This document shows, piece after piece, positions 1-64,000 of a stretch of DNA of 64,000 nucleotides. Under the pieces are notes generated by a model that made no database searches, had not been told where the DNA came from, and saw only the letters and a program-made list of their open reading frames with translations. The stretch lies in NCBI GenBank assembly GCA_035196065.1, contig CP136575.1:1838769-1902768 (forward strand). The letters are read 5' to 3'. Each line of letters opens with the position of its first letter. Within the stretch, counting starts at the first letter, position 1. Position numbers and translations under genes: made by a program. The stretch is from Sphingobium sp. (GTDB taxonomy: Bacteria > Pseudomonadota > Alphaproteobacteria > Sphingomonadales > Sphingomonadaceae).

Positions 1-390
1 CCCGATCCGCGCAACCGGTCTCTTGCCGGACGTTTTGAAACGTCGAGCGAACTGGGTACTGACAAATTTTGCGCGGTCGCCGAGAATGATGATGGCTACC
101 GCATGGGTTTCCTTGCGGTGTTCGGCCCTGAAAGCAAATGCGAAGGGCAGGGCAGTGCTAAACTTGAGGGCGACAGTGTCGTTATCAACCTGACCGGCAA
201 GGAAAGTTGCAGCTTTACTGCCAGTTATGACGGCATCGTGTTGCGCTTTCCCGGATCGGTGCCGGAAGGCTGCACCGCCTATTGCTCCCGTAACGCAAGC
301 ATGAGCGGTACGCGCTATTATTTTGTCGACCCGGGCGATGAAGCGGCCAAGCGCACGCTCGGCCGCGACATCGAAAAGCTATGCGATTGA
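1..390 (+). CDS. 3' part of an unrecognised Cys-containing protein
   Basis: The reading frame is open from base 1, so the start lies outside the window and 129 codons are visible before the TGA at 388-390. I do not recognise the family. The visible part has six cysteines (for example in KFCAV, SKCEG, ESCSF and a terminal KLCD), which would suit a disulfide-bonded exported protein, but no signal peptide can be seen because the N-terminus is missing. It converges with the SPOR-domain gene, leaving 16 bases between the two stops and no terminator-like hairpin. Codon use resembles the neighbours, which supports it being a real gene. Confidence 0.6.
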   Translation, partial: PDPRNRSLAGRFETSSELGTDKFCAVAENDDGYRMGFLAVFGPESKCEGQGSAKLEGDSVVINLTGKESCSFTASYDGIVLRFPGSVPEGCTAYCSRNASMSGTRYYFVDPGDEAAKRTLGRDIEKLCD

Positions 391-406
391 GGCAGCAGGT
401 CTTGGC

Positions 407-1456
407 TTAGTTCGCAATGACCAGGCAGGCTTGCCCGGCGGCAGCGGCCTTTACTTTGGCGCACATATCGGCAGCCGAACTGCGGCTGGCAAAGGGGCCG
501 GCCTGCAGGCGTGTCACGGCACCCGCGCTATTCAGATAGGGTGTCAGCGCAGATAGTCCGCCAACACGGCCCTCCAGCCTATCCCAAAGGCGCGTGGCGT
601 TGGCTTCATTGCCGAACGCGCCAAGCTGGATACGCCAGCCACCTTTGACAGGCGCAGTGGCCGCAATTTTTGTCGGCTTTGAAGGCGCGGCGGGTTTGAC
701 TACCGGCGCGGCGCGGGCCGGCTCAGGCGCGCCGTCGATCGGCGGGATCGCCCCCGGAAAGCCCGGCGCGGCAGCGGCCGTCGCCGGCGCTGCTTGTGAT
801 GGAGGAACCGGCACGGGCTTCACCGCGGCCGGCGGAGCTTTGGTATCAATGGGAAAGCCTGCAACCTGAGCGGAGCGGGCCTGCGCCGATGACTGTTCCA
901 GCACGCCTGCAAGCGCTACGCCTTGCTGGCGCTGTTCCAGCGGGATATATTTGTCCATCTCGGCCAGACTGCGCGATGCAGGTGCAAGGCCAGCGGACGA
1001 AGCGCGGGTCATCAGCGCATAGGCCCGGACCCAGTCTTTCTGGATTTGCGTTCCGTTGAACAATTCGGTTGCCAGCAAATATTGTCCGCGCGGTTCACCC
1101 CGTTCGGCCGAGGCTTGCAGATAAGGCAGCGCTTCGGGGACCTTGCCCTGATAATGCAGCAAATGCCCGATATTGTCTGCGGCCTGCAAATGGCCCTGTT
1201 GTGCCGCCTTGCGATACCATTCGAGCGCCATGTTCAGATCCTGTTTGACGCCGCGCCCCAGCTTATAGGCCTGACCCATGTTGAACTGCGCGTCGGGGTC
1301 GCCCTTGATTGCGGGATCATTCCATTGCTGGACTGCGCCGGCAAAATCCCCATTGGTCCAGGCGTCGACGCCTGCTTTGACGTCTGCAAACGCAGGCTGG
1401 CCGGTAAGGGCGATCGCTGCTGCGATGGGAAGGGCAGTAAAGGCATAGCGGCGCAT
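407..1456 (-). CDS. Exported Sel1/TPR-repeat protein with C-terminal SPOR domain
   Basis: The 349-residue product starts with a signal peptide (MRRYAFTALPIAAAIAL, cleavage probably after the QPAFA stretch). Sel1-like repeats follow at about residues 45-170 (for example AQFNMGQAYKLGRG and ALEWYRKAAQQGH), then a Pro/Ala-rich linker, and finally a SPOR domain at about residues 272-349 beginning GGWRIQLGAFG. SPOR domains bind denuded septal peptidoglycan, so a periplasmic role at the division site or cell wall is likely. Two adjacent ATG codons (1459 and 1456) lie behind a GGAG; the second has the better spacing. The gene diverges from the parA-like gene, and a second SPOR/TPR protein lies on the other side of that locus. 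Confidence 0.85.
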   Translation of the reverse strand: MRRYAFTALPIAAAIALTGQPAFADVKAGVDAWTNGDFAGAVQQWNDPAIKGDPDAQFNMGQAYKLGRGVKQDLNMALEWYRKAAQQGHLQAADNIGHLLHYQGKVPEALPYLQASAERGEPRGQYLLATELFNGTQIQKDWVRAYALMTRASSAGLAPASRSLAEMDKYIPLEQRQQGVALAGVLEQSSAQARSAQVAGFPIDTKAPPAAVKPVPVPPSQAAPATAAAAPGFPGAIPPIDGAPEPARAAPVVKPAAPSKPTKIAATAPVKGGWRIQLGAFGNEANATRLWDRLEGRVGGLSALTPYLNSAGAVTRLQAGPFASRSSAADMCAKVKAAAAGQACLVIAN

Positions 1457-1619
1457 CATGGTCTCCAATTCGATTGGACAGAGCGATAAAGCGCCAAAAC
1501 TGAGATTTGGTAAACGCCCGGAACCGCTCGTTTAACTATCGCTGCCAATCTGAACATAATTTGCCGTGATGCGCAATGCTGCGGTCGCAAACGCATAAAC
1601 GGCAAAAGAGGCCCCCACG

Positions 1620-1634
1620 TTAACCGATTTTTAG
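1620..1634 (+). promoter_or_regulatory. Possible CtrA-type site upstream of the ParA-like gene
   Basis: TTAA at 1620-1623 is followed after seven bases by TTAG at 1631-1634. That is one mismatch from the alphaproteobacterial CtrA consensus TTAA-N7-TTAA. It lies about 50 bases before the GTG start of the ParA-like gene, between it and the divergent SPOR gene. A match of this quality can occur by chance, so this is only a candidate. Confidence 0.22.
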
Positions 1635-1682
1635 CCCTGTTCTGCCAGATCATCTCCAAACAGCTTGCAAAAGGGGAATAAT

Positions 1683-2399
1683 GTGAGGGTTCTCGCATTG
1701 GCATCACAAAAAGGCGGATCAGGCAAAACCACATTGTCTGGCCATCTTGCCGTCCAGGCTCAGCTTGCAGGGGCGGGTCCGGTCGTCCTGATCGACATTG
1801 ACCCGCAGGGCTCGCTTGCCGATTGGTGGAACGAACGTGAAGCTGACCTTCCGGCTTTTGCTCAGACAACTGTAGCGCGCCTTGCATCCGACCTCGCCGT
1901 GCTGCGCCAACAGGGCTTCAAGCTTGCGGTCATCGATACGCCGCCTGCCATCACCATGGCGATCCAGAGTGTTATCTCGGTTGCCGAACTGATCGTCGTG
2001 CCGACACGCCCCAGCCCGCATGATCTGCGCGCCGTCGGCGCTACGGTCGACCTTTGCGAACGGGCCGGCAAGCCGCTGATCTTTGTCGTCAATGCAGCTA
2101 CACCGAAGGCCAAAATTACGTCAGAGGCCGCAGTCGCGCTTTCCCAGCATGGCACTGTTGCCCCGATAACCTTGCATCACCGCACGGATTTTGCCGCCTC
2201 AATGATCGATGGCCGCACGGTGATGGAAGTTGACCCTCAAGGGCGTTCGGCTGAGGAAGTCCGTCAGCTCTGGTCTTATATTTCCGACCGTCTTGAAAAG
2301 AATTTCCGTCGCACGGTGTTCAGCGCACCTGCGGCCGTAAATTCGCAAATGCCCCAGGCACGACCCATGGGCGGTTTCGGTCGCCGGGTCATCGGTTGA
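1683..2399 (+). CDS. Orphan ParA/MinD-family ATPase
   Basis: This is a 238-residue P-loop ATPase of the ParA family. The deviant Walker A motif QKGGSGKTT at residues 9-17 carries the signature lysine, Walker A' is DIDPQGS near residue 40, and Walker B is the VIDTPPA segment. ParA-family proteins dimerise with ATP, bind DNA or membrane non-specifically and position cargo. The start is taken as GTG 1683 because AAGGGG lies six bases before it; a TTG 18 bases upstream in frame overlaps that site. It is short, has no N-terminal DNA-binding extension and has no parB beside it, so it is unlikely to be the chromosomal ParA. The next gene begins 13 bases after its stop. Confidence 0.88.
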   Translation: MRVLALASQKGGSGKTTLSGHLAVQAQLAGAGPVVLIDIDPQGSLADWWNEREADLPAFAQTTVARLASDLAVLRQQGFKLAVIDTPPAITMAIQSVISVAELIVVPTRPSPHDLRAVGATVDLCERAGKPLIFVVNAATPKAKITSEAAVALSQHGTVAPITLHHRTDFAASMIDGRTVMEVDPQGRSAEEVRQLWSYISDRLEKNFRRTVFSAPAAVNSQMPQARPMGGFGRRVIG

Positions 2400-2412
2400 G
2401 CGGGGGATGATC

Positions 2413-3006
2413 ATGAGCGAACCCAAACCGATAGCATCACTTTCATCCGGCCTGCTTGCCCGCAAGGGTGCAGCACGCCCGGCCATGCGCCGCCAGCTGG
2501 TGCAAGGTGCAACTGCCGCAGTGGCTGTTGTCCATGATGACCTTGGCTGGAATGACATGGGCTATGATGTCGATCCCGATCCCTCGGCGCCGATGGATTA
2601 TGACCATGACGCAGGATATAATCCGCTTGCCAATGCTGTTCCGGAGGTAAAGCCCGAGGTAAAGCAACAGCAGGATCGCATCGCCGAACAGTTACAGGTG
2701 CAGGCTGATGAAATGGCTGCGTCCGAACTTTACGAAACATCGGCCGAGGTGGTTTCGATCGTTCCGCCGCATGCAGCAGGGCCGGTTGTTGAAACACAAC
2801 GTCCGCGCGCCGCACCGGGCAGCAAGGGCAAATCGGCATTTACCTTGCGACTTGACGCTGATCGCCATCTGAAATTGCGGCTCGCATGCGCAATCAGTAA
2901 CCGGTCGGCGCAGCAGCTTGTCACAGCAGCGCTGGACGCATTCATTGAGGGCGTCCCTGAAATCAGCAATCTTGCCGCGCAAGTTCCGTCGAAAAAACAG
3001 GCCTGA
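2413..3006 (+). CDS. Putative ParA partner with ribbon-helix-helix-like C-terminus
   Basis: The protein has 197 residues. The N-terminus is basic and short (ASLSSGLLARKGAARPAMRR), the middle is acidic and Pro-rich and looks disordered, and the C-terminal 55 residues resemble a ribbon-helix-helix fold: a strand SAFTLRLDAD followed by helix DRHLKLRLACAI and a second helix SAQQLVTAALDAFIE. No named family is certain. A basic N-terminal peptide joined by a linker to a DNA-binding or dimerising domain is the layout of many partners that stimulate ParA ATPases, and the gene directly follows the ParA-like gene. Start ATG 2413 has GGGGG six bases upstream; ATG 2407 directly abuts that tract and is less likely. 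Confidence 0.7.
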   Translation: MSEPKPIASLSSGLLARKGAARPAMRRQLVQGATAAVAVVHDDLGWNDMGYDVDPDPSAPMDYDHDAGYNPLANAVPEVKPEVKQQQDRIAEQLQVQADEMAASELYETSAEVVSIVPPHAAGPVVETQRPRAAPGSKGKSAFTLRLDADRHLKLRLACAISNRSAQQLVTAALDAFIEGVPEISNLAAQVPSKKQA

Positions 3007-3036
3007 TCGCCTGACCGTCACCTTTGGGGTAAAGTC

Positions 3037-4383
3037 ATGAAGAACAAGACAATCGTAAAACTGGCATTGTCGACCGCGATGGTCGGTTTCACTGCCTTGG
3101 GCGGTGCTAGCGTCGTGGCTTCGAATACGACCACTGAAATTGCCGCGCCGGCGCAATCGAAAAAAGCGCATGGCTGGGCAAAGAAGGCTGAAAGGCTGTT
3201 TGCCAAGGGTCGGACCGACAAGGCTTTGGGCTATGCCGAGGCTGCGGTTGGCGCCGATCTGACCAATGTCGAATATCGCAACCTGCTGGCCCGCATCTAT
3301 ATGGCGCAAGGCCGCTTTAATTCAGCCGAGCGCACCTTTGCAGATGTGATGGAATTGGGCCAGGTCGACGCGCGCACCGTTGTCGGTGTTGCTTTGTCGC
3401 GTATCGCGCAGGGCAAAGCCGATTCGGCGATTGCGCTTGTGGATGCCCATCGTTCGCTGCTTCCGGCTAGCGATTATGGCCTTGCACTTGCTCTTGCTGG
3501 CGACAGCAAACGATCGGTTGATGTCCTTGTTGAAGCTATTCGCGGTGACAATGCCTCGGCACGCACACGGCAGAATCTGGCGCTCGCTTATGCGCTTGAC
3601 GGCCGTTGGCGCGAAGCCCGCATCATGGCGGTGCAGGATATGCCGCAGGATCGCGTCGATACGCGCATTGCCGAATGGGCCCAATATGCCCGGCCGGGTG
3701 CCTATCAGACACGCATTGCTGGCCTTTTGAAAGTCACGCCACGTGAAGACGCCGGCCAGCCTGTGCGCCTTGCATTGGGCGGCGCTATATCAGCACCCGC
3801 AATGGCCTCGGTCGAGGAAGCCGCGCCTGTCGCCATTGCAATGGAAGCAGCTGCACCTGTCGGCGAACTGCCGGCAATCGGCGCTGCGCCGGACGTGGAG
3901 GGCTATGCCGAAACCAATGTCCGCGTTGCCGAAGTGGCACCGGTCGCTGCGGTTGAAGCGCCGTTGATCCGCGCGCCGGAAGCGCCCGTCAAATCGGCAG
4001 AAGCCGCACCTGCTGCCAAGCCGGTGAAGCTCGCTCTGGCCGATGTTCCGGCCCCGCAAGCGAGGTCATCAAGCAAATTTCTGGTCCAGCTTGGGGCATT
4101 TTCCTCAACGGCCAACGCAACCCGTGCCTGGAGCCAGCTTAATCGCAAGCATCGCATCCTGAACGGTTTCGACTCTGCAAGTTCAACGGTGACGATCAAG
4201 GGCAGGACGCTGACGCGGCTCGCCGCATCCGGGTTTGGCAATTATGAAACCGCCGCTGCTGCGTGCCGCCAGATCAAGATGTCGGGCGGCGAATGTATCG
4301 TGCGTTCGACTGATGGCTCCTCGCCGGTGCGGATGGCCGCAAAAAAGCCGGTTCGCAAAGCGGTGCGTATCGCGGCCCGCTGA
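3037..4383 (+). CDS. Exported TPR protein with C-terminal SPOR domain
   Basis: A 448-residue protein with an N-terminal signal sequence (MKNKTIVKLALSTAMVGFTA). TPR-like helical repeats occupy about residues 45-230 (KAERLFAKGRTDKALGYAEA, RNLLARIYMAQGRFNSAERT). An Ala/Pro/Glu-rich linker of about 110 residues follows, then a SPOR domain from about residue 347 (SKFLVQLGAFSSTANATRAW) and a short basic tail. GGGG lies just before the ATG. It starts 30 bases after the ribbon-helix-helix gene and is probably cotranscribed with the ParA-like gene. That suggests a link between a cytoplasmic positioning ATPase and a periplasmic peptidoglycan-binding protein, but no transmembrane segment connects them here. 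Confidence 0.85.
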   Translation: MKNKTIVKLALSTAMVGFTALGGASVVASNTTTEIAAPAQSKKAHGWAKKAERLFAKGRTDKALGYAEAAVGADLTNVEYRNLLARIYMAQGRFNSAERTFADVMELGQVDARTVVGVALSRIAQGKADSAIALVDAHRSLLPASDYGLALALAGDSKRSVDVLVEAIRGDNASARTRQNLALAYALDGRWREARIMAVQDMPQDRVDTRIAEWAQYARPGAYQTRIAGLLKVTPREDAGQPVRLALGGAISAPAMASVEEAAPVAIAMEAAAPVGELPAIGAAPDVEGYAETNVRVAEVAPVAAVEAPLIRAPEAPVKSAEAAPAAKPVKLALADVPAPQARSSSKFLVQLGAFSSTANATRAWSQLNRKHRILNGFDSASSTVTIKGRTLTRLAASGFGNYETAAAACRQIKMSGGECIVRSTDGSSPVRMAAKKPVRKAVRIAAR

Positions 4384-4406
4384 TTTTCAACAAATAGCAA
4401 TTCCTT

Positions 4407-4441
4407 GAAGGGCGGCGGATCAGATGATCTTGCCGCCCTTC
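4407..4441. terminator. Perfect hairpin between converging genes
   Basis: GAAGGGCGGC at 4407-4416 pairs perfectly with GCCGCCCTTC at 4432-4441 across a 15-base loop. It sits where the SPOR/TPR gene and the dihydroorotase-like gene converge, and overlaps the last codons of the latter. There is no strong T-run on either strand, so it is a possible but weak bidirectional terminator. Confidence 0.4.
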
Positions 4442-5637
4442 ATGATTTTGCGCACCCGGCCTTGAACGGGCAGCTTGTCGAACGGTGTGTTGCCGGCAAG
4501 CGCGGTCATCCGGTTGCTATCCACCTGCCATGGGGCGTCTGGGTCGATGAATATCAGGTCTGCCTCACGCCCCGTTTCAACCGAACCGGCATTCACTTTC
4601 AGGATGCGCGCGGGGTTTGTCGATAGCAGTTCAAACAGGCGGCCAAGCGATACATGCCCGTCGCGCACAAGGTTCAGTGTTAGCGCCAGCAATGTCTCCG
4701 CACCCGCCATGCCGGGGGCCGCATCGGCAAAGGGCAGTCGTTTGTCTTCGGGACCACGTGGGTCGTGTCCAGACGCGATCACGTCGATCGTTCCGTCCGC
4801 CACGGCTGCAATGCAGGCAAGGCGATCATCCTCACACCGCAGTGGTGGCGAAAGCCGGGCAAAGGTGCGGAAACCGGATAGCGCTGTGTCGGACAGAAAA
4901 AGATGGGCAGGGGTTATCCCGCAACTGATCCGAAGGCCCTTGTCCTTGGCTCGGCGGATGAGGTCGAGGCCGGCAGCTGTCGTCACCTGACGGAAATGGA
5001 CATGCGCCCCGCTTTCGGCTGCGAGCGAAAGATCGCGCTGGATGGACAGCGCTTCGGCGACTGGCGGCGCACTCGGCAGGCCAAGCAGCGTCGCGTTTAG
5101 CCCGGTGGTCGCAACGGCGTGCCCGGTAACGCCGCCATCCTCGCTATGCACGAACAGCGGCAGATCGAGCATCTCGCAGTAGCGCAGCAGCCGCAACATG
5201 ACGCCTGAATCGGCGATCCAGCGCCTTCCGGTGGCAACGCCCAGTGCGCCTGCTTCCTTCATCAACGCGATTTCGGCGATGTGCTGGCCGTCCATTTCCT
5301 TGGTGGCCGCTGCCAGAGGGTGAACCCAGAAATCGGGTTTGCCCTTGCGCCCTGCAAAGCGGATCGTTGCTGGATCGTCATGCGCAGGGGATTGGTCAGG
5401 CATCAACGCGGCGCGGGTAATTCCGCCAAAGCGGAACGCCGGCTTGTCGGTGGCGAATACGCCAAGGTCGATAATGCCGGGGGCAACAATCAATCCATCT
5501 GCATCGACCCGCTCGCCCAGTGGGTCGGCCTTGCCGACATAGGCGATGCGTTCACCGCTGACATGCAAATGCGTGATTTCGCCCTCGCTTTTGCCGGGAA
5601 GGATAACCCGCCCGCCGAGGATGTTGATGCCGCTCAT
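4420..5637 (-). CDS. Dihydroorotase-like protein, probably catalytically inactive
   Basis: A 405-residue amidohydrolase-superfamily protein homologous to type-I dihydroorotase, which makes dihydroorotate in pyrimidine synthesis. It retains the fold ([10 protein letters not shown], then [18 protein letters not shown] and [14 protein letters not shown]), but the first metal motif, normally D-x-H-x-H after the G-(I/F)-(I/V)-D segment, reads DLGVF with no histidines, and the usual ATDHAPH appears as ASGHDPR. In some bacteria such a pseudo-dihydroorotase (PyrX/PyrC') forms a structural complex with aspartate carbamoyltransferase. The start overlaps the pyrB stop by four bases (ATGA), which fits coupled synthesis and complex formation. 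An active pyrC would then be expected elsewhere in the genome. Confidence 0.85.
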
Positions 5638-6644
5638 GCGCCTGTCTCCTTGGCCCAGCCCTCAACGCCGCGTGCGCGCCGCGTTAAAATGTCGAGGCAG
5701 GCCATGCGCACCGCGACGCCCATTTCCACCTGCTCGGTAATGGCTGATCGTTCCAGATCGTCGGCGATATGGCTGGCGATTTCGACGCCGCGGTTCATCG
5801 GGCCGGGGTGCATCACCAGTGCATCGGGTTTCGCGAGCGCCAGTCGGCGCGAATCGAGCCCGTAAAGATGGAAATATTCCCGCGGCGAAGGGATGAAATC
5901 GCCCTGCATCCGTTCATTCTGCAGCCGCAACATCATCACCACGTCGCTGTCGGGAAGGGCGTCGTCGAAACGGTTGAATGCCTCTACGCCGAAACTCGCA
6001 ATGCCCTCTGGCATCAAGGCTGGTGGAGCGACGACGCGCACCCGGGCGCCGAGGGTTGTCAGGCTGATCATGTTCGAACGCGCGACGCGGCTGTGCAATA
6101 TGTCACCGCAAATGGTCACCGTCATGCCATCAATCCGCCCTTTGCGGCGGCGGATGGTGAGCGCATCGAGCAGCGCCTGTGTGGGATGTTCATGCGTGCC
6201 ATCACCTGCATTGAGCACCGGGCAATCGACCTTTTGCGATATCAGATCGACCGCACCGGAACTGCCATGGCGGATTACGATCGCATCTGCGCGCATCGCA
6301 TTCAGCGTCATGGCCGTATCGATCAGCGTCTCGCCCTTTTTCGTGCTCGATTGCGCCGCGTGCATGTTGACGACGTCTGCACCCAGCCTTTTTCCTGCGA
6401 TCTCGAACGAAAGAAGGGTGCGTGTGCTATTCTCGAAAAAGGCGTTGATGATCGTCAATCCGCGCAGCCGGTCATCGCGCTTGGCGGCACCGGAACGGTT
6501 GAGGGCGACCCACTGTTCGGCCTCTGCGAGGACGAATTCGATCTCCCACGGCTGGAGCCCGGCAATGCCGAGCAGGTGCCGGTGCGGGAAGGCGGCGGAA
6601 CCGGCTGGAAAGCGGCCCGATGAAGCGTTGGATGGCGATGTCAT
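5634..6644 (-). CDS. pyrB: Aspartate carbamoyltransferase catalytic subunit
   Basis: The enzyme condenses carbamoyl phosphate with aspartate, the committed step of pyrimidine synthesis in the cytoplasm. The 336-residue product carries the carbamoyl-phosphate loop [11 protein letters not shown], the SSTKKGET loop, the [11 protein letters not shown] segment and the C-terminal [10 protein letters not shown] prefer the ATG at 6644 (MTSPSNASS) because the conserved part begins shortly after it (FPHRHLLGI); an ATG at 6677 and a TTG at 6683 are alternatives without good ribosome binding sites. It overlaps the downstream dihydroorotase-like gene by four bases. No pyrI regulatory subunit gene is adjacent, consistent with an ATCase associating with a pseudo-dihydroorotase. 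Confidence 0.95.
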
Positions 6645-6760
6645 TAAAGCCAGTGCCTTAGGCGCGTTGGTTCGCATACTCAAGCGTTACGATTCACATT
6701 GTCACCCCCGACGAGATAGGGGGGCACGGTCTGATCATTCAATTTAAACTTAACATCGAT

Positions 6761-6790
6761 CCATGGATTACCGCTTTCGCGGGAATGACA
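6761..6790. repeat. Dispersed palindromic intergenic repeat, copy 1
   Basis: A 30-base unit beginning CCATGGATT and ending GGGAATGACA lies between pyrB and ruvX. It matches 29 of 30 bases of the unit at 50870-50899. The core is a small palindrome (CCGC, TTTC, GCGG); this copy carries an A where the other has the extra C that lengthens the stem. Such short units are scattered in many proteobacterial intergenic regions; their function here is unknown. Confidence 0.75.
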
Positions 6791-6797
6791 TGACCGC

Positions 6798-7259
6798 TCA
6801 GCTGGAGGTAAGTGCGTCGATTGCACCTTGCAGGATATGCGCAGCTGCCGCGCTGTCGATACGCTCGGCCCGCTTGGCTCGGCTCAGATCTGCTTCGATC
6901 ATCGCCCGCTCGGCCGCTGCGGTGGACCAGCGTTCGTCCCACAGGAGGATAGGCAGGCCCAGATCGATGATGTTGCGGGCAAAAGCGCGGCTTGATTGGC
7001 TACGCGGGCTTTCGCTGCCGTCCATGTTCAGCGGCAGGCCGATGATGATGCCGGCGGTCGCGCGTTTCGCAATCGCCGCCTGCAAGGCGGTTTTGTCCTT
7101 GGCAAATTTGCTGCGCAGGATCAGGTCGGCGGGCGAAGCAAAGCTCCACCCGGCATCGCAAAAAGCGGTGCCAATCGTCTTGCTGCCAACATCCAGTCCG
7201 ATCAACACGCCGCCATCTGGCAGGGCGTCACGAAATTCCGGGGCGCTGGTGGTAATCAC
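6798..7259 (-). CDS. ruvX: YqgF/RuvX-type putative Holliday junction resolvase
   Basis: The 153-residue product belongs to the YqgF/RuvX RNase H-fold family, implicated in 16S rRNA 5' processing and in resolving Holliday junctions. It shows the first acidic motif [12 protein letters not shown], the strand [13 protein letters not shown], and the DERWSTAAA motif with the conserved D-E-R. The start is set at GTG 7259 because its GTGA overlaps the stop of the upstream hydrolase gene by four bases, a usual sign of translational coupling; an in-frame GTG at 7286 would lengthen the overlap needlessly. The length is typical for the family (about 140-160 residues). Confidence 0.92.
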
Positions 7260-8368
7260 CGCGCCAAGAATTTTTCGATCCTCCACAAGGCATCGGCGCG
7301 GATATTGGCCCAGAATAAGGGGATGTCATAAACATGGTAATTATTGCCCGGCAGCACATAGGGGCCAAGTTCGGGCGGATCGCCGATCAGCAGAAAGCCG
7401 CGTTGATCACAGCGTGCAGGAACTGCGCCGGGGATCAGTTCGCCTGCCTTCATTTCGGCATCAGGTTTGAGCGTACCTAGATTGGCCACCATTTCGGCCG
7501 CCGGAGCTGCCCCGCCGTTAAGGGGGTTGGTGCACAGCATCGCGCTGTTCGCGCGGGAATTGCCGTCAAAGCCGGTGGTTCCATCATAAACCTGCAGGAT
7601 GCGCTCATATTCGGCCGGTTCGGCAAAGCTCTGCCAGCTCATGATGCAGCCGGTCTGGTCGGGGGATGTGCACGCGGGAAGACCCATGGCCGCAAGGTCG
7701 GTGTCGATCGATATCGGCCAGCCAACCGCATAAACGGCAACAATACGCTTTGCGATCGGCTTGCCCGCAACCCTGTCTTTCAGCAAATGGGTCAAGTGCA
7801 GGGCGCCCTGGCTATGGCCGGCAAGGATGATCGGCCGATCTTTCTGTACCTTGGCGACAAAATCGTCAAAGGCGAGCAGCACATCGCGATAGGCCGCATT
7901 CAGCGCCATCTGGCCTTCGGGCTTGTCGGTCAAAAATGCGCCGATTGCCGCCTGACGGTAACGCGGTGCCCAGATTTCGCCAGCCGCTGCAAAGGGCGAG
8001 GCAAGACCCTGAAGGAAAAGCCGCGCCCGATCCTGCGATGTCTTATCATCCAGCGGGGCGTTCCAATGCGTCTTTTCCATATAGGAGGTCGGGTGGATGA
8101 AGAATATCGCTGCCGGGCCGGGAATGTCGATAGCGGGGCTGCCCTTTGGCTGCCAGCGCGTCACATTTTGGGCATCACTGCGTCCGCGCGCGAACCACAT
8201 GGCTGGATCGTCGTAAATGGTCGTCGCCAGCGCCTTTTGTTCCTCAAACTTTGTCGTTGGTACAAAGGCGAGCTGGGTCAATTCCCGTTCATAAATGCGA
8301 ATGACAAAGCCGCCGGCAATGACCAGCATGATGATCGCAGCGACGAGATAGAGGAATTTGCGGGCCAC
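7256..8368 (-). CDS. DUF3089 alpha/beta-hydrolase, membrane anchored
   Basis: A 370-residue protein with one N-terminal membrane segment ([19 protein letters not shown]) followed by an alpha/beta-hydrolase domain of the DUF3089 type. The nucleophile elbow [13 protein letters not shown] contains the likely catalytic serine, and the FFIHPTSY strand near the front is typical. Lipase or esterase activity is likely but the substrate is unknown. Start GTG 8368 has GGA nine bases upstream; frame extension to 8461 would add 31 residues without any conserved feature. It is followed with a four-base overlap by ruvX. The gene diverges from gatC, with about 170 bases between the two starts. Confidence 0.8.
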
Positions 8369-8538
8369 TTTGTTCGTTCCAAAAATAGTGTTTGATCCTT
8401 GCAGAGAGAAGGTCGCTGCGCCGATCAACCGTTCAAATAGTCTTCCTGACGAAAATAGCACCGCAAATTTGAACCTTGGCTGAAAACCCGCTGCTTTGGC
8501 GGTTGATGCTGCGCATGCACAATGCTAGCGGCCAAGCC

Positions 8539-8826
8539 ATGTCAGTCGATAAAGATACAGTGAACAAGATCGCGCGGCTCAGCCGTATCGCGATCAGCGA
8601 TGAAGAGGCCGACAAGATGGTCGGGGAGCTGAATGGCATCCTCGCCTGGGTCGAGCAATTGGGTGAGGTCGACGTCACCGGCGTCGAGCCGATGACGGCG
8701 GTGATTGCCAACCATTTGAGGTTGCGTGACGATGTCGTCACCGATGGCGATGTGCGCGAAAAGGTGCTCGCCAATGCGCCCGCGCGTGAGGGCATTTTCT
8801 TTGGCGTGCCGAAGGTGATCGAATAA
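8539..8826 (+). CDS. gatC: Asp/Glu-tRNA amidotransferase subunit C
   Basis: GatC is the small subunit that wraps GatA and GatB of the GatCAB complex, which converts misacylated Glu-tRNA(Gln) or Asp-tRNA(Asn) to Gln- and Asn-tRNA. The 95-residue product has the family signature [16 protein letters not shown], then [15 protein letters not shown] and the GVEPM segment. ATG 8539 (MSVDKDT) is chosen because the family is about 95-100 residues long; the upstream 21 codons are unlike it. The stop TAA shares its last base with the ATG of gatA, so the operon is tightly coupled. Confidence 0.95.
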
Positions 8827-10310
8827 TGACCGACCTTACAAAACTCGGCGTTGCCGCCATCCGTTCTGGCGTTGCCAGCGGTGACTTTACTGCCGTTGAA
8901 GTCGCGGAAGCTTTTAACGCCAATGTCGCGGCTGCCAAAGTGCTCAACGCATTCATCGTCGAAACCCCTGAAAAGGCGGTTGAAGCTGCAAAGACCGTAG
9001 ATGCCGACCGCGCTGCCGGAAAGCCACTGGGCAAGATGGCCGGTGTGCCGATTGGCATGAAGGATTTGTTCGCGACCGAAGGCGTGCAAACGACTGCGGC
9101 GAGCCATATTCTTGAGGGCTTTGTGCCCACCTATGAATCGACCGTTTCGGCCAATTTGTGGAAGGCCGGCGCCGGGATGCTCGGCAAGCTGAACCTTGAT
9201 CAGTTCGCCATGGGTTCATCGAACGAGACCAGCTATTTCGGCAATGTGATTTCGCCCTGGCGGCGCAATGACGGCAGCAATGCCGCGCTCGCCCCGGGTG
9301 GGTCGTCGGGCGGATCTTCGACGGCAATTGCAGCGCGGCTTTGCCCTGCGGCAACCGGAACCGATACTGGCGGTTCCATCCGCCAGCCTGCAGCCTTTGT
9401 GGGTATTTCGGGCATCAAGCCGACCTATGGCCGTTGCAGCCGCTGGGGCATTGTCGCCTTTGCCAGCTCGCTCGATCAGGCAGGGCCGATGGCGCGGGAC
9501 GTGCGCGACTGCGCGATCATGCTGGAGGCGATGGCCGGGTTTGATCCGAAGGATTCGACCTCGCTTGATCTGGCTGTTCCTGAATGGGAAGCTGGCCTAT
9601 CCGGCGACCTGCGCGGCAAGAAGGTCGGCATTCCCAAGGAATATCGCCTTGATGGTATTGACGAAGATATCGCCAACATGTGGGACAATGGCATTGCCTG
9701 GCTGAAGGATGCCGGCGCAGAGATTGTCGAAATCAGCCTGCCACACACCAAATATGCGCTGCCGGCCTATTATATCATCGCGCCAGCAGAGGCATCATCA
9801 AACCTCGCCCGTTATGATGGCGTCCGCTATGGCTTGCGCGATCTGCCCGATGGCGCTGGCCTGCAAGACATGTATGCCGCGACCCGTGCCGCCGGTTTTG
9901 GTGCAGAGGTGCGCCGCCGCATCATGATCGGCACTTATGTACTCTCGGCCGGCTTCTACGATGCCTATTACACACAGGCGCAGAAGGTGCGGGCGTTGAT
10001 TGCCCGCGATTTCGATAATGCCTGGAAGCAGTGCGACCTGATCCTCGCTCCGACTGCGCCGAGCGCGGCTTTCGGTCTGGGCGAAAAGACCAGCGATCCG
10101 CTGTCCATGTACCTGAATGACGTCTTCGCTGTGCCGGCCTCTTTGGCTGGATTGCCCGCCATGTCTGTCCCCGGTGGCATCGACAAGCAGGGTCTGCCGC
10201 TGGGCCTACAGATCGTGGGCAAGGCGTTGGACGAGCAGGGCGTGTTGAACGCGGGTCTGGCAATTGAGGAACGTGCCGGCTTCACGGCGGAAGCGGAGAA
10301 GTGGTGGTAA
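8826..10310 (+). CDS. gatA: Asp/Glu-tRNA amidotransferase subunit A
   Basis: GatA is the amidase that releases ammonia from glutamine for transamidation of misacylated tRNA. The 494-residue product contains the amidase signature, seen as [15 protein letters not shown] and [17 protein letters not shown], which supply the Ser-cisSer-Lys catalytic elements; the lysine is in the [10 protein letters not shown] segment near residue 78. The family length is about 480-495, so this start is well supported, and the ATG overlaps the gatC stop. gatB follows after one base. Confidence 0.97.
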
Positions 10311-10311
10311 T

Positions 10312-11784
10312 ATGAGCGAATACCGCATCCAGGGTGTAACCGGTGAGTGGGAGGTCGTGATCGGCCTCGAGGTCCATGCGCAGGTCACGTCGAAAGCCAA
10401 GCTCTTTTCGGGCGCGTCTGCCGCTTATGGCGGGGAACCGAACAGCCATGTGAGCCTCGTCGATGCCGCAATGCCGGGCATGTTGCCCGTGCCGAACCGC
10501 GAGTGCATCCGCCAAGCGGTGCGCACCGGCATGGCGATCAATGCTCAGATTAACCGCTATTCCCGTTTCGACCGGAAGAATTATTTTTACGCCGATCTGC
10601 CGCAGGGTTACCAGATTTCGCAGCTGTACCACCCGATCGTGGGCGAGGGCGAAATCGAGGTGACGCTGGACGAGAAAGATCCGGATAGCCCGCGCAAGAT
10701 CATCGGTATAGAGCGCATCCATGTCGAGCAGGATGCAGGAAAGCTGATGCACGATCAGCATCCGACCATGTCTTATGTCGATCTCAATCGTTCAGGCGTA
10801 GCGCTGATGGAAATCGTCTCGCGCCCTGACATGCGTTCTCCTGCAGAAGCAGGGGCTTATGTAAAAAAGCTAAGATCAATCCTCCGCTATGTCGGCTCTT
10901 GTGACGGCAATATGGAGGAAGGCTCAATGCGCGCCGACGTCAATGTGTCGGTTCGCAAGCCGGGTGCCGAATATGGCACGCGCACCGAGACCAAGAATGT
11001 GAACTCGATCCGTTTCGTGATGCAGGCGATTGAGGTTGAAGCGCGGCGTCAGGTCGATCTGATCGAAGATGGCGGCACGGTGGTGCAGGAAACCCGGCTG
11101 TTCGATCCCAATAAGATGGAAACGCGGTCGATGCGCAGCAAGGAAGATGCGCATGATTATCGCTATTTCCCCGATCCGGACCTGCTGCCGCTTGAACTGG
11201 ATGATGCGTTCCTTGACGAATGCAAGGCTTCGCTCCCCGAATTGCCCGACGCCAAGCGCGCGCGTTACGAGAATGCGCTTGGCTTGACAGCCTATAACGC
11301 GGCCGTGCTGACTGCGGAGGCAGAGACCGCTTTCTGGTTCGAGGAACTTTTGGCCCATGGCGTCGATCCCAAACAAGGGTCGAACTGGCTGCTTTCCGAA
11401 CTGTTCGGCGCGCTGAACAAATTGGGCAAGACGCTGGACGAAAGCCCTGTTAGCCCGGCACAGGCCGCAGAACTGCTGAAACTGGTCGCTGATGGCACGA
11501 TTTCGGGCAGCATCGCCAAACAGGTGTTCGAGATCATGCTCGAAACCGGGCAGGGTGCTGCGGTGATCGTCGAGGAAAAGGGCCTGAAGCAGACGAGCGA
11601 CACCGGCGCGATTGAGGCGGTGATCGCCGAAATCCTTGCGAACAATCCCGGTCAACTTGAACAATATCGTGGCGGCAAGGAGGCCCTTTTTGGCTTTTTC
11701 GTCGGCCAGACGATGAAGGCGATGCAGGGCAAGGCGAACCCGCAGGTGGTGAATGACCTGCTGAAAAAGGCGCTGGCCGGTTAA
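10312..11784 (+). CDS. gatB: Asp/Glu-tRNA amidotransferase subunit B
   Basis: GatB binds the misacylated tRNA, phosphorylates the Glu or Asp side chain and receives ammonia from GatA. The 490-residue product shows the cradle domain ([20 protein letters not shown]), the [20 protein letters not shown] motif, [16 protein letters not shown] and, at the C-terminus, the helical YqeY-like tail domain ending in [16 protein letters not shown] 10312 is one base after the gatA stop and AAGCGGAGAAG nearby can serve as ribosome binding site. All three subunits are present, so a complete GatCAB is encoded. Confidence 0.97.
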
Positions 11785-11894
11785 CGCCGGTCATAGCGCT
11801 GCGAACAGAGCGGTTTTACACAATAGCCCCTTGCCTTGGCGCAGCATTGCGGCAAGATAATCGTTAGAGCGGCCTTCTGCCGACCGGAGTATCT

Positions 11895-12638
11895 ATGCTG
11901 TCACTGCGAGCCTTGTGCGCAAGCCTGTTGGCTGTTGCCCTTGCGCCTTCGGTTGCCGCGCAGACTCCGCCTGTCACCGAAAAGCATGTCGTTAGAGAAG
12001 GCTTTCGCTTTCCCGCCGATCGCGCGCCGCGCGTCTTGCTTTTCCGGCCGGAAATCCGGGTAGGGGAGCAGACCACGGCCGGTCTGTTCCAGCCAAATGC
12101 CGAATGGAATGAAAGCGCGCGGGCGGCACTGTCCGATGCGTTGCAAAAGGCCGCCGTGCAACGCGGGATAGATCTGGTGATCATGGCCGAGCCGCAGGCC
12201 GAACAGGCCGCGCTCTATTCTGAATATCGCGCATTGTTCCGCTCGGTCGTCAGTGCGGCAGTGCGTCACAAGATGTTCGGCCAGGATCCCTTGCCGACGA
12301 AGGCAGACCGTTTTGACTGGAGCCTTGGCACAGGATTGGCGCAGTTTTCGCCTGATGCCCGGCCCGAATATGGCCTGTTCCTGTTCAGCCATGATGGTTT
12401 TGAATCGCCAGGGCGAAAGGCGGCGCAACTTGTCGCTTCATTGATGGGCGCAAAGGATCCGCCGGGCTCCCATTTGGGTTATGCTGCGCTGGTCGACCTT
12501 GCGACCGGCGATTTCCTTTGGCTCAACGTCGATCTGAAGGCGACCGGCGATGTCCGTACCCCTGAAGGTGCCGTAGCGCGCATGGAGCAGTTGTTGGTCG
12601 GGCTGCCGGTGCGCGCCGGCGAAGAGGTGCGCCCATGA
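11895..12638 (+). CDS. Exported protein of unknown function, first gene of an M48 operon
   Basis: A 247-residue protein with a signal peptide (MLSLRALCASLLAVALAPSVAAQ). I do not recognise a family with confidence. The mature part contains an alpha/beta-like pattern (RAPRVLLFRPEIRVGE, ESARAALSDALQKAAVQRGI, LVIMAEP) and a later GYAALVDLATGDFLWLNVD. These resemble periplasmic or lipoprotein families that build on a CsgG-like strand-helix core, but this is only an impression. The stop overlaps the start of the M48 protease gene by four bases (ATGA), so it is probably translated together with it and acts in the periplasm in the same process. Confidence 0.75.
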   Translation: MLSLRALCASLLAVALAPSVAAQTPPVTEKHVVREGFRFPADRAPRVLLFRPEIRVGEQTTAGLFQPNAEWNESARAALSDALQKAAVQRGIDLVIMAEPQAEQAALYSEYRALFRSVVSAAVRHKMFGQDPLPTKADRFDWSLGTGLAQFSPDARPEYGLFLFSHDGFESPGRKAAQLVASLMGAKDPPGSHLGYAALVDLATGDFLWLNVDLKATGDVRTPEGAVARMEQLLVGLPVRAGEEVRP

Positions 12639-13804
12639 TCCGCCGCCTTGCCGTCATTTCGGCAGCTTTGCTGGCCGCGGCTACGCCCGCTGCCGCTTAC
12701 ACCAATACGGATGCAGCGCTGCTGCCTTCCTCTGTCGGTTACCAGCCCAAAGACGCCCTTGAAAAAGGGCTGTGGCTGGAAATGAACGAACAGGAACGGC
12801 TGATGCGCGGGTCAAAGTTCCTGATCACCGAACCCGGGATCAATGCCTATTTGCGGTCCGTATTATGCCGCGCTGTCGGCAAGGACAAATGTGGGTCAGT
12901 GCGGATCTACCTGTTGCGCACGCCGCAATTCAATGCGGCGATGGCACCCAATGGTATGCTGATCGTTTGGAGCGGTCTGTTGCTGCGCGTTCGTAACGAG
13001 GCGGAACTGGCGACCGTGCTGGCGCATGAATTCGCTCATTTTGAAAAACAGCACTCGCTGCAATCCTTTCGCGACATCAGGGCAAAAACCGATGCGATGA
13101 CCTGGCTGGGCTTTGTTCCCGGCGGAACGCTGGCCCAGATAGGGCTGATCGGGTCGGTGTTCCGGTTCAACCGTGAGATGGAGAAGCAGGCGGATATGGC
13201 CGCGCTCGATTATCTGGGCGCGAGTGGATATGACGCCATGGCGGCGGCGCAGATCTGGGAACAGCTGCGCGGCGAAAGCGAAGCAGCAGCAAAGCCTTCC
13301 AAGTCGGGCGCGGTGAAAGAGGAGGATAATGATTTCTTCTCGTCGCACCCAAATACTAAAGAGCGGATGGAATATCTGCAGGCGGCGGCCGCCAAAAAAC
13401 CGTCCAATGGTGAAAGCGGTGCTGAACGGTTTCATGCTATGATCAGCCCGTGGTGGCCCAGCCTGATCGAGGATCAGGTGAAGCTGAGCGAGTTTGCCGC
13501 GACAGAATATCTCCTCGGCAGTCTCGCGCGCGATGGCTGGACGGCAGGCCTGCTCTATGCGCGTGGTGAGCTTTATCGCGCACGCGGCAAAAAGGGCGAT
13601 TTTGAAAGCGCCGAATCCTATTATCGTGAAGCCATCGACAAGGATGAAGCCCTATCTGAAAGCTGGCGCGGTCTTGGTCTTGCATTGCTCCGTCAAGGCA
13701 AGGCGGAGGAGGGGCGCAAGGCGTTGCGCAAATATCTGGCGCATACACACGGCGCAGGCGACAGGGCGATGATCGGCATGATGGCGCAGGAGCCTTTGAA
13801 ATGA
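12635..13804 (+). CDS. Periplasmic M48-family zinc metalloprotease with TPR tail
   Basis: The 389-residue product has a signal peptide (MIRRLAVISAALLAAATPAAA), an M48 peptidase domain with the zinc motif HEFAH at about residues 130-134 and the downstream EMEKQADMAALDYL with the third zinc ligand, and a C-terminal TPR-like region (about 300-380) around SYYREAIDKDEALSESWRGL. The layout resembles BepA/LoiP-type proteases that maintain outer-membrane protein assembly, so a role in envelope quality control is likely. It overlaps both neighbours by ATGA, making a three-gene translationally coupled operon. Substrate and partner assignments are inference. Confidence 0.88.
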   Translation: MIRRLAVISAALLAAATPAAAYTNTDAALLPSSVGYQPKDALEKGLWLEMNEQERLMRGSKFLITEPGINAYLRSVLCRAVGKDKCGSVRIYLLRTPQFNAAMAPNGMLIVWSGLLLRVRNEAELATVLAHEFAHFEKQHSLQSFRDIRAKTDAMTWLGFVPGGTLAQIGLIGSVFRFNREMEKQADMAALDYLGASGYDAMAAAQIWEQLRGESEAAAKPSKSGAVKEEDNDFFSSHPNTKERMEYLQAAAAKKPSNGESGAERFHAMISPWWPSLIEDQVKLSEFAATEYLLGSLARDGWTAGLLYARGELYRARGKKGDFESAESYYREAIDKDEALSESWRGLGLALLRQGKAEEGRKALRKYLAHTHGAGDRAMIGMMAQEPLK

Positions 13805-14421
13805 ATCTGGCGCGACTGGGCATATTGATGATTGCGCTGACGACGGCGGCCATCCCGATACGCGCCGAATGGAAGGCGCTGCCTGCCAATGAGGACGTCC
13901 AGATCGCCAATAAGCTCATGGTGGCGACACCGGCCGATGGCTGGAACCGTTCAACCGCCCGGCCATCTGCGCGCAGCGAAAGATGGACACGGGACGGGTT
14001 GGCCCTGAATGAGCTTACCTTCTTTGCGGGTGTGATGGATGGCGAAACCCTGTATTTCTCGCCCTTTGGAACGGCCAAGGAACTGCCCAAATTCCGTTCC
14101 GCGATGCTGCCCACCGACATTGTGGAATTATTCGAATCATCGAACCGCATCGTTCTGGATTCCTCGGTGTTCAACATCACCAACGTCGAACCGGCAAAAC
14201 TGGGCAAATATCCCGCCGTGCGCTTCAGCTATAGCTATGCCGCGCAGGATGAAGGTTTGACGCGCAAGGGCGAGGGCGTGGCTGCAACCATCAATGGCAG
14301 GCTGTATCTCGTCAATTTCATCGCGCCGGCCATCCATTATTTTGATCGCGACATTGGCGAGGTGCGCCAGCTTGTCGCCGCGATGGAGCTTCGCCCTCCG
14401 AAACTTCCCTCGGCCAGATAA
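13801..14421 (+). CDS. Exported protein of unknown function, third gene of the M48 operon
   Basis: A 206-residue product with a signal sequence (MNLARLGILMIALTTAAIPI, cleavage probably after RA). The mature part is unlike any family I can name with confidence. It shows a PADGWNRS segment, a central ITNVEPAKLGKYPAVRFSY strand-rich stretch and a KGEGVAATINGRLYLVNF strand, and ends with GEVRQLVAAMELRP. This pattern suggests a small beta-rich periplasmic domain. The ATG overlaps the protease stop by four bases. About 100 bases later comes tRNA-Leu. No terminator hairpin is evident in between. Confidence 0.75.
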   Translation: MNLARLGILMIALTTAAIPIRAEWKALPANEDVQIANKLMVATPADGWNRSTARPSARSERWTRDGLALNELTFFAGVMDGETLYFSPFGTAKELPKFRSAMLPTDIVELFESSNRIVLDSSVFNITNVEPAKLGKYPAVRFSYSYAAQDEGLTRKGEGVAATINGRLYLVNFIAPAIHYFDRDIGEVRQLVAAMELRPPKLPSAR

Positions 14422-14525
14422 GGGCCCGTCGATCATGGCGTGAACCCCGCCATTTTCCGCACTTGCCCTTGGCCCTCTTTGCCGTTAGAGGCACCCGACC
14501 GCACGGCCGGTAAGGGTGTGACGGA

Positions 14526-14610
14526 GCGGGCGTGGCGGAATTGGTAGACGCGCTGGTTTTAGGTACCAGTATCGAAAGATGTGGGGGTTCGAGTCCCTTC
14601 GCCCGCACCA
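14526..14610 (+). tRNA. tRNA-Leu, anticodon TAG
   Basis: The acceptor arm GCGGGCG (14526-14532) pairs with CGCCCGC (14600-14606), followed by an encoded ACCA ending at 14610. The anticodon stem CTGGT/ACCAG closes the loop TTTAGGT, giving anticodon TAG, which reads CTA and other CTN leucine codons. A long variable arm and the 85-base length are as expected for tRNA-Leu, and the T-arm contains GGTTCGAGTCC. Confidence 0.97.
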
Positions 14611-14701
14611 CTTCCGCGAAATGCCCGGCCCCATACCGAGGTCGTCCAAAGATTTTTTGCAGCGCCAGCCGGCGCAGATTTTGAGGATTAGAGTTTCTAC
14701 C

Positions 14702-16189
14702 ATGCAAGCCCAGGAAACACAGAATGAAGGCCTGAAGCGGGCCTATCGCATGACGGTTACCGTTGCCGATATCGAAGCGCGGATCGACGCCGAAGTGAAG
14801 AAGATCGCACCGCAGGTGCGCATGCCCGGCTTCCGTCCCGGCAAGGTGCCGGCGAACCTGGTCAAGAAGATGCACAAGGATTCGCTGCTTCAGGAAGCGC
14901 TGAACAGCTCTATCCAGGAAGGCGTTCAGAAAACCATCACCGATAACAAGCTGCGCCCTGCAACCCAGCCGCATGTGCATCTCGACAATGATTATGCACC
15001 GGGCAAGGATGCGGTCGTGGACTTTCATTTCGAAGTGCTGCCCGCCATTCCCGAAGTTGCGATTGACGGACTTGAACTGGAACGCCTGACGGTTGAGGCC
15101 GAAGGTGCCGAAGTCGATGCGGCGATTGCCCGCCTTGCAGAAGGCCACAAGAATTTCGAAACCGCCGCCAAAACCTACAAGGCTGCGAAGGGCGACGTTG
15201 TTGTCATCGATTTCGAAGGTAAGGTTGATGGCGTGCCGTTCGAAGGCGGCAAGGGTGAAGGCATGTCGGTCGAGCTTGGCTCGGGTCAGCTCATCCCCGG
15301 TTTTGAAGACCAGCTGGAAGGCGTCAAGGCCAATGACAGCAAGGTCATCAACGTCACTTTCCCCGAAGATTATGGCGCCAAGGAACTTGCCGGCAAGGCA
15401 GCGACCTTTGACATCGTCGTCGGCGAAGTGAAAAAGCCGACTGAGAGCAAGGCTGATGACAGCCTGGCCCAGGCATTCGGCCTTGACGGCATCGACAAGC
15501 TCAAGGAGCTTATGAAGGCGCAGGTCGAGCAGGAACTGAACGGCCTGACCCGCACCTATATGAAGCGCCAGCTGCTCGACCAGCTTGCCGCTGCTCATGA
15601 TTTCGAAGTTCCGCCCTCAATGGTCGAGGCTGAATTCGACCAGATCTGGGCTCAGCTTGAGCAGGAAGCTACACGTGAGGAAGATCCTGAAGCGGCCCGC
15701 AAGGAAATGGAAGCCGAACGCGAGGATTATCGCGACATCGCGGTCCGCCGCGTGCGTTTGGGGCTTCTGCTCTCCGAAATCGGCCAAGCCAATGGCGTCG
15801 AAGTCAGCGGTCAGGAAATGAACATGCTGGTGACCCAGGCTGCCCAGCAATACCGCCAAGAAGACCGTCAGCGTTTCGTGCAATATTTGCAGGAAAACCC
15901 GATGGCCGCAGCCCAGCTGCGCGCGCCTTTGTTCGAGGACAAGGTTGTCGACTTCCTGTTCGATAAAGCGAAGGTCAGCGAAAAGACCGTGACCCGCGCC
16001 GATCTGGAAGCAGCGATCGAAGCAGAGCCCGATGCCAAGCCGGCAAAGAAGGCCCCTGCGAAGAAGGCTGCCGCCAAGAAGGAAGCTGCTGAAGAAAAGC
16101 CCGCTAAAAAGGCGAAGGAAGCTGCCAAGGACGAAGACGAAAAGCCTGCGAAAAAGGCTCCTGCCAAGAAGGCCGCTGCCAAGAAATAA
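14702..16189 (+). CDS. tig: Trigger factor with an unusual Lys/Ala-rich C-terminal tail
   Basis: Trigger factor is the ribosome-bound chaperone and prolyl isomerase that receives nascent chains. The 495-residue product has the ribosome-binding N domain with FRPGKVP (the family GFRxGKxP loop), an FKBP-type PPIase domain around residues 150-245 (GDVVVIDFEGKVDG, SGQLIPGFEDQLEG) and the helical C domain. After about residue 440 comes a tail of some 53 residues made of PAKKA and AAAKK repeats, which most trigger factors lack. Start ATG 14702 follows tRNA-Leu by about 90 bases. In many bacteria clpP and clpX come next; here katG lies between on the opposite strand. Confidence 0.96.
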   Translation: MQAQETQNEGLKRAYRMTVTVADIEARIDAEVKKIAPQVRMPGFRPGKVPANLVKKMHKDSLLQEALNSSIQEGVQKTITDNKLRPATQPHVHLDNDYAPGKDAVVDFHFEVLPAIPEVAIDGLELERLTVEAEGAEVDAAIARLAEGHKNFETAAKTYKAAKGDVVVIDFEGKVDGVPFEGGKGEGMSVELGSGQLIPGFEDQLEGVKANDSKVINVTFPEDYGAKELAGKAATFDIVVGEVKKPTESKADDSLAQAFGLDGIDKLKELMKAQVEQELNGLTRTYMKRQLLDQLAAAHDFEVPPSMVEAEFDQIWAQLEQEATREEDPEAARKEMEAEREDYRDIAVRRVRLGLLLSEIGQANGVEVSGQEMNMLVTQAAQQYRQEDRQRFVQYLQENPMAAAQLRAPLFEDKVVDFLFDKAKVSEKTVTRADLEAAIEAEPDAKPAKKAPAKKAAAKKEAAEEKPAKKAKEAAKDEDEKPAKKAPAKKAAAKK

Positions 16190-16212
16190 TCCGCCGCTAA
16201 CGGTGAATCAAA

Positions 16213-16245
16213 AAAGGGCCCGGTGAAAACCGGGCCCTTTTTCTT
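16213..16245 (+). terminator. Rho-independent terminator of tig
   Basis: AAAGGGCCCGG followed by a short loop and CCGGGCCCTTTTTCTTT forms a GC-rich hairpin with a T-run, 24 bases after the tig stop. The A-tract before the hairpin makes it plausible on both strands, but katG has its own hairpin closer to its end. Confidence 0.85.
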
Positions 16246-16330
16246 TGCCTTGCGTCGGTTCAGACCTTTTCCTTTGGAGCCATAATCAACCCTTTCGGGC
16301 TGACCGGAAAATGTCTGTTGGCGCAGGCTG

Positions 16331-16370
16331 AAAATTTTCCGGCCGCGCCCGGTTAAAGGGGCGCGGCCGG
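16331..16370 (-). terminator. Probable terminator of katG
   Basis: A perfect 12-base stem (CCGGCCGCGCCC at 16339-16350 against GGGCGCGGCCGG at 16359-16370) with an eight-base loop lies 11 bases beyond the katG stop. Read on the minus strand it is followed by AAAATTTTC, a weak T-run. Confidence 0.65.
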
Positions 16371-16380
16371 CGATATTTGC

Positions 16381-18893
<2,513 letters not shown>

Positions 18894-19529
18894 ATGCGCG
18901 ATAATTTTTACGATCCCGTTCAGGCTCTTGTCCCCGTCGTCATCGAACAGTCGAACCGGGGTGAGCGCAGCTGGGACATTTTTTCGCGCCTTTTGCGGGA
19001 GCGGATCATCTTCGTAACCGGCGAAGTCGAAGATGGCATGGCCTCAATCATCACCGCCCAGTTGCTCTTCCTTGAATCGGACAATCCGAAAAAGGATATT
19101 TGGATGTACATCAACTCGCCCGGCGGCGTTGTGACCGCGGGCATGGCTATCCATGACACGATGCAATATATCCGGCCGCGCGTTGGCACGGTCTGCATCG
19201 GTCAGGCGGCGTCGATGGGCAGCTTCCTTCTGGCAGCAGGCGAACCGGGCATGCGCATCGCGCTTACCAACAGCCGGATCATGGTGCACCAGCCTTCGGG
19301 CGGCGCGCGCGGGATGGCATCGGATATCCAGATTCAGGCTAATGAGATCCTTCGTATCCGCAAGCGGATGAATGATCTTTATGCAAAATACACGGGCAAG
19401 TCTTTGAAAGAAATTGAAAAGGCGATGGATCGCGACACATTCCTCGAGGCAGAAGAGGCGAGGGCCTTCGGCCTGGTGGATGAAGTGTATCACAAGCGTC
19501 CGGCTGCCAATGAAGGCAGCGAAAGCTGA
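18894..19529 (+). CDS. clpP: ATP-dependent Clp protease proteolytic subunit
   Basis: ClpP forms the tetradecameric serine protease chamber fed by ClpX or ClpA. The 211-residue product has the catalytic serine in [12 protein letters not shown], the histidine in [13 protein letters not shown] and the aspartate in the [13 protein letters not shown] helix region, plus the hydrophobic-cleft strand [12 protein letters not shown] 18894 is used because GAGGA lies four bases before it; upstream in-frame codons add only eight unlike residues. clpX follows after 146 bases on the same strand. Confidence 0.96.
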
Positions 19530-19675
19530 GTATCGAAGCAAAAATAAACCGAAAATCCACCGCATATTGCAAGCGGAATGACGGATGTTTCGGCTATTGC
19601 GAAATTGTGACGTGGCGGTAGGATGGCCGATACAGGTGCATCCCTGATCTTCTGCGCACGGGAAACAGGTAGGTT

Positions 19676-20938
19676 ATGACGAAATTGAGCGGCTCCGACA
19701 CCAAGAGCACCCTTTACTGCTCCTTCTGCGGCAAGTCACAGCATGAAGTGCGCAAACTGATCGCGGGACCGACCGTGTTCATTTGCGACGAATGCGTCGA
19801 TCTGTGCAACGACATCATCCGTGAGGAAACCAAGGGTGCGTTGACCGGCAGGAAGGATGGCGAAGTCCCGACACCGCAGGAAATCTGCGAAGTCTTGGAC
19901 GATTATGTCATCGGTCAGCCGCGCGCCAAGCGCGTGTTGTCGGTTGCGGTGCATAACCATTACAAGCGCCTGAACCATGCCCAGAAAAGCAATGATGTCG
20001 AACTTGCAAAGTCGAACATCCTGCTCATCGGCCCCACGGGTTGCGGCAAGACGCTGCTCGCCCAGACACTGGCGAAAACCTTCGATGTTCCCTTCACCAT
20101 GGCCGATGCAACGACATTGACCGAGGCCGGCTATGTCGGTGAAGATGTCGAGAATATCATTCTCAAGCTGCTCCAGGCGTCCGACTATAATGTTGAGCGC
20201 GCACAGCGCGGCATCGTCTATATCGACGAAATCGACAAGATCAGCCGTAAGGCAGAAAACCCCTCGATTACGCGCGACGTATCGGGTGAGGGCGTCCAGC
20301 AGGCGCTGCTGAAACTGATGGAAGGCACCACTGCCAGCGTGCCGCCGCAGGGCGGGCGCAAACATCCGCAGCAGGAATTTCTGCAGGTCGATACGACCAA
20401 CATATTGTTCATCTGTGGCGGCGCTTTCGCCGGCCTCGAAAAGATCATTTCCAACCGGCTTGAAGGCAAGTCGATCGGTTTTGGCGCGCATGTTGCCGAT
20501 CCCGATGAACGCCGCACTGGCGAAGTTTTGAAACAGATCGAGCCCGAGGATCTGCTGAAATACGGCCTGATCCCGGAATTTGTCGGTCGTCTGCCGGTCA
20601 CGGCGACGCTGGAAGACCTTGATGTGCCTGCGCTGGTCAAGATCCTTGCCGAGCCGAAGAATGCCCTCGTCAAACAATATCGCAAGCTGTTCGAAATGGA
20701 GAGTGTCGGCCTGACCTTCACCGACGACGCGCTTGAGGCTGTCGCGAAGAAGGCGATTGAGCGTAAGACGGGCGCGCGCGGCCTGCGTTCTATCCTTGAA
20801 GCGATCCTGCTCGATACGATGTTCGAACTGCCGTCGATGCACGGCGTTAGCGAGATTGTCGTTGACAAGGATGTCGTGGAAGGTCGCAAGGAACCTGTGC
20901 GGGTGTTTTCCGAGCAGGCGAAGGAAGACGCGGCGTAA
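19676..20938 (+). CDS. clpX: Clp protease ATP-binding subunit ClpX
   Basis: ClpX is the AAA+ unfoldase that delivers tagged proteins to ClpP; in alphaproteobacteria ClpXP also degrades cell-cycle regulators such as CtrA. The 420-residue product has the N-terminal zinc-binding domain (CSFCGK and CDECVDLC, residues 15-41), the Walker A segment [15 protein letters not shown] near residue 120, the Walker B region VYIDEIDKI, the pore loop GYVGEDVE and the [11 protein letters not shown] sensor-2 region. No lon gene follows; next on the strand is a TonB-dependent receptor. A short TGTTGCA/TGCAACA hairpin after the stop has no T-run, so I do not call it a terminator. Confidence 0.97.
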
Positions 20939-21195
20939 TTTTTTCGTCGCCTGTTGCAAGGATGCAACAGCAGCTTTTGTTGGTTAACAAATAGATGAAA
21001 AACAAGCGCTTACTGAGCGCTATGTTGACCCCTGCGTCGCCATTTCGGCATGTTTCATGCTGCATGGCAGCAATTGTCACCAAGCTGACTTAATCAGCGG
21101 CCAATGCAGCCATAAGCCTGGCTTTGCCGAATCGGCATTTCAAGCTAACGGCGCGTCATTGGGGCGGCTGCCCCATGAAACATAGGGGTTTTCCA

Positions 21196-23787
21196 ATGCA
21201 GATTCGTGGTTTTCTGGTCGCCAGCGTTTCGCTCGCTGCGCTTGCTATCCCGGCTTCCGCTTTCGCCCAGTCAACGGGTTCGATCGAAGTCGAAGAAGAA
21301 GAAATTGTCGTAACCGCCGCGCGTTCGACGCAGGGCGTCGATGGCGTTGTCGTTCCTGACGCTACCAAGCCGCGCGCGGTTCTCACTGAAGAGTTCATCG
21401 CGAAGCAGGCTTCGGGCCAGTCGATCCTGAACACCATCAACCAGGTGCCGGGCGTCAACTTCACCAACTCGGACGCTTATGGCTCGTCGGGCGGTAACCT
21501 TCGTATCCGTGGTTTTGACGGCAACCGTATCAGCCTTACCTTTGACGGTTTCCCGCTGAACGACACCGGCAACTATGCGATCTTCTCGAACCAGCAGCTT
21601 GATCCCGAGCTGATCTCGACCGTTAACGTCAACCTCGGCACCACCGACGTTGACTCACCGACTGCTTCGGCCGCTGGTGGTACCGTGAACTATCTGACGC
21701 GTATTCCTTCGAGCGAATTTGGCGGCCTTGGCGTTGTGACGCTGGGCGGTGCAAATTTCTCGCGCATTTTCGCCAAGGTCGAAACGGGTGAATTCACCAG
21801 CTTCGGCACCAAGGCGTTCCTCGCTGCATCGCGCACCCGTTATGACAAGTTCCGCGGTCCGGGCGAAATCTACAAGCGTCAGATCAATGCCGGTATCTAC
21901 CAACCGATCGGTGACAATGGTGACTTCATCTATCTGAAGGGTCACTTCAACAAGAACCGCAACAACTTCTACCGCAACGTTTCGCTGGCCGACCTTCGCT
22001 CGATCACCGGCCGTTCGTTGATGGCAAGCGTCGGCGCCTTCACCAAGGCGCAGGAAGAAACCATCACCAACTTCGAAAACCTCGACGTCTGCACCCGCGC
22101 GCCCGCGGGCGCTGGTACTGCGCAGAATGATGGCGGCACCGTTGCCGGCGCCGGCGCGATCTTCGGATCGACCAACAACAACCCGCTGAACCCGGGATCG
22201 TGCACCAACTTCTATGGCCTGCGCATCAACCCGTCGGATACCGGTAACGTGCGCATCAACTCCAAGTTCACGATCAGCGATGCGCTGACCCTGACGATGG
22301 ACGGTTCGTACCAATATGTCCTCGCCAATGGCGGTGGCACCAGCACGATCGCTGAAAACGCAGCCAGCGTGCGCGGCGCTTCTGGTCTAGCTGGCAAGGA
22401 TCTGAACGGCGACGGCGATATCCTTGATACGCTTCGTTTCTACACGCCGAACACGACCAACACCAACCGCTTCACGCTGATGACCTCGCTGATCTGGCAG
22501 GTTGCCGAAGACCATCGTCTGCGCGTTGCCTACACCTTTGACCGCGGTCGTCACCGCCAGACCGGTGAGTGGGGCTATCTCGACGGTCGTGGTTTCCCCG
22601 AAAACGTTTTCGGTGGCCGCAATGGTCGTCCGGTGCTTTCGGCTGACAATGTTCCGCTGCGTCAGCGCGACCGCCTGTCGATCGCTCTGCTCAACCAGCT
22701 CTCGGCTCAATATGTCGGTAACTTCCTTGACGACGCACTGCGCGTTGAATTGGGCCTTCGTATGCCGTTCTTCCAGCGTGACCTGAACAACTATTGCTAC
22801 ACCCAGACGGGCGGCAGCGGCTTTGCCACCTGCACCTCGCAGGTTGTCGGCAATGTTGCGGTTCCCAATACCAATGGCGCGATCTTCACCGTCGCTCCGA
22901 CCGCCGTTGGACCTTACGCGTCGAATGCTGTTTGGGCACCGTTTGAAGAGACCTATAAATTCTCGCCGGTTCTGCCGAGCGCGGGTTTTGTCTATAAGTT
23001 CAACCCTGATCTCGCGCTGTTCGGCAGCTACGCCAAGGGCTTCTCGGCTCCGCGTACTGACAACCTGTACCGCTCGCCGATCGTGAACGTCGATCCTGAA
23101 ACGACCGACACCTTCGATATCGGTCTGCGTTACACCACCAACCGCGTGCAGGCCCAGGCTACTGTCTGGAACACCAACTTCAAGAACCGCATCGTGACCT
23201 CGTTCGACCAGGCCCAGGGCATTTCGGTTGACCGTAACATCGGTAAGGTTCGTGGCCGCGGTGTTGACGTAGGCGTTGCAGTCCGTCCGCTCGACTTCTT
23301 CACCTTCCAGGGCAATGTGTCGTACAATGACTCGACCCTGCGTGATGATATCGCCGTGTCGAGCACCGTCACGCTGCCGACAAAGGGCAAGCGCATCGTC
23401 GAAACGCCGAAGTGGACCGTGGGCTATCGCGCACAGGTTGAATTCGAGCCCGTTTCGGTTGGTCTGCAGGTTAAATATGTCAGCGATCGTTTCGCGACCG
23501 ACCTGAACGACATCAAGTCGCAGGGTTATACCACGGCTGATCTGGATGCCCGTTTCGACCTTGAGCGTTTCGGCATCGAAAACAGCTGGTTCCAGATCAA
23601 CGTGTCGAACATCTTCGACCGTTTCTACCTTGCCAACATCGGCACCCAGATTGCAGGTACGAACAACAACGGTCTGGTGCTCGTCCCCGGTCTGGCTGCC
23701 AATGCCTCGATCCCGGGTGGTTCGTCGCCGAACTGGAGCATCGGCGCGCCGCGTACCTTCTCAGCAACGCTGCGCTTCGGCTTCTAA
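21196..23787 (+). CDS. TonB-dependent outer-membrane receptor
   Basis: The 863-residue product begins with a signal peptide (MQIRGFLVASVSLAALAIPA, cleaved after FAQ). A TonB-box-like EEIVVTAAR follows near residue 40, then a plug domain (GQSILNTINQVPGV, GGNLRIRGFDGNRISLTFDG) and a 22-strand barrel ending in the C-terminal phenylalanine of SATLRFGF. Such proteins import siderophores, vitamins or carbohydrates; the ligand cannot be told from the sequence and no transport or catabolic genes are adjacent. ATG 21196 has TAGGGG eight bases upstream; ATG 21175 is an alternative. Codon choice is strongly biased (CGT, GGT, AAC), suggesting abundant expression. Confidence 0.93.
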   Translation: MQIRGFLVASVSLAALAIPASAFAQSTGSIEVEEEEIVVTAARSTQGVDGVVVPDATKPRAVLTEEFIAKQASGQSILNTINQVPGVNFTNSDAYGSSGGNLRIRGFDGNRISLTFDGFPLNDTGNYAIFSNQQLDPELISTVNVNLGTTDVDSPTASAAGGTVNYLTRIPSSEFGGLGVVTLGGANFSRIFAKVETGEFTSFGTKAFLAASRTRYDKFRGPGEIYKRQINAGIYQPIGDNGDFIYLKGHFNKNRNNFYRNVSLADLRSITGRSLMASVGAFTKAQEETITNFENLDVCTRAPAGAGTAQNDGGTVAGAGAIFGSTNNNPLNPGSCTNFYGLRINPSDTGNVRINSKFTISDALTLTMDGSYQYVLANGGGTSTIAENAASVRGASGLAGKDLNGDGDILDTLRFYTPNTTNTNRFTLMTSLIWQVAEDHRLRVAYTFDRGRHRQTGEWGYLDGRGFPENVFGGRNGRPVLSADNVPLRQRDRLSIALLNQLSAQYVGNFLDDALRVELGLRMPFFQRDLNNYCYTQTGGSGFATCTSQVVGNVAVPNTNGAIFTVAPTAVGPYASNAVWAPFEETYKFSPVLPSAGFVYKFNPDLALFGSYAKGFSAPRTDNLYRSPIVNVDPETTDTFDIGLRYTTNRVQAQATVWNTNFKNRIVTSFDQAQGISVDRNIGKVRGRGVDVGVAVRPLDFFTFQGNVSYNDSTLRDDIAVSSTVTLPTKGKRIVETPKWTVGYRAQVEFEPVSVGLQVKYVSDRFATDLNDIKSQGYTTADLDARFDLERFGIENSWFQINVSNIFDRFYLANIGTQIAGTNNNGLVLVPGLAANASIPGGSSPNWSIGAPRTFSATLRFGF

Positions 23788-23811
23788 GCCGGACACCGTC
23801 CAAAAAGTTCA

Positions 23812-23845
23812 GGCGCGGGAGGGAAACCTTCCGCGCCTTTTCTTT
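23812..23845 (+). terminator. Rho-independent terminator of the TonB-dependent receptor gene
   Basis: GGCGCGGGAGG, a short GAAA loop and CCTTCCGCGCC form a stem that runs into TTTTCTTTT, 24 bases after the receptor stop. Confidence 0.85.
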
Positions 23846-23863
23846 TGCCCCGATGCCGTGATC

Positions 23864-24565
23864 TTATTTGTAGATGCAGCTGTCTAGGCCGTCGCGCTTT
23901 ACGATATTGATCCGTGCGGCGATCCGGTTGCCATAGCGTTTGGTAAAGCCGCTCGCGCCGTTGACCGCGCGCTTTTTGGGGAGGGGCAGGGCGGCAGCAA
24001 TCCGTGCGGCCTCGATACGGGTAAGGTTCTTGGCGCTTTTGCGGAAATAACGCTGTGCGCCGGATTCTGCGCCATAAGTGCCAATCCCCGTCTCTGCGAC
24101 GTTAAGATAGACTTCCATAATCCGCCGCTTGCCCCAGATGGTTTCGATCAGGAAGGTGAAATAGACTTCCGGAACCTTGCGGACATAGCGGGTCCAGCCG
24201 CTACCCTGCCAAAGGAAAACATTCTTCGCGGTCTGCTGGCTGATCGTTGATCCGCCGCGCAGGCGGCCGCCGCGTTGGTTGCGTTGCAGCGCCTTTTCAA
24301 TCGCTTCGGTATCAAAGCCGCTATGCGTGCAGAATTTCCCGTCTTCGGCCGCGATCACTGCGCGCACCAGATTAGGCGAGATATTGTCGAGCGGTTCCCA
24401 ATCACGCGTTGCGCCCTCGCTGTCGAACAACATCGTCGCTGTCGTCGGCACCGGCACGAAACGGTAGATCAGGACAAGCGCGAAAGTGATCGCGAGATAC
24501 CAGAGCAGGCATCGCCAGATAAAGTGGAAGAAACGGGCGGCGGACGAACGCTGAACTTTGGCCAT
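23864..24565 (-). CDS. mtgA: Monofunctional biosynthetic peptidoglycan transglycosylase
   Basis: MtgA polymerises lipid II into glycan strands at the outer face of the inner membrane. The 233-residue product has one N-terminal membrane segment (LLWYLAITFALVLIYRFV) and a family-51 glycosyltransferase domain. The catalytic glutamate is in IAAEDGKFCTHSGFD (E74), followed by RGGSTISQQTAKNVFLW and the KRRIMEVYLNVAETGIGTYG motif. There is no transpeptidase domain, which distinguishes it from class A penicillin-binding proteins. It lies downstream of rpoH with about 50 bases between. Confidence 0.95.
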   Translation of the reverse strand: MAKVQRSSAARFFHFIWRCLLWYLAITFALVLIYRFVPVPTTATMLFDSEGATRDWEPLDNISPNLVRAVIAAEDGKFCTHSGFDTEAIEKALQRNQRGGRLRGGSTISQQTAKNVFLWQGSGWTRYVRKVPEVYFTFLIETIWGKRRIMEVYLNVAETGIGTYGAESGAQRYFRKSAKNLTRIEAARIAAALPLPKKRAVNGASGFTKRYGNRIAARINIVKRDGLDSCIYK

Positions 24566-24618
24566 GCGCCGGAAGCTAGCGTGCGCTTAGCCGCCCGTCA
24601 TCAATTTTTACAATCACT

Positions 24619-25524
24619 TCAGGCGGTAGCGAGCAAGCGCTTTTCGCCGGCAATGCGCAGCATTGCCTTTTGCAGCTTTTCAAAGGCGCGCACCTCGATC
24701 TGGCGCACACGTTCGCGGCTGACATTATATTCCTGGCTCAATTCCTCAAGCGTTCGCGGTTCGTCGATCAAACGGCGTTCGGTCAGGATATGGCGCTCAC
24801 GCTCATTCAGGCTACCCATGGCTTCCATCAGCAGGCGGTGGCGAACATCGCTTTCCTGCGCGTCAGCAACCCGTTCATCCTGCAACGGTTCATGATCGAC
24901 CAGCCAATCCTGCCATTGGCCATCACCATCTTCGCGCATCGAAACATTGAGCGAGGTGTCCCCGCCCATCGCCATGCGGCGGTTCATTTCGATCACTTCG
25001 GTTTCAGACACGCCAAGGTCGGTCGAAATCTTCGCGACATCTTCGGGCTTCAGATCGCCATCCTCAAACGCCTGCATGTTGTTTTTCATACGGCGGAGGT
25101 TGAAGAACAGTTTCTTCTGGGCGGCGGTGGTGCCGATCTTGACCAAGCTCCAGCTGCGCAGGATGAATTCCTGCATCGACGCCTTGATCCACCACATGGC
25201 GTAGGTAGCGAGGCGGAAGCCGCGATCGGGATCGAATTTCTTGACACCCTGCATCAGGCCGACATTGCCTTCGGAAATCAGTTCCGAAACCGGCAGGCCA
25301 TAGCCGCGATAACCCATCGCAATCTTCGCCACGAGGCGCAGGTGCGATGATACCAGCTGCGCTGCAGCGGCAGGGTCTTCATGCTGTTGGTAGCGCTTGG
25401 CGAGCATATATTCCTGCTCGGGGCTAAGCACCGGATATTTCTTTATTTCCGCCAAATAGCGATTGAGGCTGACGTCTCCCCCCAAGGCAGGGATTGTTGC
25501 CGGAACATTTTTTGTCTCTGACAT
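24619..25524 (-). CDS. rpoH: RNA polymerase sigma factor RpoH (sigma-32)
   Basis: RpoH directs transcription of heat-shock genes. The 301-residue product contains region 1.2/2 (LAEIKKYPVLSPEQEYMLA, LISEGNVGLMQGVKKFDPD, RGFRLATYAMWWIKASMQEF), the RpoH box QKKLFFNLRRMK that distinguishes it from other group 1-3 sigma factors, and the region 4 helix-turn-helix NVSRERVRQIEVRAFEKL. ATG 25524 (MSETKNVPA) follows AGAGGA by five bases and is preferred over an upstream ATG. The 64-base leader between rluD and rpoH can form a CCGGG/CCCGG hairpin, which might affect translation, but this is weak. Many alphaproteobacteria have a second rpoH. Confidence 0.95.
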   Translation of the reverse strand: MSETKNVPATIPALGGDVSLNRYLAEIKKYPVLSPEQEYMLAKRYQQHEDPAAAAQLVSSHLRLVAKIAMGYRGYGLPVSELISEGNVGLMQGVKKFDPDRGFRLATYAMWWIKASMQEFILRSWSLVKIGTTAAQKKLFFNLRRMKNNMQAFEDGDLKPEDVAKISTDLGVSETEVIEMNRRMAMGGDTSLNVSMREDGDGQWQDWLVDHEPLQDERVADAQESDVRHRLLMEAMGSLNERERHILTERRLIDEPRTLEELSQEYNVSRERVRQIEVRAFEKLQKAMLRIAGEKRLLATA

Positions 25525-25588
25525 TTTTTCCTCTTTTCTGTCCGACCCGGGCCTCATCAAGCACCCGGATCCAAACTCTACGGTGAAT

Positions 25589-26530
25589 TCATAGACTCAA
25601 TGACATTAGCAGTTCCTGAATATCGCCAGGCAAACTGCTTTCGAAATCCAGCTTTTCACCGGTAATGGGATGAATAAAGCCCAAGGATACCGCGTGCAAG
25701 GCCTGTCTGACGAAATAAGACTGATTTGGTCCGAATTTAAAGGCTTTTTGTCGATTGTTATAAGTGGCGTCGCCGATCAGCGGATGGCCGATATGCGCCA
25801 TATGGACGCGGACCTGGTGGGTGCGCCCGGTTTCAAGGCGGCATTCCACCAATGCGCAATTTTTGAATTGCTCCAATGTCCTGAAATGGGTGACGGCATG
25901 CTTTCCACGTCCATCGGGGAGCACTGCCATTTTCTTACGATCATGCTGGGATCGCCCGATCTGTGTCGCAATCTTGCCGGCGGGCGGCGCGGGCTTTCCC
26001 TGTACAACCGCGAGGTAGCGCCTTTCGATATCATGCGCGGCAAACAGCTTGGCGAGGCCTTCATGCGCCTTGTCGGTTTTGGCAACCACCAACAGCCCCG
26101 ATGTATCACGATCGATCCGGTGGACAATCCCGGGGCGTTCGACGCCGCCAATGCCCGATAGCCGGCCCTTGCAATGATGCAGCAGCGCGTTGACCAATGT
26201 GCCGTCGGCATGGCCAGCAGCGGGGTGGACGACCAAGCCTGCGGGTTTGTTGACGATGATCAGATGCGCGTCTTCAAAGACGATATCCAGTGCAATATCT
26301 TGCGCCTGCGCCTTGTCAGGCCGCGGCGCGGGAACATTGAGGCGAAAGGCGCGCCCTTCGAATTTTTTGCTGGCGGCATCATGCACCGGCTGTCCGTCGA
26401 TCAACAGGGCGTTGTCGACAAGCAGTGCCTGAATGCGGGCGCGCGACAGATCGGGCAGGGCTTCTGACAGGGCGCGATCAAGTCTGCCCGGCCCCAAAAT
26501 GCCTTCATGCACGATTGTCTGCCCCTCCAT
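25589..26530 (-). CDS. rluD: Ribosomal large-subunit pseudouridine synthase, RluD type
   Basis: The enzyme converts uridines of 23S rRNA helix 69 to pseudouridine. The 313-residue product has an N-terminal S4 RNA-binding domain (RLDRALSEALPDLSRARIQA) and the RluA-family catalytic domain with the active aspartate in HRIDRDTSGLLVVAKT, after DAHLIIVNKPAGLVVHP. The GRTHQVRVHMAHIGHPLIGD motif is near the C-terminus. The start is ATG 26530 (MEGQTIVHE); a TTG nine bases further out is possible. RluD, RluC and RluA are hard to separate by eye, but the S4 domain excludes RluA. It runs towards rpoH and is divergent from chpT. Confidence 0.9.
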   Translation of the reverse strand: MEGQTIVHEGILGPGRLDRALSEALPDLSRARIQALLVDNALLIDGQPVHDAASKKFEGRAFRLNVPAPRPDKAQAQDIALDIVFEDAHLIIVNKPAGLVVHPAAGHADGTLVNALLHHCKGRLSGIGGVERPGIVHRIDRDTSGLLVVAKTDKAHEGLAKLFAAHDIERRYLAVVQGKPAPPAGKIATQIGRSQHDRKKMAVLPDGRGKHAVTHFRTLEQFKNCALVECRLETGRTHQVRVHMAHIGHPLIGDATYNNRQKAFKFGPNQSYFVRQALHAVSLGFIHPITGEKLDFESSLPGDIQELLMSLSL

Positions 26531-26682
26531 ATCCGGCAAATGGGGCGTAGAACCCCGCTTATCAAGGCAGACTTTATGTTCGGATGACCCATTTCGGCGA
26601 AAAGGATCGTAACGAGGGTTGAACAGCCGCTTTTCTCAGTCCATTGCGGCGATCGTTGATAGCGAAAGGGAATTGGGCTTAC

Positions 26683-27321
26683 ATGTCCGACAATGATATC
26701 GATTTGGCCGCGTTGCTTTGCTCCAGGCTGTGCCATGATCTGTTGAGCCCGGTCGGCGCAATGAATAACGGGCTGGAACTGCTCGCCGACGAACATGATC
26801 CCCAGATGCGCCAGCGCTGCATGGATCTGCTCGCCGAAAGCGCGAAGTCGGCTGCCGACAAGCTGAAATTCTTCCGGCTGGCCTTTGGCGCTGCGGGTGG
26901 CTTTGGCAGCGAAGTTGACCCGGCAGAGGCGCTTGCAGTCATTGAGCCGCTGGTGACCAGCGATGGCCGTACCCGGCTGGAATGGTCGGTTCCGTCGGCG
27001 ATGATGCCGAAACGCGCGGTCAAGATTTTGCTCAACCTGGTGCTGATCGCAAAGGACGCACTGGTACGTGGCGGGGTTCTGCATGTTGGCGCCGAAGGCA
27101 ATGGCGGCCAGCATGAAATCGTTATCCGCGCCGAAGGCCCCAAGATCATCATGGACGAATCGGTGCGCGATGCACTGACGGGCAAACTTGTCGCCAGCCA
27201 GATTGATTCGCGCACCGCTGCGGCATGGATGGTCTATGGCCTGTGCAGCCCCAATGGCGGTCTGGTGCAAATAGCCGGCCCTGAAGCCGAACAGATGATT
27301 GTTGGTGCATTGGTGCGTTGA
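26683..27321 (+). CDS. chpT: ChpT-like histidine phosphotransferase of the CtrA phosphorelay
   Basis: ChpT carries phosphate from the hybrid kinase CckA to CtrA and CpdR, which control the alphaproteobacterial cell cycle, motility and gene transfer. The 212-residue product begins with the dimerisation helix LAALLCSRLCHDLLSPVGAM, in which His18 is the predicted phosphoacceptor. A second helix ends in AADKLKFFRLAFGAAG, and a degenerate ATPase-like domain follows (KRAVKILLNLVLIAKDALVRGG) lacking the nucleotide-binding G boxes of true kinases. ATG 26683 is chosen from the family's compact N-terminus. Neither cckA nor ctrA is in the window. It diverges from rluD. Confidence 0.9.
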   Translation: MSDNDIDLAALLCSRLCHDLLSPVGAMNNGLELLADEHDPQMRQRCMDLLAESAKSAADKLKFFRLAFGAAGGFGSEVDPAEALAVIEPLVTSDGRTRLEWSVPSAMMPKRAVKILLNLVLIAKDALVRGGVLHVGAEGNGGQHEIVIRAEGPKIIMDESVRDALTGKLVASQIDSRTAAAWMVYGLCSPNGGLVQIAGPEAEQMIVGALVR

Positions 27322-27470
27322 CGCCGCGCACTGGTTGCGCTGCTGCCTTTGTCCCGGATCATCGCCGACAGGCAATCTGTCGATTTAAGGTGGGCAACAT
27401 CTTCACTTACCCCCAGAATTTCACCTGCAATCGGGAAATTTTGTTGCGCAGCACGGATTAGCGTCTAGTT

Positions 27471-27496
27471 TCTCCCCAGCCATAAATATGGGGAGA
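27471..27496 (+). promoter_or_regulatory. Hairpin covering the ribosome binding site of the permease gene
   Basis: TCTCCCCA at 27471-27478 and TGGGGAGA at 27489-27496 are perfect complementary arms with a ten-base AT-rich loop. The right arm contains the ribosome binding site GGGGAGA, five bases before the ATG at 27502, so folding of the mRNA would hide it. Confidence 0.6.
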
Positions 27497-27501
27497 ATCT
27501 T

Positions 27502-29004
27502 ATGATATTCGGGCGCGTAAAGCCGCTTGACGCGATTTTGGCGACAGCCGAGAAGAAATCGCTCACGCGCACGCTCGGGGCGTTGCAGCTTACGATGCTG
27601 GGCATCGGGGCGATCATCGGCACCGGCATTTTCGTTTTGACTGCAGAGGCTGCCAACAAGGCCGGCCCTGCGATGATGATCAGCTTTGTGATTGCAGCAG
27701 TTGTCTGTGCGCTTGCTGCCCTCTGCTATTCTGAACTGGCGTCGATGGTGCCGGTTTCGGGATCTGCCTACACCTACAGCTATGCGACATTCGGGGAGAT
27801 TATCGCCTGGATTGTCGGCTGGGCGCTTGTGCTGGAATATGCCATCGCCGCAGCGGCAGTGTCTGTCGGCTGGTCTGGCTATATGGTCGGGCTGGGGAAG
27901 GAATTGTTCGGGATAGCGGTTCCCAACGCGCTCGTCGCCGGGCCTTTTGATCCCAACCCCGGCATTATCAACGTCCCGGCGTTGCTGATTGCGCTGGTGT
28001 GTATGGCGCTTTTGATCATCGGAACCAAGGAAAGCGCACGGTTTAATGCGGTGCTTGTTGCGATTAAGGTGTCGGCGCTTCTGCTTTTCATCGCGCTCGC
28101 TATCCCGGCAATCAATTCTGCCAATTTCGAGCCCTTTAGTCCCAACGGCTTTTTTGCACGGGAAATCGTGAATCCGATGTCCAATGAGATGATGACCGTC
28201 GGCGTTTCGGCGGCAGCGGCCTCGATTTTCTTTGCCTATGTCGGCTTTGATGCTGTCTCGACAGCTGCTGAGGAAACGATCAACCCGCAACGCAACATCC
28301 CGATCGGCCTTATTGGTTCGCTCGCGGTTTGCACGATTATCTATCTGTTGGTTGCAGCAGGGGCGATCGGCGCTGTTGGCGCCCAGCCTTTTGGCGAATT
28401 GTCGCAATCGAAAGAGGCTCTGGCCTTTGTTCTGCGTGAAATTGGCCATGGTTGGGCCGGTGATCTGGTGGCGGTTGCTGCTGCGGTTGCACTGCCGTCG
28501 GTTATCCTGATGATGATGTTCGGTCAGACCCGCATCTTCTTCGTGATGGCCCGCGACGGTCTGCTGCCGGAAGTGTTCTCGAAGCTGCACCCGAAATATG
28601 GCACGCCGCATGTCGTGACAATGTGCACGGGTGTGTTCGTGGCTCTGTTCGCTGCACTGTTCCCAGTGGGCAAGCTGGCCGACATCTCTAATTCGGGTAC
28701 GCTGTTCGCCTTCTTTACCGTTGCGGTTGGCGTGATGATCCTCCGTCGTACCGATCCTGACCGCCATCGTCCGTTCCGCACGCCGCTTTTCTGGCTGGTA
28801 TGCCCTCTGGCGGCAGCAGGGTGTGTCTTCCTGTTCTTCCAGCTCTCCGGCTATACCGAACTGATGTTCCTTGGTTGGACGTTGATCGGGTTGGTGGTGT
28901 ACTTCCTCTACAGCCGTTCGCGCAGCCATCTTGGCCGTGGCAGCGTCGAGGTGCATGAACTGGACAGCGATGTCCCGCCGACCTCGGTGCCGCCGATCAA
29001 CTGA
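27502..29004 (+). CDS. APC-superfamily amino-acid permease, cationic transporter-like
   Basis: A 500-residue inner-membrane protein with about 12 hydrophobic segments. It begins TLGALQLTMLGIGAIIGTGI, the TM1 signature of amino-acid/polyamine/organocation transporters with the GIGAIIGTGIF unwound helix that binds the substrate backbone. Further support is SGSAYTYSYATFGEI (TM3) and FFAYVGFDAVSTAAEE (TM6). The layout is closest to bacterial CAT/YfnA-type permeases that take up neutral or cationic amino acids by proton symport; the exact substrate is unknown. The start is fixed by GGGGAGA, which lies within a hairpin. A strong terminator follows. Confidence 0.9.
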   Translation: MIFGRVKPLDAILATAEKKSLTRTLGALQLTMLGIGAIIGTGIFVLTAEAANKAGPAMMISFVIAAVVCALAALCYSELASMVPVSGSAYTYSYATFGEIIAWIVGWALVLEYAIAAAAVSVGWSGYMVGLGKELFGIAVPNALVAGPFDPNPGIINVPALLIALVCMALLIIGTKESARFNAVLVAIKVSALLLFIALAIPAINSANFEPFSPNGFFAREIVNPMSNEMMTVGVSAAAASIFFAYVGFDAVSTAAEETINPQRNIPIGLIGSLAVCTIIYLLVAAGAIGAVGAQPFGELSQSKEALAFVLREIGHGWAGDLVAVAAAVALPSVILMMMFGQTRIFFVMARDGLLPEVFSKLHPKYGTPHVVTMCTGVFVALFAALFPVGKLADISNSGTLFAFFTVAVGVMILRRTDPDRHRPFRTPLFWLVCPLAAAGCVFLFFQLSGYTELMFLGWTLIGLVVYFLYSRSRSHLGRGSVEVHELDSDVPPTSVPPIN

Positions 29005-29026
29005 TCGGACGGATAGAGTTAAAGGG

Positions 29027-29057
29027 AAGGGGGGCTTTGGCCCCCCTTTTTGTTTTT
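29027..29057. terminator. Terminator between permease and MFS genes
   Basis: AAGGGGGGC (29027-29035), a TTTG loop and GCCCCCCTT (29040-29048) are followed by TTTGTTTTT. It ends the permease transcript and overlaps the stop of the converging MFS gene, so it may act in both directions. Confidence 0.85.
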
Positions 29058-30297
29058 AAGGCAGCGGCAGATGTTTCGTCGTACCCGGGCGGGTGAATAA
29101 TTGTCCGCGTTCCCCAAAGGCGACCAGTGCCAGCGCGGCCAAGCCGCAAAGCAGAAAGCCTGACGCCATCGGTACGACGCTTCCGGTGAATTGCTGACCG
29201 ATCCATGCGCCGATCAACGCTGACATTATCGTGCGCACAAAGCTTTGAAACGAGGATGCAGAGCCCGCCACCGCGCCAAAGGGCTGCATTGCGATCGACG
29301 AGAAATTCGATCCGACAAATCCGATCATCGCCATGTTCAGCGTGATCAGGATGAGGAAGAGTGGCAGTGACTGCGGGGCAAGCCAAGCGGCGAGCAGTTG
29401 CAGCAGGCCGAGCAGAATGAAGCCCACCAGTGCGCTTTGCGATAGGCGGCGTGCGCCAAAACGTTCGACAATGCGGGCATTGGTGAAATTGGCGCAAGCA
29501 ATGCCGATGGCGACAATGGCAAAGCCGAAGGGGAAGAATTCGGGAACGCCAAAGCCTTTGTCGAAAATCTGTTGTGAACTATTGAGATAGCCGAACAGCG
29601 CGCCATGCGCGATGCCGCCGGCGATCAGATAGCTGTTGGCAGTGCGGTGGGTGACGACCATGCGCCAGGCACGGGTCAGCGCGCCGAACTGAATGGGCGT
29701 CGCCGCGTCAGGGTGCAGCGTTTCGGGCAGGCGCAGTCCGACCCAGATGAGCATCGCGATTGCAAGGAAGGCCATCATGTCGAAAATCGAACGCCAGCCT
29801 GCAAAAACCAATATGGCAGAGCCGACCAGCGGTGCGATGATCGGTACCGCCATGAAGATAAGGAAGATTGTCGACATCCGCTTGGCCATCGCATCACCTT
29901 CAAACTGGTCGCGGATGATCGATGTGACAAGGACACTAAGCGCAGCACCGCAAAGCCCTTGCGCAATTCGGGTAGCCATTAGCATGTCGAAACTGGTCGC
30001 AAATCTGCACGCAAAGGCGGAGAGGATATAGCCGACAATCGCCCCGATCAGGATTGGTCGTCGTCCGAAACGGTCAGAAAGAGGGCCATGAAACAACGAG
30101 CCGATGCCATTGGCCAGTAGATAGATGCCGATGACATATTGCACGTCATTGGGGTCTGAAAGGCCAAGGCCGTTCACCATGCGCGGAAATGCAGGGAGCA
30201 TGGCGTCGATGGCGAGCGCGTTGAGCGCAATGATTGCCGCCATCATGACGGTAAGCTCGCTATTTCCGATTTTGGGTTTTTGCTTGGGAGAGTGCAT
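29056..30297 (-). CDS. Bcr/CflA-type multidrug efflux MFS transporter
   Basis: A 413-residue major-facilitator protein with 12 predicted membrane helices. The first is AAIIALNALAIDAMLPAFP, matching the D-M-Y-L-P-like segment of Bcr/CflA drug/H+ antiporters. The MFS loop motif is GPLSDRFGRRPILIGAIVG and the helix-5 region is GWRSIFDMMAFLAIAML. It probably exports drugs or metabolites such as sulfonamides or bicyclomycin-like compounds, but substrate is inference. It diverges from dinB, and a 14-base direct repeat lies immediately upstream of its ATG. Confidence 0.85.
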   Translation of the reverse strand: MHSPKQKPKIGNSELTVMMAAIIALNALAIDAMLPAFPRMVNGLGLSDPNDVQYVIGIYLLANGIGSLFHGPLSDRFGRRPILIGAIVGYILSAFACRFATSFDMLMATRIAQGLCGAALSVLVTSIIRDQFEGDAMAKRMSTIFLIFMAVPIIAPLVGSAILVFAGWRSIFDMMAFLAIAMLIWVGLRLPETLHPDAATPIQFGALTRAWRMVVTHRTANSYLIAGGIAHGALFGYLNSSQQIFDKGFGVPEFFPFGFAIVAIGIACANFTNARIVERFGARRLSQSALVGFILLGLLQLLAAWLAPQSLPLFLILITLNMAMIGFVGSNFSSIAMQPFGAVAGSASSFQSFVRTIMSALIGAWIGQQFTGSVVPMASGFLLCGLAALALVAFGERGQLFTRPGTTKHLPLP

Positions 30298-30331
30298 GGT
30301 CCGCCTTATGCGGCGCAGGTCCGCCTTATGC
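30298..30331. repeat. Direct repeat in the MFS/dinB divergent region
   Basis: GGTCCGCCTTATGC occurs at 30298-30311 and again at 30318-30331, a centre-to-centre spacing of 20 bases (about two helical turns). It begins directly after the MFS start codon on the opposite strand and lies about 60-90 bases before dinB. It may be a two-site operator or a small duplication. Confidence 0.6.
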
Positions 30332-30388
30332 CAGCGCGAAATCCCTTATCGACCGGCCTCGGCAATGTTAGGGCGGGTGCCAAGGCCC

Positions 30389-31519
30389 ATGAACGAAGCT
30401 GACCATCCCGCGCCGCGAAAGATCATCCATGTCGACATGGATGCCTTTTACGCGTCGGTTGAACAGCGCGACAATCCCGATCTGCGCGGCAAACCGGTTG
30501 CCGTGGGCGGGTCCTCAGGCCGCGGTGTTGTAGCAGCAGCCAGTTATGAAGCCCGTACCTATGGCGTGCGGTCGGCTATGCCTTCCGTCAGCGCGCTGCG
30601 CAGGTGCCCTGACCTCATTTTCGCAAAGCCCCGTTTCGATGTCTATCGCGCCATTTCGCGCCAGATTCGGGATATTTTTGCCCGCCATACAGATTTGATC
30701 GAGCCGCTGTCGTTGGATGAGGTCTATTTGGATGTCACGCAAGACAAGCAAGGCATTGGTTCGGCGGTGAAGATTGCCCGCATGATAAGGGCGACCATAT
30801 TTGAGGAAACCGGTCTGACCGCCAGCGCCGGAGTGAGCTATAACAAGTTCATCGCCAAGCTGGCGAGCGACCAGAACAAGCCGGACGGGATGTGCGTGAT
30901 CCTGCCTGATGAAGGGGCAGCCTTTGTTGGCGCCCTGCCGGTACGCCGCTTCCATGGGGTTGGACCGCGGACAGCCGAGAAGATGGAGCGGCTCGGCATT
31001 CGCACCGGTGCTGACCTTGCCGCGATGAGCGAGGAATGGCTGGCGCGCAATTTCGGCAGTTCGGCGGGCTATCTCTACAAGGCCGCACGCGGGATTGACG
31101 ACCGGCCTGTTAACCCGTCGCGGTTGCGCAAATCGGTCGGCGGTGAGCTGACCTATGCGCAGGACAAGCAAAGCAATGCTGAACTGCGATCCGCATTGGA
31201 TGACATTATCGATATCGTCTGGCGCCGGGTCGAGGCAGCACAGGTTTCAGGGCGAACAGTGGTGTTGAAAGCCCGCTATGCCGATTTCCGCACACTGACC
31301 CGCAGCAGGAGCCTGACGCGCAATATTGCCGACCGTCAGGAATTTGCATCGCTCGGCCACGCCTTGCTTGATCAGATCCTTCCCGTGCCGATGGGAGTAA
31401 GGCTGCTAGGCCTGACATTGTCCGGCATTGATCGTTCCCCGCTTAATGCTCATTCGGGCGCACATGCAGCACCTTTCGTCGGCGTTCAGCAAACGCTGCC
31501 GCTGGGGTTTGTTGAATAG
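30389..31519 (+). CDS. dinB: DNA polymerase IV (Y family)
   Basis: Pol IV is the error-prone translesion polymerase. The 376-residue product starts MNEADHPAPRKIIHVDMDAF; the metal-binding aspartate is in IIHVDMDAFYASVEQ, the steric and palm motifs follow in SLDEVYLDVT (second and third acidic residues), and the helix-hairpin-helix thumb lies around GVGPRTAEKMERLGI. ATG 30389 fits the family's compact N-terminus; the long upstream frame overlaps the MFS gene and is not coding. I see no LexA-like GTTC-N7-GTTC box in the promoter area, so SOS control is not supported. The TetR-family gene follows 60 bases later. Confidence 0.95.
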   Translation: MNEADHPAPRKIIHVDMDAFYASVEQRDNPDLRGKPVAVGGSSGRGVVAAASYEARTYGVRSAMPSVSALRRCPDLIFAKPRFDVYRAISRQIRDIFARHTDLIEPLSLDEVYLDVTQDKQGIGSAVKIARMIRATIFEETGLTASAGVSYNKFIAKLASDQNKPDGMCVILPDEGAAFVGALPVRRFHGVGPRTAEKMERLGIRTGADLAAMSEEWLARNFGSSAGYLYKAARGIDDRPVNPSRLRKSVGGELTYAQDKQSNAELRSALDDIIDIVWRRVEAAQVSGRTVVLKARYADFRTLTRSRSLTRNIADRQEFASLGHALLDQILPVPMGVRLLGLTLSGIDRSPLNAHSGAHAAPFVGVQQTLPLGFVE

Positions 31520-31579
31520 TGAACAAATGGGCCATATATTCACAAAAATGCTTTAACCGGGCAACACAGGGAAGGTGTC

Positions 31580-32224
31580 ATGGCTCGTCCGCATACGGAT
31601 ATTGAGGCTGGCCGGCAGCAATTGCTGGATGTTGTAGAGGATATTGTTCGCCAAAGAGGCGGCGTAGATCTGTCGATGACCGATCTGGCCGTTGCGGCCG
31701 GTATGTCACCGGCCAATCTGTACCGATTCTTTGAAAGCAAGGAAGCCTTGCTGGAGGCAGCGGCAGGGCGTTGGTTCGCACCGAATATTGCAATCATGGA
31801 AGAGGTTGTCGCGTCTGATCTGCCGGTGCGCGACAAGATGTACCAATTTTTTGCCCGCCGTTTTGTTCAGATGCGCGATCAGTATCGCGAAGATCCCGAT
31901 TATTTCCAAAGCAATCTCGAACTGGGCAATCGCTATTTCGAAGTTGTGCGCGGTTATGTCGATCTGGGTGATCATTATCTGGCGCAACTTGTGGCAGAGG
32001 CAATGGCCGAGGGTTATTTCCCGGACCTGTCGATCGACCATACGGTGTCGCTGATCAATCAGATGGTGCATTGTTATTGCAATCCCGACGCGCTGCTCCA
32101 TCTCGAACCGAGACTGTCGGAGCACAAATTGGCGCGGATCGTTGATACAATCTTCATCGGTCTGGGCCGATCCTTTGAAGCCAGCAGCGGCCCAGGCACG
32201 CCCCATATCAAGATTGTTTCCTGA
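31580..32224 (+). CDS. TetR-family transcriptional regulator
   Basis: The 214-residue product has an N-terminal helix-turn-helix of the TetR type at about residues 12-58: QQLLDVVEDIVRQRGGVDLS, MTDLAVAAGMSPANLYRFF and ESKEALLEAAA. The C-terminal part is all-helical and would bind a ligand and dimerise (TetR_C-like, ending in DTIFIGLGRSFE). The target is unknown. It might regulate the nearby MFS exporter 1.3 kb upstream or be unlinked, since the gene has its own ribosome binding site and follows dinB by 60 bases. tRNA-Val lies downstream. Confidence 0.88.
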   Translation: MARPHTDIEAGRQQLLDVVEDIVRQRGGVDLSMTDLAVAAGMSPANLYRFFESKEALLEAAAGRWFAPNIAIMEEVVASDLPVRDKMYQFFARRFVQMRDQYREDPDYFQSNLELGNRYFEVVRGYVDLGDHYLAQLVAEAMAEGYFPDLSIDHTVSLINQMVHCYCNPDALLHLEPRLSEHKLARIVDTIFIGLGRSFEASSGPGTPHIKIVS

Positions 32225-32291
32225 AGCCCCAGCAAACAGGGTTGCGCTTGCGCGCAAGCTCTGGCAGAGGCGCGCACCTGAAATGGACGGC

Positions 32292-32366
32292 GGGCGATTA
32301 GCTCAGCGGTAGAGCACACCCTTCACACGGGTGGGGTCACAAGTTCAATCCTTGTATCGCCCACCA
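32292..32366 (+). tRNA. tRNA-Val, anticodon CAC
   Basis: Acceptor arm GGGCGAT (32292-32298) pairs with ATCGCCC (32356-32362), followed by an encoded ACCA ending at 32366. The anticodon stem CACCC/GGGTG closes the loop TTCACAC, giving anticodon CAC. The D-loop AGCTCAGCGGTAGAGC and T-loop GTTCAATCC are standard. Length is 75 bases. Confidence 0.97.
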
Positions 32367-32448
32367 TTTCAGCAGCCTCTCCAACATTTCGGCTCGCATC
32401 CCGCATCCGTCGCGCTAAACAGGGCGCATTCGGTGGAGGATGTGATTC

Positions 32449-33744
32449 ATGAAAAAACTGGCGTTTCTTTTGGTCGGCACGGCGATGGCTGTATCGGCTG
32501 CGCAGGCTGAGGATGTGGTTGCGATCGAGGCTGGCCAGTTGCTCGACAAGCCGGGCAATGCGCCGCGCGGGGCATCGACGATCATCGTGCGCGATGGCAA
32601 GGTTTCAGAAATCCGCGCAGGCCATGGCAATGCACCTGCAGGTGCGCGGCTGGTCGACTTGCGCGACAAATTTGTTCTGCCGGGGCTGATCGACAGCCAT
32701 GTTCATCTTGATAGCGATGCCGGCGGCAATGCGGCGCTGGTAGAAGCGGTGACGAGCAGCGATGCCGCGACCGCTTACCGTGCAGCGGGCAATGCCAGAA
32801 AGACGCTGATGGCGGGCTTCACCACGGTGCGTAATCTGGGCGATGGCACCGGCGCGACGCTGGCGCTGCGCGATGCCATTGCAGCAGGCGATCTGCCCGG
32901 GCCGCGTATCATCGACGCCGGGCGCTCAATTTCCACCACCAGCGGCCATATGGATGGCACGCTGAGCATGAGCGAGGATCTGCACGCCAGCATCGATCAG
33001 GATAATCTGTGCGACGGCGTCGAAAGCTGCCGTCAGGCCATCCGCAAGCAGATCCGCCGCGGAGTAGATGTGATCAAGATTGCGACGACCGGCGGGGTCA
33101 ACAGCCGGATCGGCGCGGGGCTGGGCCGCCAGATTTTTGACGATGAGGTCAAGGCGCTCGTTGATACCGCGCATCTATATGGCAAGAAGGTTGCCGTGCA
33201 TGCCCATGGCACCGATGGCGTCAACGCTGCGCTTGCAGCAGGGGCCAATTCGATCGAACATGGAACGACGCTGGATGATGCCAGCCTGAAGCTGTTCAAG
33301 CAGGCCGGGGCCTATTATGTGCCGACGCTCTCGACGGTGAACGGTTATCTTGAACGGCTTGCGGCCAACCCCAATGCCTATCCGCCCGATGTTCTTGCCA
33401 AGGTCAAATGGCGGATCGAAGTGACGGGCAAAAGCCTTGAAAAGGCCTATCCTGCAGGCGTGAAGATCGCCTTTGGCACTGATGCCGGCGTGTCAAAGCA
33501 TGGCCGCAATGCCGACGAGTTTGAACTGATGGTTAAGCATGGCATGTCGCCCGCCGCTGCCATTGAAGCGGCCACGGTGAATGCGTCACAGTTGCTGGGT
33601 GTTGATGCCGAAGTCGGCACGCTGGAGCCCGGCAAGGCCGCCGATATCATTGCCGTTGCAGGTGATCCGACCCGCGATGTGACCGTGCTGAAATCGGTGC
33701 GTTTCGTGATGAAAAATGGCGTCATCCATAAGGATGAACGCTAG
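32449..33744 (+). CDS. Exported amidohydrolase (imidazolonepropionase/Xaa-Pro dipeptidase-like)
   Basis: A 431-residue protein with a signal peptide (MKKLAFLLVGTAMAVSAAQA). The metal-dependent hydrolase fold shows the first metal motif DSHVHLDSD near residue 83, the carboxylated lysine candidate in VDVIKIATTGGV, histidines in KVAVHAHGTDG and SIEHGTTLDD, and the catalytic aspartate in IAFGTDAGVSKHG. This pattern is that of the sub-family including bacterial prolidase-like and carboxypeptidase-like amidohydrolases that cleave dipeptides or related amides in the periplasm. The exact substrate is not predictable. It stands alone after tRNA-Val and converges with the moeB-like gene nine bases away. 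Confidence 0.88.
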   Translation: MKKLAFLLVGTAMAVSAAQAEDVVAIEAGQLLDKPGNAPRGASTIIVRDGKVSEIRAGHGNAPAGARLVDLRDKFVLPGLIDSHVHLDSDAGGNAALVEAVTSSDAATAYRAAGNARKTLMAGFTTVRNLGDGTGATLALRDAIAAGDLPGPRIIDAGRSISTTSGHMDGTLSMSEDLHASIDQDNLCDGVESCRQAIRKQIRRGVDVIKIATTGGVNSRIGAGLGRQIFDDEVKALVDTAHLYGKKVAVHAHGTDGVNAALAAGANSIEHGTTLDDASLKLFKQAGAYYVPTLSTVNGYLERLAANPNAYPPDVLAKVKWRIEVTGKSLEKAYPAGVKIAFGTDAGVSKHGRNADEFELMVKHGMSPAAAIEAATVNASQLLGVDAEVGTLEPGKAADIIAVAGDPTRDVTVLKSVRFVMKNGVIHKDER

Positions 33745-33753
33745 ACCGGGGCG

Positions 33754-34512
33754 TCAGCCGACGCCGCAGGAGGTGCAGTCGGTATCCTTTGGCAGGCTGA
33801 TCGTCCGCATGGCGGGCTTCAGCCCGTCAAAGATATGCAGCTTGCCCTTGGCATCATCGCCAAAGCCGGTGAGCAGGCGGATCGCCTCCATTGCGGCAAA
33901 ACTGCCCATCAGGCCGCACATCGCGCCGAGCACGCCTTGCGTCGCGCAATCGTCGCAATCATCGGGATCATGCGCGTCGCCGACAAAACAGCGATAGCAG
34001 GGCGCATCGGCTTCCCATCCGCTGAAGGTGCCAATTTGCCCGTGAAAGCGGCCTATTGCTGCGCTAACTAGCGGAACACGTGCAGCCAGGCACAGGTCAT
34101 TGACGATCAACCGCGTGCCAAAGGTGTCGCTGCCATCGATCACAATATCGACCCCGTTCAGGAAATCGGATGAAGTATCGGCACTAATACGCTGATTAAG
34201 AGCATGGAATTTTATATCGGGGTTCAATCGTGCAACAGCGGCCTGTGCCGCATCAACCTTTGCCATGCCGATTTGGGCGTCGTCATATAATATCTGGCGT
34301 TGGAGGTTGGATAGAGAGACAACATCGTCATCCACGACGCTGATTGTGCCAACGCCCGCCGCCGCGAGATATTGGATGGCAGGGCAACCGATGCCGCCCG
34401 CGCCGACAAGCAGCACATGGCTGCCCAGCAGCCTTGCCTGGCCCGCGCCGCCAATATCATGGAGCACGATATGGCGGGCGTAGCGATCCAGTTGGTCGTC
34501 GCTGAGCGTCAT
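33754..34512 (-). CDS. moeB: MoeB/ThiF-family adenylyltransferase
   Basis: The 252-residue product is an E1-like enzyme that activates the C-terminal glycine of a ubiquitin-like sulfur carrier (MoaD or ThiS) with ATP. Visible features are the glycine-rich nucleotide loop [20 protein letters not shown], the [16 protein letters not shown] motif with the catalytic Asp/Arg/Gln/Lys set, the [15 protein letters not shown] segment and two zinc-binding cysteine pairs (CYRCF near residue 168 and CTSCG at the end). The symbol is tentative because MoeB, ThiF and HesA are close. No moaD or moaE lies nearby. Its ATG overlaps the dut stop by four bases. Confidence 0.85.
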
Positions 34513-34958
34513 ACCCCTGTTGAGCCAAAACCGCCCGCGCCGCGCGCCGTATCGTCGAGTGCGTCAACCTCGACAATCGCTGCCTGCGGGGCTGCGGCTA
34601 CGACCAACTGGGCGATGCGGTCTCCCCGTTCGAACTGGACATCTTCATCGCCCAAATTCGCAAGAATCACCTTCACTTCGCCGCGATAATCGCAATCGAT
34701 CGTTCCGGGCGTGTTGAGGCAGGTAATGCCATGCTTCAGCGCAAGGCCGGAACGCGGACGAACCTGTATTTCAAAGCCATGCGGTATCCCGAAGGCAAAG
34801 CCTGTAGGCACTGCGGCGCGCTTACCGGGTTTCAAGGTAACAGCCTCGGCTGCGCAAATGTCCATACCGGCCGCACCTTCGCTGGCGTACACAGGCAGGG
34901 GCAGGCCAGCACCATTGTTCAGCCGCTTGATCCTGATTTCAACCTTGTCCGAGGGCAT
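34509..34958 (-). CDS. dut: dUTP diphosphatase
   Basis: dUTPase hydrolyses dUTP to dUMP and keeps uracil out of DNA. The 149-residue product has all five trimeric-dUTPase motifs in order: [48 protein letters not shown] and the C-terminal [10 protein letters not shown] arm. It sits between coaBC and the moeB-like gene with overlaps on both sides (20 bases with coaBC, four with the next), so the three are translationally coupled. coaBC-dut adjacency is common in bacteria. Confidence 0.97.
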
Positions 34959-36222
34959 GGGCGATCTTCTCCATCAATTTGCGGGCAATGGCGTCCTTGG
35001 GGGCATCGCCCCAACTTTCGACGCCGTCGCGGGTCACGATATGCACGGCATTGTTGGCGCCGCCCATGACATCGCCCGACACATCATTGGCAACGATCCA
35101 GTCGCAGCCTTTTTTGCCAAGCTTTGCCTGCGCATGCTCGACGACCTTTTCGGTCTCTGCGGCGAAACCGATAAGCAAACCGGGCCGCTGCGCATGTTGG
35201 CCCAATGTAGCAAGAATGTCGGGATTTTCGGTAAGGGCGAGGGGAGGGACGCCCTGACCGTCTTTCTTGATCTTTTGATCAGGCACATCGGCGGCCCGCC
35301 AATCGGCGACTGCCGCAACCATGATCGCAACATCGGCGGGAAGTGAATTTTCTACCGCGGCCAGCATTTCGCGCGCGCTTTCCACATCAATGCGTATCAC
35401 GCCCGGGGGCGTTTCAAGCTGCACCGGCCCTGCAACCAGCGTCACTGTCGCGCCCAGTTCGGCGGCGGCCTGTGCAATCGCAAAACCCTGTTTGCCAGAG
35501 GAGCGGTTGGCGATGTAGCGCACCGGATCGATCGCCTCATGCGTCGGCCCTGCCGTCACGAGCACATGCCGGCCATAAAGCGGGCGGTGGCTGATGTCGG
35601 CAAAATCGGGCTGTGCAGAAAGCGAGGCTGAAGCAGATTTGGTTGTCGGCGCCCGGCCTGCCGTCAGCGTTGAGTCAAAGTCATGGCGGAGCATCGCGCA
35701 AATATGCTCTGCAATGGCAGGCGGTTCTGGAAGCCGTCCGGGACCATATTCCCCGCAGGCCATGGCGCCTTCATCAGGGGGCATGATCGTCACGCCATCC
35801 TTTTGCAATTGCGCCAGATTGCGCTGCGTGGCCGGGTGGTTCCACATGCGAACATTCATCGCCGGAACTGCCAGAACCGGCTTGTCGGTTGCCAGCAAGA
35901 CGGTCGTCGCCAGATCATCGGCAATGCCCGATGCCATCTTGGCCAAGATATTTGCGGTGGCGGGACAGATAACGACCAGATCGGCCTGACGGCTGAGCTG
36001 GATATGGCCGATTTCGCGTTCGTCTTTCAGGTCGAACATATCGCCATAGACCTGATCTTCGGTCATCACGCCCATGGACAGCGGCGTCACAAATTCGTTC
36101 GCGCTTTTCGTCATAACCGCGCGCACGGCAAGACCTTGCCGTTTGAGCAGGCGGACAAGTTCCAGCGACTTGTAAGCGGCTATCCCGCCCGCGACGATAA
36201 GAAGGATGCGCTTCTGGGCCAT
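34939..36222 (-). CDS. coaBC: Bifunctional phosphopantothenoylcysteine decarboxylase/synthetase
   Basis: This enzyme joins cysteine to 4'-phosphopantothenate and decarboxylates the product, two steps of coenzyme A synthesis. The 427-residue product has the flavoprotein CoaC domain ([19 protein letters not shown], the [11 protein letters not shown] substrate strap and the catalytic cysteine in [14 protein letters not shown]) and then, after a linker of about 30 residues, the CoaB synthetase domain starting [18 protein letters not shown] with [11 protein letters not shown] and the late [10 protein letters not shown]. It ends inside dut by 20 bases and begins four bases after ubiB. Confidence 0.96.
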
Positions 36223-36226
36223 CCCT

Positions 36227-37774
36227 TTATCCTAGCGCCCACATGGCCGCTGCGCCAGCGGCCGCTGCAATCAGGGCGGTCAACGCAAGGCGCCAGCCAT
36301 TGGCGTCGCTTCGCCGTCTGTCCCAGATCAGTTCAATTTCGGGCAGCGGCGGCGGCGGCGGAGCACCGCCCTTACGGGGCAATTGATCGTCGAGGCGCTT
36401 GATAAGGTCAGGGATAAGCGCGAGCGTTTTAAATCGATCGCGCAGGCCATCGGCAATCGCAGCTTCGGGGCCAAGTTCGCCGCGGATCCAATCGCCGACA
36501 TAGGGTGCGGCCACATCCCACATGTTGATCGCCGGGTTCAGGCTGGTTGCGACGCCTTCGACCATCACCATGGTCTTTTGCAGCAGCAAGAGGTGCGGCT
36601 GGGTCTGCATGTCGAAATCGCGGGTGATCGCAAACAGGCTGTCGAGCATCTGCCCGACCGAAAGCTCGCTGACGGGCTTGCCGCGCGTTGGTTCACCCAC
36701 GGCGCGCAGTGCGGTCGCGAATTCGTCGACATTGTGATAGTCGGGCACATAGCGTGCCTCGAAATGGATTTCGGCGACACGGCGATAATTGCCGGTTGTC
36801 AGGCCATAGAGGATTTCGGCAAGCCACAGCCGCGCCTGCCGGTCGATCCGTCCCATGATACCGAAATCGATCGCGACGATACTGCCGTCAGGGCGGACGA
36901 ACAAATTCCCCTGATGCATGTCGGCATGGAAAAAGCCTTCGGAAATCGCCTGACGCAGGAAGGTGAGCACAAGCCGCTCGGCTATTTTGGCCCGATCATG
37001 CCCTGCGGCCTCGATCGCGGCGACATCGGAAATCTTGATCCCGTCAACCCATTCGAGTGTCATCACCCGGCCGGAGGAGCGGTCCCAGTCGATTGCGGGG
37101 ATATAATAGCCCTCGACTGCCGTCATCGCCTCCTTGAGTTCGGACGCGGAGGCGGCCTCACGCCGCAGGTCCAACTCGCGCAAGGACCAGCGCTTGAAAT
37201 TGGCGATCACCAGTTGCGGTCGCAGCCGGGCCGCTTCACCGCCCATGGCTTCAAGATGGGCCGCCGCCCATTCATAGGTTTCAATGTCGCGGGCAAACTG
37301 TTCGCGAATGCCGGGGCGCAAGACTTTTACGGCGACTTCGCGGCCGTCGCTGGTGCGCGCACGATGCACCTGGGCAATCGATGCGGCACCGACCGGATCC
37401 GGATCGATATGCTCGAACAGTTCGGCAGCCGGCCTGTTCAGGCTCTGGTCGATTTCCTCGTAAATACGGTCATATTTTTCGGGCGGCAGCGAATCCTGCA
37501 GCGTCAGCAGATTACGTACAGCATCCTCGCCGACAAGATCGGGGCGGGTGGCCAATGTCTGCCCCAGTTTAATCGCAGCAGGCCCGATTTCGCGAAAGGC
37601 ACCCGCATAATCCGGAACGCGCGGTTGGATCGTGCCGATGCGGGCAATGCGGCACAGACGCTTGACCTGGGGTGGGGTGTTGCGATCATTCTCTATGCCG
37701 CGCAGCGCGCCATGGCGTGCGAGAATGCGGCCCCATTTTAACAGGCGAAGGATGTGCGTGGTCGGGCGGGTCAT
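36227..37774 (-). CDS. ubiB: UbiB-type atypical kinase of ubiquinone synthesis
   Basis: UbiB/COQ8 proteins are membrane-associated atypical kinases or ATPases needed for ubiquinone hydroxylation steps. The 515-residue product has the KxGQ motif in AIKLGQTLATRPD, the Ala-rich loop DPVGAASIAQVHRA that replaces the usual P-loop, the HADMHQGNLF catalytic loop, the IDFGIMGRID metal motif and a C-terminal membrane helix (ALTALIAAAAGAAAMWAL). ATG 37774 (MTRPTTH) is chosen; an in-frame extension to 37813 overlaps the ubiE end. It follows ubiE by ten bases, as in many alphaproteobacteria. Confidence 0.95.
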   Translation of the reverse strand: MTRPTTHILRLLKWGRILARHGALRGIENDRNTPPQVKRLCRIARIGTIQPRVPDYAGAFREIGPAAIKLGQTLATRPDLVGEDAVRNLLTLQDSLPPEKYDRIYEEIDQSLNRPAAELFEHIDPDPVGAASIAQVHRARTSDGREVAVKVLRPGIREQFARDIETYEWAAAHLEAMGGEAARLRPQLVIANFKRWSLRELDLRREAASASELKEAMTAVEGYYIPAIDWDRSSGRVMTLEWVDGIKISDVAAIEAAGHDRAKIAERLVLTFLRQAISEGFFHADMHQGNLFVRPDGSIVAIDFGIMGRIDRQARLWLAEILYGLTTGNYRRVAEIHFEARYVPDYHNVDEFATALRAVGEPTRGKPVSELSVGQMLDSLFAITRDFDMQTQPHLLLLQKTMVMVEGVATSLNPAINMWDVAAPYVGDWIRGELGPEAAIADGLRDRFKTLALIPDLIKRLDDQLPRKGGAPPPPPLPEIELIWDRRRSDANGWRLALTALIAAAAGAAAMWALG

Positions 37775-37784
37775 GTGCGGTGGA

Positions 37785-38516
37785 TCACACCTTCCATCCG
37801 CTATGGATGGCAACCAGCCCGCCGAGGATCGGTTCGACCTTGGTCTGCACGAAACCGGCCTCTCCGATCATGCGCTGGAAAGTCGGCATGTCGGGGAATT
37901 TGCGGATCGATTCGGCCAGGTAACGATAGCTTTCTTCGTCACCGGCGATCATCTTGCCCATCTTGGGAAGCAAGTGGTGCGAATAGACGTCATAGACCTT
38001 TGACAGCCCAGGCCATTCGACGGTCGAAAATTCCAGGCAGAAAAAACGTCCGCCAAAACGCAGCACGCGGTGCGCTTCGCGCAGGGCGGCAGGAATGTCG
38101 GTGACGTTCCGGATCCCGAACGCAATTGTATAGGCATCAAAATGGCGATCGGGAAAGGTCAGTGTCTCGGCATTTTGTTCGCTCCAGACGAGCGTATCAA
38201 TGCCGCGTTCAACTGCGCGTTCCATGCCGACAGAGAGCATGTCCGGGTTGATGTCAGACACGGTGACATTTGCGCCGGCCGCTTCAAGGCGAAAGGCAAT
38301 GTCGCCGGTGCCGCCCGCCATGTCGAGAATGTCCTCGCCCGGCCGGGGTTTGACGCGGCGGACAAATTGGTCCTTCCACAGCCGGTGCATCCCGCCCGAC
38401 ATGGCATCGTTCATAATGTCATATTTGCTGGCGACGCTTGAAAATACACCACGTACCCGGCGGGTCTTTTCCTCGCGCGTGACCTGTTCGTAACCGAAAG
38501 AGACAGTTTCATCCAT
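37785..38516 (-). CDS. ubiE: Ubiquinone/menaquinone C-methyltransferase
   Basis: UbiE is the SAM-dependent methyltransferase that methylates the benzoquinol ring in ubiquinone synthesis. The 243-residue product has the YDIMNDAMSGGMHRLWKD motif, the SAM-binding glycine-rich loop DMAGGTGDIAF, the later YTIAFGIRNVTD family signature, and a C-terminal LGGLVAIHSGWKV. ATG 38516 (MDETVSFGY) is chosen; about 100 further in-frame codons upstream overlap the divergent mutM and look non-coding. It diverges from mutM with under 50 bases between starts, so both promoters must be in that gap. Confidence 0.96.
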   Translation of the reverse strand: MDETVSFGYEQVTREEKTRRVRGVFSSVASKYDIMNDAMSGGMHRLWKDQFVRRVKPRPGEDILDMAGGTGDIAFRLEAAGANVTVSDINPDMLSVGMERAVERGIDTLVWSEQNAETLTFPDRHFDAYTIAFGIRNVTDIPAALREAHRVLRFGGRFFCLEFSTVEWPGLSKVYDVYSHHLLPKMGKMIAGDEESYRYLAESIRKFPDMPTFQRMIGEAGFVQTKVEPILGGLVAIHSGWKV

Positions 38517-38564
38517 ATCTGAGGCCTCTAGCCAAGTGTCGATGCCCCCGCTAGCGGATTCGCC

Positions 38565-39377
38565 ATGCCAGAGCTTCCCGAAGTCGAAACCACTGTTGCC
38601 GGACTGCGTGCCGTGCTCGACGGCGAAATCATTGTCCGTGCCGAAGCGCGTCGGCCGGACTTGCGCTGGCCGATTCCGGTTGATCTGCGTCAGCGACTGA
38701 CCGGGGCCCGGGTGACCGGGCTGGGGCGGCGCGCGAAATATGGGCTGGTGCATACCGATCGCGATGATGTGCTGATCTTTCACCTCGGCATGTCCGGGCG
38801 CTGGCGGATCGACCCGGCCGAAATAGAAAAGCATGACCATTTCATCCTGGAAACCGGATCGGGCAGGGTGCTTGCCTTAAACGATCACCGCCGTTTCGGT
38901 TCGCTCGACATTGTTCGCGCAGATGAACTTGCCGGTTTCCGGCATTTCAAGGCGATGGGGCCAGAGCCGCTCGCCAAGGATTTTGATGCCAAAGTGCTGC
39001 ATGCGGCGTTGAATGGACGCAACGCGCCTATCAAGGCGATGCTGCTCAACCAGTCGATCGTCGCGGGGCTTGGCAATATCTATGTGTGCGAGGCACTGCA
39101 CATGGCGGGCATATTGCCCACAATGCCTGCCGGGAAGATCAGCCGCCCCCGTCTCGAAAAGCTGGTTATTGCAATCAAGAATGTCCTTGCTGCCGCCATC
39201 GAGGCTGGCGGATCGACTTTGCGCGATTTTGCTGCGCCCGATGGCGAGCTTGGTTATTTTGCCAAGGATTGGCTGGTTTATGGTCGCGAAGGGCAAACAT
39301 GCCATTGCGGCACCACCATCGAACGGCGTGTGGATTCCGGGCGTTCGACCTTTTTCTGCCGCAAATGCCAGCGTTAG
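38565..39377 (+). CDS. mutM: Formamidopyrimidine-DNA glycosylase
   Basis: Fpg removes 8-oxoguanine and other oxidised purines from DNA. The 270-residue product starts with the catalytic N-terminal proline of MPELPEVETTVAGL, contains the active-site loop HLGMSGRW and the helix-two-turn-helix QSIVAGLGNIYVCE, and ends with a zinc finger (CHCGTTIERR and TFFCRKCQR, four cysteines). The initiating methionine must be removed for activity, which fixes the ATG at 38565. About 110 bases of non-coding sequence then lead to rpsT. Confidence 0.97.
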   Translation: MPELPEVETTVAGLRAVLDGEIIVRAEARRPDLRWPIPVDLRQRLTGARVTGLGRRAKYGLVHTDRDDVLIFHLGMSGRWRIDPAEIEKHDHFILETGSGRVLALNDHRRFGSLDIVRADELAGFRHFKAMGPEPLAKDFDAKVLHAALNGRNAPIKAMLLNQSIVAGLGNIYVCEALHMAGILPTMPAGKISRPRLEKLVIAIKNVLAAAIEAGGSTLRDFAAPDGELGYFAKDWLVYGREGQTCHCGTTIERRVDSGRSTFFCRKCQR

Positions 39378-39486
39378 GGCCAGTATTCGCGGTTGACGAA
39401 TCTGGAAAGCCTAGTTAAGGGCGGCGCTTCACCGGACAAGGTACTTATTCCTCTGCCCGTAACTATCTGATTTTTCGAGGACTGAA

Positions 39487-39750
39487 ATGGCAAATACGCC
39501 GCAAGCACGTAAGCGTATCCGTCGCAATGCGCGTCGCAACGAAATCAACGGCAACCGCGTTGGTCGTATCCGTACCTTTGTAAAGAAGGTCGAAGCCGCG
39601 CTCGCCGCTGGCGACAAGAGCGCAGCTGCTGATGCTTTGAAGGCCGCCCAGCCTGAACTGGCGCGCGGTGTTGCCAAGGGCGTGCTGCACAAGAATATGG
39701 CGTCGCGCAAGTTCAGCCGCCTCACCAAGCGCGTAGCCGCGCTCGCCTGA
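39487..39750 (+). CDS. rpsT: 30S ribosomal protein S20
   Basis: S20 binds 16S rRNA early in 30S assembly. The 87-residue all-helical basic protein starts [20 protein letters not shown] and ends [13 protein letters not shown], as is usual for the family, with the central [12 protein letters not shown]. It is followed by a hairpin terminator and then by dnaA, an arrangement seen in many alphaproteobacteria. GAGGAC lies about four bases before the ATG. Confidence 0.97.
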
Positions 39751-39802
39751 TTCGCCGAATCGGCCGGTGTTGTCCGGCCGTTCGAACGCTGATTTTGATT
39801 AA

Positions 39803-39834
39803 GGCCTGCCACTTGTGTGGCGGGCCTTTTTCTT
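39803..39834 (+). terminator. Rho-independent terminator of rpsT
   Basis: GGCCTGCCAC (39803-39812), loop TTGT, GTGGCGGGCC (39817-39826) with one G-T pair, then TTTTTCTT. A second hairpin, CGGCCGG/CCGGCCG at about 39762-39780, precedes it without a T-run. Confidence 0.85.
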
Positions 39835-40204
39835 ATGCGTTTTCGGTGCACTGCAGCGAAGCCAGCTTTCTCCGCGATTCGGCGGAGGCGACTTGTAAAA
39901 TCGTCAAAAAAATCGATATAAAACAATAGCATAAAAAATAGTCACGGAATTTCAGCGTATGGCCGGAGTCAATGCGAAATATTTCACTTTTTTTGCAGCA
40001 GGCCTCTTGAACGATTCGGTCTGGCATGGTTGAAAGAACCTTCCAGCAGCGTGCGACCACCATCGCGCCTGTCTCACTCAGTGATAGCACAATGGTCGCT
40101 TCTGCTTTGCGTCGCAGAAGGCAATAATCTTGTGCGCTCTGAAGGGGCAAGGTGCGGCAAATATAAAAGGCGTGCGCAGTTGGTTGGGGTGAAAGGGGTG
40201 GCCA
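39835..40204 (+). promoter_or_regulatory. rpsT-dnaA intergenic region, AT-rich
   Basis: This stretch between the rpsT terminator and dnaA contains an AT-rich segment at about 39895-39995 that likely holds the dnaA promoter. I find no TTATCCACA-like DnaA box, no iteron and no gene, so I do not call a replication origin here. Open frames on the minus strand across it are antisense to dnaA and lack other support. Confidence 0.4.
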
Positions 40205-41605
40205 GTGACGCTGAATGTTGTGCGCTCGGAGCAAGTAGGTACAGGGGGCTCCGTGTTTGAATCCGATTGGCAAAATGTTGCTTCGCGCTTGCGTCGCGAT
40301 CTTGGTGCCCAAGTCTATGGACAGTGGATCCGGTCGATTGCGCTCGGCGATTTTTGCGAGCTGACGGGTACGCTTGAACTTCTTACGCCTTCCGATTTTT
40401 CGGCAAGCTGGGTGTCGGATCATTATGCCGATCGCATTCGCCTTGCCTGGACCAGCGTGAACCCGCAGGTTCGCCAGCTGAAAATCCGCACCAAGCCGGG
40501 CGCTGCCCGTGTTGAAATGCTGCAACCGGCCAATATTGTCGAACGCCCCGCCGCCGCCCCAATGGGCGAGGGGCTGCCAGCGCGCAGCCAGCTTGATCCG
40601 CGGATGACGTTTGCGAATTTCGTGAAAGGCCAGACCAACGCCCTCGCATTGAGCGCGGCGGAACGTGTTGCTGCGGCGGAACGCCCGCTGTTCAACCCGC
40701 TTTATCTGCAGGCGGCAACCGGGCAGGGCAAGACCCACCTGATGCACGCGATCGGCCACGCTTATGCCGAAATCAACCCCGCCGCGCAGGTAATCTACAT
40801 GTCGGCGGAAAAGTTCATGATGGAGTTTGTCTCCGCCATGCGCCGCAAGGAAGTGATGGAGTTCAAGGCTCGTCTGCGCGCGGTCGATGTTCTCCTGATC
40901 GATGATATCCAGTTCATCATCGGCAAGGTTTCGACGCAGGAGGAATTCCTCCACACCGTCGATGCGATCATCGGTGCGGGCAAGCGCCTTGTCGTTGCCG
41001 CCGATCGGGCACCGCAGGCGTTGGACGGCGTTGATCAGCGTATCCTTTCACGCCTTTCGATGGGCCTGGTTGCCGATATCCAGCCGGCAGACCTCGAACT
41101 GCGTCGCTTGATTCTGAACCAGCGACTGGCAGCCATGCCCGACACGCAGGTGGGCGAGGATGTGATCGAATTCCTTGCGCGCACGATCAGCCGCAATGTC
41201 CGCGAACTGGAAGGTGGCTTGAACAAGCTGATCGCCTATTCGCAGCTGACCGGCAAACCGATCACGCGCACCTTGGCGGAAGAGCAGCTCAAGGATATTT
41301 TGAGCGCTTGCCGCCGCCGCATCACGATTGACGAGATCCAGCGTGCCGTGTGCGAATATTATCGCATCGACCGTAGCGAAATGTCGTCGAAACGCCGCGC
41401 CCGTGCCGTTGTACGCCCGCGTCAGGTTGCGATGTATCTGGCGAAGGTGATGACACCGCGCAGCTATCCTGAAATCGGGCGTAAATTTGGCGGTCGTGAC
41501 CATTCGACGGTGATCCATGCCGTGCGTCTGGTCGAAGATCTCCGCCGGATGGACAATGACATGGACAATGACGTCCGGGCATTGCTCCGCCAACTGGAAG
41601 CCTGA
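40205..41605 (+). CDS. dnaA: Chromosomal replication initiator DnaA
   Basis: DnaA is the AAA+ protein that opens the replication origin. The 466-residue product has the N-terminal domain (WQNVASRLRRDLGAQVYGQW), a linker, the AAA+ core with Walker A LQAATGQGKTHLMHAIGHAY near residue 170, Walker B VLLIDDIQF near 230 and the sensor 2 region, and the C-terminal DNA-binding domain with RPRQVAMYL and FGGRDHSTVIHAV. Start GTG 40205 lies behind AAAGGGG with eight bases spacing. Some otherwise conserved positions differ (FIIGKVSTQEEF rather than the usual FLAGKERTQEEF), which is normal variation. Confidence 0.96.
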   Translation: MTLNVVRSEQVGTGGSVFESDWQNVASRLRRDLGAQVYGQWIRSIALGDFCELTGTLELLTPSDFSASWVSDHYADRIRLAWTSVNPQVRQLKIRTKPGAARVEMLQPANIVERPAAAPMGEGLPARSQLDPRMTFANFVKGQTNALALSAAERVAAAERPLFNPLYLQAATGQGKTHLMHAIGHAYAEINPAAQVIYMSAEKFMMEFVSAMRRKEVMEFKARLRAVDVLLIDDIQFIIGKVSTQEEFLHTVDAIIGAGKRLVVAADRAPQALDGVDQRILSRLSMGLVADIQPADLELRRLILNQRLAAMPDTQVGEDVIEFLARTISRNVRELEGGLNKLIAYSQLTGKPITRTLAEEQLKDILSACRRRITIDEIQRAVCEYYRIDRSEMSSKRRARAVVRPRQVAMYLAKVMTPRSYPEIGRKFGGRDHSTVIHAVRLVEDLRRMDNDMDNDVRALLRQLEA

Positions 41606-41694
41606 TTAGTCAAGACCTTTAGCCGGTTGCCGCTTTTCTTGCGCACCGGCTGACGGTATTCCTTCCGGTAACGAGAATCGGGAGTCGGCAACCC

Positions 41695-42810
41695 TTGGCA
41701 CAATATTGCATCCAGTGCGGAGAGACGCTCGGCGCGCAGGCTCGCTTTTGCGGGGCTTGCGGTGCGTCTGCTGATAATGGGGCCAACGATATGGCGGACG
41801 GTACTGCCAAGCACAAATCGCGCCCCAACAAGGTGCTGATCGCTAGTGCTGTTGTGATAGTTGCGCTGGCAATCATCTATTATGCACTCTTCCTGCACGA
41901 TGATCTGTCTCGAGGCAGCCTGGAAGACCGGGTGAGCGGAGGGCAGCCTGCAGTCGAGCAGGCCGCGCCGCAAATCTATTATACGACAGCTGATGCCAAT
42001 ATCCGCGACCGGGCGACAACGCAGGGCAGCAGCATCCTCGGCAAATTGCCGCGAGGTAGCACCGCCGGTGGTAAGGTGATTGCGGGTGAAGATGGCACCA
42101 GCCAGTGGCTCGAACTGGAAGATGGAAAGGGTTTTGTCGCCTTCGCAAATTTGAGCGAGTTTGAGCCGCCACAGATCGTCAAGCCGCTCGATGACAAGGT
42201 CTGGATATCCGACCGCGCAATTGAGATCTGGGCACAGCCCGATATCACATCGACATTGCTCGATCGGGTTGGTCCCGGCACGCCGCTGACGCTTGCTGGC
42301 ATCACACCTGGAGACTTTATCGAGGTGAAGTTGGCACAAGGCGGCGTCGGCTATATTGCCGATGGCGAACGGATAGCGCGTTTGGCCAATGGCAAACCCA
42401 TCAGCATTGCCTTCAACCCCAATAGTTGCAGCTTTGGCAGGGAAATTGATGCCATGTTTGAATCGATCGGCGCCCGGTTGCAGGCCCAGTATAAGGCGAT
42501 CGAAAACAAAGATTATCCCGATGAAGCGGCGCGCGAAAAGGCATTAAGCGCGATTGACGGGCGTAGCGCCTATCAACGCGTTAAGCTCAGCTTTGAAGGG
42601 CTGACGATTACGGCAATCGCCCAGCATTATGAATCGCAGTCAATCTATTTTGCCGAACCTGCCGCCCAAGTGATTTCGGTGTTCCGGTCCAAGGGCCTTA
42701 GCATTGATCGCAGCGGTGCGTTCAAAAGCCAGGATCTCTACGCTGGCATTGGTGCAGCGTCAGGAGAAGGTGCCCGTTACGGCAAGTCAGACCTCAGCTG
42801 CGGCGTTTAA
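41695..42810 (+). CDS. Zinc-ribbon, single-pass membrane protein with SH3-like segments
   Basis: A 371-residue protein of unknown function. It begins with a zinc ribbon of the type CxxC-x10-CxxC (C5, C8, C19, C22 in YCIQCGETL and RFCGACGAS), then a short hydrophilic stretch, one membrane helix at about residues 45-66 (VLIASAVVIVALAIIYYALF), and a large outside part containing two SH3-like segments (ANIRDRATTQGSSILGKL; VWISDRAIEIWAQPDITST) and a C-terminal domain with one or two cysteines. The topology implies a cytoplasmic zinc ribbon and a periplasmic sensor or binding part. The start is TTG 41695 behind GGGAG. It follows dnaA by about 90 bases on the same strand. Confidence 0.75.
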   Translation: MAQYCIQCGETLGAQARFCGACGASADNGANDMADGTAKHKSRPNKVLIASAVVIVALAIIYYALFLHDDLSRGSLEDRVSGGQPAVEQAAPQIYYTTADANIRDRATTQGSSILGKLPRGSTAGGKVIAGEDGTSQWLELEDGKGFVAFANLSEFEPPQIVKPLDDKVWISDRAIEIWAQPDITSTLLDRVGPGTPLTLAGITPGDFIEVKLAQGGVGYIADGERIARLANGKPISIAFNPNSCSFGREIDAMFESIGARLQAQYKAIENKDYPDEAAREKALSAIDGRSAYQRVKLSFEGLTITAIAQHYESQSIYFAEPAAQVISVFRSKGLSIDRSGAFKSQDLYAGIGAASGEGARYGKSDLSCGV

Positions 42811-42868
42811 CTGATCCTCTGCCATGGGTGGCAGGCGGGGCAGATTTGTCGATCAAGCCGCGATAATG

Positions 42869-43579
42869 TTATTTGCGGGTGCGCGGGGCTTCTTCGGGGG
42901 CAACCGAGATGCGCACGGTTTCGCCGCTATTACCCGGGAAACCGGTGAACATCGCTGTCACCAGATTTGGAACCAGATAAGGCAGCCGGTTTGAGCGTGA
43001 TTTGGCCTCTGCCTTGCCTTCGAACAGCCGCTCTCCGCTTTCGCTCTTCTCAATCTTCAGATCGATGCCGCTCGAATAGACGGTGTAGCTGCGCACATCA
43101 TAGCCACGCCCAAAGCCTGAGCCGTAAAGGAACGGATCGTTCCAGCCATAGACATATTGGAAGCCGCGGCGGGTGCGCACGATATAGGGCCGGTAATAGC
43201 CGGGGCCAAAGCCATAGCGGCCATGGCCCCAAAAAGGATCGTAAAAGGGATCGTCATAGACGACGGTCCGTTTCTTGCCCTCATCCACGCCATAATCAAG
43301 CGTGACGGTCAGGTCCGATGTCGCCCCTGGCGCTGCCGGAGCATAGCCAATCCGCGCCATTTCTGCTGAAACAAGTGCGGCATATTGGCCAAATTCAATG
43401 CCGCCCTGCTTTTCGGGATCGGCGGCCTTGACGGTAAAGGTCTGGCCCTGGGGAACGGGAAGCTTTTGGAAACGCGATACGTCAGCCTTGAACGGCGTGG
43501 CGCAGCCGGCAAGCGCAAAAAGCGTAATGGGCGCCAATGCCTGTGCGGCCTTGCGGAAAGAAATGTCCGAAATCTTCAT
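42869..43579 (-). CDS. DUF4136-family lipoprotein
   Basis: A 236-residue protein with a lipoprotein signal: the lipobox LAGC at about residues 23-26 follows a hydrophobic stretch (APITLFALAGC). The remainder matches the DUF4136 pattern: an early FTVKAADPEKQGGIEFGQYA, the SDLTVTLDYGVDEGKKRTV strand and a Gly/Tyr/Arg-rich middle (WGHGRYGFGPGYYRPYIV). The family is made of small outer-membrane or periplasmic lipoproteins of unknown function. It is transcribed away from dnaA's neighbour and lies about 120 bases downstream of trpS on the same strand. Confidence 0.88.
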   Translation of the reverse strand: MKISDISFRKAAQALAPITLFALAGCATPFKADVSRFQKLPVPQGQTFTVKAADPEKQGGIEFGQYAALVSAEMARIGYAPAAPGATSDLTVTLDYGVDEGKKRTVVYDDPFYDPFWGHGRYGFGPGYYRPYIVRTRRGFQYVYGWNDPFLYGSGFGRGYDVRSYTVYSSGIDLKIEKSESGERLFEGKAEAKSRSNRLPYLVPNLVTAMFTGFPGNSGETVRISVAPEEAPRTRK

Positions 43580-43696
43580 CGTCTTTATCCCATGCAGGGC
43601 ATAGCCAGAATATTCACTGTCGCTTAGCCCGACTTCGCTGAACAGAGTTTGAATATCGCGGGCATTACCGGCTTTGGCAAGCGCGGCTTAATGGGG

Positions 43697-44725
43697 TCAG
43701 CGCAATAGGCCGAGAGCGCGATAAGCAGCGTCGAGCGTCGGGGCAGCCAGAGCACGCGCTTTTTCCGCGCCGCCACGAAGTGCTGCGTCGATTGCGACAT
43801 GGTCGTGGCGAAGCGCGTTGAACCGTTCGGCAATGGGGCTAAGCTTTGCCACCAGTAATTCCCCCAGCGCGGGTTTGAACGCGCCAAAGCCCTGGCCGCC
43901 ATATTGGGCGAGCACGGTGTCGATACTGCTGCCTTCCAGCGCTGCAAAAATGCCGACAAGATTTTCGGCTTCGGGGCGGCCGGCAAGGCCCGCTTTTTCG
44001 CTGGGCAAGGGCTCTGGATCGGTCTTTGCCTTGCGCACTTTCTGCATGATCGTGTCGGCATCGTCGGCAAGGTTGATGCGGCTCATGTCTGACGGGTCAG
44101 ATTTGCTCATTTTCGCGCTGCCATCCCGCAGGCCCATAATGCGGGCGGCCTCGGGCGGAATGATCGGCTCGGGCAGGGCAAAAATTTCTTCCCCATTGCC
44201 GAAATCATTGTTGAATTTCTGGGCAATGTCGCGGGCCAGCTCCAGATGCTGCTTCTGGTCTTCGCCAACGGGGACATGTGTTGCCTGATAGAGCAGCACG
44301 TCCGCGGCCTGCAGCACCGGGTAGGTAAACAGCGCGACCGACGACCCCTCGCGATTCTTGCCGGCCTTGTCTTTCCACTGCGTCATGCGGTTCAGCCAGC
44401 CCATGCGAGCGGTTCCGTTCAGCAGCCATTGCAACTGGGCATGTTCAGGAACCTGCGTCTGGTTGAACAGAATCGCCTTGTCGCTGTCGATGCCGCAGGC
44501 GATCAGCGCGGCGGCCATTTCGCGGGTGTTGGCAGTCAGTTCAGCCGGATCGTGCGGCAAGGAAATGGCATGCAAATCGGCCAGGAAGAACAGACACTGG
44601 CCGCCCTCACTCGCCATGGCATCCTGCATCTTCACCCAGTTACGGATGGCACCGAGATAATTGCCGAGGTGAAGATTGCCGGTGGGCTGGATGCCGGAGA
44701 CGACACGCATGTCTGTTCGATTCAT
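43697..44725 (-). CDS. trpS: Tryptophanyl-tRNA synthetase
   Basis: TrpS charges tRNA-Trp. The 342-residue class I synthetase shows the HIGH-like [17 protein letters not shown] motif near residue 15, [16 protein letters not shown] as the KMSKS loop, and the LSFPLPDDAE-type region replaced here by [16 protein letters not shown]. Start ATG 44725 overlaps the stop of murJ by four bases (ATGA); a second ATG five codons later is possible. Coupling of trpS to murJ and secB is unusual enough to note but occurs in sphingomonads. Confidence 0.95.
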
Positions 44726-46329
44726 TCGGTTGGGGCTGGATCGCCGTCAGCAGCAGGGCGACGACGGACCAGCGATTTGAGTTCGGCTGGCCGATACGCG
44801 CCGAACAGGAATATGGCTAGAGCATAAACGCCCCCACCAGCCGCGCACAGCGCGCTTAGAACGGCCACGCGCCGCCACAGGCCATCGCCCAGCAATCCTT
44901 CGGTCAGCTCGTTGCCAAACCATAAAGCGACGCCCATCGCTGCTGCCGCAGCGACAATCCGCCATGCCTTCGCCCGAAGGCGGGTGTCAGCCGCGATATG
45001 ACCGCGTCGGCGCAGCACGATCCAGAGCAGCAGCACATTGACCCAGGCGGACAGTGCGGTCGCGATTCCGACGCCGACATGTTGCAGCGGCCAGATCAGC
45101 ACGAGATTGCCGACAAGATTGACCAGCATCGACCAGAGCGCAAGCCGCAACGGCGTTTTCGTGTCATTGCGCGCATAGAAGCCGGGCGTCAGCACCTTGA
45201 TCAACACATAGGCCGGAACGCCTAGCGAAAAGGCCGCCAGCACGGCTGCTGTGCCTGCCGTATCGCGGCGGGTGAATTCGCCATGTTCGAAGACGCCATG
45301 GATGATCGGACCGGCCGCAACGATCAGTGCGACGGCAGCGGGCAGGGCAAACAACAACGCCAGTTCGATCGCCCGGTTCTGTGTGTCAGAGGCTGCCTGA
45401 CGGTCGCTGCCTGCAATCTGGCGTGAAAGCGCGGGAAGAATTGCTGTGCCGATTGCAATGCCAATCAGGCCCAGCGGCAACTGGTTCAACCGGTCTGCAT
45501 AATAGATCCACGACACCGATCCTTCGGGCAGGAAGCGCGCGGCCAGTGAGGTCGAAACGAGCAGGTTGAACTGTATCGCGCCTTGGCCAATCGCGGCAGG
45601 TGCGATTAGCGCGAGCATCATCTTTACGTCGGGTGACAGGCGCGGGAAGGAGAGTTTAAGGCTGACACCCGCCTTGCGGCAGGCCCAGATCAGCCAGAGT
45701 AATTGCAATACGCCGGATATGGTAACCGCGATCGCCTGCGTGACCGCGGTGTCCAATGCAGTGTCGCCGCGGAAAAACAGCAAGGCGACGATCATGCAGA
45801 TATTGAGCAAGATGGGTGCTGCAGCATTGACCCAAAAACGGTTGAGCGAGTTCAATATGCCGCCCAGCAAGGACACGAGCGAGATCAGCCCCAGATAGGG
45901 AAAGGTGATGATTGTCAAATGGCGGGCGAGCTCGAACTTTTCCTGCCCGCCATCAGGAAAGCCGCCGGTCATCGCCCAGACGACGGGGCCTGCAGCCAGC
46001 ATCATCACGACCGTGAAGACAATAAGAAACGGGAAGAGGACCGACAGTACCTGGCTGGCAAATGCGCGCGCGAGCATCAGGCCGCGCCCTTCACTTTGGG
46101 CATCGCCCTCGGCAAGTTTGCGGTTGAACATTGGCACAAAGACTGCCGCGAAGGCGCCTTCGGCAAATAATGCCCTGAACAGGTTTGGAAGCCGCCATGC
46201 GATCAGGAAGGCGTCCGATGCAAGACCCGCGCCTACATAACGCGCCATCAGCATGTCGCGCACAAGGCCCAAGACGCGGCTGACCAGCGTCAGCCCGCCA
46301 ATCGTCATCGTGTTGCGGACGAGCCCCAT
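44722..46329 (-). CDS. murJ: Lipid II flippase MurJ
   Basis: MurJ moves lipid-linked peptidoglycan precursor across the inner membrane. The 535-residue product has about 14 membrane helices and the family N-terminus [20 protein letters not shown] with [19 protein letters not shown], followed by [23 protein letters not shown] (the conserved substrate-side region) and [11 protein letters not shown] in the second half. ATG 46329 is chosen because the family starts here; the longer frame to 46488 overlaps secB. It is 25 bases downstream of secB and overlaps trpS. Confidence 0.95.
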
Positions 46330-46354
46330 CTCGTTCCGCCCGGCGGCCTTACCG

Positions 46355-46864
46355 TCAGGCTTCGCCGGCGGGCTGCGCCTCGGCGGTTGCCTGCGCCTGG
46401 GCGAGCTGCTGCATATAGAGGCCGTTAAAGTCGATCGGCTCGAGAACCAGCGGCGGATAGCCGGCATCGCGAACGGCATCGGCGACAACGCGGCGCGCGA
46501 ACGGGAACATCAGGCGCGGCGCTTCGCCGAAGAGGAACTGGTGCGCATGCTGCGGTTCGACATTTCGCAGCCCGAAAAGTGTCGCATATTCCAGCTCTAC
46601 GTTGAAATGCACGCCCTGTTCGGCTTCTGCCTTGACGCCCAGCTTCAGCAGGACTTCGTTGACTTCATCGCTGACCGAATGGACTTCGATATTGACCTGC
46701 ACATCGATCTGCGGGCTGCCTTCCCAGCTATAGCTGTGTGGCGCATTCGGATTTTCGACCGAAAGATCCTTGATATACTGGCTCAACATGCCGACCGCGG
46801 GCGCGGTATCCTCGCCATTCGCCTTCAGATTATCCGAAACGATATTGCCCTGTAGTTCGGCCAT
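46355..46864 (-). CDS. secB: Protein-export chaperone SecB
   Basis: SecB keeps preproteins unfolded and hands them to SecA. The 169-residue product shows the family pattern: QYIKDLSVENPNAPHSY near the N-terminus, QIDVQVNIEVHS, LEYATLFGLRNV, FPFARRVVADAVRDAGYPPL and LEPIDFNGLYMQQ. The C-terminal tail is Ala/Gln-rich (about 15 residues). It is followed by murJ and trpS on the same strand; upstream lies a 288-base region before the divergent Tim44-like gene. Confidence 0.96.
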   Translation of the reverse strand: MAELQGNIVSDNLKANGEDTAPAVGMLSQYIKDLSVENPNAPHSYSWEGSPQIDVQVNIEVHSVSDEVNEVLLKLGVKAEAEQGVHFNVELEYATLFGLRNVEPQHAHQFLFGEAPRLMFPFARRVVADAVRDAGYPPLVLEPIDFNGLYMQQLAQAQATAEAQPAGEA

Positions 46865-47152
46865 TTTTGTGTGCTTTCCCTCAAATTGCCCGGCCGCAAA
46901 TGTCGCCGGAAGTTGGCAGCGCGCCTAGCAGTGGGCAGGCCAAAGGGCAATGCTTTAGTCTCTTGTTCCAAGGGAAACGAAGCCACCATTCGTTCAGTAT
47001 TGCAAAATTGCAGAGGCGCCCTTTGAAACTGTCCGTGCAAATACCTATCTTGACGCCGTTGGGGCGGGGTTTCATGCCCTTTAACCAGAGAGTCCGGATA
47101 TCGGTGATTTTGACGCTGATATTTTCGGGCAGTTTGTGATAAGGCACGGATT

Positions 47153-47815
47153 ATGGTGACTGTTGAAATCGTATTGCTTGCCATGGTTGCCGCTTTTCTC
47201 GGCCTCCGGCTCTATTCCGTGCTTGGTAAACGCACCGGGCATGAGCAGGAGCCTCTGGCACGTCCGGCAGGTGAGGAGCGCCAGCCGGCTGCCATCCGCA
47301 CGTCCTCCACACCGGGTGAAAAGCCCGCGGCTTCGGTCACGTTTGACAGTCCGATGTTTGAACCTGCCGCACAAAGCGGCCTGCGTGCCATCGCCAATGC
47401 CGATCGCACCTTTGATGCGGGTCTTTTCGTTGAAGGCGCCAAATCTGCTTATGGGATGATTTTGGAAGCCTATTGGAAGGGCGAAAAAGATCAGCTGCGC
47501 TATCTGTGCGACGACGATGTCTATGAAAGTTTTGCCGAAGCCATTGATGGCCGCGTCGCCCGGGGCGAAGTGCTGGAAAACCGGCTTGTCCGCATTGACG
47601 AAGCGCGCATCGTGGATGCGAGCTATGATCATCCGATGGCGCGGATCAGCGTCCGTTTCGACGCTGACATTGCGGCGCTCGTAAAGGATGCCGATGGCAA
47701 CGTCATTGGCGGATCGTTGACCGATGCGGTTGAAACGCATGACGTCTGGACTTTCTATCGCGACGTCAAATCTGGCGATCGCAACTGGAAACTTGACGAA
47801 ACCGACGAGGTCTGA
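47153..47815 (+). CDS. Tim44-domain protein (TimA-like)
   Basis: A 220-residue protein with one N-terminal membrane helix (MVTVEIVLLAMVAAFLGLRL) and, from about residue 75 onward, a Tim44-like domain (AKSAYGMILEAYWKGEKDQL, SFAEAIDGRVARGEVLE, ENRLVRIDEARIVDAS, VETHDVWTFYRDVKSGDRNW). In mitochondria Tim44 tethers the import motor; in alphaproteobacteria the homologue TimA lies in the membrane and its role is not settled. AAGGCA lies before ATG 47153. It is divergent from secB and 12 bases before mltA; the neighbourhood with mltA and Smr is common in alphaproteobacteria. Confidence 0.9.
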   Translation: MVTVEIVLLAMVAAFLGLRLYSVLGKRTGHEQEPLARPAGEERQPAAIRTSSTPGEKPAASVTFDSPMFEPAAQSGLRAIANADRTFDAGLFVEGAKSAYGMILEAYWKGEKDQLRYLCDDDVYESFAEAIDGRVARGEVLENRLVRIDEARIVDASYDHPMARISVRFDADIAALVKDADGNVIGGSLTDAVETHDVWTFYRDVKSGDRNWKLDETDEV

Positions 47816-47827
47816 TTCACGCGGGGT

Positions 47828-49075
47828 ATGAAGAAACCCGCTTTCGCCTTCGCACTTTCATCTTTGCTCCTCTCCGCCTGTGCTGGCGGGATCATTCCCA
47901 ATGGCGGCGCCGCCACTGCGGCGAGCAAGCCTGTTCCACAGCGCGTTGGAGATGTCGCAGCCCGTCCAATCCCGGCAACACCGGTTCCACCGATGGCTGC
48001 TGCTGCTGTGAGCGGAGAGGTGCTCTCTGCCGCGAGCGCGGGTGTGCTGCGCGGTCCTGCGATCGGCAGCCTGCCCGTCGATGCACGCAAGGCCGATCTT
48101 GCGCTCGCTTCGTTCCGTACATCCTGCCCCGGCCTTTTGCGCCGTAACGATGCATCGGGCCTGACCCAGCCTGCGGATTGGCAAGCCGCCTGCGATGCGG
48201 CGAAAAGTTGGGACGGCGATGCCATCTCCTTCTTCGCAACGCATATGGAGGCAGTGCAGGTGGGCGAAGGCAAAGCCTTTGTCACCGGCTATTTCGAGCC
48301 CGAAATCGCCGGATCGCGGACGCGCCAGCCCGGTTTTGATGTGCCTGTTTACCGCCGGCCACCCGATTTGATTGATGTCGACCTCGGTCAGTTTTCCGAC
48401 GACCTGAAGGGTAAGTCGGTGCGCGGCAAGGTAGAGGGCGCAAAGCTCATCCCTTATGACGAGCGTGCTGCAATCGTCGATGGATCGCTTGCCGGGCGGG
48501 GACTCGAAATCGCCTTTGCGGCCGATCCGGTCGAATTCTTCTTCCTTCAAATTCAAGGTTCGGGTCGATTGCGGCTGCCCGACGGCAATGTGATGCGCAT
48601 CGGTTATGAAAGCCAGAATGGCCGGGGTTATACCGGGATCGGCAAGCTGATGAAGGATCGCGGCCTGATCACCGATGGCTCAATGCAGGGCATTGTCCGC
48701 TACCTGCGCGAAAACCCCGAAGAGGGGAAGAAGATCATGAACGAGAATAAAAGCTTCATCTTCTTCCGCGAATTGACCGGTGCCGGGCCGCTTGGCGCGA
48801 TGGGTTTCCCAGTGGTTGGTGAGGCAAGTGTTGCCGTCGACCCGCGCTTTGTGCCGTTGGGCGCACCAGTTTGGCTCTCGCTCGACCGCGCCGAACCCAA
48901 TGGCGTCTGGGTCGCGCAGGACACCGGCGGCGCGATTAAGGGCGCGAACCGTTTCGACAGCTTCTGGGGTGCAGGTGATCGCGCGCGCGCCATTGCCGGC
49001 GGCATGGCCGCACGCGGCAGCGCATTGATCTTCCTGCCCAAGCCATCGGTCGCCCGGCTGATTCCGGGGACATGA
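47828..49075 (+). CDS. mltA: Membrane-bound lytic murein transglycosylase A, lipoprotein
   Basis: MltA cleaves peptidoglycan glycan strands, forming 1,6-anhydro-muropeptides. The 415-residue product carries a lipoprotein signal (FALSSLLLSACAGG, lipobox around LLSAC) and the MltA domain (VTGYFEPEIAGSRTRQPGFD, IQGSGRLRLPDG, GRGYTGIGKLMKDRGLI). The C-terminal 3D domain begins FVPLGAPVWLSLD and contains the three-aspartate signature in AQDTGGAIKGANRFDSFWG. It is likely anchored to the inner leaflet of the outer membrane. The stop overlaps the Smr gene by four bases. Confidence 0.94.
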   Translation: MKKPAFAFALSSLLLSACAGGIIPNGGAATAASKPVPQRVGDVAARPIPATPVPPMAAAAVSGEVLSAASAGVLRGPAIGSLPVDARKADLALASFRTSCPGLLRRNDASGLTQPADWQAACDAAKSWDGDAISFFATHMEAVQVGEGKAFVTGYFEPEIAGSRTRQPGFDVPVYRRPPDLIDVDLGQFSDDLKGKSVRGKVEGAKLIPYDERAAIVDGSLAGRGLEIAFAADPVEFFFLQIQGSGRLRLPDGNVMRIGYESQNGRGYTGIGKLMKDRGLITDGSMQGIVRYLRENPEEGKKIMNENKSFIFFRELTGAGPLGAMGFPVVGEASVAVDPRFVPLGAPVWLSLDRAEPNGVWVAQDTGGAIKGANRFDSFWGAGDRARAIAGGMAARGSALIFLPKPSVARLIPGT

Positions 49076-49635
49076 GCCAGCGTCGCCTCCATCCGGAGGA
49101 ACGCGTTTTGTGGCAAAGGGTGATTGACACCGTAAAGCCGCTCCATCCGTTGAAGGTGGCTTTGCACGCAACGCCGGTTGTTGAGCCTGCTGCCCCGGCA
49201 AAGACGGCGGCAGCAAAAAGCCCGGCTCCATCGCTTGGAGCGGCGGGTCAACGCAGGGCCGAGGCGAAAAAAACGCCACTACCGCCGCCGATTGTGGAAG
49301 GCAGCCTGGATTCGCATTGGGACCGCCGTTTCCAAAAAGGCGCAATCATTCCCGATATCAGCATCGACCTTCATGGTCATGGCCTGGCAGGCGCACATGC
49401 CCGGCTTGATCATATGCTCGACCAGGCGATCCGCCAGAATCTGCGCGTCCTGCTGCTGGTGACCGGCAAGCCACGCGGCCATGATCGCGCCAGCGGGCAG
49501 GGCAGGGGCGCGATCGCATCCGTGGTGCGCGATTGGCTCGCCTCTTCGCGTCATGCCGCGCATATTGCGTCGGTGCGTCAGGCACATCCGCGCCATGGGG
49601 GCGAGGGCGCCTTATATATTGTGCTGAAGCGCTAA
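49072..49635 (+). CDS. Smr-domain protein
   Basis: A 187-residue product with a basic, Ala/Pro-rich N-terminal half and a C-terminal Smr domain from about residue 98: the DLHGHGLAGAHARLDHML motif, the RVLLLVTGKPRG strand-loop, and the late RHGGEGALYIVLKR. Smr domains bind branched nucleic acid or have nuclease activity; the alphaproteobacterial role is unknown. ATG 49072 overlaps the mltA stop (ATGA), suggesting co-translation. It converges with dapE about 26 bases away, with a degraded hairpin repeat in between. Confidence 0.92.
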   Translation: MSQRRLHPEERVLWQRVIDTVKPLHPLKVALHATPVVEPAAPAKTAAAKSPAPSLGAAGQRRAEAKKTPLPPPIVEGSLDSHWDRRFQKGAIIPDISIDLHGHGLAGAHARLDHMLDQAIRQNLRVLLLVTGKPRGHDRASGQGRGAIASVVRDWLASSRHAAHIASVRQAHPRHGGEGALYIVLKR

Positions 49636-49636
49636 G

Positions 49637-49659
49637 CCCCCTGCCGCAGGCGGGAGGGA
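49637..49659. repeat. Degenerate hairpin repeat between the Smr gene and dapE
   Basis: A 23-base segment beginning CCCCCTGCCGC and ending GGCGGGAGGGA matches about 19 of 23 bases of the hairpin core found around the DUF559 gene at 58818-58840. It fills nearly the whole gap between two converging stop codons and may act as a terminator. Confidence 0.55.
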
Positions 49660-49661
49660 TT

Positions 49662-50801
49662 TTACGCCGCCAATAATCGCAGCGTTACCCGGCGGTAAAT
49701 CTCTGCCAGCGCATCAAGGTCGGCAATCGCCACGGCTTCGTCCAGCTTGTGCATCGTTGCATTGCACAGCCCGAATTCGACCACGGGGCAAAGCTTTGAA
49801 AGAAAGCGCGCATCCGATGTGCCGCCGGTGGTCGATGCCTCGGGCGCAATGCCGGTGACCTCCTCGACAATGGCCGCCATCGCCGCGCTCAGTTCGCCCG
49901 GCGGCGTCAGAAATGCTTCCCCCGAAATCATTGCGGTCAAAGTGCCGCTGCCCGGTTCGACAATCGCGCGGATCATCTCCACCAGGCTTTCGCCGCTATG
50001 CAGATCATTGAAGCGGATAGATAGCCGCGCCAATGCTTTGGCAGGGATCACATTGGTCGCCGGGTTGCCCGTGTGCAATTCGGTAATCTCGATATTGCTT
50101 GGCTGAAAAAACTCTGTGCCTTGGTCGAGTTCGATTGCTTTGATCTGCGAAAGGATCGCGATCAGTCTGGGGATCGGATTGTCGGCAAGATGCGGATAGG
50201 CCACATGGCCCTGCGTCCCTTCAACGGTGATCCACATATTCACCGACCCGCGCCGGCCGACCTTCATCATGTCACCCAAGCGGTTGACGCTGGTCGGCTC
50301 CCCTACAAGGCACAGCTCGGGAAGGGTGCCGCGTGCCTTCATATGATCTATCAATGCGCGGGTGCCATGGATGGCCGGGCCTTCCTCATCACCGGTAATG
50401 ATCAGGCTGATCGTCCCAGCATTTTCGGGAATTTTTTCGACTGCAGCGACAAATGCCGCGATGCTGCCCTTCATATCCACCGCGCCGCGCCCATAGAGCA
50501 GATCGCCCCGGATTTCAGGCGCAAAGGGTTCGCTCGTCCAGCCGGCGCCAGGCGGAACGACGTCGACATGGCCGGCAAAGGCAAAATGCCGCCCACCTTT
50601 TCCACGGATTGCAAACAGGTTTTCCACAGGCCCGCCATGGGCCGGATCGGCATCATCCGCGCCTGAAACAAAGCGCTCGACGGCAAAGCCCATGGGAGCG
50701 AGCATCGCCTCCAGCGTATCGAATACCGCGCCGTGGGCGGGCGTGACGCTTTCGCATGCAATCAGGCGTTGGGCGTAAGTGAGAGCCAAACTCTCGGTCA
50801 T
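49662..50801 (-). CDS. dapE: Succinyl-diaminopimelate desuccinylase
   Basis: DapE removes succinate from N-succinyl-LL-diaminopimelate in lysine and peptidoglycan precursor synthesis, using two zinc ions. The 379-residue M20-family product has the first metal motif AFAGHVDVVPPG with the catalytic aspartate, SLIITGDEEGPAIHGTRA with the Glu-Glu pair, and the dimerisation domain (NIEITELHTGNPATNVIPAK). The C-terminal TTGGTSDARFLSKL and GLCNATMHKLDE supply the final metal histidine. ATG 50801 is used; a GTG 18 bases upstream is possible. Confidence 0.95.
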   Translation of the reverse strand: MTESLALTYAQRLIACESVTPAHGAVFDTLEAMLAPMGFAVERFVSGADDADPAHGGPVENLFAIRGKGGRHFAFAGHVDVVPPGAGWTSEPFAPEIRGDLLYGRGAVDMKGSIAAFVAAVEKIPENAGTISLIITGDEEGPAIHGTRALIDHMKARGTLPELCLVGEPTSVNRLGDMMKVGRRGSVNMWITVEGTQGHVAYPHLADNPIPRLIAILSQIKAIELDQGTEFFQPSNIEITELHTGNPATNVIPAKALARLSIRFNDLHSGESLVEMIRAIVEPGSGTLTAMISGEAFLTPPGELSAAMAAIVEEVTGIAPEASTTGGTSDARFLSKLCPVVEFGLCNATMHKLDEAVAIADLDALAEIYRRVTLRLLAA

Positions 50802-50869
50802 AATTTCTGTTATCCCCACTTGATCGACAAGCCATGGTCAAGCGCCGATGTTCAAACCAGCAGTTAAGC

Positions 50870-50899
50870 CCATGGATTCCCGCTTTCGCGGGAATGACA
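50870..50899. repeat. Dispersed palindromic intergenic repeat, copy 2
   Basis: The 30-base unit is identical to 6761-6790 except for one base. In this copy the palindrome is longer (CCCGC, TTTC, GCGGG). It lies between dapE and the cupin gene, 39 bases before the cupin ATG. Confidence 0.75.
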
Positions 50900-50938
50900 A
50901 GCTGGGTAGGATTTGTCCAACATTAAGGAAGCCAAGCC

Positions 50939-51403
50939 ATGCCCAAGATCGATATCGAAACGATCCCCCAATCAAACGCCACAGGTTATCCGCCGCCCTT
51001 TGACGATGCGGTCAAGGGGCGGTGGTGGCGTCGGCTTGCGCCTGTTGCAGGGTTGACGGCGATGGGTGCCAGCCATGTCGTGCTGAAGCCCGGCGGCTGG
51101 TCGTCACAGCGTCACTGGCATGAAGGCGAGGACGAACTGCTGGTGATGTTGTCGGGAGAGGCTGTGCTGATCGAGGATAGTGGTGAGACCATCCTACACC
51201 CGGGCGACGTAGCCGCGTGGCCGATGGGCGTCGCCAATGGCCACCATCTCGTCAACCGCAGCGATGCCGATTGCAGCTTCATTGCGATCGCCGCGGGTGA
51301 TCGCAGCCTAGGCGGCGCCTATTCGGATATCGACATGACCTTTGCCGGAGAAGGCTATTACCACAAGGATGGCACGCCTTATGAAGCTAAGCGGCTGAAA
51401 TAG
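50939..51403 (+). CDS. Cupin-domain protein
   Basis: A 154-residue soluble protein with one cupin barrel. Motif 1 is seen as GGWSSQRHWHEGEDELLVMLSG split over two turns (metal-binding His, His and Glu), and motif 2 is HPGDVAAWPMGVANGHH with a third histidine. It probably binds a metal and may be an isomerase, dioxygenase or sensor. The start is supported by AAGGAAG-like sequence before ATG 50939. The gene is isolated between convergent and divergent genes, so there is no functional context. Confidence 0.85.
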   Translation: MPKIDIETIPQSNATGYPPPFDDAVKGRWWRRLAPVAGLTAMGASHVVLKPGGWSSQRHWHEGEDELLVMLSGEAVLIEDSGETILHPGDVAAWPMGVANGHHLVNRSDADCSFIAIAAGDRSLGGAYSDIDMTFAGEGYYHKDGTPYEAKRLK

Positions 51404-51408
51404 GGTTT

Positions 51409-51430
51409 CCCCTCCGGTAAGCGGGAGGGA
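51409..51430. repeat. Degenerate hairpin repeat between cupin and GST genes
   Basis: A 22-base segment, CCCCTCCGG then TAA then GCGGGAGGGA, matches about 19 of 22 bases of the hairpin core around the DUF559 gene. It lies between two converging stop codons. Confidence 0.55.
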
Positions 51431-51435
51431 GATAT

Positions 51436-52107
51436 TCACTTGGCTGGTGCTGCCTCAAATCTTTCTATCACCCACTGCTCGTCCCGCGCGGCGGCGTACC
51501 ATTGCTGCGTCCAAGGGTGGGCGAGTATTGCCTCGACATAAGCGGCGGCAAAGCCGGGCAGAGTGAAGCCATAGGTGACAAAGCGGGTTACGACCGGGGC
51601 GTACATGATATCTGCAGCGCTATAGGTTCCAAACAGATAGGGCCCGTCATCGCCAAAACGTGCGCGTGCCTCTGCCCAAAGGCTGAGGATACGCAGCGCA
51701 TCGTTGCGCGTTTCCTCGCTGATTTTCACATCTTCATAGGTCTTGCGCAGGTTCATCGAACATTCGCGACGCAGCGGCAGAAAGCCTGAATGCATTTCCG
51801 ACGACATTGCCCGGGCCATGCCGCGCGCGACGTCATCCTTGGGCCAGAAACGGTCGCGGCCGACCTTATCAGCAAGATATTCCAGGATCGCCATACTGTC
51901 CCAAATCACGGCATCGCCATCCCACAGGATCGGTACCTTCCCGGATGAAGGCGCCAGATCTTCCTCGCGCTTCCGTTCGTCCCAGCTTTCATCGTAAAGC
52001 GGAACGGTGAGTTCTTCGAAATGGAGGCCGGACTGCTTGCAGGCAAGCCAGCCGCGCATCGACCAGCTGGAATAGGCCTTGTTGCCGATGATTAGTTTGA
52101 GGGTCAT
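51436..52107 (-). CDS. Glutathione S-transferase family protein
   Basis: A 223-residue two-domain protein. The N-terminal thioredoxin-like domain begins MTLKLIIGNKAYSSWSMRGW, with the catalytic-site Ser/Tyr region in NKAYSSWS, the cis-proline segment SGKVPILWDGD and the IWDSMAILEYLAD glutathione-gamma-glutamyl motif. The C-terminal helical domain contains FGDDGPYLFGTYSAADIMY. GSTs of this zeta-like or beta-like type conjugate glutathione or act as isomerases; the substrate is not evident. It converges with the cupin gene. Upstream lies the hairpin region in front of engB. Confidence 0.9.
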   Translation of the reverse strand: MTLKLIIGNKAYSSWSMRGWLACKQSGLHFEELTVPLYDESWDERKREEDLAPSSGKVPILWDGDAVIWDSMAILEYLADKVGRDRFWPKDDVARGMARAMSSEMHSGFLPLRRECSMNLRKTYEDVKISEETRNDALRILSLWAEARARFGDDGPYLFGTYSAADIMYAPVVTRFVTYGFTLPGFAAAYVEAILAHPWTQQWYAAARDEQWVIERFEAAPAK

Positions 52108-52150
52108 GCCGCTTTAATGGCGGGTGAAGCGGTCGGTGTCGAGAGCAGAC

Positions 52151-52177
52151 GTCGGCCCTGATCAAGTCGGGGACGAC
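52151..52177. repeat. Imperfect palindrome downstream of engB
   Basis: GTCG, CCC and GA on the left pair with TC, GGG and CGAC on the right around an AAG-containing centre. The pattern resembles the perfect palindrome at 52839-52860 on the other side of engB. Probably a degraded dispersed hairpin. Confidence 0.4.
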
Positions 52178-52193
52178 ATGATTGGCAAACTGT

Positions 52194-52805
52194 CTAACTG
52201 ACAACTGCCTCGAGCACTGCATCGCGAAGCGCTTCGATCCCGCCCTTTTTCTCGGCCGATGTTGCGTTGATCAGCGGAAAAGCGGCGCTGTGCTTGCGCA
52301 ATTCGGCAAGCGTTGCCTCTTCGACGGCGGCAAGTTCGCTGGCCTTGATCTTGTCGGTCTTGGTAAGGACAACGCGATAGCTGACGGCCGCGCCATCGAG
52401 CATTTTCATGATTTCGCGATCGACTTCCTTTACGCCATGGCGGCTGTCGATGAGGAGAAAGGTGCGTTTCAGCACCTGCCTTCCGCGCAGATAGTCATTC
52501 ACCAGATAGCGCCATTTCTGCACGGTCTTGATCGGTGCCTTGGCATAGCCATAGCCGGGCATATCGCAGATGCGGAACAGCGGCGGCTCGCCTACATCGA
52601 AAAAATTCAGTTCCTGTGTGCGCCCCGGCGTGTTCGATGCGCGGGCTAGGCCGTTGCGGTTGACCAACGCGTTGATCAAGCTCGACTTGCCAACATTCGA
52701 CCGGCCGGCAAAGGCGATTTCCGGCACATCTGCATCGGGCAGGAATTCAAGACCCGGGGCCGATTTCAGGAAGTTGACCGGGCCTGAGAAGATTTTCGTA
52801 TCCAT
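52194..52805 (-). CDS. engB: Ribosome-biogenesis GTPase YihA/YsxC
   Basis: EngB is a GTPase that assists assembly of the 50S subunit. The 203-residue product has the P-loop AFAGRSNVGKSSLINALVNR (G1), the switch region TPGRTQELNFFD (G2), RICDMPGYGYAKAP (G3) and the VVLTKTDKIKA (G4) motif. ATG 52805 (MDTKIFSG) follows GGAG with six bases spacing, which fixes the start; a GTG 15 bases upstream is less good. It closes the rpmH-rnpA-yidD-yidC-engB series, with 64 bases after yidC containing a strong palindrome. Confidence 0.96.
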   Translation of the reverse strand: MDTKIFSGPVNFLKSAPGLEFLPDADVPEIAFAGRSNVGKSSLINALVNRNGLARASNTPGRTQELNFFDVGEPPLFRICDMPGYGYAKAPIKTVQKWRYLVNDYLRGRQVLKRTFLLIDSRHGVKEVDREIMKMLDGAAVSYRVVLTKTDKIKASELAAVEEATLAELRKHSAAFPLINATSAEKKGGIEALRDAVLEAVVS

Positions 52806-52838
52806 AATGATCTCCGTCACGCCGGTGAATGCCGCTGC

Positions 52839-52860
52839 CGCCCCGGTCTTGACCGGGGCG
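52839..52860. repeat. Perfect palindrome between yidC and engB
   Basis: CGCCCCGGTC (52839-52848), a TT loop and GACCGGGGCG (52851-52860) form a perfect ten-base stem. No T-run follows on the minus strand, so it may be a dispersed hairpin or mRNA-stabilising structure rather than a terminator. Confidence 0.55.
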
Positions 52861-52869
52861 ACGCGGCGC

Positions 52870-54660
52870 TCAGGCTTTCGCCTTTTTCTTTTCGGCTTCT
52901 TCCTTCGCCATCTGTTCCTTCAGGATCGGGTGGCGCGAATAGAGCCATTTCTGCTGGGCGATCGAAATGAGGTTCGAAACGACCCAGTAGAGTTGCAGGC
53001 CCGCTGCGAAGGGTGCCATGATGAACATCAGGAACCAGGGCATGATCGCAAAGACCTGTTTTTGGACTTCGTCCATCGGCTGCGGGTTCAGGCGCTGCAT
53101 CAGCCACATGGTGATGCCCAGCAGGATCGGCAGCACGCCGATTGCGATGAAGGCCGGTGGCGTGAAGGGCAAAAGGCCGAACAGGTTGATTGGGGTCAAC
53201 GGGTCGGGTGCCGAAAGGTCCTTCAGCCAAAGGATGAACGGCTGGTGGCGCATTTCCACCGACAACATCAGGATTTTGTACAGCGCGAAAAAGATCGGAA
53301 TCTGCAACAAGATGGGCAGACAGCCGGCAAGCGGATTGATCTTTTCTTCCTGATACAGCTTCATCAACTCCTGCTGCATCTTCGGCTTGTCGTCCTTATA
53401 GCGCTCCTGAAGCTCTTTCATCTTCGGCTGCACGGCGCGCATGCCTGCCATTGAGGCAAATTGCTTTTGCGCAACGGGGTACATGAACAGGCGGACGATA
53501 ATCGTCAGGCCGATGATCGCGACGCCGAAATTGCCGACCAGATCGAAAAGCCAGATCAGCAGTTTTTGGAAGGGAATGGCGATGAACCAGAACCAGCCCC
53601 AATCGATCGAATAATCCAGATAGGGAATGCCGAGCGTGTCGGTGTAATTGCGCAGTTCTTCAAATTCCTTCGCACCGGCAAAGAGACGCGATGTCTGGCT
53701 GACGGTCTGGCCGGCATCGACTGCGGTCAGTTGCGCGTTGCGCACATTGGCCCAGTTGAAGCCGCCTTCCGACCGAAACTCGGCCTTTACCGGCACCTTC
53801 TGGTCAGGGATCAGCGCGGCGAGCCAATATTTGTCAGTCAGGCCGTTCCAGCCGCCGGTGGTCGCAAAATCCACCTTGCCGCCGGGCGCTTCGGCAACCT
53901 GGTCATAACCCCATTCATAATTGGGCTGGCCGTTGAACACGCCCATCGGGCCGATATGGATCTGGGTGAAGATCGAACCGCCCTTGGTCGCATCGGCGGG
54001 GGCACCTTTGCGGGTGATCAGGCCGAACGGTGCGACATTGGCGGTCGGCAGGCCAGCGGCGTTGGTAAAGCTCTGCTCGGCGCTGATCAGATAATGTTCG
54101 TCGATCGACAATTTGATGTCGAACCGCTGCCCTTCGGGATTGGTCCATGTCAAGGTGACGGGCGTTTCCGGCGTCAGCGTCTTAGCGCTGGGCGTCCAGA
54201 CTGTCTTGTCAGTTGGCAGAGTCGCGCCGGTGCCGGTCCAACCAAAACGGGCGAAATAGGCACTGGCCGTGCCCGAGGGAGCGAAAAGACGAACGGCCGG
54301 CGAATTTTTCGACAGTTCCTGACGGTGCGCGGTGAGAACGATATCGTCAATCCGCGCGCCTTCAAGGTTGATCGAACCTTTCAGCTTCGGTGTTTCGACC
54401 AGAACGCGCGGGTTAGCCGCCAGAGCTGATGCGAGTGTTACGGTTTTTGCAGGTGCGGCCGGGGTTGCAATATCGGCGCTTGGAGTCGTGGGCGTGCCAT
54501 CGGCGGCAGGCGTTGCTGCGCTGGTGGTGCCGCTTGCGCTCGCCGTTGCGGTTTTCTCCGCAGGCGGGGTCGGGAAGAAATAGCCTGCGATATAGGGCCA
54601 GCCGAAAAGGATAAGTCCTGTCAGCACTACCGCCAGGATGATGTTACGCCGGTCTTCCAC
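52870..54660 (-). CDS. yidC: Membrane protein insertase YidC
   Basis: YidC inserts and folds inner-membrane proteins, with or without SecYEG. The 596-residue product has an N-terminal membrane helix (NIILAVVLTGLILFGWPYIA), a large periplasmic domain to about residue 350, and then the conserved Oxa1-like core of five helices with LIWLFDLVGNFGVAIIGLTI, RLFMYPVAQKQFASMAGM, the positively charged loop QPKMKELQERYKDDKPKMQQ and GCLPILLQIPIFFALYKIL. The C-terminal tail is lysine-rich (KEEAEKKKAKA). It lies between yidD and engB as in most proteobacteria. Confidence 0.97.
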   Translation of the reverse strand: MEDRRNIILAVVLTGLILFGWPYIAGYFFPTPPAEKTATASASGTTSAATPAADGTPTTPSADIATPAAPAKTVTLASALAANPRVLVETPKLKGSINLEGARIDDIVLTAHRQELSKNSPAVRLFAPSGTASAYFARFGWTGTGATLPTDKTVWTPSAKTLTPETPVTLTWTNPEGQRFDIKLSIDEHYLISAEQSFTNAAGLPTANVAPFGLITRKGAPADATKGGSIFTQIHIGPMGVFNGQPNYEWGYDQVAEAPGGKVDFATTGGWNGLTDKYWLAALIPDQKVPVKAEFRSEGGFNWANVRNAQLTAVDAGQTVSQTSRLFAGAKEFEELRNYTDTLGIPYLDYSIDWGWFWFIAIPFQKLLIWLFDLVGNFGVAIIGLTIIVRLFMYPVAQKQFASMAGMRAVQPKMKELQERYKDDKPKMQQELMKLYQEEKINPLAGCLPILLQIPIFFALYKILMLSVEMRHQPFILWLKDLSAPDPLTPINLFGLLPFTPPAFIAIGVLPILLGITMWLMQRLNPQPMDEVQKQVFAIMPWFLMFIMAPFAAGLQLYWVVSNLISIAQQKWLYSRHPILKEQMAKEEAEKKKAKA

Positions 54661-54697
54661 TCAAAAATTCCCCGTCAATTCAAGTCTTGGAAATAGG

Positions 54698-54910
54698 TCA
54701 AGGTACTGGATCATATCCGTGCCCGCCCCAAGGATGGCAGCGCAATAGCCGTTTCATCGCCAGCCAGCCACCCTTAATCGCGCCATGTTTCTGCAACGCC
54801 TCGATCGCGTAGGCCGAACAGCTTGGCGCATAGCGGCAAGTGGGCGGCAGGATACGCGAAGGCCCGATTTGCCACCCTCGAGCAACCAGAATCAGCAGGC
54901 GGGCGATCAT
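54698..54910 (-). CDS. yidD: Membrane protein insertion efficiency factor YidD
   Basis: The 70-residue product is the small hydrophobic YidD protein that assists YidC-dependent insertion. It shows [20 protein letters not shown] with the conserved Cys-rich motif and the [21 protein letters not shown]-terminal motif. Its start overlaps the rnpA stop by four bases, and yidC starts about 37 bases after its stop. Confidence 0.95.
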
Positions 54911-55242
54911 TGCGCCACCTTTTTCAGCGCCTTTGTCATCTCTTCGCGCAATTGACCGAAATCCCGCTCAATCCCGCCATCGCGGCCGATCAGGATATGG
55001 TCGGCGCCGGATTTGCCAAGTTCGGGGAGCAATTCGCGCGCCAGCTCGCGAAAGCGCCGGCGCATCCGGTTGCGGATCACCGCATTTCCGACCTTCTTGG
55101 TAATGGTGATGCCCAGCCGCTTTGCCGGGTCGGCATCGCCCCTGTCGTGGACCAGCAAAACAAAACCGGGAGTTGCATAGCGCTTCCCCCGGTTGGCGGC
55201 CAGAAAGTCCGGCCTTTTCTTGATGACCAGATAGCCGCGCAT
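54907..55242 (-). CDS. rnpA: Ribonuclease P protein component
   Basis: RnpA supports the RNA subunit in 5' processing of pre-tRNA. The 111-residue product includes the family motif [16 protein letters not shown] (the RNR-x-R-R-x-x-RE signature), preceded by [12 protein letters not shown] and followed by a hydrophobic and acidic end. ATG 55242 ([11 protein letters not shown]) is chosen from the family's length of about 110-120 residues; the frame extends upstream through rpmH in another frame but no other start is plausible. It follows rpmH by 26 bases and overlaps yidD by four. Confidence 0.93.
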
Positions 55243-55268
55243 GGTGCGGCAACCGGGATCGTGTCGAA

Positions 55269-55403
55269 TCAGGCCGACAGCTTTTTGCGGCCGCGGGCGC
55301 GGCGCGCATTCAGGATCGCACGGCCGCTTGCCGTCGACATACGCAGACGGAAACCGTGGCGACGGGCGCGGACGAGATTGCTCGGTTGAAAGGTGCGCTT
55401 CAT
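55269..55403 (-). CDS. rpmH: 50S ribosomal protein L34
   Basis: L34 is a 44-residue basic ribosomal protein. The sequence [18 protein letters not shown] is the conserved family start, followed by [25 protein letters not shown] and the stop TGA at 55269-55271. It was read directly from the minus strand because it is too short for a general open-frame listing. It begins the rpmH-rnpA-yidD-yidC-engB series. A candidate promoter lies 80-110 bases upstream. Confidence 0.97.
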
Positions 55404-55483
55404 GTGCGTGATCCTTGGAATTTTCGTTGTTCAAAATGAAAACAGCCGCCGAATCTTGCGGCGACCGCCTTTGTTGAGCGCGC

Positions 55484-55511
55484 CTTTATGGACAGGGCTG
55501 TCAAAAGTCAA
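55484..55511 (-). promoter_or_regulatory. Candidate promoter of rpmH
   Basis: Read on the minus strand, TTGACT (55506-55511) is followed after about 16 bases by ATAAAG (55484-55489). This resembles a housekeeping sigma-70 promoter with a weak -10. It lies about 80 bases before the rpmH ATG. Confidence 0.35.
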
Positions 55512-55517
55512 CATCGA

Positions 55518-55868
55518 CTAGAGCAGTCGAAGGCGCTTTTTCATGCGCCCGAACCAGATTGCAAGGTCGCGCTTCACCGGCGGAAAGGGCGGCCTTTTGC
55601 GAAACCGCTTGCGCCGCAAAAGCCAGTTCAACCATTCGCCATATTCGGGGTGGCGTTTGCCGTGCCGTGCATATTGCTTCTTCGCCCATAGCGAATTTTT
55701 GAGGATCAGCACCGATCCCAGAAAGAAACAGGCAAAGCCTGCAGGCCCGGGCAGCGGGCTGACGATTGGGGCGAGCAAGAGCAGCATCCAGCCGAGCACG
55801 ATCATCACCCACTGGAATGGGCGCATTTCGCTCAGCTTTTTAGGCGTCTGCCTGAATTTGCCGTTCAT
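55518..55868 (-). CDS. Small membrane protein of unknown function, PGPGW-like
   Basis: A 116-residue protein beginning MNGKFRQTPKKLSEMRPFQW. It has two closely spaced hydrophobic segments, VMIVLGWMLLLLAPIV and AGFACFFLGSVLIL, separated by SPLPGPA, then a long strongly basic tail (LRRKRFRKRPPFPPVKR). The two segments with a Pro-Gly-Pro turn resemble the PGPGW family of small membrane proteins of unknown function. A longer frame up to 56006 lacks features of coding sequence. It stands alone between rpmH and a DUF1428 gene. Confidence 0.65.
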   Translation of the reverse strand: MNGKFRQTPKKLSEMRPFQWVMIVLGWMLLLLAPIVSPLPGPAGFACFFLGSVLILKNSLWAKKQYARHGKRHPEYGEWLNWLLRRKRFRKRPPFPPVKRDLAIWFGRMKKRLRLL

Positions 55869-55968
55869 GTTTGCCCATGTGGGCAATGATTGTGGCGAAA
55901 CAAGGAATATGCGCGCGGCAGCAATATAAACAGGTGCGGACGCGCCTGCTCGACCTTTAGGGTCAACC

Positions 55969-56340
55969 TTAAGACACCATGTCGAGGACGGGCGTAAATC
56001 CGCCAAAGATCATCCGCTTGCCATCGAACGGGACGGGATTTTTTTCCGGGTCCATGCGCGGGTCGGCATTGGTCGGGTCCATCATTTGCGCATAGGCCTT
56101 GTCCCGCGTCGCCTTGTCGGGCCATTCGATCCAGCTAAAGATAACATCCTCATCCGGTTCGGCCTTTACGGCCATGCGGAAATCGGTGAGCTTGCCTTCG
56201 GGGACGTCATCGGCCCAGCATTCGATCACCCGCAACGCTCCCATTTCGATGAACATTCCATCGGACCGGCTGGCATGGTCGATGAAATCCTGTTTTTTGG
56301 CCTTGGGGCAGGCGATCACGAAACCGTCGATATATGTCAT
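55969..56340 (-). CDS. DUF1428-family protein
   Basis: The 123-residue product is a small soluble protein of the DUF1428 family, related to dimeric ferredoxin-like-fold proteins. The N-terminus MTYIDGFVIACPKAKKQDFI and the strands RVIECWADDVPEGKLTDFR and DEDVIFSWIEWPDKATRDKA, with the late GKRMIFGGFTPVLDM, are typical. Function is unknown. ATG 56340 (MTYIDGF) matches the family's N-terminus; a longer frame upstream is not supported. It is isolated from its neighbours. Confidence 0.88.
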   Translation of the reverse strand: MTYIDGFVIACPKAKKQDFIDHASRSDGMFIEMGALRVIECWADDVPEGKLTDFRMAVKAEPDEDVIFSWIEWPDKATRDKAYAQMMDPTNADPRMDPEKNPVPFDGKRMIFGGFTPVLDMVS

Positions 56341-56421
56341 GTCAGTCCTCCTTCGCCCCGTGCAGCGAAGGATATCAAACTTTGTCCTGCCGCCCAAAGG
56401 TCTTTGTGGCGAAAATTTCGA

Positions 56422-57135
56422 TTAGTTCAGTGGCACAAAGCGGGCCAGATCGTGCGGGCCGAGATAGAGTGCATCGTCATGCGCGGCGCTGTTGGTCAGC
56501 GCGTAAAAGGCGCGGGCTTTGGCATCGCTCATCCCTATTTCGCGGTAGAAAGCGATATATTCGAGATGCACGGGATCATCGGCGGCAAAGTCTTCGGCCT
56601 CATAGCCATCCTCGTCGCGCCAGCTATGCACGGCAAATTCGGCGCTGGGCGCGGCGCTGCGCCGAACGCCGGCAAGGAACAACTCCACACCGCCAGAACG
56701 CACCGATCCGCCGGCAGGGACGTGCATGGTGACGCCCTGACGCCGTACCATCCGCGCCAGCGCAAGATTGGCGCTATCGTCACCCGTGCCCGGGCATTCG
56801 ACCATGTCGATCTGGCGCAATGTGGGAAAGGCACGAAGCAAGGCCGAAAATTGGGCCGGCGTATCGCTTTCGATGCTGCCGATCAGTTCCGCCCGGTCGG
56901 CGGAGATCATATGGAACGGGCCGAAACTTGCCAGTGGACTGCGGCTCGGCGCTATTTCGCCAACGACGGGTGCAATTGACCGCTCAGCCACCGAAGCGTC
57001 GGCATCTTCTGACGTGATTGCGACATCATAAATCTCAACCGCTGTTTCCAGCGTTGCAGCATGGCAGGGCACCACTGAAAGGATCAGGGCAAGCAAGCCG
57101 GCAAGGCCGATTGGAAAGGGCTGTTGATACGCCAT
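56422..57135 (-). CDS. Exported COG3904-like protein, ClpP/crotonase-like fold
   Basis: A 237-residue protein with a signal peptide (FPIGLAGLLALILSVVPCHA). Its body resembles the periplasmic COG3904 family with a ClpP-like fold: LRQIDMVECPGTGDDSANLA, RRQGVTMHVPAGGSVRSGGV and ELFLAGVRRSAAP followed by an FAVHSW strand. In family members the glycine/serine turn reads CASACALAFLAG with a serine as possible nucleophile; here it reads GGSVRSGGVELFLAG, so the catalytic residue, if any, is not certain. Function is unknown; it might be a peptidase or a binding protein. It diverges from comM. Confidence 0.7.
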   Translation of the reverse strand: MAYQQPFPIGLAGLLALILSVVPCHAATLETAVEIYDVAITSEDADASVAERSIAPVVGEIAPSRSPLASFGPFHMISADRAELIGSIESDTPAQFSALLRAFPTLRQIDMVECPGTGDDSANLALARMVRRQGVTMHVPAGGSVRSGGVELFLAGVRRSAAPSAEFAVHSWRDEDGYEAEDFAADDPVHLEYIAFYREIGMSDAKARAFYALTNSAAHDDALYLGPHDLARFVPLN

Positions 57136-57299
57136 GGCCGGATGATCATGGCCGCAGGCAGGTTGCAAAACCCTCTGCACCAACGGTTAAGGCGGGCTTA
57201 GCGATGATTTGCCATCAAGCGCTTTCATGCTATCAAGCGCCCAGCGCGTGGTGGCCAAAATGGCGCAAGTTCAAACCCTTTGTCCGGGATTGCTTGGCC

Positions 57300-58808
57300 A
57301 TGGTCGCAACCGTTTCCACCGTCGCTTATCTGGGCCTTGATGCCCGCGCCGTAGAGGTTCAGTGTCAGGTGGCGCCCGGCATGGTGGCCTTTACCGTTGT
57401 TGGCCTGCCCGACAAGGCCGTCGCAGAAAGCCGCGAACGGGTGCGTTCGGCCATTGCCGCGTTGGGCCTGTCGCTGCCGCCCAAACGGATCACCGTAAAC
57501 TTGTCGCCGGCTGACTTGCCCAAGGAAGGATCGCATTACGATCTGCCAATCGCGCTGGCGTTGCTTTCGGCCATGGGGCTGATCGATGGGGAGGCTTTAT
57601 CGCATTATGTCGTGGTTGGCGAACTTGGCCTTGATGGGCGGGTTGCCGCATCGCCCGGTGTGCTGCTCGCCGCGCTCAATGCGTCATCGCGGCAGATGGG
57701 TTTGATCTGCCCCGCCGTGCAGGGTGCCGAGGCCGCCTGGGCAGGGCAGATAGAGGTGGTCGCCGCGCCCGATCTCCTGTCTCTGCTCAACCATCTGAAA
57801 GGGCAGGGGCTGTTGCGTCCGCCCGAACCGGGCCATGCTCAAGCGCCTTTACGTGGCCCCGATCTGAAGCAGGTAAAAGGGCAGGAAACGGCGAAGCGTG
57901 CGCTCGAAATCGCAGCGGCAGGGGGGCATAATCTGCTCATGATCGGCCCGCCCGGTGCCGGGAAATCGTTGCTTGCTTCTTGCTTGCCGGGAATATTGCC
58001 CGAATTGACCCCGGCAGAGGCGCTGGAGGTTTCGATGATTGCGTCGGTCGCGGGCATGCTTGAAGGCGGGCGCATTTCCCGTAATCGGCCTTTTCGCGCT
58101 CCGCATCACAGTGCATCCATGCCAGCGCTGGTCGGCGGCGGGCTGAAGGTGCGGCCGGGTGAAGTCAGCCTTGCCCATCTGGGTATATTATTCTTGGATG
58201 AATTACCCGAATTTCAGAGAGTTGTACTCGATAGTTTACGCCAACCCTTGGAGACGGGTGAGGTTAGTGTGGCCCGCGCGAACAGCCATGTGACCTTTCC
58301 AGCCCGGGTGCAGCTGGTGGCGGCGATGAACCCTTGTCGCTGCGGCCATCTGGGCGATGCCGCGCTTGCTTGCAGCCGGGCACCACGCTGCGCCGCCGAT
58401 TACCAATCCAAGGTTTCAGGCCCACTGCTCGACCGGATTGACCTGCATGTTGAGGTAGAGGCTGTCAGTGCGGCTGATCTGGTTCTGCCATCCCCCGCCG
58501 AAGGATCCGACCAGGTTTCTGCCCGCGTGCTCACCGCGCGGCAAGTGCAGACCGAAAGACTGGCCGGTTCTGGCTGTCGCACCAATGCCGAACTGAACGG
58601 AGAGTTGCTGGATGCCCATGCCACGCCTGATGAACCGGGGCAGCGATTATTGGCACAGGCGAGCGAGGCGATGCGGCTGTCTGCCCGAGGCTATACCCGC
58701 ATTTTGCGCGTCGCGCGCACCATCGCCGACCTTGCCGGCTGCGCGACAACCGGACGGATCCACATCGCCGAGGCGCTATCCTATCGCAGGCAACCGCCGA
58801 GGAACTAA
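57300..58808 (+). CDS. comM: ComM/YifB-family AAA+ ATPase
   Basis: ComM is an AAA+ helicase-like protein that promotes branch migration during integration of transformed DNA. The 502-residue product has the N-terminal domain (YLGLDARAVEVQCQVAPGM, VVGLPDKAVAESRERVRSAI), the Walker A loop MIGPPGAGKSLLASCLPGIL, Walker B LGILFLDELPEF and the zinc-binding AAMNPCRCGHLGD motif of the Mg-chelatase-like branch. ATG 57300 (MVATVSTVAYLG) is the family's start; the frame continues upstream without coding character. Immediately downstream the hairpin-repeat cassette with the DUF559 gene begins. Confidence 0.92.
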   Translation: MVATVSTVAYLGLDARAVEVQCQVAPGMVAFTVVGLPDKAVAESRERVRSAIAALGLSLPPKRITVNLSPADLPKEGSHYDLPIALALLSAMGLIDGEALSHYVVVGELGLDGRVAASPGVLLAALNASSRQMGLICPAVQGAEAAWAGQIEVVAAPDLLSLLNHLKGQGLLRPPEPGHAQAPLRGPDLKQVKGQETAKRALEIAAAGGHNLLMIGPPGAGKSLLASCLPGILPELTPAEALEVSMIASVAGMLEGGRISRNRPFRAPHHSASMPALVGGGLKVRPGEVSLAHLGILFLDELPEFQRVVLDSLRQPLETGEVSVARANSHVTFPARVQLVAAMNPCRCGHLGDAALACSRAPRCAADYQSKVSGPLLDRIDLHVEVEAVSAADLVLPSPAEGSDQVSARVLTARQVQTERLAGSGCRTNAELNGELLDAHATPDEPGQRLLAQASEAMRLSARGYTRILRVARTIADLAGCATTGRIHIAEALSYRRQPPRN

Positions 58809-58815
58809 CCAGATA

Positions 58816-58852
58816 ATCCCCCTCCCGCGTGCGGGAGGGGTTAGGGGAGGGC
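58816..58852. repeat. Hairpin repeat left of the DUF559 gene (R1)
   Basis: A 37-base unit with the perfect stem CCCCTCCCGC (58819-58828), loop GT, GCGGGAGGGG (58831-58840), then TTAGGGGAGGGC. It is identical over 37 bases to the unit at 59309-59345 and inverted relative to that at 59208-59244. It lies just after the comM stop and eight bases before the DUF559 ATG. Confidence 0.9.
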
Positions 58853-58860
58853 CAATCGTT

Positions 58861-59247
58861 ATGAAACGCCCTGAATTTCGGAAGCGCGACATAGATCGGT
58901 CACGGGAATTGCGGCTCGGCGCATCGCCAGCCGAACGAAAACTCTGGCGCGCAGTTTCCGGAGCTAAGCTATCAGGTCATCGCTTTACCCGGCAGTTTCA
59001 GATTGGACCCTATTTCTGCGATCTCGTTAGCCGTTCAGCTAGGTTGGTTGTCGAGATTGATGGTTTTTCTCACGATATCCGGCACAATTACGATGCGAAA
59101 CGGGATCAGTTTTTGAAAACACAAGGCTATCGCGTTTTGCGATTTACAAATGACGATGTGACGCAAAATCTAGAGGGCGTAGTTGAGACCATCATGCTCG
59201 CTCTCGGGCCCTCCCCTAGCCCCTCCCGCAAGCGGGAGGGGGACTGA
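58861..59247 (+). CDS. DUF559-family protein, restriction-endonuclease-like fold
   Basis: A 128-residue product of the DUF559 family, which has a Vsr/PD-(D/E)XK nuclease-like fold. It contains the catalytic-core pattern ARLVVEIDGFSHD (the E-x-D residues), preceded by FQIGPYFCDLV and followed by KRDQFLKTQGYRVLRFTNDDV. The family is common in alphaproteobacteria; its function is not established. ATG 58861 (MKRPEFRKRD) follows the left hairpin closely. The last 13 codons (GPSPSPSRKREGD) and the stop TGA are encoded by the right hairpin repeat, so the C-terminus is set by the repeat. The gene lies between comM and a cyclophilin gene on the opposite strand. Confidence 0.88.
   Translation: MKRPEFRKRDIDRSRELRLGASPAERKLWRAVSGAKLSGHRFTRQFQIGPYFCDLVSRSARLVVEIDGFSHDIRHNYDAKRDQFLKTQGYRVLRFTNDDVTQNLEGVVETIMLALGPSPSPSRKREGD
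59208..59244. repeat. Inverted hairpin repeat at the 3' end of the DUF559 gene (R2)
   Basis: The 37-base unit is the reverse complement of R1 with about three mismatches; stem CCCCTCCCGC (59220-59229), loop AA, GCGGGAGGGG (59232-59241). It supplies the final codons of the DUF559 gene. Confidence 0.9.
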
Positions 59248-59310
59248 ATACGTTACTTAAACATCAACGTCCCGCAAGCGGGAGGGGGACTGAATACGCT
59301 TCTTAAATAT
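59225..59310. repeat. Tandem 40-base duplication after the DUF559 gene
   Basis: Two 40-base units (59225-59264 and 59271-59310) start CCCGCAAGCGGGAGGGGGAC, continue TGAATACG and end TTAAACAT or TTAAATAT, with about three mismatches and six bases between them. The first unit contains the DUF559 stop codon. It looks like a local duplication, not a CRISPR array. Confidence 0.85.
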
Positions 59311-59345
59311 CCCCCTCCCGCGTGCGGGAGGGGTTAGGGGAGGGC
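59309..59345. repeat. Hairpin repeat right of the DUF559 cassette (R4)
   Basis: A 37-base unit identical to R1 (58816-58852) in direct orientation, with stem CCCCTCCCGC (59312-59321) and GCGGGAGGGG (59324-59333). It ends ten bases before the stop of the cyclophilin gene on the minus strand. Confidence 0.9.
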
Positions 59346-59354
59346 TGGTTTACA

Positions 59355-59999
59355 CTATGGCGTTAGCATCCGCCGGGCCGTAAGCACTTTAACCGGTTTC
59401 GCAATCATCTGTCCGCGCATCGCGCCTTCGCCAAGCGTTGGGGAGATGGGGGAATCAAAAATCTGCTTTACGATATCCATGCCTGCGGTAACCCTGCCGA
59501 ACGCCGTATAGCCGGCCCGGGCTTCGGGATCGGTCGATTTCGGATCGGCATCAAGGCTGGGCATGTCCGACAAGAGGATCGAGAAATCGCCACGCGCGGT
59601 CCCGGGTGCCCAGCGCGCCATCGAAATGCTGCCGGCCCTATGCAATATCCCGGTTTGATCGGTTGTCTCATGCGCGATTGGCGGCAGATCCCGCCTCGGA
59701 TCGCCGCGCGTTCCCGCCTGGATCAGCCCATTGGGCTGTTCGCCCCATGCCAATTTCATCGCACGGTAGAATGTGATGCCATCGAAGCGGCGCTGGTCGA
59801 CATAACGCACGAAATTGCGCGTCGCGATCGGGGCCCGCTTCGCGTCGAGTTCAAGCTCTATCGGGCCCAATTCGGTCGCCAGCACGATCTTCACCAGATC
59901 AGGCAAAGGCGCAGGCGGTACGGCTGGCTTTTTCGGCGGAGTAGCGGCGGTGAGCAAGAAGATCAGCGGCAGCGCCGCAAGGACGAATCGGCGGTTCAT
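59355..59999 (-). CDS. Exported peptidyl-prolyl cis-trans isomerase, cyclophilin type
   Basis: The 214-residue product has a signal peptide (FVLAALPLIFLLTAATP) and a cyclophilin domain from about residue 40 (VLATELGPIELELDAKRAPI, RNFVRYVDQRRFDGITFYRA, then the shortened core with GSISMARWAPGTARGDFSIL and GYTAFGRVTAGMDIVKQI). It would isomerise prolyl bonds of exported proteins in the periplasm. ATG 59999 (MNRRFVLAALP) follows a weak GA-rich site; a longer frame upstream is non-coding. Several consensus active-site residues, such as the FHR motif (here FYR) and Q/F, are varied, so activity may be reduced. recX lies four bases upstream. Confidence 0.85.
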   Translation of the reverse strand: MNRRFVLAALPLIFLLTAATPPKKPAVPPAPLPDLVKIVLATELGPIELELDAKRAPIATRNFVRYVDQRRFDGITFYRAMKLAWGEQPNGLIQAGTRGDPRRDLPPIAHETTDQTGILHRAGSISMARWAPGTARGDFSILLSDMPSLDADPKSTDPEARAGYTAFGRVTAGMDIVKQIFDSPISPTLGEGAMRGQMIAKPVKVLTARRMLTP

Positions 60000-60003
60000 G
60001 GCT

Positions 60004-60537
60004 TCAATCTGCCTCCAAAACTGTGCCTGGCAAAGCGGTGACATATTTGCGTGCAATTTCGAAATCATGGCCCGCACGCAGGAAGGCCGCGAATTGTTTG
60101 CGTTTCAGTTCGTCCGTTGCAGCTTCGGTCGCATAAGGGCCAATGCGCTTGCGTTCGGCAAAACGGTCTGCCGATTGCCATTTTTGCGCATCGGTTTCGC
60201 TGCGGGCGTCTTCGGCGTCGTTTTCGGCTATCCCCTTGGCGCGCAGATCTTCATGCACCCGGCGTGCGCCAAGGCCGCGGGCCGCCATGGTGCGGGCGCG
60301 GGCGGCGGCAAAAGCGGCGTCGTCGATATAGCCAAGTCTTGCAAAATCGTCGATCAGCGCATCGATATTGACTGCCTCTTCGCTGTCCCAGCCGCGCTCG
60401 TGCAGCTTGCGGCCAAGATAATCGGACAGCTTCTTGCGACTGGTTGCATATCGGCCAACATAGCGCAGCGCGAGATCGCGCAGCTTCAGCGGATTCAGGG
60501 GCTTGCGCACCTTATTGGGTCTGCGTTCTTCGGCCAC
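60004..60537 (-). CDS. recX: Regulatory protein RecX
   Basis: RecX inhibits or tunes RecA filaments. The 177-residue product is all-helical with three-helix repeats: KLRDLALRYVGRYATSRKKL, DALIDDFARLGYIDDAAFAA (the YIDD-x-A/RFA motif) and GLGARRVHEDLRAKGIAEND. The start is GTG 60537 (VAEERRPNK, no clear ribosome binding site); a longer frame to 60600 overlaps the region before the ligase gene. recA is not in the window. It is followed within four bases by the cyclophilin gene. Confidence 0.88.
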   Translation of the reverse strand: MAEERRPNKVRKPLNPLKLRDLALRYVGRYATSRKKLSDYLGRKLHERGWDSEEAVNIDALIDDFARLGYIDDAAFAAARARTMAARGLGARRVHEDLRAKGIAENDAEDARSETDAQKWQSADRFAERKRIGPYATEAATDELKRKQFAAFLRAGHDFEIARKYVTALPGTVLEAD

Positions 60538-60629
60538 GCCGCATTGTTGCCACAGTCGGGTCGAATTTTGAACTCCAAAGAGCGGGTAAAAGAAGGTCAA
60601 ATCGGGGTCGCAATAATAAGGGAACGCTC

Positions 60630-62354
60630 ATGACCGGTCTAACACCTACGCCCTCCTGCGATACGCTGGAGCGCCGGTTTTCAGACTTTGAGACATTGGG
60701 AGATGCGCTGGACTATGCAGCGCAGGGCCAAAGAGGCCTGAACTTTCATGACATGCGCGGTCAACTTGCGCGTTCCTATCCGTTCAGCGAGATGCGCAAG
60801 GATGCGCTTGATGCAGCTTACCGGCTGATCAGCCATGGTGTTAAAAAGGAAGACCGGATCGCGGTGATCGCCGAAACCGGGCCTGAATTTGCCGCACTTT
60901 TCTTCGGTTGCGTCTATGCTGGGGCCTGGCCGGTGCCGCTGCCTTTGCCAACCAGTTTTGGCGGCAAGGAAAGCTATATCGACCAGATCATGGTGCAGTT
61001 GAAAAGCTGCGATCCGTCGATCCTCTTTTTCCCGCCCGAACTGGCCGAAATGGCTGGCGAAGCAGCCAAGCGCTGCAACGTCGAAGGGATTGATTGGGCG
61101 GAATTCAATGATCGTATTGCGTTGAAGACCGATTTGCCGCCCGCGAAGACTGACGAAATTTGCTATCTGCAATATTCCAGCGGTTCGACGCGTTTCCCGC
61201 ACGGTGTTGCCGTGTCGCACCATGCGCTGCTCAACAATCTTTCGGCGCATAGCCATGGCATGCAATTGCAGGCGATGGATCGCTGCGTATCCTGGTTGCC
61301 CTGGTATCATGACATGGGGCTGGTGGGGTGCTTCCTCTCAGTCGTCGCCAATCAGGTGTCGACCGATTATATGAAGACCGAAGATTTCGCCCGCCGTCCG
61401 CTCGCATGGCTCGATATGGTCAGCCGCGCCGATGGCACGGTAATCAGCTATTCGCCGACTTTCGGTTATGACATTTGCGCGCGCCGCATTTCCAGCCAGA
61501 GCCAGGTTTCAGAACGCTTCAAGCTCGACCATTGGCGGCTTGCGGGCAATGGGGCGGACATGATCCGTCCCGATGTGATGCAGGCCTTTGTCGATGCATT
61601 TGGCGATGCTGGCTTCAAGGCCAGTTCCTTCCTGCCCAGCTATGGCCTTGCCGAGGCGACACTTGCTGTCTCGATCATGCCGCCGGGTGAAGGGATACAG
61701 GTCGAACTGGTCGAGGAAAGCGAATTGACCGGCGTTCCCGGGTCCAATGATCGCCCGACGCGCTATCGTGCGATCGTCAATTGCGGCAAGGCTGCAAAGG
61801 ATATGAAGATCGAGGTGCGTGATGCCGACGGCAATATTCTGCCCGACCGCGTGATCGGAAAGGTGTGGTGCACAGGGCCGTCCTTGATGGTTGGTTATTT
61901 CCGTGATCCGGAATCGACCGAGGCATGCATGCAGGATGGCTGGCTCGATACTGGTGATATGGGTTATCTTTCAAACGGTTATATCTATATTGTTGGCCGT
62001 GCCAAGGATATGATCATCATCAATGGCAAGAATTATTGGCCGCAGGATATCGAATGGGCGGTCGAACAATTGCCGGGTTTCAAGGCCGGAGATATCGCGG
62101 CTTTCGCTGTCACCAATGGTGGTGAGGAAACCCCGGCTGTGCTCGTGCAGTGCCGTACGTCCGATGAGAGTGAGCGCGCGAAGTTGCGCGAGCAGATCAA
62201 GGACAAGGTCCGTTCGGTGACGGGGATGAATTGCTTGGTTGAATTGGTGCCGCCTCGCACCTTGCCGCGGACCAGTTCGGGCAAGTTGAGCCGCGCAAAA
62301 GCTCGCAATCTGTATCTGTCGGGCGAGATTCAGCCTTATGCGATTGCTGCCTGA
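60630..62354 (+). CDS. Fatty-acyl-AMP ligase (FAAL) family protein
   Basis: A 574-residue adenylating enzyme that activates a long-chain fatty acid to acyl-AMP, usually for transfer to an acyl carrier protein rather than CoA. Visible are the P-loop-like YLQYSSGSTRFPHGVAVSHH near residue 181, WLPWYHDMGLVGCFLS, the adenine-binding SYGLAEATLAVS near 337, DGWLDTGDMGY near 435, IYIVGRAKDMIIINGKNYWP and the late lysine in PRTSSGKLSRAK. The YSSGSTRFPHG wording and the FAAL-type NYWPQDIE are typical of this subgroup. ATG 60630 follows AAGGGA. No carrier protein or polyketide synthase gene is adjacent. Confidence 0.88.
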   Translation: MTGLTPTPSCDTLERRFSDFETLGDALDYAAQGQRGLNFHDMRGQLARSYPFSEMRKDALDAAYRLISHGVKKEDRIAVIAETGPEFAALFFGCVYAGAWPVPLPLPTSFGGKESYIDQIMVQLKSCDPSILFFPPELAEMAGEAAKRCNVEGIDWAEFNDRIALKTDLPPAKTDEICYLQYSSGSTRFPHGVAVSHHALLNNLSAHSHGMQLQAMDRCVSWLPWYHDMGLVGCFLSVVANQVSTDYMKTEDFARRPLAWLDMVSRADGTVISYSPTFGYDICARRISSQSQVSERFKLDHWRLAGNGADMIRPDVMQAFVDAFGDAGFKASSFLPSYGLAEATLAVSIMPPGEGIQVELVEESELTGVPGSNDRPTRYRAIVNCGKAAKDMKIEVRDADGNILPDRVIGKVWCTGPSLMVGYFRDPESTEACMQDGWLDTGDMGYLSNGYIYIVGRAKDMIIINGKNYWPQDIEWAVEQLPGFKAGDIAAFAVTNGGEETPAVLVQCRTSDESERAKLREQIKDKVRSVTGMNCLVELVPPRTLPRTSSGKLSRAKARNLYLSGEIQPYAIAA

Positions 62355-62423
62355 ATAGATCTTAAGTTGGTTTCTGAACGGGGCGCTTACGATTAAGTAA
62401 GTTTCGGCAGTTATGCCGCACCT

Positions 62424-64000
62424 GTGAGCAAGCAAGAATCATCGGGCGACCTGCCAAGGGACATTTCGGCAAAGGCATTGCTGGGCTTTGACGCGCCCAG
62501 CGGTATCGAAACCGCGCAACTTTTCGAAATCCAGGCGCGCAGCCTGCGCGACCGCAGCGGTGCGCAGCTTGCAGCGACGGTGATATCCGGCGCGCTGATC
62601 GTGGCGATTGCGTTCGACACAGCCCCCTATTGGGCCTTGGCAGCGTGGGTCGCGGCACTCATCGGCTGCAGCATCCTCATTCTCTCGCGCCGTTCGCCAT
62701 TGGGTTATTTTGAATCCGGACAGGCGCGTCAGCGCGATTTCCTGCTGATCGGCCGCCATTCGGCAATTGGCGGCGCGGTGTGGGGCGCGGCACTTCCTTT
62801 CCTTGGTAGTTTTGGCGCCATGCCCCAATGGCTGGGGATATGGTCAGTCAACCTCGCCATGATGGTGTTCGCCTCGCTTTTACTTCCCAGCCTTCCCATT
62901 GCCGGGACGGCCTTTGTCGCCGCCGCAACCATGGGCGGTGTGGCTGGCTGGCTGGTCAATGGTGAAATCTACCTCGCGCTGGCCAGCGCTGCGCTCGGCG
63001 GCTTGATGGCTGTGGGCGTTTTGCGCAGCGCAAAGGCGCAGGTGCTTTACGAATTGGCGAGCAATGTGCTCCACGAAAAATCCGAAACTGTCAGCCTGTT
63101 GCTGCGCGAATTTGAAGATAGCGGCGCAGACTGGTTGTGGCAGACCGATACCAGCCGCTGCGTCAGCCATGCCAGCCCGCGCTTCGCCTTTGCGCTGGAG
63201 GCAGAGCCCAAGGCGATTGAAGGCCAGCCCTTGCTGAAACTGATCGCCGGTGACGCTTGGGATACCGGCCGCTATCCCGAAGCACTGCATGATTTGGCTG
63301 ATCGGTTGAAGCGCCGTGAGGCCTTTTCCAACCTGATCGTCCCTGTCACCATCAATGGCGTGCGCCGCTGGTGGGAATTGTCCGCATCTCCCCGCCATGC
63401 CGAAAATGGCAGTTTTCTAGGCTTTCGCGGTGTCGGATCGGACGTGACGGAACAGCGCGAATCGGCAGAGAAAATCTCGCACCTTGCGCGTTTCGATACG
63501 CTGACGGGGTTGCCCAATCGTCTGCAACTTACCGAGGCATTGGGACAGGTGCTTGCCGACGCGGATCAATGGCGCCGTCGCTGCGGCTTCATGATGATCG
63601 ACCTCGACCGGTTTAAGGCGGTCAATGATACGCTTGGCCATCCGGTCGGCGACCGGCTGCTCGCACAGGTGGCAAAGCGGCTGAAGATGATCATGTCGGC
63701 GAACGAATTGTGCGGCCGTCTGGGCGGAGACGAGTTTGCGGTTGTGCTGAAGGATGCATCGGACTCAACTTATGTCGCAAGAGTCGCCAAAAAGATCATC
63801 GAAACGCTGTCCAAACCCTATGAGGTCGATCAAAACACGCTGTATATCGGTGCGAGTGTCGGCAGTGCGGTAGGCCCGGTAGACGGGCGCACAGTTGAAT
63901 TGCTGATGCGCAGCGCCGACCTTGCCCTTTACCGTTCAAAGGATGATGGCGGTAACACGCATCATAGTTATCAGCACAAACTGCATGCCAGCGCGGAAGA
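62424..64000 (+). CDS. GGDEF (probably GGDEF-EAL) signalling protein, 3' end off window
   Basis: The frame is open from GTG 62424 (MSKQESSGD) to the end of the window, 525 codons, with an in-frame stop 28 bases before the start. A first part with about six hydrophobic segments (residues 50-205) is followed by a PAS-like region around residues 220-340 (FEDSGADWLWQTDTSRCVSH; WWELSASPRHAENGSFLGF). Then comes a GGDEF domain (FDTLTGLPNRLQL, IDLDRFKAVNDTLGHPVGD, RLGGDEFAVV near residue 434). The last codons, YQHKLHASAEE, look like the linker to an EAL domain, which would lie beyond the window. It makes or breaks cyclic di-GMP in response to a signal in the membrane. It follows the fatty-acyl-AMP ligase gene by about 70 bases. 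Confidence 0.9.
   Translation, partial: MSKQESSGDLPRDISAKALLGFDAPSGIETAQLFEIQARSLRDRSGAQLAATVISGALIVAIAFDTAPYWALAAWVAALIGCSILILSRRSPLGYFESGQARQRDFLLIGRHSAIGGAVWGAALPFLGSFGAMPQWLGIWSVNLAMMVFASLLLPSLPIAGTAFVAAATMGGVAGWLVNGEIYLALASAALGGLMAVGVLRSAKAQVLYELASNVLHEKSETVSLLLREFEDSGADWLWQTDTSRCVSHASPRFAFALEAEPKAIEGQPLLKLIAGDAWDTGRYPEALHDLADRLKRREAFSNLIVPVTINGVRRWWELSASPRHAENGSFLGFRGVGSDVTEQRESAEKISHLARFDTLTGLPNRLQLTEALGQVLADADQWRRRCGFMMIDLDRFKAVNDTLGHPVGDRLLAQVAKRLKMIMSANELCGRLGGDEFAVVLKDASDSTYVARVAKKIIETLSKPYEVDQNTLYIGASVGSAVGPVDGRTVELLMRSADLALYRSKDDGGNTHHSYQHKLHASAE

Follow-up and report, generated by a model that had tools for sequence, protein, structure and literature searches.

A DUF559 gene enclosed by hairpin repeats in Sphingobium sp. 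and its probable role as a REP-associated nuclease

The DUF559 protein encoded within a hairpin-repeat cassette of Sphingobium sp. is probably a REP-associated nuclease: it would recognise the hairpin repeats of a single family, and the doublets (REPINs) formed by these repeats would owe their spread and/or upkeep to it. This reading is built on features observed in the genomes, namely the linkage of the gene to the repeat, the specificity of their pairing, the dispersal of the repeat and its co-variation with the intact motif of the protein. On a wider scale, and with slightly less assurance, it appears fairly probable that DUF559 proteins form a second class of enzymes that mobilise REPINs, independent of HUH, distributed over many bacterial phyla and each co-evolving with its own hairpin repeat; such a class would account for many C/G-rich palindromic repeats of the "RAYT-less" kind. 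Bacterial genomes contain few repeats as common as REPs and REPINs; in the open-access literature searched, no enzyme other than the RAYT transposase is connected with their spread, and no published link between DUF559 and REPs was found there, subscription journals and preprints lying mostly outside the search.

The cassette and its protein

The cassette occupies positions 58816-59345 of the window, that is, the whole stretch of 64,000 nucleotides that was analysed. REP copy 1 (58816-58852, forward strand) measures 37 nt and consists of the hairpin CCTCCCGCGTGCGGGAGG followed by the tail TTAGGGGAGGGC; the tail ends 8 nt upstream of the ATG of the DUF559 gene (58861-59247, forward strand; 128 aa; PF04480, 4.8e-34), and the purine-rich GGGGAGGG that it contains could act as a ribosome-binding site. 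REP copy 2 (59207-59243, reverse strand) is inverted, with 95% complementarity to copy 1, and encodes the final 12-13 codons of the gene, whose stop codon TGA (59245-59247) is placed 2 nt past the 37-nt inverted match, just outside the repeat. A tandem duplication (59224-59315) extends over the outer part of copy 2 and joins copies 2 and 3; its two 46-nt units, 59224-59269 and 59270-59315, are identical at 40 of 46 positions (87%), and a partial hairpin is found inside the second one (59268-59289). REP copy 3 (59309-59345, forward strand) is a direct repeat, identical to copy 1 at 37/37 positions. A previous reading of this DNA, made from the sequence only, had placed a 37-base hairpin to the left of the gene and a third, identical copy at the end of the block, and both are found as described; its statement that the inverted copy covers the last 13 codons and the stop is correct for the codons (about 12-13) and not for the stop, and the tandem duplication that it reported does exist, with a unit of 46 nt instead of 40. 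The left neighbour of the cassette is a comM-like gene of the Mg-chelatase ChlI family (57018-58808, forward strand), and the right one is a peptidyl-prolyl isomerase (cyclophilin)-like ORF (59355-60077, reverse strand), which keeps the name given in the earlier reading; both served as anchors for comparison of the site.

The same hairpin palindrome was found by pattern search at 48 places in the 3.02-Mb genome, the reversed-pattern control giving 0, and ten inverted pairs, spaced 61-78 bp, were identified against a random-placement expectation of 0.08. These doublets, or REPINs, have the layout hairpin-tail ... tail-hairpin and, as single strands, fold as long hairpins far beyond shuffled sequences (z -9.6 and -4.7). 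The cassette shares with them the outer hairpins and the inward-pointing tails, the gene taking the place of a middle of about 35 nt; it is a REPIN with the DUF559 gene as its middle. Six hairpin matches are present in the window, against 1.0 expected and a maximum of 3 in 100 shuffles; this excess and the 48 genomic places rule out chance. The related degenerate hairpins noticed elsewhere by the earlier reading are represented in the window by two isolated ones, at 49640-49657 and 51411-51428, which are real and weak (1-2 mismatches), and are probably decayed remnants of the same REP family. The GTAG tag of classical REPs was found at none of the 48 palindromes, both strands being checked. 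Profile searches detected no Y1_Tnp, the RAYT domain, in this genome and no Y1/RAYT in four other sampled genomes of the genus; in the order Y1_Tnp is present in only 29/148 genomes, and the repeat-rich G023 and G111 are not among these. A second DUF559 gene of the same genome (G000:C1:1472144-1472464, locus L016) carries on its two sides inverted hairpins of another family, of the CCTCTCCCCTGAAGGAGAGAGG type.

In the Pfam scan the protein matched DUF559 (PF04480) with 117 bits against a gathering score of 20.6, MTES_1575 being the sole other family matched. D54, E65-x-D67-G68 and H71 are among the residues invariant in 13 diverse DUF559 members; the consensus catalytic (D/E)xK appears here as ExD, with an aspartate at the position of the lysine. 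The AlphaFold model, obtained from the single sequence, has a mean pLDDT of 71, and its best Foldseek match is 3hrl (E 4e-6, TM 0.84), the solved structure of a putative endonuclease-like protein, ngo0050, from Neisseria, followed by I-Bth0305I and, more weakly, by Vsr. A restriction-endonuclease-like (PD-(D/E)XK) fold is predicted for the protein from these structural matches, in agreement with the PD-(D/E)XK-like fold that the earlier reading had given for DUF559 proteins; the Vsr family profile gave no match in Pfam at E 0.001, and the likeness to Vsr is structural only. Nuclease activity is likely but not certain, because the canonical lysine is missing.

Flanking hairpins and repeat families of DUF559 genes

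For the order, 163 distinct DUF559 loci were sampled, the strongest matches being taken first, and an inverted repeat scoring at least 18 was searched for on the two sides of the domain; the same test, performed 460-700 nt further out, was the control. Inverted hairpins lie directly at both sides of 131/163 loci, against 0/162 in the control, whose maximum was 13.5; the median flank score over all the loci of the order is 30, and 32/163 genes have no strong flanking pair. The sequence-only reading had made its proposal dependent on the presence of such hairpins at the DUF559 genes of relatives, and on this point it was borne out. The wider set consisted of 79 loci from a collection with organism names, mostly outside the family of this Sphingobium and retrieved with an alignment of five closer members as the query: 55 of the 76 usable loci pass the flank test (control maximum 16; one locus with N bases dropped), and the set covers records of Alpha-, Beta- and Gammaproteobacteria, Nitrospira, Gastranaerophilales, Marinimicrobia, Dehalococcoidia and Daviesbacteria. 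The left REP ends at a median of 8 nt before the nearest start codon, with 57/126 distances within 0-20 nt, and the right REP contains the stop codon or ends at most 12 nt from it at 79/131 loci. Since the REP tail precedes the start codon and a REP encodes the C-terminus, this arrangement suggests that DUF559 expression may also be tied to the repeats.

The repeat types, assigned by hand-written sequence patterns before tree building, were compared with the DUF559 tree on 104 typed rows belonging to 11 types, with 27 loci left untyped. The types undergo 17 changes on the tree, against at least 55 (mean 63.8) in 1000 shuffles: the hairpin family and the DUF559 clade change together. Several DUF559 genes of one genome can be associated with different families, as in G005, where A, C, C, E, E, E2 and F types are found. 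One clade of eight genes (L137, L138, L139, L140, L141, L190, L199 and L205) has no flanking repeat, and the ExDG..H motif, kept in nearly all other DUF559 genes, is degraded in 8/8 of its members, which perhaps represent a domesticated, non-catalytic form. The E-type repeats (e.g. L351-L355) contain a second hairpin, ACC...GGT, whose stem varies yet stays self-complementary; its structure, and not its sequence, seems to be kept.

In the 37 genomes from which at least two DUF559 genes were fetched, identity within the most similar pair has a median of 51% and reaches 65% at most, and no near-identical copies of the kind seen for an insertion sequence were detected among them. The gene behaves as the single-copy partner of each repeat family and is not amplified like an insertion sequence. 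The earlier suggestion of a small "mobile or gene-linked element" is retained in its second part only: "gene-linked" fits better than "mobile", because the fetched copies of a genome are never near-identical.

Dispersed copies and the resident gene

Genome-wide counts were obtained for three repeat types, A, C and E, by exact patterns, which undercount. Among 87 genomes of the family, those in which the cognate DUF559 was detected have the higher counts, with medians of 15, 12 and 12.5 for A, C and E against 0, 0 and 0 in the rest (Mann-Whitney p 3e-8, 6e-13 and 2e-8, in which the relatedness of the genomes overstates their independence). The comparison with genomes having only other DUF559 types gives p 9e-5, 5e-7 and 0.014, with kinship ignored. 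In the 13 family genomes without DUF559 there are 0-5 A, 0 C and 0-3 E repeats; the equal density of hairpins in genomes lacking the gene, which the earlier reading had named as contrary to its proposal, was not observed.

The correspondence reaches a single base of the tail. In the five genomes whose cassette carries GGGGAGGG there are 10, 91, 24, 17 and 14 copies with A at this base and 0 with T in each, and T is the majority in 11 of the 12 genomes whose cassette carries GGGGTGGG; the agreement between cassette and genome copies gives a Fisher p of 0.001, on counts that include the cassette's own repeats. Exceptions occur in both directions and count against the reading. Many A-type repeats are found in G092 (35), G033 (32) and G104 (25), where no cognate gene was found, which could be explained only if the gene was lost or a copy lies outside the fetched set. 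A cassette with almost no dispersed copies is seen in G114 and G105, and the two A-type repeats of G114 are both beside its own gene. G092 and G114 offer natural cases for loss of the gene and for recent arrival, respectively.

The two arms of the doublets can be distinguished. The third tail base differs between them, being A in one and G in the other, in 64/69 doublets of several genomes, against 34.5 discordant pairs expected and a largest value of 50 in 20,000 shuffles, the triplets being collected by hand; therefore, a mismatched step is nearly always present at the hairpin/tail junction, and one strand of the doublet hairpin has G-T and the other A-C at this position. Assignment of the mismatch to a Vsr-type T:G site was dropped: G-T/A-C is present, but the context of E. 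coli Vsr is not reproduced. In the doublets of G023 (L316-L335) one arm starts with TCCCC and has the tail CCG or CTG, and the other starts with TCCCCC and has the tail TTA or TCA, two distinguishable arms that recall the E. coli REPs called y and z. By analogy, the arm mismatch may be considered a candidate recognition feature, because the action of TnpA-REP on E. coli REPs also requires a mismatch bulge (PMC8266576).

Proposed mechanism, known systems and alternative explanations

We infer that binding, cutting and copying would proceed in the following way. The DUF559 protein would recognise its own REP doublet as folded DNA, and the repeat, probably extruded or in the form of a single-stranded hairpin, would be nicked at the hairpin/tail junction near the conserved mismatched triplet; host repair or replication would then copy the doublet to a new site, and the gene itself would stay single copy per repeat family.

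The DUF559 system resembles the RAYT (TnpA-REP)/REPIN systems, or "REPtrons", which likewise show a REP-flanked gene, a gene-specific repeat family, dispersed inverted doublets, no near-identical gene copies, more repeats in the presence of the enzyme, and orphan repeats (PMC3116915, PMC8049555, PMC3733652). RAYTs are single-copy and vertically inherited, and it is the REPINs that multiply, not the RAYTs themselves (PMC8049555). However, RAYTs are characterized by a HUH/Y1 fold and by the GTAG tag, whereas DUF559 is predicted to have a restriction-endonuclease-like fold and the tag is found at 0/48 palindromes; moreover, the DUF559 gene is enclosed by the inverted pair, as the middle of a REPIN is, and the C-terminus of the protein is encoded by the right REP. 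Although the DUF559 system is like RAYT/REPIN in the way it works, it falls outside that group, since the tests for the HUH domain and for the GTAG tag found neither. The analogy with REP/RAYT pairs, drawn for the layout at the beginning, holds for the layout, for the family-specific pairing, for the presence of one gene per repeat family and for the absence of a RAYT from the genome.

Among other systems, MITEs and their parent insertion sequence are similar in that the short, non-autonomous copies have the ends of the gene-bearing copy, but the gene-bearing DUF559 element is not amplified (identity among the fetched copies of a genome at most 65%, median of maxima 51%). Vsr and I-Bth0305I share with the DUF559 model the same general nuclease fold (Foldseek); differently from them, DUF559 has no Vsr profile match (E 0.001), and the DNA on which it acts would be a hairpin repeat. 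Caulobacter VsrA is a Vsr-like protein of an alphaproteobacterium, described in a paper where DUF559 is mentioned once; mismatch repair at a methylated motif is proposed for it, and the words "palindrome" and "hairpin" are absent from the paper (PMC12907096). The family-specific pairing with hairpins provides a concrete, testable job for an unassigned Pfam family, and RAYT-less repeats gain a candidate enzyme; for the CGTC repeats, no associated transposase is reported (PMC3733652). If the reading is true, two unrelated nuclease folds arrived at the same relation with palindromic DNA.

The site between comM and the cyclophilin gene was compared among relatives, as had been proposed, and holds the cassette, a single REP or nothing. 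The full cassette is found in this genome and in G166, a single REP, oriented like copies 1 and 3, in G154 and G148, and no such REP in G167 and G179; the divergence among occupied, single-REP and empty sites is too high to call junctions or a target-site duplication at the base level. The occurrence of a single REP in two relatives where two others hold the cassette would fit a homing-type element, in which DUF559 cuts gene-less repeat sites and the cassette is copied in, the REPs being the target and dispersed otherwise; the identical direct repeats formed by copies 1 and 3 around the gene, and the presence of the homing endonuclease I-Bth0305I among the top structural matches, point in the same direction. 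However, a single REP is just what would be left if the direct copies 1 and 3 recombined, and the single-REP site is equally compatible with such a deletion and with insertion beside a resident REP. Homing is unlikely also on other grounds: duplex cutting at dozens of chromosomal sites should be lethal, dozens of near-identical targets should yield near-identical gene copies, whose fetched within-genome identity never exceeds 65%, and the multiplication of the repeats in genomes with the cognate gene is left without an account.

Host regulatory hairpins, acting as terminators or mRNA stabilisers and arising and spreading by recombination or replication slippage, could be merely exploited by DUF559, whose expression could depend on REPs lying a median of 8 nt before the start and at the stop; this explanation appears quite improbable, as it predicts neither a repeat family that follows the DUF559 clade, nor the single-base match of dispersed copies to the cassette, nor the near absence of repeats in genomes without DUF559. 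Spreading of the repeats in trans by a RAYT/IS200-type tyrosine transposase, or by another transposase, has a precedent in the RAYTs of classical REPs (PMC3116915, PMC8049555), but it is very improbable here, given the distribution of Y1_Tnp (none in this genome and in the four sampled genus members, 29/148 in the order, none in the repeat-rich G023 and G111) and of the GTAG tag (0/48). A RAYT acting in trans was rejected on the absence of Y1_Tnp from this genome and from the sampled genus members. Very little probability is also given to a role of DUF559 in defence, or as a self/non-self nuclease, in which the genomic REPs would serve as marks or decoys: the predicted restriction-endonuclease-like fold and a weak PADLOC match to a portion of DpdF (E 0.004) are in its favour, but the gene stands alone between two housekeeping genes, and a gene paired with dispersed doublets is not among the known layouts of defence systems. 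The derivation of REPINs as simple internal deletions of the DUF559 cassette, as in MITEs, was considered as well; REPINs and cassette agree at their ends, but are not consistently alike in the sequence immediately inward of the arms.

Returning to the reading of DUF559 as a REP-associated nuclease, the family is found in 86/148 genomes of the order, with up to ten genes per genome. DUF559 genes are also located on plasmids of Picosynechococcus, Deinococcus, Azospirillum and Sinorhizobium (e.g. NC_010480.1 21085-21426 and NC_015170.1 120805-121122), and these plasmid-borne genes are a possible route of transfer.
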